Shown piece after piece: positions 1 through 27,109 of a stretch of 27,109 nucleotides of DNA. A program made the translations under genes and the position numbers. Position 1 is the stretch's first letter, and each line of letters opens with the position of its first letter. Source of the stretch: an uncultured Macromonas sp. (GTDB lineage Bacteria > Pseudomonadota > Gammaproteobacteria > Burkholderiales > Burkholderiaceae). The stretch lies in NCBI GenBank assembly GCA_946481585.1, contig CAMLOF010000008.1, positions 1 through 27,109 of the forward strand, written 5' to 3'. Under the pieces are notes generated by a model. The model did not search any database, was not told the origin of the DNA, and worked only from the letters and a program-made list of their open reading frames with translations.

Positions 1-586
1 CAATGGCGATGTTGTGGATGTTGGCGTCCTGCAGGCTGAACATCTGCGCCTGCTGAAAGGGGCTCATGCGCCCGTGCGGGCTGGTCATGAACACGCGCAC
101 GCCGTGCTTGCCACGCATGGCATGCTCTGCCGCACTGCCGGTGTCGCCGCTGGTGGCGCCCAGGATATTCAACTGCTCGCCACGGCGGCCCAGTTCGTAC
201 TCGAACAGGTTGCCCAGCAGCTGCATCGCCATGTCCTTGAAGGCCAGCGTCGGGCCGTTGGACAGCGCCTCGATCCACAGCTCGTTTTCCAGATGGCGCA
301 GCGGCACGATCTCGCCCGTGCCGAAAACCTCTGCCGTGTAGGTCTTGGTACACAAGGCGCGCAGATCGGCGGCAGGAATGTCGTCAATGTAGAGCGACAG
401 GATCTCAAACGCCAGCTCGGCATAGCCCTGCTCGTGATAGACCTTGCGCCAGCGCGTCAGCGTGGCATCGTCCACCTGCGGGTAGTGCTCGGGCAGGTAC
501 AGCCCACCGTCCGGCGCCAGGCCTTCGAGCAGGATTTCACAGAAGCGCTTGCGGTCCCCATGGCCGCGGGTGGACACGTACAACAT
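1..586 (-). CDS. thrC: Threonine synthase, N-terminal part (gene runs off the window)
   Basis: Threonine synthase converts O-phosphohomoserine to threonine with PLP in the cytoplasm. The first 195 residues are visible; the family is usually about 470 residues, so the C-terminal half lies beyond the left edge. The start MLYVSTRGHG is typical of the proteobacterial form. The PLP lysine is K117 in NGPTLAFKDMA, and the phosphate-binding segment GATSGDTGSAA follows near residues 143-153. The ATG overlaps the stop codon of hom by one base (TGATG), so the two are translationally coupled in one operon. This fits the pathway order, because Hom makes the homoserine that is phosphorylated to the ThrC substrate. 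No homoserine kinase gene is visible here. Confidence 0.94.
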   Translation of the reverse strand, partial: MLYVSTRGHGDRKRFCEILLEGLAPDGGLYLPEHYPQVDDATLTRWRKVYHEQGYAELAFEILSLYIDDIPAADLRALCTKTYTAEVFGTGEIVPLRHLENELWIEALSNGPTLAFKDMAMQLLGNLFEYELGRRGEQLNILGATSGDTGSAAEHAMRGKHGVRVFMTSPHGRMSPFQQAQMFSLQDANIHNIAI

Positions 587-1908
587 CAGGCCAATTCCTC
601 TTTGCGGATGCGGGTGATGGGCGCCAGCACCGTGGGCAGTGCCTGCATCTGCGCCAGCGCATCGTTCATGGTGCCTTCGCGCGTTTCGTGCGTCAGGATG
701 ATCACATCGGTCTGGGTGCTGCCTTCGCCGCCCACTTCGTCGGCTTCACGTTGCAGTACAGCGTCGATGCTGATGCCCGCCGCAGCCAGGATGCCCGTGA
801 CCTTGGTCAGCACGCCAGCCTGGTCCGCCACGCGCAGGCGCAGGTAGTAGCTGGTGACCACCTCGCTCATGGGCAGCACCGGCAGGTTGCTCATGGCGTT
901 GGGCTGGAAGGCCAGGTGCGGCACGCGGTTGAGCGGGTCGGCCGTGTGCAGGCGCGTCACGTCCACCAGGTCGGCAATCACGGCACTGGCCGTGGGCTCG
1001 CTGCCCGCGCCCTTGCCGTAGTAGAGCGTGGTGCCCACGGCATCACCCTGCACCATCACGGCGTTCATGGCGCCTTCCACGTTGGCGATCAGCCGTTTGC
1101 CGGGCACCAGACAGGGGTGAACACGCAACTCCACACCCTGCGCGGCGCGCTTGGCAATGCCCAGCAGCTTGATGCGGTAGCCCAGTTGCTCGGCATAGCG
1201 GATGTCGGCAGCGCCCAGCTTGGTGATGCCTTCCACATAGGCCTTGTCAAACTGCACGGGAATGCCGTAGGCAATCGCGCTCATCAGCGTGGCCTTGTGC
1301 GCAGCGTCCACGCCCTCGATGTCGAAGGTCGGGTCGGCTTCGGCGTAGCCCAGGCGCTGTGCCTCCTTCAGGACCACGTCAAAGTCCAGGCCCTTGTCGC
1401 GCATTTCGCTCAGGATGAAGTTGGTGGTGCCGTTGATGATGCCGGCCACCCACTCGATGCGGTTGGCCGTCAGGCCCTCGCGCAGCGCCTTGATGATGGG
1501 AATGCCACCGGCCACGGCTGCTTCAAACGCTACCATCACGCCCTTGGCCTGCGCCGCAGCGAAGATCTCGGTGCCATGCACGGCCAGCAAAGCCTTGTTG
1601 GCGGTAACCACGTGCTTGCCCGCAGCAATCGCCTCCATCACCAGTGCCTTGGCAATGCCATAACCGCCGATCAGCTCAACCACGATGTCGATCTCGGGGT
1701 TGGCAATCACCTGGCGTGCGTCGTTCACCACCTGCACGCCCTCGCCCACCACGGCCCGCGCACGCTCCGTGTCCAGGTCGGCCACCATGGTGATCTGGAT
1801 GCCACGACCGGCACGGCGCTGGATTTCTTCCTGGTTGCGCTTGAGCACATTGAACGTGCCACTGCCCACGGTGCCAATGCCCAGGAGGCCCACTTGAATC
1901 GGTTTCAT
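586..1908 (-). CDS. hom: Homoserine dehydrogenase
   Basis: Reduces aspartate semialdehyde to homoserine with NAD(P)H, at the branch point to threonine and methionine. The 440 residues match the usual length of the monofunctional ACT-containing enzyme. The N-terminal Rossmann fold shows GLLGIGTVGSG (GxGxxG). The substrate domain carries VTANKALLA, GIINGTTNFIL and the acidic signature EADPTFDIEGVDAAHK. A C-terminal ACT domain (about residues 350-430, YYLRLRVADQAGVLTKVTGI) is the usual site of threonine feedback inhibition. The gene lies 42 bp downstream of the aminotransferase and overlaps thrC by one base. The segment ahead of the ATG has only a weak purine stretch (GAGAA) as a ribosome site. 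Confidence 0.97.
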   Translation of the reverse strand: MKPIQVGLLGIGTVGSGTFNVLKRNQEEIQRRAGRGIQITMVADLDTERARAVVGEGVQVVNDARQVIANPEIDIVVELIGGYGIAKALVMEAIAAGKHVVTANKALLAVHGTEIFAAAQAKGVMVAFEAAVAGGIPIIKALREGLTANRIEWVAGIINGTTNFILSEMRDKGLDFDVVLKEAQRLGYAEADPTFDIEGVDAAHKATLMSAIAYGIPVQFDKAYVEGITKLGAADIRYAEQLGYRIKLLGIAKRAAQGVELRVHPCLVPGKRLIANVEGAMNAVMVQGDAVGTTLYYGKGAGSEPTASAVIADLVDVTRLHTADPLNRVPHLAFQPNAMSNLPVLPMSEVVTSYYLRLRVADQAGVLTKVTGILAAAGISIDAVLQREADEVGGEGSTQTDVIILTHETREGTMNDALAQMQALPTVLAPITRIRKEELA

Positions 1909-1950
1909 ATCGGTTGGTTCTCGGTGAAAAAAGCAGATGTCGGTTGCGGC

Positions 1951-3183
1951 TCAAGTGCCGTGGCGCTTGCGGTAGTGCCCCAGGAAACGTGCGATGCGGC
2001 CCACGGCCTCGGCCAGATCGTCCTCGTGCGGCAGGAAGACCAGCCTGAAGTGATCAGGCGTCGGGAAATTGAAACCCGTGCCCTGCACGATGAGCACCTT
2101 TTCCTCGGCCAACAGCTCGTAGGCGAACTGCTGGTCGTCTTCAATGGGATAGATCTTTGGGTCCAGCCGGGGGAACATGTACAGCGCCGCCTTGGGCTTG
2201 ACGCAGCTCACCCCCGGAATATCGGTCAGCAGCTTGTGTGCCAAGTCGCGCTGGCGGCAAAGGCGGCCGCCCGGCGCCACCAGGTCGTTGATGCTCTGGT
2301 AGCCGCCCAGCGCCGTCTGGATGGCCAATTGCCCCGGTGTGTTAGCACACAAGCGCATCGAGGCGAGCATGTTCAGCCCCTCGATGTAGTCCTTGGCACG
2401 GCGCTTGTCGCCCGAAACGATCATCCAGCCCGCGCGGTAGCCACATGAGCGGTAGTTCTTGGACAAGCCGTTGAAAGTCACGAACAGCACGTCGTCAGCC
2501 AGTGAGGCAATCGACGTATGCGTGTTGCCGTCGTACAGCACCTTGTCGTAGATCTCGTCGGCAAAGACGATGAGATCGTGCTTGCGAGCCAGATCCACGA
2601 TCGCCCGCAACACGTCGTCCGGGTACAGCGCCCCCGTGGGGTTGTTGGGGTTGATGACGACGATGCCCTTGGTGTTGGGCGTAATCTTCCGTTCGATGTC
2701 GGTCAGGTCGGGCGTCCAGCCCGCCTGTTCGTCGCACATGTAATGCACCGGCGTGCCGCCGGACAAAGAAACCGACGCAGTCCACAACGGGTAATCGGGG
2801 GCAGGCACCAGAATCTCGTCGCCCGCGTTGAGCAGCGCGTTCATCGACATGGTGATGAGTTCGCTGGCGCCATTGCCCAGGTACACGTCATCCACCGTCA
2901 CACCGGCAATGCGCTTTTCCTGCGTGTAGTGCACGATGGCCTTGCGCGGCGCGAACAGACCCTTGCTGTCGGTGTAACCCGCCGCCTGCGGCAGGTTGCG
3001 GATCATGTCTTGCAGGATTTCGTCCGGCGGCTCCAGCCCGAACACCGCCAGGTTGCCGATGTTGAGCTTGATGATCTTCTGCCCCTCTTCCTCCATGGCT
3101 CGCGCCTTGTCCAGCACGGGACCCCGGATGTCGTAGCAGACATTGGCCAGCTTGGCGGACTTCTTGATGTTCGGCGCTTGCAT
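1951..3183 (-). CDS. alaA: Alanine-type PLP aminotransferase (AlaA family)
   Basis: Fold type I aminotransferase closely resembling E. coli AlaA, which makes alanine from pyruvate and glutamate. Shared blocks include the opening NVCYDIRGPV, NIGNLAVFG, PAPDYPLWTASVSLSGG, NPNNPTGALYP, ADEIYDKVLYDG and MLASMRLCAN. The PLP lysine is K242 in FNGLSKNYRSCGYRAGW. I chose the ATG at 3183 (MQAPNIKKSAKL, 410 residues, the family length). The frame stays open to 3273, but that extension has no family similarity and runs into the divergent promoter region. The gene heads the alaA-hom-thrC unit, an order seen in many Burkholderiales. The exact amino donor and acceptor cannot be read from sequence. Confidence 0.93.
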   Translation of the reverse strand: MQAPNIKKSAKLANVCYDIRGPVLDKARAMEEEGQKIIKLNIGNLAVFGLEPPDEILQDMIRNLPQAAGYTDSKGLFAPRKAIVHYTQEKRIAGVTVDDVYLGNGASELITMSMNALLNAGDEILVPAPDYPLWTASVSLSGGTPVHYMCDEQAGWTPDLTDIERKITPNTKGIVVINPNNPTGALYPDDVLRAIVDLARKHDLIVFADEIYDKVLYDGNTHTSIASLADDVLFVTFNGLSKNYRSCGYRAGWMIVSGDKRRAKDYIEGLNMLASMRLCANTPGQLAIQTALGGYQSINDLVAPGGRLCRQRDLAHKLLTDIPGVSCVKPKAALYMFPRLDPKIYPIEDDQQFAYELLAEEKVLIVQGTGFNFPTPDHFRLVFLPHEDDLAEAVGRIARFLGHYRKRHGT

Positions 3184-3208
3184 GATGAGCAATGAAGTGA
3201 AACTGGTT

Positions 3209-3214
3209 ATTCTA
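3209..3214 (-). promoter_or_regulatory. Candidate -10 element for the aminotransferase operon
   Basis: The 98-bp divergent gap (3184-3281) must hold promoters for both directions. On the minus strand TAGAAT lies 26 bp before the aminotransferase ATG, but no good -35 box is found 16-18 bp upstream. On the plus strand TACAAT at 3246-3251 lies 30 bp before the Mth938-like gene, also without a clear -35. Both are weak assignments from sequence alone. Confidence 0.3.
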
Positions 3215-3281
3215 CCGAGCGCCCGCTGCGGTGCAGCGTGATCCGTACAATCGCTGGACAAGCCCGACGCCACATCACTTC

Positions 3282-3656
3282 ATGAAGCTGCAGCCAGACC
3301 GTTTTGACACCCTTGCCATCAATGCATATGGCCCGGGCTGGATCGCCGTCAACGGCCAGCGAATGGAGCACAGCCTGATCGTCAGTTCGCAAGGCCGACT
3401 GGAAAACTGGAACTGTGATGGCCTGGCCAGCCTTTCCGTCGAACACTTCGACCGTCTGGCCGACGACCTGCCCGAACTGGTAGTGTTTGGCAGCGGTTCG
3501 CGTCTGCGCTTTGTCTCGCCCACACTGCTTCGTGGCTTGATCGCAAAAGGCATAGGCGTTGAGACCATGGACACCATGGCTGCCTGCCGCACTTACAACA
3601 TTCTTGCTGGTGAAGGTCGCAAGGTCGTTGCGGCCCTGATCATCGAGAGCAGCTGA
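3282..3656 (+). CDS. Mth938-like domain protein (DUF498 family)
   Basis: Small cytoplasmic protein of 124 residues of the Mth938/Xcc1710-like fold (DUF498). Typical family features are INAYGPGWIAVNG, the SLIVSSQG strand, ELVVFGSGSRLRFVSP and the C-terminal IGVETMDTMAACRTYNILAGEGRKVVAALI. The molecular role in bacteria is not established; the human relative NDUFAF3 acts in complex I assembly. The ATG at 3282 gives the normal family length; an in-frame codon at 3231 lies in the divergent promoter region and is less likely. No Shine-Dalgarno sequence precedes it. It may share a transcript with the peroxiredoxin 170 bp downstream, though a separate promoter is possible there. Confidence 0.85.
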   Translation: MKLQPDRFDTLAINAYGPGWIAVNGQRMEHSLIVSSQGRLENWNCDGLASLSVEHFDRLADDLPELVVFGSGSRLRFVSPTLLRGLIAKGIGVETMDTMAACRTYNILAGEGRKVVAALIIESS

Positions 3657-3696
3657 GCCAAGCGCCACCTGCTCGCAGCCCAGTCAAGCACGCGAC

Positions 3697-3725
3697 TGGC
3701 CATGCGTCGCGCTTCAGGGTAAAAT
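3697..3725 (+). promoter_or_regulatory. Possible promoter upstream of the peroxiredoxin
   Basis: TAAAAT at 3720-3725 is a fair -10 element, with a poor -35 (TGGCCA at 3697-3702) 17 bp upstream. It would give an untranslated leader of about 95 nt before bcp. The 170-bp gap 3657-3826 holds nothing else I recognise apart from AT-rich patches and the ribosome site AGGGGA at 3813-3818. Confidence 0.3.
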
Positions 3726-3826
3726 ACCAGCTTATTTTCCGGCGCCAACCGCTTTTATTTCGAGCAGTTAGGTGACTCTTTTTCCGGAAGATCACGTATC
3801 TCACCAACTCGCAGGGGAACCGCTTC

Positions 3827-4303
3827 ATGGCCGTTGTCGTCAACAAACCCATTCCAGAATTTGAAGCCAGCGCGACCGGCGGTGTCAAGGTCACCAACCA
3901 GTCTCATCTGGGCCAAATTCTCATTCTTTATTTTTACCCCAAAGACAACACCCCTGGCTGCACCACCGAAGCCATGCAATTCCGCGACAAGTACAAAGAC
4001 TTCGTCAAGGCGGGCGCACAGGTGTTTGGCGTTTCCCGCGACAACATGAAGTCCCACGACGACTTCAAACTCAAACTCGAACTCCCCTTCGAGCTGATCG
4101 CCGACACCGAGGAAAAAATGTGCCACATGTTCGGCGTGGTCAAGAACAAGATCATGTACGGCAAGAAGGTCAAGGGCATCGAGCGCAGCACCTTCCTGAT
4201 CGGCGCTGATGGCATTTTGCTCCAGGAATGGCGCGGCCTGAAGGTTCCGGGTCACGTTGAGGAAGTTCTCAAGGCTGTCAAGGCGCTGAAAAAAGCGGCT
4301 TGA
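3827..4303 (+). CDS. bcp: Peroxiredoxin of the Bcp/PrxQ family
   Basis: Thiol peroxidase that reduces hydrogen peroxide and organic hydroperoxides in the cytoplasm. The 158 residues match the family. The peroxidatic cysteine is C45 in the motif TPGCTTE, after the conserved ILYFYPKDN strand, and the conserved Arg lies in GIERSTFLIGADG. The position five residues after C45, where E. coli Bcp has its resolving Cys50, is M50. The only other cysteine seen near a known position is C99 (EEKMCHMFG). The protein therefore probably works by a 1-Cys or atypical mechanism. The ATG is supported by AGGGGA eight bases upstream. Confidence 0.94.
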   Translation: MAVVVNKPIPEFEASATGGVKVTNQSHLGQILILYFYPKDNTPGCTTEAMQFRDKYKDFVKAGAQVFGVSRDNMKSHDDFKLKLELPFELIADTEEKMCHMFGVVKNKIMYGKKVKGIERSTFLIGADGILLQEWRGLKVPGHVEEVLKAVKALKKAA

Positions 4304-4314
4304 AGTCCACTGCA

Positions 4315-4330
4315 TTGGCGTACTCGCCAA
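4315..4330 (+). other. Short perfect hairpin after bcp
   Basis: TTGGCG (4315-4320) and CGCCAA (4325-4330) form a perfect 6-bp stem with a TACT loop, 11 bp after the bcp stop. No T-tract follows, so it is at best a pause or 3'-end-protecting structure for the bcp transcript and not a canonical terminator. Confidence 0.4.
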
Positions 4331-4357
4331 ACGGGCCGCACCGCCATTTGGCTGGTG

Positions 4358-4363
4358 CATAAT
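4358..4363 (+). promoter_or_regulatory. Candidate -10 element (CATAAT) upstream of phoH
   Basis: CATAAT ends six bases before the A of the ATG at 4370, so a transcript starting at the usual distance would begin on or next to that start codon and be leaderless. No -35 hexamer is recognisable 16-18 bp upstream (the sequence there is GC-rich). Confidence 0.35.
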
Positions 4364-4369
4364 GGCCTC

Positions 4370-4426
4370 ATGAATTTGAACAAAACAGCACTGCCTGCCC
4401 AAGTTCTCTCACAAGCCGCCCGGTGA
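4370..4426 (+). CDS. Possible 18-residue leader peptide upstream of phoH
   Basis: An ATG six bases after a -10-like CATAAT opens an 18-codon frame, MNLNKTALPAQVLSQAAR. Its last codons form the 5' arm of an intrinsic terminator (4413-4420), and its TGA (4424-4426) sits in the terminator loop. This geometry would let a translating ribosome block the hairpin, as in attenuation. No run of one amino acid codon marks a sensed amino acid. There is no Shine-Dalgarno site, consistent with a leaderless message but also with a chance frame. No protein family is recognised. Confidence 0.35.
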   Translation: MNLNKTALPAQVLSQAAR

Positions 4427-4442
4427 TCGAGGCGGCTTTTTT
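4413..4442 (+). terminator. Rho-independent terminator between bcp and phoH
   Basis: AAGCCGCC (4413-4420) pairs perfectly with GGCGGCTT (4431-4438) around a 10-base loop and runs into six consecutive T (4437-4442), then GTTTT. It could end bcp transcription, but it lies 110 bp past the bcp stop and only 24 bp before the phoH ATG. It could therefore instead attenuate a transcript that starts near 4370. Confidence 0.8.
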
Positions 4443-4465
4443 GTTTTCCGGCCACACACATCCAC

Positions 4466-6172
4466 ATGCCTCTGCCTCCAGCACCCCAGCGCAAAGCATC
4501 CCGCCTCACCCCCGAGGCCTTTGAAGTGAAAGCCTCCGCTCGCCCAACCAACCAGGCGGCGGAGCCAGCCATCCAGCCAGAACAACCGCAAGCGCCTGCA
4601 GCACGGCCCGCTCCCCAGGAAGCCGCCGCGCGCGCGCCAGGTGTCAAGCGCAAGGCAATCAAAGCTGCAACAACGCCAACCGCTGCCCCAAAGCAAGAGC
4701 CAGAACTCAAACAACAGGCTGCATTGCCTGCTCAAGCCCCGGAAAAACCCAAGCGCCGAGCCAAAGTGGGGCGCCACGGCGCTGGCAAGCGCTTGTTCGT
4801 GCTGGACACCAATGTCCTCATGCACGACCCGATGAGCCTGTTCCGCTTCGAGGAACACGACATCTATCTGCCGATGATCGTGCTGGAGGAACTCGACAGC
4901 AACAAGAAAGGCATGAGCGAGGTTGCACGCAACGCCCGCCAGGCCAGCCGCACGCTTGACAGCCTGGCTGCCCATGGCGGCGACGACATCACCCGTGGGC
5001 TGCCCCTTGCTGCGCTGGGCAACCGCGACGTAAGTGGAATGCTTTTCTTCCAGACTGAGCCGCTCAGCAACACCCTGCCCGCTGGCCTGCCTCAAGGCAA
5101 GGCCGACAACCAGATCCTGGGCGTGGTCCAGGCCTTGCGTGAACGCTACACAGATCGTGAAGTGGCACTGGTGTCCAAGGACATCAACATGCGCATCAAG
5201 GCCCGCGCCCTGGGCCTGGCCGCAGAGGACTACCAGAACGACAAGGCACTGGACGATGACGAGCTGCTCTACACCGGCTCGCTCGCTTTGCCGCCCGACT
5301 TCTGGACCCGCCAGAGCAAGACGGTGGAAAGCTGGCAGCAAGGCGGCCACACCTTCTACCGCATCAGCGGCCCCATCGTCGACCAGATGACGATCAACCA
5401 GTTCGTGTACTTCGAGGCTGCTGGTGAACCTCCGCTGTATGCCCGCGTCACTGAGGTGCGCGGCAAGACCGCCACCCTCAAGACACTGAAGGACTACAAC
5501 CACCTGAAGAACGCCGTGTGGGGCGTGACCAGCCGCAACCGCGAGCAGAACTTTGCGCTCAACCTGCTGATGGACCCTGAGGTGGATTTCGTCACCCTGG
5601 CCGGTACGGCAGGCACCGGCAAGACGCTCATGGCCCTGGCCGCCGGCCTGACCCAGGTGCTGGATGAGCGCCGCTACACCGAGATCATCATGACCCGCGC
5701 CACCGTGAGCGTGGGCGAGGACATCGGCTTCCTGCCTGGCACCGAGGAAGAAAAGATGGGCCCATGGATGGGCGCCCTGGACGACAACCTTGAATTCCTG
5801 GCCAAGGGTGACGGTGGCAACGCAGGTGAGTGGGGCCGGGCCGCCACCAATGAACTCATTCGCAGCCGCATCAAGGTCAAGAGCATGAACTTCATGCGCG
5901 GACGCACCTTCATGAACAAGTACGTCATCATCGACGAGGCACAAAACCTCACGCCCAAACAGATGAAGACGCTCATCACGCGGGCAGGCCCCGGCACCAA
6001 GATCATCTGCATGGGCAACCTGGCTCAGATCGACACGCCTTACCTGACAGAAGGCTCCAGTGGCCTCACCTACGCCGTTGACCGCTTCAAAGGGTGGCCC
6101 CACGGTGGGCACATCACCTTGGCGCGCGGCGAACGCTCGCGCCTTGCCGACTTTGCCAGTGACGTGCTTTGA
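4466..6172 (+). CDS. PIN domain-PhoH ATPase fusion (YlaK/PhoH2 type)
   Basis: 568-residue protein joining a PIN ribonuclease-like domain to a PhoH P-loop ATPase, the PhoH2 arrangement reported to act as an RNA helicase/RNase. Residues 1-105 are a low-complexity Ala/Pro/Lys/Gln-rich tail. The PIN domain (about 108-240) starts with RLFVLDTNVLMHDP, in which D114 is the first metal-ligand acid, followed by IVLEELDSNKKG. The ATPase domain (about 355-565) has Walker A GTAGTGKT with K386 and Walker B YVIIDEAQNLT with D490-E491. No signal peptide or membrane segment is seen. The start gives the opening MPLPPAPQRKASRLTPEAFE, which looks family-typical, but no ribosome site precedes it. The gene is the first downstream of the terminator at 4413-4442. 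Confidence 0.92.
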   Translation: MPLPPAPQRKASRLTPEAFEVKASARPTNQAAEPAIQPEQPQAPAARPAPQEAAARAPGVKRKAIKAATTPTAAPKQEPELKQQAALPAQAPEKPKRRAKVGRHGAGKRLFVLDTNVLMHDPMSLFRFEEHDIYLPMIVLEELDSNKKGMSEVARNARQASRTLDSLAAHGGDDITRGLPLAALGNRDVSGMLFFQTEPLSNTLPAGLPQGKADNQILGVVQALRERYTDREVALVSKDINMRIKARALGLAAEDYQNDKALDDDELLYTGSLALPPDFWTRQSKTVESWQQGGHTFYRISGPIVDQMTINQFVYFEAAGEPPLYARVTEVRGKTATLKTLKDYNHLKNAVWGVTSRNREQNFALNLLMDPEVDFVTLAGTAGTGKTLMALAAGLTQVLDERRYTEIIMTRATVSVGEDIGFLPGTEEEKMGPWMGALDDNLEFLAKGDGGNAGEWGRAATNELIRSRIKVKSMNFMRGRTFMNKYVIIDEAQNLTPKQMKTLITRAGPGTKIICMGNLAQIDTPYLTEGSSGLTYAVDRFKGWPHGGHITLARGERSRLADFASDVL

Positions 6173-6239
6173 TACGGGAGTTCGCAACTTTATTCTATTG
6201 ATCTGATTGGCACCCTTGTCACATCAGGGGTGGCCCTAA

Positions 6240-6255
6240 TGGCACGGGCCTTGCA
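6240..6255 (+). promoter_or_regulatory. Sigma-54 (RpoN) promoter of the amino acid transporter operon
   Basis: TGGCACG (6240-6246), four bases, then TTGCA (6251-6255) is an exact match to the -24/-12 consensus TGGCACG-N4-TTGCW, with the invariant GG and GC at the required spacing. It lies 47 bp ahead of the binding-protein ATG. Salmonella argT and hisJ of the same family are under nitrogen (NtrC/sigma-54) control, so this is expected biologically. No convincing activator site was recognised; it could lie in the 3' end of phoH. Confidence 0.85.
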
Positions 6256-6302
6256 GTGCATACAATTCACCCACCTTCACTTCCCACGAGGATTTGCGAA
6301 AC

Positions 6303-7070
6303 ATGAACAAACTGCTTCTGGCATTCACCCTGACCCTGGGCGCCACCGCCGTTACTGCACAAGCTGCCGACCTCAAAGTCGCCATCGACCCGACCTACGA
6401 GCCCTTCACCTACAAAACTGCTGATGGCAAGCCCACCGGCTTTGATGTAGATATCGCAGAAGCTCTGTGCGCGCAGATCAAGCGCAAGTGCGTGTTCGTT
6501 GAACAGGTGTGGGACAGCATGATCCCCGGCCTGCAAGCTCGCAAGTACGACGTCATCATCAGCTCCATGTCCATGACTGACGAGCGCAGGCGCGTGGTGG
6601 ACTTCACCGACAAGTACTACTTCACCCCCAGCAGCATCGTCGTGAAAGCCGGTACGGCCTACAACGGCCCGGCCTCGCTCAAAGGCAAGAAGATCGGCGT
6701 GCTCAAAGGCAGCACCCAGGAAAAATACGCCATGGGTGAACTCAAGCCCGCTGGCGTGGAAGTCATTCCTTACGAGGCACAGGATCAGGTCTACCTGGAC
6801 ATCAAGGCTGGCCGCCTGGACGGCACCGTGGCCGACAAGGTCGAGGTCAACGGTGGTTTCCTGCGCAAGGACGAAGGCAAGGGCTACGGCTTTGTCGGCC
6901 CCGATCTGGCCCAGCCCAAGTACTTTGGTGACGGCGTGGGCGTGGCACTGCGCAAGGGCCAGACAGATCTGAAAAACCAGCTGAATGGCGCCATCAAGGC
7001 GATCCGCACCAACGGTACTTACGACAAGATTGCCAAGAAGTACTTCGACTTCGACGTCTACGGTAAGTGA
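6303..7070 (+). CDS. Periplasmic basic amino acid-binding protein (HisJ/ArgT family)
   Basis: Solute-binding protein of the Lys/Arg/Orn/His importer. A signal peptide MNKLLLAFTLTLGATAVTAQA precedes the mature start at ADLKVAIDPTYEPFTYK. The ligand-binding signature GFDVDIAEALC and the paired cysteines in CAQIKRKC, which form a disulfide in HisJ and LAO, place it in the basic amino acid group. YYFTPSSIVVKAG, GVLKGSTQEKYA and DGTVADKVEVNGGFL follow the family pattern. It is 255 residues long, close to HisJ (260). The ATG at 6303 has GAGGA ten bases upstream; an in-frame TTG at 6294 is less likely because it would extend the signal peptide's n-region. First gene after the sigma-54 promoter. Arg versus His preference cannot be read from sequence. 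Confidence 0.94.
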   Translation: MNKLLLAFTLTLGATAVTAQAADLKVAIDPTYEPFTYKTADGKPTGFDVDIAEALCAQIKRKCVFVEQVWDSMIPGLQARKYDVIISSMSMTDERRRVVDFTDKYYFTPSSIVVKAGTAYNGPASLKGKKIGVLKGSTQEKYAMGELKPAGVEVIPYEAQDQVYLDIKAGRLDGTVADKVEVNGGFLRKDEGKGYGFVGPDLAQPKYFGDGVGVALRKGQTDLKNQLNGAIKAIRTNGTYDKIAKKYFDFDVYGK

Positions 7071-7074
7071 TTGA

Positions 7075-7761
7075 TTGGACGGCTACTACCTCTCCATTCT
7101 TGAGGGCGCTGTACTGACAGTCGGGGTGTCACTCACCTCGCTGGCAGTGGCGGTCGCGCTGGGGCTTCTGGGCGCCAGCGCGAAGCTTTCTGGCAATCCG
7201 TTGTTGGCGGGTGCCGCTACGGCTTACACAACCCTCATCCGCGGTATTCCCGAGCTGGTTCTGATGCTGCTGGTGTTCTACGGGGGCACCATCGGCCTCA
7301 TCGCCCTGCTTGAGAGCCTGGGGCTGGACCCGAACGTCGACATCAACCCGTTCACAGCGGGGGTGCTGACGATCGGCTTCATTTACGGTGCCTACATGAC
7401 CGAGACGTTCCGGGGTGCCATCCTGGCTATTCCCAAAGGGCAGATGGAAGCTGCCTGGGCATTTGGCATGGGGCGCACGCAGACCTTCTGGCGCATCACG
7501 CTGCCCCAGATGATCCGTTACGCGTTGCCGGGCTTCACCAACAATTGGCTGGTGCTCATCAAGTCCACCGCCCTCATCAGCTTGATCGGCCTGCATGAGA
7601 TGACCTACCGCGCCAAGCAGGCGAGCGCCGCCACGCGGGAGCCATTCATCTTCCTGTTGTTCGCCGCTGCGCTTTTCCTCGCTTTCACCAGCGTGTCTCT
7701 GTGGGTGTTGCGCAAGGTTAACCAGCGCTACAGCCTGGGCACTAAGAAGGTGCAGCTGTGA
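7075..7761 (+). CDS. hisQ: Basic amino acid ABC permease, HisQ type
   Basis: Inner-membrane permease subunit that pairs with HisM. Its length of 228 residues equals HisQ, and blocks such as YTTLIRGIPELVLMLLVFYGG, GFIYGAYMTETFRGAILAIPKG and RYALPGFTNNWLVLIKSTALISLIG follow HisQ closely. The EAA loop that docks the ATPase is EAAWAFGMGRTQTFWRITLP. Several hydrophobic segments are visible. The start is TTG at 7075, four bases after the binding-protein stop; no ATG lies at a suitable place, and starting here gives the family N-terminus (DGYYLSILEGAVLTVG). It overlaps hisM by four bases. Confidence 0.93.
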   Translation: MDGYYLSILEGAVLTVGVSLTSLAVAVALGLLGASAKLSGNPLLAGAATAYTTLIRGIPELVLMLLVFYGGTIGLIALLESLGLDPNVDINPFTAGVLTIGFIYGAYMTETFRGAILAIPKGQMEAAWAFGMGRTQTFWRITLPQMIRYALPGFTNNWLVLIKSTALISLIGLHEMTYRAKQASAATREPFIFLLFAAALFLAFTSVSLWVLRKVNQRYSLGTKKVQL

Positions 7762-8471
7762 ACTGGGAAGTCTTTTCTGATCCAGCCACCTTGGCGCTGT
7801 ACGGCGAGGGGCTGGTCACCACCCTGTCGCTGCTTCTTTCTTCCCTGGCAGTGGGCGCGGTGCTTGCCTTGCTGTTGGCGCTGGCCCTCACCGGCTCTGT
7901 GGCGCCGCTGCGCTGGCTGGCTGGCGCCTACACCTATTGCATTCGAGGCACACCGCTGCTGATTCAGGTCTACCTGATTTACTACGGCCTCGCGCAACTG
8001 GAATGGATCCAGGCGCGCTGGGACGACGTGTGGCCTTGGACGCATTTCAAGGACCCGTTCTTCTGCGCCCTCCTCGCATTTGCGTTGAACAACGCGGGCT
8101 ACACGGCTGAAATGCTGGCTGGTTCGATACGGGAAACCAGTGCGGGCGAACTGGAAGCGGCGCAGGCCATGGGCATGAGCCGTTGGCAGACGCTCAGGCG
8201 GATCGTCCTCCCCAGCGCCTTGCGACGCACATTGCCTGCCTACAGCAATGAAGTTGTGATGATGTTGCACAGCACGAGTTTGGCCAGCACGGTGCCCGCC
8301 ATGCTGGACGTCACCGCTGCCGCCAGCCGCATCTATTCCGATTTCTACCTGCCTTTCGAGGCATACATCTTCGCAGCGGCGATCTACCTCAGCATCACCT
8401 TCATCCTGGTCGGCATCTTCCGCGTGACGGAACGCCGTTACCTGGCCTACCTGGCACCACGCCGGGCCTGA
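7758..8471 (+). CDS. hisM: Basic amino acid ABC permease, HisM type
   Basis: Second permease subunit, 237 residues, with HisM-like blocks [40 protein letters not shown] and the EAA loop [20 protein letters not shown]. The later block [20 protein letters not shown] is also typical. It starts with GTG at 7758 in a GTGA overlap with the hisQ stop, so translation is coupled. The two permeases form the transmembrane channel for substrate delivered by the periplasmic binding protein. It is followed after 23 bp by the ATPase. Confidence 0.93.
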
Positions 8472-8494
8472 GCCCCCGAACCGAATCGAGCGCC

Positions 8495-9271
8495 ATGAGC
8501 ACCCCCGCCCTGAAACTGCAGGTTGAAAACCTGCACAAGCGTTACGGCAACCACGAAGTCCTCAAGGGCGTGTCGCTTTCGGCACGTTCTGGAGACGTCA
8601 TCAGCATCATTGGCAGTTCAGGCTCTGGAAAGAGCACCTTCCTGCGCTGCATCAACCTGCTGGAAAAGCCCTATGAGGGGCGCATCGTGGTGGCTGGTGA
8701 AGAACTCAAGCTGCGACCTGGCAAGGGCGGCGAACTGGAAGCGGCAGACCCACAGCAGTTGCAACGCTTGCGCACCCGGCTGGCCATGGTGTTCCAGAAC
8801 TTCAACCTTTGGGCCCACATGACGGTACTCGAGAACATCATCGAGGCCCCGGTGCACGTACTCAAAGTGTCGAAAGAGCAGGCCGTGCAGACGGCCCGCA
8901 AGTATCTGGATCGCGTGGGACTCAAGGGTATGGAGGACCGCTACCCTTCGCACATGAGCGGCGGCCAACAACAGCGCGTGGCTATTGCCCGCGCACTGGC
9001 GGTGGAACCCGAAGTGATGCTGTTTGATGAGCCCACCAGCGCCCTGGACCCGGAACTGGTGACCGAGGTGCTGCGTGTGATGCAGCAACTGGCCGAAGAG
9101 CACCGCACCATGGTGGTGGTGACGCACGAAATGGGCTTTGCCCGCGAAGTGTCCAACCACCTCATCTTCCTGCACCAGGGCCGCATTGAGGAACAAGGCC
9201 ACCCGCGTGAGGTGCTGGCCAACCCAAAGAGCGAACGGCTGGCGCAGTTCCTCTCTGGCAACCTTAAGTGA
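8495..9271 (+). CDS. hisP: Basic amino acid ABC ATPase, HisP type
   Basis: ATP-hydrolysing subunit of the importer, 258 residues, the same length as HisP. Walker A is GSSGSGKST with K46, the signature is [15 protein letters not shown] (S155), Walker B is [12 protein letters not shown] (D178-E179) and the H-loop is [13 protein letters not shown]. HisP-specific text such as [12 protein letters not shown] and [18 protein letters not shown] is well kept. Last gene of the operon; it faces the DUF1854 gene with stops 28 bp apart. The ribosome site is weak. Confidence 0.95.
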
Positions 9272-9276
9272 CCATG

Positions 9277-9293
9277 CCGGGCTATGGGCCCGG
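9277..9293. other. Hairpin between convergent hisP and DUF1854 genes
   Basis: CCGGGC (9277-9282) and GCCCGG (9288-9293) form a 6-bp GC stem with a five-base loop, between the hisP stop and the DUF1854 stop. It is symmetric and so could act in both directions, but no T-tract follows on either strand. Confidence 0.4.
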
Positions 9294-9299
9294 TGTACG

Positions 9300-9755
9300 T
9301 CACAAGAAGCGGTCGAGCAGCTTGCGGCTGTGGCGGTCCAACTGCTGCGGCTGTCGGATCAGGAACTGGACGCCATGGCTGTCCAGCACGAGCAGCGCGT
9401 CACGGCTCAGTCGGCGAATATCCTCTTCACCCTTGAGCACAAAGCTGGTGCGACCACGGTCGGTATCCACCGTCCACTGGCTGGGCGTGGCAAAGGAACT
9501 CACCTCCACCAGGCGTTGGATGACAGGGGTGAATTCGCGCAGGCGCAACTCCTCTTCAATCAGAGCACGTGCTTCCTCGGGCACATCCTCCAGCCGCTCA
9601 ATCCAGGCTGCCTCGTGACCATCCCCTCCCACCAGAGATATCTGCCCCTGTGGCGCCTGGATGGGAAAAGCACGGACCGGCACAACGTTTTCAACCACAT
9701 CCCCATTGGGTTGGGTCAGGACCAACTTGCCCAGAGCATTGCGATGGAGTTTCAC
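9300..9755 (-). CDS. DUF1854 protein of the cyanophycin-associated ABC pair
   Basis: Soluble protein of 151 residues with no signal or membrane segment. Its sequence (VVPVRAFPIQAPQGQISLVG, GHEAAWIERLEDVPEEARAL, EFTPVIQRLVEVS, DTDRGRTSFVLKGEEDIRRL) fits DUF1854, which I recall being annotated as cyanophycin metabolism-associated. The biochemical role is unknown. The start is GTG at 9755, supported by a strong AGAGGAG (complement of 9763-9769) seven bases upstream, lying inside the end of the ABC gene. One base separates the ABC stop from this GTG, so the two proteins are coupled and probably act together. Confidence 0.85.
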   Translation of the reverse strand: MKLHRNALGKLVLTQPNGDVVENVVPVRAFPIQAPQGQISLVGGDGHEAAWIERLEDVPEEARALIEEELRLREFTPVIQRLVEVSSFATPSQWTVDTDRGRTSFVLKGEEDIRRLSRDALLVLDSHGVQFLIRQPQQLDRHSRKLLDRFL

Positions 9756-9756
9756 G

Positions 9757-12042
9757 TCAAGACTCCTCTGCCATCAGGTTGCGTTCGGCTTCGGCCTGCC
9801 GCTGCTGCGCTTCGTACAGGCGCCAGTACGCACCTTCACGGGCAATCAACTCGTCGTGCGTACCCTCCTCCACCTTGCGCCCCTTGTCCATGACGACCAA
9901 CCTATCCGCCTTGCGCAGCGTGGAAAGGCGGTGCGCGATGGCAATGGTGGTGCGGCCGCGCACCAGGTTGTCCAGCGCTTTCTGGATTTCCTTTTCCGTC
10001 TCGGTGTCCACCGCCGACGTGGCTTCGTCCAGAATGAGGATGCGAGGGTCGATCAGCAGGGCACGGGCGATGGAAATACGCTGGCGTTCGCCGCCAGACA
10101 GCCCCTGCCCCCGCTCACCCACCAGCGAGTCGTAGCCCTGGGGCAGGCGCAGGATGAACTCGTGCGCATGCGCCGCACGCGCGGCGGCGATGATCTCCTC
10201 GCGGGTAGCATCAGGCTTGCCGTAGGCAATGTTCTCGGCGATGGTGCCGAAGAACAGGAAGGGCTCCTGCAACACCAGGCCAATGTGGCGGCGGTAGTCG
10301 GCCACGCGCAGCGAGCGCAGATCCACGCCATCCACCAGAATGGCGCCATCGGCCACGTCGTAGAAACGGCAGATCAGGTTGACCAGCGTGCTCTTGCCCG
10401 AGCCGCTGTGGCCGACCAGGCCGATCATCTCACCAGGCTGCACGGTCAGATTCAGGCTCTGGATGACGGCGCGATTGCCGTAGCGGAAACCCACGTCACG
10501 AATTTCCAGCTTGCCTTGCACCCGCTCCAGCTTTTGCGGGTTCACAGGTTCTGGCACGCTGGACACATGGTCCAAGATGTCGAAGATGCGCTTGGCGCCG
10601 GACGCCGCTTTCTGCGTGACCGAGACGATGCGGCTCATCGAATCCAACCGGGTATAGAAACGCCCGATGTAGGCCAGGAAGGCGGTGAGCACACCCACGG
10701 TGATGTCACCCTCGGCCACCAGCCAGATGCCAAAACCCCAGACAACCAACAGCCCAATCTCGGTTAACAACGACACCGTCGGCGAAAACAACGACCACAG
10801 ACGGTTGAGCTTGTCGTTGACTTCCAGGTTGTGCCGATTGGCATCACGGAAGCGCTGGGCCTCGCGAGCCTCTTGCGCAAAGGCCTTGACCACGCGAATG
10901 CCCGGAATGGTGTCTGCCAGCACGCTGGTGACTTCGGACCACACGCGGTCGATCTTCTCGAAACCCGTGCGCAGGCGGTCGCGCACCACATGGATGAGCC
11001 ATGCAATGAATGGCAGCGGCACCAGCGTGGCCAGGGCCAGCGACGGATTGATGGAGAACAGAATCACCGCCGTCATGAAGATCATGATCACGTCGGTGGC
11101 AAAGTCCAGCAGGTGCAGCGACAGGAACACGTTGATGCGATCGGTCTCGGAGCCGATGCGCGCCATCAGGTCACCCGTACGTCGCCCGCCGAAATATTCG
11201 AGCGAGAGGTTGAGCAGGTGCTCGTAGGTGGTGGTGCGCAGGTCTGCCCCGATGCGCTCTGACACCAGTGCAAGGATGTATGTTTTCGCCCAGCCCAGTC
11301 CCCAAGCCAGCAGCGCCGATCCAAACAACCCACCCAGCAGCAAGCCAACCAGGCTCACGTCGATCTGCTGCCCGCTCTGGTAGGGAATCAGCACATCGTC
11401 CATCAGAGGGATGGTGAGGTATGGCGGCACCAAAGTGGCCGCCGTCGACGCCAGCGTCAAGAGAAATCCTGACAGCAACTGCCAGCGGTACGGATGGGCA
11501 AACCGCCACAGGCGCAGCAGAGTCCAGGTTGACGGTGGTGTATGCACTACCTGGGCACACACGCCACATTCATCCTCATCCGGATCGATAGGCGACTGGC
11601 AACGGGGGCACAACTCCAGCTTGGCCAACTGCAAGGGCTTGCCTTCGACCTGTTCAAGCAGATTGGCCTCGAACTGCTCGACCAGACGCGTGGCGGGCAG
11701 GTGTCGGCCCAGGGTGTAGCGCCAGACGGCGAGTCTGACACCGCCTTGAACCAGCTCCAAAGTGCCTACGCCATTGTGGTCGTTGTGCAGCAGCTCCATG
11801 CCTTGCTGCAGCGCCCAGCTCTTAGCCTGCGGCGCCCCACCTTCCTGAGGCACCCACCATAGCTGTTGCCCCGCCACAACGAGCAGGCTGGAGTGGAAAG
11901 ACAGTTCGGCGTCCAGGTCGAGTTCCAGCCAGGCTTGCGCCTGGGGAACATGACCGGCTGGTTCCCACGCGGACAGCGCGGCACCGCGCCATGCCGAGGG
12001 AAAACCGTCGGGCAAACCCGCTGGTTCAGGAATTAACGGCAT
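9757..12042 (-). CDS. ABC transporter (fused permease-ATPase) with N-terminal zinc ribbon, cyanophycin-associated
   Basis: 761-residue half-transporter of the exporter (type IV) class. Residues 1-140 form an extra soluble domain without a recognised family. Residues 145-162 hold a zinc ribbon, C-x2-C-x10-C-x2-C (C145, C148, C159, C162). The six-helix membrane domain covers about 180-470, beginning FAHPYRWQLLSGFLLTL. The ATPase has Walker A GHSGSGKST near residue 545, signature LSGGERQRISIARAL near 647, Walker B ILILDEATSAVD near 669 and H-loop IAIAHRLSTL. I chose the ATG at 12042 (MPLIPEPAG); the open frame to 12117 adds residues of no recognisable character. It is divergent from cphA' and coupled to DUF1854, which suggests a role in cyanophycin metabolism. 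The substrate is unknown. Confidence 0.88.
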   Translation of the reverse strand: MPLIPEPAGLPDGFPSAWRGAALSAWEPAGHVPQAQAWLELDLDAELSFHSSLLVVAGQQLWWVPQEGGAPQAKSWALQQGMELLHNDHNGVGTLELVQGGVRLAVWRYTLGRHLPATRLVEQFEANLLEQVEGKPLQLAKLELCPRCQSPIDPDEDECGVCAQVVHTPPSTWTLLRLWRFAHPYRWQLLSGFLLTLASTAATLVPPYLTIPLMDDVLIPYQSGQQIDVSLVGLLLGGLFGSALLAWGLGWAKTYILALVSERIGADLRTTTYEHLLNLSLEYFGGRRTGDLMARIGSETDRINVFLSLHLLDFATDVIMIFMTAVILFSINPSLALATLVPLPFIAWLIHVVRDRLRTGFEKIDRVWSEVTSVLADTIPGIRVVKAFAQEAREAQRFRDANRHNLEVNDKLNRLWSLFSPTVSLLTEIGLLVVWGFGIWLVAEGDITVGVLTAFLAYIGRFYTRLDSMSRIVSVTQKAASGAKRIFDILDHVSSVPEPVNPQKLERVQGKLEIRDVGFRYGNRAVIQSLNLTVQPGEMIGLVGHSGSGKSTLVNLICRFYDVADGAILVDGVDLRSLRVADYRRHIGLVLQEPFLFFGTIAENIAYGKPDATREEIIAAARAAHAHEFILRLPQGYDSLVGERGQGLSGGERQRISIARALLIDPRILILDEATSAVDTETEKEIQKALDNLVRGRTTIAIAHRLSTLRKADRLVVMDKGRKVEEGTHDELIAREGAYWRLYEAQQRQAEAERNLMAEES

Positions 12043-12257
12043 GTTGCAAATAATTTTTGGGGTTGAAGACACGCAAGACGGCCAACTGGATACACAATCA
12101 CGTTTCGATGGAATCACGTGACACGGGTATGAAATCCGGCTCAGGCAAACGGCTTTCGCGTCGCCGGTCGCGGGTCCAGTCGCTGACGTACAGGATTGTA
12201 AGGCTGCTACCTCCCCGCAGAACCGACATCGAAACTGCCAGTTGCCCGTTGCCTGAC

Positions 12258-12286
12258 TTGCTGCCTTTGAGCGGCAGGGCTATGCT
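12258..12286 (+). promoter_or_regulatory. Candidate sigma-70 promoter for cphA'-cphA
   Basis: TTGCTG (12258-12263) and TATGCT (12281-12286) are separated by 17 bp. Transcription would start near 12293, leaving a leader of only about nine bases before the cphA' ATG and no Shine-Dalgarno site. The rest of the 259-bp divergent gap (12043-12301) shows no gene. For the ABC gene on the minus strand, an AT-rich ATTATT lies close to its ATG with TTGCGT 16 bp upstream, which is a weaker candidate. Confidence 0.45.
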
Positions 12287-12301
12287 GAGCCTCATCTCAC
12301 C

Positions 12302-14476
12302 ATGAACCACAAGACCATCAAGCTGCTGCGCATGAGCTATCTGCGCGGGCCTAACATCTGGACCTACCGGCCAGCCATGGAAGCCCTGATCGACATTGGC
12401 GATCTGGAGGACTCCCCCTCCAACACCATACCGGGGTTCTACGAACGCCTGACCACATGGCTGCCAGGCCTGGTGGAACACCACTGCGGCGTAGGAGAGC
12501 GCGGCGGTTTTCTGCAGCGGCTGCGCGACGGTACATGGCCCGGCCACATCATGGAACACGTGGCCATTGAGCTGCAGAACATGGCGGGTATGCAGACTGG
12601 CTTTGGCAAGGCACGCTCCACCGAACAGCGCGGCGTGTACAAGGTGGTCATCCGCACACGGCAGGAAGAAGTGGGCCGTCAAGCCTTGATTGACGCTCGC
12701 GACCTCGTGATGGCTGCCATCGAAGACCGCGCGTTCGACGTCCAGGCCAGTGTGCAGCGACTCAAGGGCCTGATCGACCGGCACGCCTTGGGCCCCAGCA
12801 CGGCCAGCATCGTGGATGCAGGCAGCCAGCGCAAAATTCCCTCCATCAGACTGACCGACGGCAATCTGGTGCAACTGGGTTACGGCATCAAACAGCGCCG
12901 CATATGGACGGCAGAGACCGACCGCACCAGTGCGATTGCCGAGACCATTTCGCGTGACAAGGACCTGACCAAGCGGCTGCTGTCCGCTTGTGGCGTACCC
13001 ATTCCCGAGGGGCAGGTCGTTGACAGTCCGGCGCAGGCCTGGGAGGCAGCGCAAGACATTGGCTTGCCAGTGGTCGTCAAACCCAGCGATGCCAACCACG
13101 GTCGGGGCGTCTCCCTTGATCTGCGCACCCAGGAGGCGGTTGAAGCCGCCTACGCCCTGGCCGACGCGGAAGGCTCAGACGTGATCGTCGAGCGCTTCAT
13201 CCCCGGTCAGGAACACCGGCTGCTGGTGGTGGGCAACCGTCTGGTTGCCGCTGCTCGGGGCGAACAGGCGTGCGTCACGGGCGACGGCAAGAGCACGGTG
13301 ATGCAGCTGATCGAAAGCCAGATCAACACCGACCCCCGCCGAGGCGAGGAGGAAGAGTACCCGTTGGACACCATCCGTCTGCCGGAGAACTCCCTGGTGA
13401 TGCTCGAGCTGTCTCGCCAGAACCTGACGCCGGAAAGCGTGCCCGAGGCCGGACAAGTCGTTTTGGTGCAGCGCACCGGCGTGATGACGCACGACATCAC
13501 CGACGAGGTGCACCCTGACGTAGCCGAGACGGCGGCACTGGCAGCACGTGTCGTTGGGCTGGACATTGCGGGCATCGACCTGGTGGCCACCGACATTTCC
13601 CGACCCTTGGCGGAGCAAGGCGGTGCCATTGTCGAGGTGAACGCTGGCCCTGGCCTGCTCATGCACCTCAAGCCCGCGGTTGGGAAACCCAGACCGGTAG
13701 GCGAAGCTATCGTGGAACACCTCTTTGGCACGAAAGACGATGGCCGCATTCCTGTTGTCGGCATCACCGGCTCGCAAGAGACCACGCCGATCGCACTGCT
13801 GCTGGGCTCCCTGATTCAGCGCGCCGGACTCACTTGCGGTGTGGCCTGCAGCGAAGGGCTCTTCGTCGAGATGCAGCCGATCGACACCGCTCGCCCATCC
13901 GACTGGGAGGGGGGCCAACGCATTTTGATGAACCGCTGTGTTGAAGCGGCCGTTCTGGAGAACTCGCCGCGCAGTATTCTGGACGATGGCTTGTCCTACG
14001 ACCGGTGCCAGGTGGGCATCGTCACGGGCGTCACCGAGCCACAAGGTCTGCAGGACCACCATATCTTGACCCTTGAGCAGATGCGCAACGTGCTGCGCAC
14101 CCAAGTGGACGTGGTGCTCCCCCAGGGCTGTGCCGTGCTCAATGCTGACGACGAAGTGTGTGCAGGCCTTGCAGAGCTTTGCGACGGTGACGTGATTTTC
14201 TACAGCACCGCAGCTGATCATGACCTTCGCAAGGCGCACTGCGACGCCGGGCGCCGCTTCTTGCTGGTCAAGGACAACAAGGTGATGCTGTGGCGCAACC
14301 AGAACGCCACAGCTGTGCTGGACCTCACGCACCCGGTCGTGAAGGAGTTGCTCGACGGGCAGCTGAGCCTGTCCGCATTGCTCGCTGCTACGGCTGCGGC
14401 GTTGGCGCTTGAACTCCCCCCTGCCCTGGTGCGTGCCGGCGTTGAAACCGCTGACCGCCTGTTCTCTCATTCCTGA
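12302..14476 (+). CDS. cphA': Cyanophycin synthetase-like protein CphA' (Mur-ligase lobe degenerate and truncated)
   Basis: 724-residue relative of cyanophycin synthetase, encoded directly upstream of cphA as in Ralstonia eutropha. The N domain (about 1-160) keeps a His/Glu motif GHIMEHVAIELQ with H82, E85, H86 and E90. The ATP-grasp (G) domain (about 210-475), which adds Asp in the family, looks intact: VVVKPSDANHGRGVSLDL, IVERFIPGQEHRLLVVG, EVNAGPGLLMHL. The Mur-ligase-like domain after residue 480 has GITGSQETT where active enzymes have GTNGKTTT, so the P-loop lysine is T494. The C-terminal Mur lobe is absent, which makes the protein 137 residues shorter than CphA. Arg addition by this chain is therefore unlikely. 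Twenty bases separate it from cphA. Confidence 0.93.
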   Translation: MNHKTIKLLRMSYLRGPNIWTYRPAMEALIDIGDLEDSPSNTIPGFYERLTTWLPGLVEHHCGVGERGGFLQRLRDGTWPGHIMEHVAIELQNMAGMQTGFGKARSTEQRGVYKVVIRTRQEEVGRQALIDARDLVMAAIEDRAFDVQASVQRLKGLIDRHALGPSTASIVDAGSQRKIPSIRLTDGNLVQLGYGIKQRRIWTAETDRTSAIAETISRDKDLTKRLLSACGVPIPEGQVVDSPAQAWEAAQDIGLPVVVKPSDANHGRGVSLDLRTQEAVEAAYALADAEGSDVIVERFIPGQEHRLLVVGNRLVAAARGEQACVTGDGKSTVMQLIESQINTDPRRGEEEEYPLDTIRLPENSLVMLELSRQNLTPESVPEAGQVVLVQRTGVMTHDITDEVHPDVAETAALAARVVGLDIAGIDLVATDISRPLAEQGGAIVEVNAGPGLLMHLKPAVGKPRPVGEAIVEHLFGTKDDGRIPVVGITGSQETTPIALLLGSLIQRAGLTCGVACSEGLFVEMQPIDTARPSDWEGGQRILMNRCVEAAVLENSPRSILDDGLSYDRCQVGIVTGVTEPQGLQDHHILTLEQMRNVLRTQVDVVLPQGCAVLNADDEVCAGLAELCDGDVIFYSTAADHDLRKAHCDAGRRFLLVKDNKVMLWRNQNATAVLDLTHPVVKELLDGQLSLSALLAATAAALALELPPALVRAGVETADRLFSHS

Positions 14477-14496
14477 ACCGACCAAGGACCCGTCCC

Positions 14497-17082
14497 ATGG
14501 ACGTCTCTCGCATCCGCGCCCTCCGGGGGCCTAACCTGTGGTCACGCACCACTGCCATCGAAGCCATCGTTCATTGCACGCCGGAAGAGTCCGATCTCTC
14601 GAACCAGACCGCCTTTGTCGAACGGCTGCGTGAGCGTTTCCCGGGCATTGGCGCCCTGCCCGAGCCCACAGCTCATGGCGTGGTGTCCATGGCCCATGCC
14701 CTCGAACTGGCCACGCTTGCACTGCAAACGCACGCTGGTTGCCCCATCAGCTTCAGCCGCACCACTCCCGCACCGGAAACCGGTGTTTTCCAGGTGGCCG
14801 TGCAGTACACCGAGGAAGAAGTTGGCCGACTGGCGCTTGATCTGGCCGTTGCCTTGCTGCGGTCTGCGGTTGATGACACGCCGTTCGACACAGCTGACGC
14901 AATCGCCAAGCTCAAGGAACTCGACGAAGACATTCGCCTTGGCCCTTCAACAGGCTCCATCGTTGACGCAGCGGTGGCGCGCGGCATCCCCTACCGCCGG
15001 CTGACGCAAGGCAGTCTGGTGCAGTTTGGCTGGGGCAGCAAGCAACGGCGCATCCAGGCGGCTGAATGCGACACCACCAGCGCCATTGCCGAAGGCATTG
15101 CCCAAGACAAGGAACTGACGAAGAAGCTGCTCCATGCGGCAGGCGTACCCGTCCCTCTCGGTCGCCCTGTGAGCGACGCGGAAGATGCCTGGAATGCTGC
15201 TCAGGCACTGGGCGGCGCCGTGGTGATCAAGCCCCGCGATGGCAACCAAGGCAAGGGCGTCACCGTCAACATCAGCACGCGCGAGCAGGTGATTGCCGCC
15301 TACCAGAATGCTCAGCAGGTGAGCGACGACGTGATGGTCGAAAGGTATCTGCCAGGCATTGACTATCGCCTTCTGGTGGTGGGCAAGCAACTGGTGGCTG
15401 CAGCGCGTCGTGACCCGCCACTTGTCATTGGCGACGGCGAACATACCGTGCGCCAGCTTGTGGAGACTGTCAACGCAGACCCCCGCCGGGGCGACGGCCA
15501 TGCCACACCGCTGACCAAGATTCGCTTGGACGACATTGCCATCGACCGCCTGCGTGAACAGGGCCTGACCCCCGAATCCATTCCTGCACGGGGTGTGCGC
15601 GTGGTGCTGCGCAACAACGCCAACCTGTCCACCGGCGGCTCTGCCACCGACGTGACGGACGAGGTGCACCCCCAGGTGGCAGCCCGTGCTGTGGCGGCTG
15701 CGCTCATGGTGGGACTCGACATCTGCGGCGTGGACGTTGTCTGCGAAAACGTCATCGAGCCCCTGGAGACTCAGCACGGCGGTGTTGTTGAAGTGAATGC
15801 CGCCCCAGGGCTTCGCATGCACATCAGCCCCTCTTTCGGTAAGGGCCGACAGGTTGGCGAGGCCGTCATCAACCACATGTTCCCGAACGGTGAAGATGGA
15901 CGCATTCCCGTGGTGGCAGTGACTGGCACCAACGGCAAGACCACCACGGTGCGCCTGACCGCGCACCTGCTGCGCAGCCACGGCCTTCGTGTGGGCATGA
16001 CCAACACCGACGGCGTTTACGTCAACGGCCGCCAGACCGACAGCGGTGACTGCAGCGGCCCCCGCAGCGCACGCAACGTGCTGGCACACCCCGATGTGGA
16101 CGCCGCGGTGTTTGAAACTGCGCGTGGTGGCCTGCTGCGTGAGGGGTTGGCCTACGACCGTTGCCAGGTGGCTGTGGTCACCAACATCGGTTCGGGCGAC
16201 CACCTCGGGCTGAACTACATCACCACGGTTGAAGACCTGAGCGTGCTCAAGCGCGTGATCGTGGTGAACGTGGCCCCCACCGGCATGGCCGTTCTGAACG
16301 CTGCGGACCCGCAAGTTGCCAGGATGGCCAACCATTGCCCTGGCCAGGTGACCTTCTTTGGCCCGAACGAGCACCATCCCGTGATTGCCACGCACCGCGC
16401 ACTAGGCAAACGGGTGGTCTTCGTGGACGACGGCCATGTCGTTGCAGCGGAAGGGACCTTCCAGGTCCGCATTCCCTTGTCGCAGATTCCGTTCACCCGA
16501 AACGGCACGATCGGCTTCCAGGTAGACAACGCCATGGCGGCCATTGGCGCTGCCTGGGCCCTGGACGTTCCCTGGAACACGGTGCTCCAAGGGCTGTTCA
16601 CCTTCGTGAGTGACGCGCACGCCGTGCCAGGCCGCTTCAACCTGTTCGACTACAAGGGCGCCACCGTGATCGCCGATTACGGCCACAACCCAGACGCCAT
16701 CCAGGCGCTGAGCGACGCCGTTCAGCAGATGCCTGCCCGCGAGCGCATGGTGGTCATCAGCGGTGCTGGCGACCGTCGCGACGAGGACATTCGTGACCAG
16801 ACCCGCATTCTGGGCAAAGTCTTTGACGAAGTGATCCTCTACCAGGACGCCTGCCAGCGAGGACGCGAAGACGGTGAAGTGATCGGGCTGCTGCGTGAAG
16901 GCCTTGAGGGTGCGACGAAGACGCAGCGAGTCAGCGAAATCCGTGGCGAGTTCAACGCCATCGACACAGCGCTGGAACGCCTGCAGCCCGGCGACCTCTG
17001 CCTGATCTTGATCGACCAGGTGCAGGAGGCGCTGGACCACATCGCGGCACGCGTGCAGGCCGCGAATCCGGTCAACGCCTGA
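14497..17082 (+). CDS. cphA: Cyanophycin synthetase CphA
   Basis: Makes cyanophycin, the insoluble nitrogen reserve with a poly-Asp backbone and Arg side groups, in the cytoplasm using two ATP sites. It has 861 residues, the normal CphA1 length. The ATP-grasp domain shows VVIKPRDGNQGKGVTVNI, MVERYLPGIDYRLLVVG and EVNAAPGLRMHI. The Mur-ligase domain has an intact P-loop VTGTNGKTTT (K481) and the C-terminal lobe DYGHNPDAIQAL (H730) with VISGAGDRRDEDI. In the N domain the His/Glu motif seen in CphA' is replaced by GVVSMAHALELA (V62, M65, A66), with only E70 kept. AAGGA (14484-14488) supports the ATG. Its stop abuts the stop of the convergent peptidase gene with no base between. Confidence 0.96.
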   Translation: MDVSRIRALRGPNLWSRTTAIEAIVHCTPEESDLSNQTAFVERLRERFPGIGALPEPTAHGVVSMAHALELATLALQTHAGCPISFSRTTPAPETGVFQVAVQYTEEEVGRLALDLAVALLRSAVDDTPFDTADAIAKLKELDEDIRLGPSTGSIVDAAVARGIPYRRLTQGSLVQFGWGSKQRRIQAAECDTTSAIAEGIAQDKELTKKLLHAAGVPVPLGRPVSDAEDAWNAAQALGGAVVIKPRDGNQGKGVTVNISTREQVIAAYQNAQQVSDDVMVERYLPGIDYRLLVVGKQLVAAARRDPPLVIGDGEHTVRQLVETVNADPRRGDGHATPLTKIRLDDIAIDRLREQGLTPESIPARGVRVVLRNNANLSTGGSATDVTDEVHPQVAARAVAAALMVGLDICGVDVVCENVIEPLETQHGGVVEVNAAPGLRMHISPSFGKGRQVGEAVINHMFPNGEDGRIPVVAVTGTNGKTTTVRLTAHLLRSHGLRVGMTNTDGVYVNGRQTDSGDCSGPRSARNVLAHPDVDAAVFETARGGLLREGLAYDRCQVAVVTNIGSGDHLGLNYITTVEDLSVLKRVIVVNVAPTGMAVLNAADPQVARMANHCPGQVTFFGPNEHHPVIATHRALGKRVVFVDDGHVVAAEGTFQVRIPLSQIPFTRNGTIGFQVDNAMAAIGAAWALDVPWNTVLQGLFTFVSDAHAVPGRFNLFDYKGATVIADYGHNPDAIQALSDAVQQMPARERMVVISGAGDRRDEDIRDQTRILGKVFDEVILYQDACQRGREDGEVIGLLREGLEGATKTQRVSEIRGEFNAIDTALERLQPGDLCLILIDQVQEALDHIAARVQAANPVNA

Positions 17083-18009
17083 TCAGCCCCAGAACAGCAG
17101 CGCTTCGCGCTGCTGCACCATGAGTTGGACCTGCCTGCCCACGGGCAGCAGGACCTTGGTGGGCACGTGGCCGAACGGCAGGCCGGTCAACACCGGCACC
17201 TTGACCTGCGTGCGCAGCCAATCCACCACACTGGCCAGCTTGAAGCCCTTGTCGTGCGGGGTGAGCTGAAAGCGGTTGAACTGCCCGAGGATGATGGCCT
17301 TTTGCTTGCCCAGAACACCTGCGTGCAGCAATTGCGTGAGCATGCGTTCAATTCGGTAGGGGTGCTCGGCCACATCCTCCAGGAAAAGCAGGCCGTTCTT
17401 GACTTCAGGGAAGTATGGCGTGCCAACCATTGAGGTCAGCACCGACAGGTTCCCGCCCCACAGCGTAGCTTTGTTCACGCCCCAGCCGTCTTCGGTACCC
17501 ACCGCCGGGTGCGCCTTCACGTCTGCCACAGGCAGCCGCCAGCCTGTGCCCTCACCGTGGCCATCCACCAGGTCATCGAAGCAGGCCTGCATGATCTCGT
17601 CAGGCTCGCCCTCGCAAGCCCAGTCCTCCATAAGCGCGGGGCCTGCCCACGTGGCAACACCTTCGCGCGCCAGAAGAGCCAGCTGCATGGCCGTGAAGTC
17701 GCTCAGACCGACGAAGGAAGTGCCTTTTTCCACCGCCTTGGCCAGTTTGGCGTATGGCAGCTTGGGCAGCAACCGGGTCAGGCCGTAGCCACCGCGGGTG
17801 GTCAATGCCACATCGGCACCGCTTGAAGCAGCCCGGGCAATGGCTGCCAGACGCATTTCATCGTCACCGGCAAAACGGGTGTGGCTGGCAAGTGCAGAGG
17901 GGTCCAGCTCCACGTCATGGCCTTGCGCCTTGAGCCGCGCCACCGCACGCTTGAAACCGGTCTTGTCGCGCACTGCGCCACTGGGAGAGTAGATATATAG
18001 ATGTGCCAT
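17083..18009 (-). CDS. ldcA: LD-carboxypeptidase family protein (peptidase S66)
   Basis: Serine peptidase of family S66, whose members cut the terminal D-Ala from murein tetrapeptides (LdcA) or inactivate microcin C (MccF). Of the catalytic triad, S103 is in FVGLSDFTAMQ, E211 in LLFLEDVAEHPYR and H281 in GLPFGHVPTK. The ATLWGGNLSVL segment is also family-typical. It is 308 residues with no signal peptide, so cytoplasmic murein recycling is the likely setting. I chose the ATG at 18009 (MAHLYIYSPSGAV, a family-like first strand); the open frame to 18087 overlaps the tadA gene and adds nothing family-like. It begins seven bases after the tadA stop, so the two are probably co-transcribed. A role in cyanophycin turnover has no sequence support, since cyanophycinase is family S51. 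Confidence 0.9.
   Translation of the reverse strand: MAHLYIYSPSGAVRDKTGFKRAVARLKAQGHDVELDPSALASHTRFAGDDEMRLAAIARAASSGADVALTTRGGYGLTRLLPKLPYAKLAKAVEKGTSFVGLSDFTAMQLALLAREGVATWAGPALMEDWACEGEPDEIMQACFDDLVDGHGEGTGWRLPVADVKAHPAVGTEDGWGVNKATLWGGNLSVLTSMVGTPYFPEVKNGLLFLEDVAEHPYRIERMLTQLLHAGVLGKQKAIILGQFNRFQLTPHDKGFKLASVVDWLRTQVKVPVLTGLPFGHVPTKVLLPVGRQVQLMVQQREALLFWG
17095..17115 (+). other. Strong hairpin just past the cphA stop, inside the peptidase gene
   Basis: CAGCAGCGC (17095-17103) and GCGCTGCTG (17107-17115) form a 9-bp perfect stem with a TTC loop, 12 bases after the cphA stop. No T-tract follows. On the other strand the same bases encode QQREALL near the end of the S66 peptidase. It may pause RNA polymerase or protect the cphA mRNA end. 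Confidence 0.4.
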
Positions 18010-18016
18010 GAGGGCA

Positions 18017-19114
18017 TTATTGACCAGCGCGGCCACCAGACATGCCATGGGTCCGCCAAGCCCTTTGCGCCGCGCGGTGCCCTTCATCCGGATAGGGCAT
18101 GTTCTTCAAGGCGCTGGACAGCACACCCGCTTGCCAGCCTGCCTGCGTGTCGAGAGCTGCGGCATGTGAGCCGAGTGCAAGCACCAAGGCATTGGCCAAT
18201 TGCTCCTGCCCAGGCGCTACCGCCAGGCGAAGGCGGTCAACACCAAGTCGCTGCAGCCATTGCATCAGCCCCTGCACGTGGGTCTGCAATGAATGCCAGT
18301 TTGCTTTTTTCGGCTTGTCGCTTTGCCCGAAGCCTATGAGATCGGGCACCAGCACTCGCTCGCCCTGACGTTCCCGAGCCAAGGCCCATTCGGCCCACTG
18401 TGGCCACCAGCCGTCCGAGCCGTGTAGCGCAAGCCAGACAGTGCCAAGCCCTCCCGCCCCTACATCCAGGTAATGGAAACGAAGGCCTTCAAAAGCCGGA
18501 ATGTCTTGCAGCATTCTGCTCGCGCCACGAAGTATGGACCAGTGTTCCCAAGCAGCATCAAAGGCATGTGTCGGTGTGCGCAGGGCATCTTCTCTCAGCG
18601 GCTCGGCATGCAGCTTCGCGCTGCGTCGCCTACCCTCGAAGAACGTGCGCATCACGTCGGCACAATCGTTGGCCAACACGCCAGCAACCACCTTGGTATG
18701 GTGGTTGAGCTCTGGCACGGCAAAAAGGTTGAGCACCGACCCCGCAGCACCTGTCTTGGGCTCGGTAGCGCCAAAAACCACCCTTTTCACTCGGGCGTGC
18801 AGCAAGGCCTGCGCGCACATGGCACAGGGCTCCAGGGTCACGTAGACCTCGCAATCGTCAAGGCGGTAGTTGTCAAGGGCGTGCGCCGCTTCACGCAATA
18901 CCTGGATTTCTGCGTGGGCTGTGGGGTCCCGCAGGCTGATGGGCGCGTTGTGGGCACAGGCAAGCACCCGCACTTCGCCACTTTCCCGGCGAACCAGAAC
19001 GGCGCCTACAGGTACCTCGCCACGTTCCGCTGCCAGCTTCGCCTGTGCGAGCGCCAAGCGCATGCAAGTCTCGTCGTCGAGCGCGCTGGGGCTTGGGGTG
19101 TGGTGTTCGTGCAT
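18017..19114 (-). CDS. tadA: tRNA adenosine-34 deaminase TadA fused to a degenerate alpha/beta-hydrolase domain
   Basis: Residues 10-160 are a complete TadA, which makes inosine at the wobble base of tRNA-Arg. It shows GEVPVGAVLV, the zinc/proton-shuttle motif HAE (H67, E69) and PCAMC with zinc ligands C97 and C100. Residues about 205-345 resemble the front half of haloalkane dehalogenase-like hydrolases: FHYLDVGAGG, LALHGSDGWW (oxyanion HG) and VLVPDLIGFGQSDKPK. The nucleophile elbow, normally QDWGG or GxSxG, reads APGQEQ, and the later part of the fold is missing. The added domain therefore cannot be a normal hydrolase. No stop or frameshift separates the parts. I chose the ATG at 19114 (MHEHHTPSPS); in-frame ATGs at 19153 and 19186 are possible. 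It is divergent from the receiver gene. Confidence 0.92.
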   Translation of the reverse strand: MHEHHTPSPSALDDETCMRLALAQAKLAAERGEVPVGAVLVRRESGEVRVLACAHNAPISLRDPTAHAEIQVLREAAHALDNYRLDDCEVYVTLEPCAMCAQALLHARVKRVVFGATEPKTGAAGSVLNLFAVPELNHHTKVVAGVLANDCADVMRTFFEGRRRSAKLHAEPLREDALRTPTHAFDAAWEHWSILRGASRMLQDIPAFEGLRFHYLDVGAGGLGTVWLALHGSDGWWPQWAEWALARERQGERVLVPDLIGFGQSDKPKKANWHSLQTHVQGLMQWLQRLGVDRLRLAVAPGQEQLANALVLALGSHAAALDTQAGWQAGVLSSALKNMPYPDEGHRAAQRAWRTHGMSGGRAGQ

Positions 19115-19160
19115 GGAAAGATGGTGCGTGCTTTCTTGACTGAATATTTTCATCGTTTTA

Positions 19161-19168
19161 GCCGATAT
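19161..19168 (+). promoter_or_regulatory. Possible sigma-28 (FliA) -10 element for the signalling genes
   Basis: GCCGATAT matches the flagellar sigma-28 -10 consensus GCCGATAA in seven of eight bases. The region where a TAAAG-like -35 should lie (around 19141-19148, TGAATATT) matches poorly. A start near 19175 would leave a leader of about 55 nt before the receiver gene. A chemotaxis link is plausible because a chemoreceptor lies downstream, but the call is tentative. Confidence 0.3.
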
Positions 19169-19217
19169 GATCCGGGCGATGCACATGAAAAACGTGATTT
19201 ATGGCATGGAGTCAATC

Positions 19218-19223
19218 GGAGGA
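19218..19223 (+). promoter_or_regulatory. Ribosome binding site deciding the start of the receiver gene
   Basis: GGAGGA lies seven bases before an in-frame GTG at 19231. The upstream ATG at 19201 in the same frame has no such site, so GTG at 19231 is the preferred start. Confidence 0.8.
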
Positions 19224-19230
19224 TTGCAAC

Positions 19231-19629
19231 GTGGCTGAGGGTTCGCCCACACGAACCCGACCTCACGTTCTGGTGGCAGACGATGATCCGCTCAACCTCA
19301 GGGTTGCGGCGAGGCTTTTACGGCAGCATGGGTGCACCGGCGTGCTTGTGACCGACGGCGAGCAGGCCATTCGTGCCATGCAAAGTCAGCGTTTCGATCT
19401 GCTCCTTTTGGATGTTCACATGCCAGTAAAAGACGGCTTTGAAACGCTTTTGCTCATCAGGCAGAGTGAGTCCAAGGCCTTCAATCGCATGCCCGTGGTC
19501 ATGGTGTCGGGGGACGATGGCCTCGAAACACGGCAGCACTTTTTTGACGCGGGTGCAGATGGCTACCTGATCAAACCGCTATCGATAGACACGCTGGGGT
19601 TAGAGATTGGTCGGTTGACCGGGCGCTGA
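19231..19629 (+). CDS. Single-domain response regulator (receiver only)
   Basis: A CheY-like receiver of 132 residues with no output domain. It has the acidic pocket VLVADDDPLN, the phospho-acceptor Asp in LLLLDVHMPVKDG, Ser in VVMVSGDDG and the conserved Lys in LIKPL, so it looks competent for phosphorylation. The GTG start is set by the GGAGGA site at 19218-19223; the alternative ATG at 19201 would add ten residues. It lies three bases before the hybrid kinase gene and is almost certainly co-transcribed and functionally paired with it. It probably receives phosphate from the kinase's HPt domain or feeds back on it. It lacks enough marks to call it CheY. Confidence 0.9.
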   Translation: MAEGSPTRTRPHVLVADDDPLNLRVAARLLRQHGCTGVLVTDGEQAIRAMQSQRFDLLLLDVHMPVKDGFETLLLIRQSESKAFNRMPVVMVSGDDGLETRQHFFDAGADGYLIKPLSIDTLGLEIGRLTGR

Positions 19630-19632
19630 ACA

Positions 19633-22600
19633 ATGGATCGACCCGCCTGCCCTCCTCCGCCATATGCACCCGCCCCGGCCCCGGCGTGGAAGCCAGGGAA
19701 CGGCCGGGAGCGCAACTGGAGTTGGCGGGAATGGCTTGCCCTAGCGATTCTGTCTGCAGGCCTGGCCTGCACCGCCTATGTTCACCAACTGGCACAACGC
19801 TATGTTGACGCGCAATCGCGTGAACGCTTCGCTCTGGCCAGCAAGGACTTTTTTACGACGCTGGAACAGTCCCTGAAGAGGCAAGCAGACCAGATGCTGG
19901 GCTTGCGAGTGCTGTATGAGGCCTTGTCCGACACGCCAGATGCCGCCCTGCACCGCAGCGTACGCACTCGCGATATTCTGAGCCAACAACCCGGCCTGGT
20001 GGCCCTTTATCACGTCAAGGGGCAGACCAAAGCCGAACTTCTTGGCGACTTGAGGGTTGAAACACTCCAAGGAACCGGGGGTCAAACCACCTTGGCAGCC
20101 TTGCACAGCAAGTCCGGCTTTCAGGCGCTGAAGCAGGCACTTGAGAGCGGGCAAACAAGTGTCACGCCTTTGATGGACATGTTCCCCGGCACGTCCAAGC
20201 GCTGGGGATTTTTCCTGGTGACGCCTGTACAAGCCTCGTCACCTCCAGATACGTCAAATGCGAACAGGCAGGGCACATGGCTGGTGGCAGCGGTACTTTT
20301 GAACGACTGGCTGCAGGCGGCCACCCAAGCATTGCCAGCAGGCATGGATGTGGAAGTCCTGGGCGGAACGGAGCTGCTTCGGCCACACCTTCTTTTCGAC
20401 GCCGACGGCCATTTGACCGCCGATGGTGGAAACGGCCCGCCAATGGCTCGGCCGCTTGAGCAGACCAAAACGTTTCGTTTAGGCGAGCACCCTTTGGTCG
20501 TGAGAGCGAGCACCACCCCTGTTTTTGAAAATGCGGTAGACCGCTGGACACCCCTGACCGCTGCAGCCTTGGGCACGATCCTTAGCGTGCTGGCGGCGTT
20601 CTCTGCCTGGCTGACCTTGAGCGCCCGGTACAGAGCCGAACGCCGAGCCTTGGAACTGGCTGCAGACTTGGAGCTGATGTCACGCGTGGCCAGGTACACA
20701 GGCAGCATGGTGGCCGTGACAGACACTCAACACCAGATCACCTGGGTGAATGAAGCGTTCATACGTCAGACCGGCTTCACACCAGAAGATGCCTATGGCA
20801 AGGAACTCGCCGAGCTGCTCGTCGTGGCTGCAGCGGCCCCCGAGACACTCCCGTCAATTCGACGAGCGCTGACACAACGCGCTGCGCTGGAGCTGGAGAC
20901 TGTTTTTTGCGGCAGGCAGGGCAAGACACGGCGCGTTTCCATGGAGATGCGGCCCATGGCGGACGCCACGGGCAACTTCCAAGGACACATCAACATCCTC
21001 GCCGATATCGAAGAGCGTCGTCAGGACCAGGATGCCCTGGAACAGGCATTGCGGGAACAGAAGGGACTGCGCAACATTCTGGATCAGCATGCAATCGTCT
21101 CGGAGACCGACCCTGCAGGCACGATCACCCGGGTGAACGACAAGTTCGTGCAGATCAGCGGCTACGCCCAGGCTGAACTTGTGGGCAAAAACCATCGCGT
21201 CATCGGCGCCGGCCAGCATCCCAGCGTTTTCTGGGAGCAGATGTGGCGCACGATCCGTTCGGGCCGACCCTGGCGGGGTGAAATCTGCAACCGGGGGAAA
21301 AACGGCCACCTTTATTGGGTGGACAGTCTGATTGCCCCATTGCATGACGGGTCTGGGCAGATCGAGCGGTTCCTGTCCATCCATACCGACATCACCCAGC
21401 ACAAACAGGCACAGGCCGCGCTTGTATCAAGCCAGGACATGTTGACCCGAACCAGCCGCATTGCCGGTATAGGCGGGTGGTTCACCGACTTGCAAGCACG
21501 GCGGGTGTACATGTCGGTCGAATGCATGCAGATTTTCGGGCTTGATCCAGACTGGAGCAAACCCATCGAACCCACACTGGGGTACTTTGTTCCTCAACTC
21601 CAGCCCCAGGTGTTGGAGGTGATCGAAAGCGCCGTCTACGCCCGCGAAGCATTTGACATGGTCGTGACCTTCACGTCGGCGCAGGGGCGCAGTCGCTGGG
21701 TGAGGATGCTTGGGGAAGCCGATGCGGCAGAAGATGGCCAGCCGCACAGGATGGTGGGCGCGGCGCAGGACATTACCGTCCAGGTTCTGGCGCAGCGCCG
21801 TATCGAAGCGAGCGAACGGACCCTTCGATCTGCCATTGATGCAGTGGACGAGGCCTTTGCGCTCTACGACCCGCAGGAGCGACTGGTCTTCTGCAACGAC
21901 AAGTACCGCGAGATCTACCCCCGGTGCCGCGATGTGATCATGGTGGGCACTCGGTTCGAGGACATTGTGCGTGCTGGCGTGGAAAGGGGGGAATTCCCCG
22001 CCGCTCAAACGGACCCGAAGGCCTGGACTGAGCAACGGCTGCGGAACTTCCGCGCCCCGAGTTCCGAAGAGGAAGTGCAGACTCGCGATGGTCGCTGGTT
22101 CAAGGTGGTGAGCCGAACGACGCAAGACGGCTTCCACGTCGGCTTCCGTGTGGACATCACGGACATGAAGCGCGCACTGGACGCCGCAGATGCCGCGTCT
22201 CGCAGCAAGAGCCAGTTCCTGGCCAACATGAGCCACGAAATCCGCACGCCGTTGAATGCCATCCAAGGCATGCTCAAGCTGCTGGACTACACAGGACTCA
22301 CGACTCGCCAGAGTGATCTGGTAGACAAGGCAGCCAGTGCATCGCGTTCGCTGCTGGGCATCCTCGACGACATCCTTGATTTCTCCAAGGTCGAGGCAGG
22401 CAAGATGCGTCTGGCTGCGGAGCCATTCATTTTGGACGGGCTGTTGCGCGACCTCTCGAACATCCTGGCTGGAACACTGGGCCAGAAGCAGCTGGAGCTG
22501 ATCTACGACATCGACCCCCGGCTCCCCGCTTCGTTCACCGCCGACGCGATGCGGCTCAAACAGGTGCTCATCAACCTGTGTGGCAACGCCATCAAGTTCA

Positions 22601-24399
22601 CACCTTCAGGCTCGGTGACCTTGCGGCTGCACCTTGATGCTCTTGCCAACGGCGTAGCCAACGTAGGCTTTGAGGTACGGGACACGGGCATCGGGATCAC
22701 TGCAGAGCAGCGCGAGCGCATCTTCAACGGGTTTACACAGGCAGAGGCGTCCACGGCCAGACTTTACGGCGGCACCGGGCTGGGGTTGGTCATCAGCCAG
22801 CGGATCGTGAGACTCATGGGGGGCGAACTGCGCGTTGACAGCCGCCCTGGCGAAGGCAGCTCCTTCAGCTTTCAGCTGCCATTGCCCGTGCATGATGCCG
22901 CTCATTCAACCGCTTCGCCCTCTGGCGAGATGCGAGCCCTGCTGGCAGACGGGCACCCAGATACTCGCCGGGCATTGACCGTCATGCTGCAAGCCCTAGG
23001 GTGGCAAGTCCACGCGGTGGCCACGGCTGGGGCCGCTGCAGAGTGGATGGGTGAACGAGCACAAACCGGACAACGCGTGGACGTGCTCCTCATCGACCCG
23101 GAACTTCCGGCAGCGGATGAACTGTTTGAAAAACTGCCCGCTGTACGGCCCACAACCGTTTGGCTTGGCACAGGCTTGTCGGCCCGCCTGGCCCGTACCC
23201 CGCCCGGCACCTGTGAGCTGACCAAGCCCGTGACGGCGCACATGGTTGCGGACGCAGTGAACCGCCTGCGCGCGGGCAACACCCATGTGGCGCTTGACCG
23301 CAAAGTACCATCGACCAGACTTGCAGGACTCCGTCTGCTATTGGTTGAAGACAACCCTATCAACCAAGAGGTGGCCCAAGAGATGCTGCAGCGAGAAGGC
23401 GCCAGGGTCAGCGTGGCACCTAACGGGGAAATCGGCGTCCAGCAGATCTCGGCCCCCGGCGCGCAGTTCGACCTGGTGTTGATGGACATGCAAATGCCCG
23501 TCATGGATGGTTTGCAGGCCACAAGGTTGATTCGCAGTCAACCGGCTCACGCCAACTTGCCCATCGTTGCGATGACAGCCAACGCCATGCCCGGGGACCG
23601 GCAGTCCTGCCTGGAAGCGGGAATGAACGACCATGTAGGCAAACCGTTCGAGTTGGACGAACTGGTCAGTGCCATCTTGCGCAACCTCGATCGGCCATCG
23701 CATCTACAAGAGGCAGTGGCTCCAGCTGCAAGCTCCAGCAGCCAAACCTGTGCATTGGACGCAGAACAGGCCATCCGGCGCCTAGGTGGCGACAGTGAGT
23801 TCTACGCCCGCCTGCTCATCAGTTTCGGTGCCACCGCCAGGCACGCAGCAAATGCAGCCGCCACGGACTGGAAGGAATTGCGCAGATCATCTGCTGCAGC
23901 CTCCATCCACAAGCTGAAAGGGAGCGCAGCGGCCGTTGGAGCGACGAACCTCACCGAGGCCTGCACGGCCCTGGAACTCAGCCTCAAAAACAGCGACGCC
24001 GCCCCGCCCCCAGAAGAACCTGAGCTCTTTGCCCGCTTGAACGATGCGTTGGACGAGTCTTTGCTGGCACAAGAGCAGTGGCTGGCGCAGCACAACGCGC
24101 GCATCACCCCTCTCGCCTCAAACAACGATCAAGCCCTTCGGCAGGGGCTGCTTGCCTTGAGAGAGGCGCTTGAAACCGGTGACATGCGCGCCTTTGAGCT
24201 TCACGAGCAACTGCAATACCAACGCCCCCCTGCCAGCCCGTTGGCGTGGCGGACACTTGACGAAGCAGTGGAACGCTTTGACGTGGGAGCGGCGCTGGCC
24301 GCCCTGGACGCGCTGAACAAAGAAACTGTACCGGCCACACCCCCCTCTTCCACCGGCGTTGAAGCAAGGAACCCAGGCACAATCGACCTGAGCAGCTGA
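19633..24399 (+). CDS. Hybrid sensor histidine kinase: CHASE-like sensor, four PAS, HisKA/HATPase, two REC, HPt
   Basis: 1588-residue membrane sensor kinase. TM1 is near 33-51 and TM2 near 307-331, enclosing a periplasmic CHASE-like sensor (about 60-295). Cytoplasmic PAS domains follow near 350-460, 482-600, 603-720 and 728-850. HisKA has the phosphorylated H868 in [11 protein letters not shown]. HATPase shows the N-box LCGNAIKFT near 980, DTGIGI near 1017 and GTGLGL. The first receiver (about 1100-1220) keeps D1155 (LLIDPEL) and the Lys (LTKP), but its acidic pocket reads ADGHPD and looks degenerate. The second (about 1235-1350) is intact, with VEDNPIN and D1285 (VLMDMQM). HPt has H1426 in [14 protein letters not shown] helical C-terminal stretch (about 1490-1575) follows. 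The ligand is unknown. It lies 3 bp after the receiver gene. Confidence 0.93.
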
Positions 24400-24437
24400 T
24401 ACCCATACCCGTTAAACACCTTCCGCACGAGTCACAC

Positions 24438-26597
24438 ATGCGCACGAACCTGCCTGTCACCCAGAAGGAATACCAGTTCCCTGCAGACCAGACGTTGATC
24501 TCGGTCACCGACCTCAAGGGACGCATCACTTACTGCAACGGGAACTTCGTCACCGTGAGCGGCTACCAGCGCGACGAACTGCTTGGTCAGCCCCACAACA
24601 TCGTGCGACACCCGGACATGCCTGAAGAGGCCTTCCGCGACCTTTGGCACACGATCCAGGAGCGTGGCCTGCCCTGGAGCGCGCTGGTCAAAAACCGCCG
24701 CAAGAATGGCGACCACTACTGGGTACGCGCCAATGCCACGCCCATGCGCGACGGTGACAGGATCGTGGGGTATCTGTCGGTACGCACCCGCCCAACGGAA
24801 GATGAAATTCAGGCCTACGACAAGCTCTACGCCAAGATGCGCGAGGAAGCTGCGGCAGGCAAACTGGTGCACGTGCTGCAAGCAGGTGAGGTCGTACGCA
24901 AGGGGTGGCTGGGTAGCGTGGCACGCGTTCTGAAGCCTGGTCTGCGTGCCAAGCTCTTCTGGCTCAGCGTGTGGGCAGCTGCCGGGCCGCTGGCCGTTGC
25001 TGCGGCTGGTGCCCCGTTGTGGGCTGCTGCCCTGGCGGCGGTTCTGACGGTTGCCATTTCCACGATCAGCGCCATTCGACTGGTGGTGCATCCGCTGCGC
25101 GGCGTGATCAACACAGCCAACCTCATGGCCAGCGGCGATCTCACCAAGACCGTACAGATCGACGGCAAGGGTGAAATTGCCCAGCTCCAACTGGCGTTGG
25201 CGCAACTTTCCGTATCGGTGCGTACCGTGGTGCGCGACGTGCGCCACGAAGTGGCCAACCTGCGTGGCGGTACCCAGGAAATTGCCGCGGGCAACCAGGA
25301 CCTTTCATCCCGCACAGAGGCGCAGGCCAGCAACCTGGAACAAACCGCCGCGTCGATGGAGGAAATGAACGGCACCATCAAGCAAACGGCACAACTTGCT
25401 GCCGAGGGAACGACGGTAGCCCGCGACACGTCCAGCATCGCCCGCCGCAGCCACGAGGCCGTGCTCAACGTCGCCGACACCATGCACGAGATCGCCGACT
25501 CTTCTCGGCGCATCGGCGACATCATCCAGGTGATTGAAGGCGTGGCATTCCAGACGAACATCCTGGCTCTCAATGCCGCTGTGGAAGCCGCGCGTGCTGG
25601 TGAGCAGGGACGGGGCTTCGCTGTGGTCGCCGCCGAAGTGCGAGCCCTGGCCCAGCGGACCACCACGGCTGCCAAGGAAATCCGCAGCCTCATTGAGGAA
25701 TCCCGCGACCGGGTGGAAGCGGGCAATACGCGTGCCGTCGAGGCACGCGAACGCATGGGTGAGGCCATGACGTCGGTGGATCGGGTTTCTTCCCTGCTCG
25801 AAGAAATCAGCGGTGCCGCCAAGGAACAGTCAATCGGTGTTTCGCAAGTCAGCGAAGCCGTTTCGCAACTCGATTCGATCACTCAGCAGAATGCTGCCAT
25901 GGTGGAAGAACTGGCCGCCTCCGCAGCTTCGCTCAGCGCACAAGTTGGGCAGGTGCACAACTCCATCAGGGTGTTCCGCCTCACGGAACGGGACGTTACC
26001 CTGGCCGAAGAAGATGCCGTTGAACTGCGCAAGCAGCAGATGCAACGTGAAGTGCGTCTGGACACTTCGGAGTTCGACTTTGAAGCAGCCATCAAGGCCC
26101 ACCACCAGTGGCGCATCACCTTGCGCAACGCCATTGGGCGCAAACAACAGGTTGACGCGGATCGCCTGCGCCGGGACGACTGCTGCCAGTTGGGCGAGTG
26201 GCTGCACGGCCCAGGCGGGCACCGCTGGAGCCATGTGCCCAGCTTCACGCAACTGGTCGGCAAGCACAAGGTCTTTCACCAGGAGGCGGGGAAGATCGCT
26301 GATGCAATCAACCAGCAAAAGCATGCCGAGGCTGAAGGTATGCTGGACTCATCCAAGCCCTTCGGTCGGGCAGGGCAGGACGTCATCGCTGCAATTCGGG
26401 ACTTGCGGGACGCCCTGCTCCATCAAGATGGGACAGCGCCCGCGCCTCAGGCAGAGCAACAAGCCAAGGCTGTTCGGGCAGCGCCTCCCAGGCTGCCCAA
26501 GCCTGCCAGTCCGAGCCCGGCACCTACTGCACCTGCGCGGGCGCCGAAACCTGCAGCGTCAAAGGCCGAACCCGAAGGGGAATGGGAGACCTTCTGA
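24438..26597 (+). CDS. Aer-like chemoreceptor with PAS, HAMP, signalling, CZB zinc domain and EWETF tether
   Basis: Methyl-accepting chemotaxis protein of 719 residues. An N-terminal cytoplasmic PAS domain (about 15-120, [29 protein letters not shown]) resembles Aer, a redox/energy sensor. A hydrophobic hairpin (about 172-215) anchors it without a periplasmic domain. HAMP covers about 216-265 and the coiled-coil signalling domain about 265-510, with the conserved tip [20 protein letters not shown] near 365-385. A CZB zinc-binding domain follows (about 545-630) with H555, C583 (CQLGEWL), H610 and H614 as likely ligands. A Pro/Ala-rich linker ends in EWETF (715-719), the pentapeptide that docks CheR/CheB. 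It lies 38 bp after the kinase gene, probably in the same transcript. No clear ribosome site. Confidence 0.94.
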
Positions 26598-26612
26598 CGC
26601 CGCGAGGGGGAA

Positions 26613-27109
26613 TCACTCCCACTCGATGGTCGCAGGCGGCTTGGAACTCACATCGTAGGTCACGCGGTTGATGCCGCGGACTTCGTTGATGATGCGGCTG
26701 GACACCCGCTTGAGCAGGCTGTAGGGCAGCTCGGCCCAGTCGGCGGTCATGAAGTCGCTGGTCTGCACGGCGCGCAGCGCCACCACGTAGTCGTAGGTGC
26801 GGCCGTCGCCCATCACGCCCACGCTCTTGACCGGCAGAAACACCGTGAAGGCCTGGCTGGTCAGGTCGTACCAGCTCTTGCCGGAGTTGTGGTCGATAGT
26901 GGAGCGCAGCTCTTCGATGAAGATCGCGTCCGCGCGGCGCAGCAGGTCGGCGTATTCCTTCTTCACCTCACCCAGGATGCGCACGCCCAGGCCCGGCCCC
27001 GGGAAGGGGTGGCGGTACACCATGTCGTGCGGCAGCCCCAGGGCCACGCCCAGCTCGCGCACCTCGTCCTTGAACAGGTCGCGCAGCGGCTCCAGCAGCT
27101 TCAGGCCCA
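26613..27109 (-). CDS. guaA: GMP synthase (glutamine-hydrolysing), C-terminal part
   Basis: Last 165 residues of GuaA, which aminates XMP to GMP; the gene enters from the right edge, so its glutaminase and most of the ATP-pyrophosphatase domain are not seen. The visible part is the dimerisation/XMP-binding domain: [82 protein letters not shown]. The ending IEWE is the canonical C-terminus, whose Glu contacts XMP. It faces the chemoreceptor gene with 15 bp between stops. Confidence 0.97.

Follow-up and report, generated by a model that had tools for sequence, protein, structure and literature searches.

Two tandem genes of the cyanophycin synthetase family lie in the 27,109-nucleotide stretch of uncultured Macromonas sp. 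DNA that we analysed (hereafter the window). The upstream gene, cphA', encodes a truncated CphA1 paralogue of 724 aa (12302..14476, + strand), identified by ORF calling, family matches and an AF2 model. The downstream gene, cphA, encodes a full-length CphA1 paralogue of 861 aa (14497..17082, + strand), identified by ORF calling and family matches. A spacer of 20 bases separates the two, and both reading frames lie where a preliminary description, made from the sequence alone, had placed them. Scored against the cyanophycin synthetase family TIGR02068 (cut-off 850), CphA is over the cut-off at 979.7 bits and CphA' is under it at 714.3 bits. Pfam finds a cyanophycin N domain and an ATP-grasp domain in both proteins, and Mur ligase middle and C-terminal domains in CphA only. 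The N domain of CphA' spans residues ~7-160 (12320..12781, + strand; PF18921 at 30-140, extended by alignment with SuCphA1), and the AF2 model of the whole protein (pLDDT 87.9) has CphA1 chains as its top structural matches. A scan of 12050-17200 gave no terminator-like site on the + strand, and an Rfam scan of the gene pair gave no match.

Upstream of cphA' and divergent from it lies a gene for an exporter-type ABC transporter with ABC_membrane and ABC_tran domains (9757..12117, - strand). At 1385.8 bits it passes the curated cut-off (880) of NF052233, the NCBIfam family of the “cyanophycin metabolism-associated ABC transporter” (CphA_assoc_ABC), and in sequence its product is kin to exporters such as ABCB proteins, SAV1866 and MsbA. 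The literature already records tandem cphA genes that are accompanied by an ABC transporter and lack cphB (PMC10687191). The “Group 1” cluster of that paper is apparently the same kind of cluster as the one in the window, as are apparently the adjacent CphA1 and CphA2 genes of PMC5178258. The available parts of these two descriptions do not assign active sites to the individual copies, which we do here.

Active sites of CphA' and CphA

We mapped residue roles by alignment from SuCphA1 and TeCphA1, using the assignments given in the available parts of PMC9262961 and PMC9427784. SuCphA1 (PDB 7lg5/7txv) shares a common three-domain ancestry with the pair, but carries its N, G and M sites on one chain, whereas here the three are divided between two genes. 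CphA' has all seven N-site residues of SuCphA1, in the form of an intact metallopeptidase site with the pattern Cx19HxxEH (12479..12571, + strand). H82, E85, H86 and E90 correspond to SuCphA1 H79, E82, H83 and E87, C62 to the third metal ligand C59, H60 to H57 and R73 to R70. The preliminary description had recognised the first four residues, as the alignment bears out, and overlooked C62, H60 and R73, with which the whole motif is there.

The remaining sites of CphA' are altered. Its G domain keeps the ATP residues K220, K260, D426 and E445 as well as H266 and R306, but the Asp pocket is lost: SuCphA1 R323 is replaced by G320 and R458 by L453, and S396 is deleted together with its loop. The gap falls at residues 390-396 (13469..13489, + strand), where five residues of SuCphA1 389-399 are missing, although its exact position varies between alignments; the role of the loop in Asp recognition follows the available part of PMC9427784. 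That both proteins keep an ATP-grasp domain, as the preliminary description stated, therefore holds for the fold and the ATP residues and not for the Asp pocket of CphA'. Adames in 2013 is said to have already noted the missing loop in CphA'. The M domain of CphA' is destroyed at its P-loop, which reads GSQETT (13769..13786, + strand; SuCphA1 K499 aligned with T494), and SuCphA1 D585/H586 are replaced by Q581/G582. The protein stops before the M lid, and the earlier remark that it has GSQETT instead of a P-loop and no C-terminal lobe stands. Among the features of a CphA1, CphA' thus has the N-domain Cx19HxxEH site and lacks the M-domain P-loop, the D585/H586 pair and the lid.

CphA presents the opposite pattern, with the G and M sites of CphA1 present and the N site of the primer-independent class absent. 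Its G domain has an intact Asp-recognition loop, NLSTGG (15622..15639, + strand; N376, S378), and is complete but for H267 and E215 of SuCphA1, which are replaced by Q251 and G200. Its M site is complete, with an intact P-loop, GTNGKTT (15925..15945, + strand; K481), and the catalytic pair D568 H569 (16198..16203, + strand), equivalent to SuCphA1 D585 H586. Both the alignment and Pfam agree with the preliminary description that CphA carries a full Mur ligase. Of the N-domain motif a remnant persists at H67, E70 and L71 (14695..14709, + strand; alignment and helix prediction), in which the first His (H67) and the Glu (E70) remain and the second His is gone. The segment carrying SuCphA1 H57 and C59 is deleted, R70 is lost, H83 is replaced by L71 and E87 by A75. 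Judged from these residues, the N site of CphA is dead.

The preliminary description had instead named V62, M65 and A66 as the counterparts of H82, E85 and H86, which is off by five positions. An ungapped block common to the two proteins, with an offset of 15 anchored by Q77/Q92, pairs H67, E70 and L71 with H82, E85 and H86. A predicted helix at residues 65-79 of CphA likewise pairs with the helix at 80-94 of CphA', again with an offset of 15; the CphA model is middling (pLDDT 76.7, pTM 0.55) and was used for the register of this one helix only.

Generality and constraint

The division of sites is general. With CphA as query, we searched 300 genomes from the order of the Roseateles locus L065, not chosen by motif, and 114 of them match at E 1e-90 or better. 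Of the matching genomes, G001 is covered by locus L065, and G123, G146 and G239 were left out; the remaining 110, which were read, comprise 97 with one CphA' and one CphA, seven with a lone CphA1, one whose CphA is in two pieces (L194) and five without a complete CphA' at a contig end (L120-L123, L218). A comparison over many pairs had been suggested in the preliminary description, and it separates the two proteins: scored without alignment, the full motif Cx17-24HxxEH occurs in 98/98 CphA' and in 0/100 CphA, three of which have a bare HxxEH without the Cys. This division of the motif is not chance. CphA' lies upstream of CphA on the same strand in all 97 one-plus-one loci. Among the 96 pairs whose CphA is longer than 800 aa, for which all sites were scored, the N site is always confined to CphA' and the Asp pocket to CphA, so that the complementary loss first described for one pair extends to all of them.

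The individual residues follow the same division. All seven N-site residues are kept in 98/98 survey CphA', and in SuCphA1 numbering the ATP residues K220, K261, D431 and E450 are each kept in 97 or 98 of the 98, H267 in 95 and R309 in all. R323 and R458 are replaced, and S396 is deleted with its loop, in 98/98. Because an Asn aligns at position 394 inside the shortened loop in 87 of the 98, we based the call of a lost Asp pocket on R323, S396 and R458. With its Asp-recognition residues altered throughout, the suggestion that CphA' perhaps adds Asp is unsupported, and we rejected it. The M site is less strictly divided: K499, D585 and H586 are present only in CphA in 86 of the 96 scored pairs and in both proteins in the other 10. 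The ten CphA' that have the M site intact range from 816 to 898 aa; at more than 800 aa they retain the lid at least in part, and in L157 and L159 it is shortened. The other 88 of the 98 survey CphA' are 800 aa or shorter and have no C-terminal lid and a broken M site. The catalytic D/H pair of the M domain is kept in 100/100 survey CphA longer than 700 aa.

Two further sets point the same way. In a named set of 80 loci, each with a CphA', obtained by scanning named genomes with peptide patterns, the full motif occurs in 80/80 CphA' and in 0/68 CphA longer than 600 aa; CphA is at least partly seen at 73 of these loci, and the other seven end within 752 bases of CphA'. Since one of the peptide patterns contains the motif, the order survey rather than the named set is the fair test. 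In a protein database the motif falls within the first 190 residues of 118/120 listed CphA' matches, the remaining two being one with the motif further in and one without its N-terminus, and it occurs in 0/119 listed CphA matches of at least 800 aa. Taken together, the preliminary description proved largely right in its finding, which is general; its observation is partly confirmed and its interpretation partly supported.

Sequence constraint differs between the two copies in the same sense. Over the named set (79 CphA', 67 CphA), the N-site region has a mean pairwise identity of 0.756 for CphA' vs 0.540 for CphA, and the M core one of 0.492 vs 0.723, with the G domain closer at 0.695 vs 0.736. 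Among the parts of CphA' compared over all rows, conservation is highest in the N-site region, and the order survey set gives the same ranking of identities. The contrasts in the N-site region and the M core are what a divided function would be expected to leave.

Unsplit relatives and gene neighbourhood

Where CphA1 stands alone, it generally has its N site. The motif is present in 7/7 genomes that the order survey found to hold a lone CphA1. A search of 398 genomes at the level of the phylum, started from a lone CphA1, gave 29 that match at E 1e-90 or better; two matches occur in 20 of them and a single match in nine, and the motif is present in all nine single-match genomes. On plasmids, in a sample covering nine of the 22 plasmid records with a match, it occurs in seven of eight full-length single CphA1, the exception being Chryseobacterium L231. 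These counts sit beside a published figure of 83% of nr70 CphA1s (PMC9262961, in the part available). According to the same source, CphA1 is self-sufficient and makes its own primers, whereas enzymes without the N site are primer-dependent. T. morbirosei CphA1 (PDB 7lgn), whose primer dependence was studied on the lone enzyme in the part of PMC9262961 available, resembles CphA in lacking the N-site motif and keeping the G and M sites. Because this enzyme and that of Chryseobacterium L231 both lack the motif, loss of the N site needs no partner.

A phylogenetic tree places the CphA' sequences (28 rows) in one clade and the CphA sequences (28 rows) in another, each with support of 100. A branch of equal support parts both, together with an enzyme from genome G488, from the 25 other rows. 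G488 lies outside the order; a single CphA was found in it, cut by a contig end, with the checked N, G and M residues present and Q at position 267. An identical protein in the database is named Magnetococcales, several of its relatives among the matches listed are named Planctomycetes, and a search of 48 genomes of its class or order for further unsplit relatives returned G488 only. The N motif, the G residues (K220, K261, R309, R323, N394, S396, D431, E450 and R458) and the M residues occur in one protein in 120/120 listed relatives of the G488 enzyme. By these residues, then, the nearest unsplit relatives unite all three sites on a single chain. In the best tree these relatives group with CphA' (support 95), and a single clade of CphA' and CphA is not rejected (p-AU 0.32).

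The ABC transporter accompanies the pair. All 51/51 named loci with complete flanks have a homologue (662-1303 bits) immediately upstream of cphA' and on the other strand, and NF052233 scores over its cut-off in 28/28 tested pair genomes and in G488, where the gene is likewise divergent from the single CphA, vs 0/15 other single-CphA1 genomes and 0/20 genomes without a CphA match. The place of the ABC gene varies among the 28 pair genomes: it is next to the pair and divergent in 20, on the pair's own strand and upstream of it in four (G073, G121, G228 and G254), divergent but ~8 kb off in G044, and hundreds of kilobases off in G156, G193 and G215. With 20 of 28 adjacent and divergent, the linkage is strong without being strict. 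Of the neighbouring LdcA and TadA genes, each recurs in only 8/51 named loci, and we rejected a functional link to them.

Cyanophycinase (TIGR02069) scores over its cut-off in 7/64 pair genomes vs 15/16 single-CphA1 genomes, and in three of the seven its gene lies beside a second, different CphA-like locus; the one single-CphA1 genome without it is G488, although its enzyme is unsplit. In 36 genomes (35 pair genomes and G488), IadA (TIGR01975) was found in none and Asparaginase_2 (PF01112) in nine. The genomes behind these cyanophycinase, IadA and Asparaginase_2 counts are of unstated completeness, so lone absences mean little, and those that are related to one another do not count independently. 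That cyanophycinase is missing where there are two cphA genes was noted earlier, in the parts available of PMC5178258 and PMC5670224, and PMC10206079, likewise in part, reports 141 of 1614 CphA1 genomes that lack all three of cyanophycinase, IaaA and IadA.

A proposed division of labour between CphA' and CphA

We propose, as the probable reading of this pattern, that cphA'-cphA is a duplicated CphA1 whose products divide the parent's labour, with CphA' an endo-cyanophycinase that primes a primer-dependent CphA. A CphA1 gene would have been duplicated and its copies specialised. CphA' would be a zinc endo-cyanophycinase, an identity that its residues suggest: they would bind zinc, and the N domain would cleave (beta-Asp-Arg)n, cutting nascent polymer into short pieces. 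It would no longer add either Asp or Arg. CphA would be the synthase, its G domain adding Asp and its M domain adding Arg. Having lost its own cutter, CphA should therefore depend on primers from CphA', supplied in trans, probably in a mixed complex joined by the conserved G domains. We think that the conserved G domain of CphA' would hold the pair together and bind the polymer.

Published experiments on CphA1 make this proposal plausible for CphA' and CphA by analogy. In the available parts of PMC9262961, SuCphA1 with its G and M sites inactivated, provided in trans, allowed T. morbirosei CphA1 to synthesise robustly without primer; the N domain in isolation, carrying two solubilising mutations, likewise primed that enzyme. 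CphA' would be the natural counterpart of this G-dead, M-dead construct and CphA that of the primer-dependent enzyme, and the result supports the role of primer trimmer that the preliminary description had given CphA'. The same source reports that N-domain mutations cut or abolish primer-independent activity and change primer-dependent activity little. It also reports that primer-free synthesis is somewhat faster with all three sites in one protomer, a result that speaks for keeping cutter and synthase near each other and thus, if anything, for a mixed complex. With cutter and synthase in one enzyme, it adds, the balance between them cannot be set by expression level, a limit that a split pair would remove. 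In the open-access literature searched, which leaves most subscription journals outside, we found neither a report of complementary active-site loss in such a pair nor a test of the division of labour on one.

Some observations weigh against the proposal, among them the loss of the N site without a partner in T. morbirosei and Chryseobacterium L231. The G domain, moreover, is conserved in CphA' almost to the degree seen in CphA and keeps its ATP residues there, which is not what a pure hydrolase would lead one to expect. CphA has Q at the H267 position, as do 98/100 survey CphA, whereas H267A inactivates the G site of SuCphA1 (PMC9262961, in the part available). Q stands at this position in 87/120 listed unsplit relatives as well, all with their other sites kept, and being so common in unsplit enzymes it need not mark a dead G site. 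The product, which we take provisionally to be cyanophycin, is unproven as such because the homologous cphA genes of R. eutropha H16, overexpressed at home or in E. coli, reportedly gave no detectable cyanophycin (PMC8560796); none was seen in wild-type R. eutropha either (PMC11362209), both as stated in the parts of these papers available.

Other roles for CphA' can be set against the same evidence. It might be mainly a mobilising depolymerase: it would be the only recognised polymer cutter, given the scarcity of cyanophycinase in pair genomes and the counts of IadA and Asparaginase_2, and as a separate protein it would let breakdown be regulated apart from synthesis. We regard this as rather unlikely. 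The tandem arrangement with cphA, in the same order and on the same strand in 97/97 loci, suits joint expression; an endo-cutter alone frees no amino acids, and no partner exo-enzyme was recognised. G488 is unsplit yet also without cyanophycinase, IadA and Asparaginase_2 were scored in the 35 pair genomes and G488 only, and the published 141 of 1614 genomes indicate that such absences are not special to pairs. The constant company of the ABC transporter raises another reading, in which CphA builds, CphA' dices and the ABC protein exports, the product being an exported Asp-Arg oligopeptide and not a stored granule. This would fit the presence of the ABC gene in all 28 pair genomes and G488 vs none of 15 other single-CphA1 genomes, the rarity of cyanophycinase and the polymer-less overexpression of the R. 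eutropha genes, but we consider it unlikely.

That CphA' is instead a CphA2-like ligase, its altered G pocket joining an amine other than Asp, for example a beta-Asp-Arg dipeptide, strikes us as distinctly unlikely. CphA2 (PDB 7ta5, 8fxh/8fxi) is a CphA1 relative that retains its G domain and is similar in length to CphA', and in Foldseek its structures rank directly after those of CphA1. The conservation of the ATP residues, R309 and H267 in CphA' while the free-Asp residues changed would suit such an activity, as would the broken M site of the 88 proteins of 800 aa or shorter. Yet CphA2 lacks the N-site motif (PMC9262961, in the part available), which is kept in 98/98 survey CphA', and CphA' is far nearer CphA1, at 453 bits vs 194 bits for CphA2. 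We find it very improbable that CphA' is a decaying duplicate with no role of its own beyond scaffolding CphA. The M site is indeed broken in 88/98, precisely those without the C-terminal lid, but the seven N-site residues are invariant in all 98, and it is the N-site region that is best conserved.

If CphA' and CphA do divide the labour of cutting and building, CphA in much of one large bacterial order would be without an N site only because the cutter is the next gene. The apparent split, in which one of two neighbouring proteins seemingly only cuts and the other seemingly only builds a nitrogen-rich polymer, would then separate, in nature, the synthesis of the polymer from the generation of its primers and let cutting be tuned independently of building. 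What some past expression attempts missed might also have been a CphA' alongside CphA.

Last step of cyanophycin breakdown

We searched for enzymes of the final step of cyanophycin degradation in 36 genomes, comprising 35 that carry the cphA'-cphA tandem and G488, a genome from outside the order whose unsplit CphA carries the N, G and M residues checked. No IadA (TIGR01975) was detected in any of the 36, and Asparaginase_2 (PF01112) turned up in nine; in most of these genomes, therefore, the established final step of the pathway goes unrecognised.

Other genes in the window

A gene for an LdcA-like S66 peptidase (17083-18087) abuts the end of cphA and is convergent with it. Such a neighbour occurs at just 8 of the 51 named cphA'-cphA loci with full flanks. 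Farther downstream, a hybrid sensor kinase of 1588 aa with PAS domains (19633-24399) passed no equivalog cut-off among the 25 families listed out of 154. An ABC importer set of the amino-acid type (6294-9271) comprises a family-3 solute-binding protein, two permeases and an ATPase.

Single and short CphA proteins

The single CphA of Chryseobacterium (L231:3632-6298) has no N motif, and the genes annotated in the surrounding 9.6 kb include no CphA'. A plasmid of Legionella adelaidensis encodes a short protein (L235:3983-5872) in which the CphA N motif and the M site are intact but a G domain is apparently missing; genes for a cyanophycinase and an isoaspartyl peptidase lie downstream. At L111, L112, L114-L117, L230, L232 and L236-L239, the lone CphA1 gene is followed by one that belongs to the Mur ligase family and has an M-type site.

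Second, convergent CphA-like loci

Three pair genomes (G066, G279 and G308) have a second locus (L128, L129 and L130, respectively) with two full-length, convergent CphA-like genes. Both proteins at each locus lack the N motif and keep intact G and M sites, and a cyanophycinase gene adjoins the locus in all three genomes. The arrangement on contig C61 of G005 (Duganella) resembles these loci.
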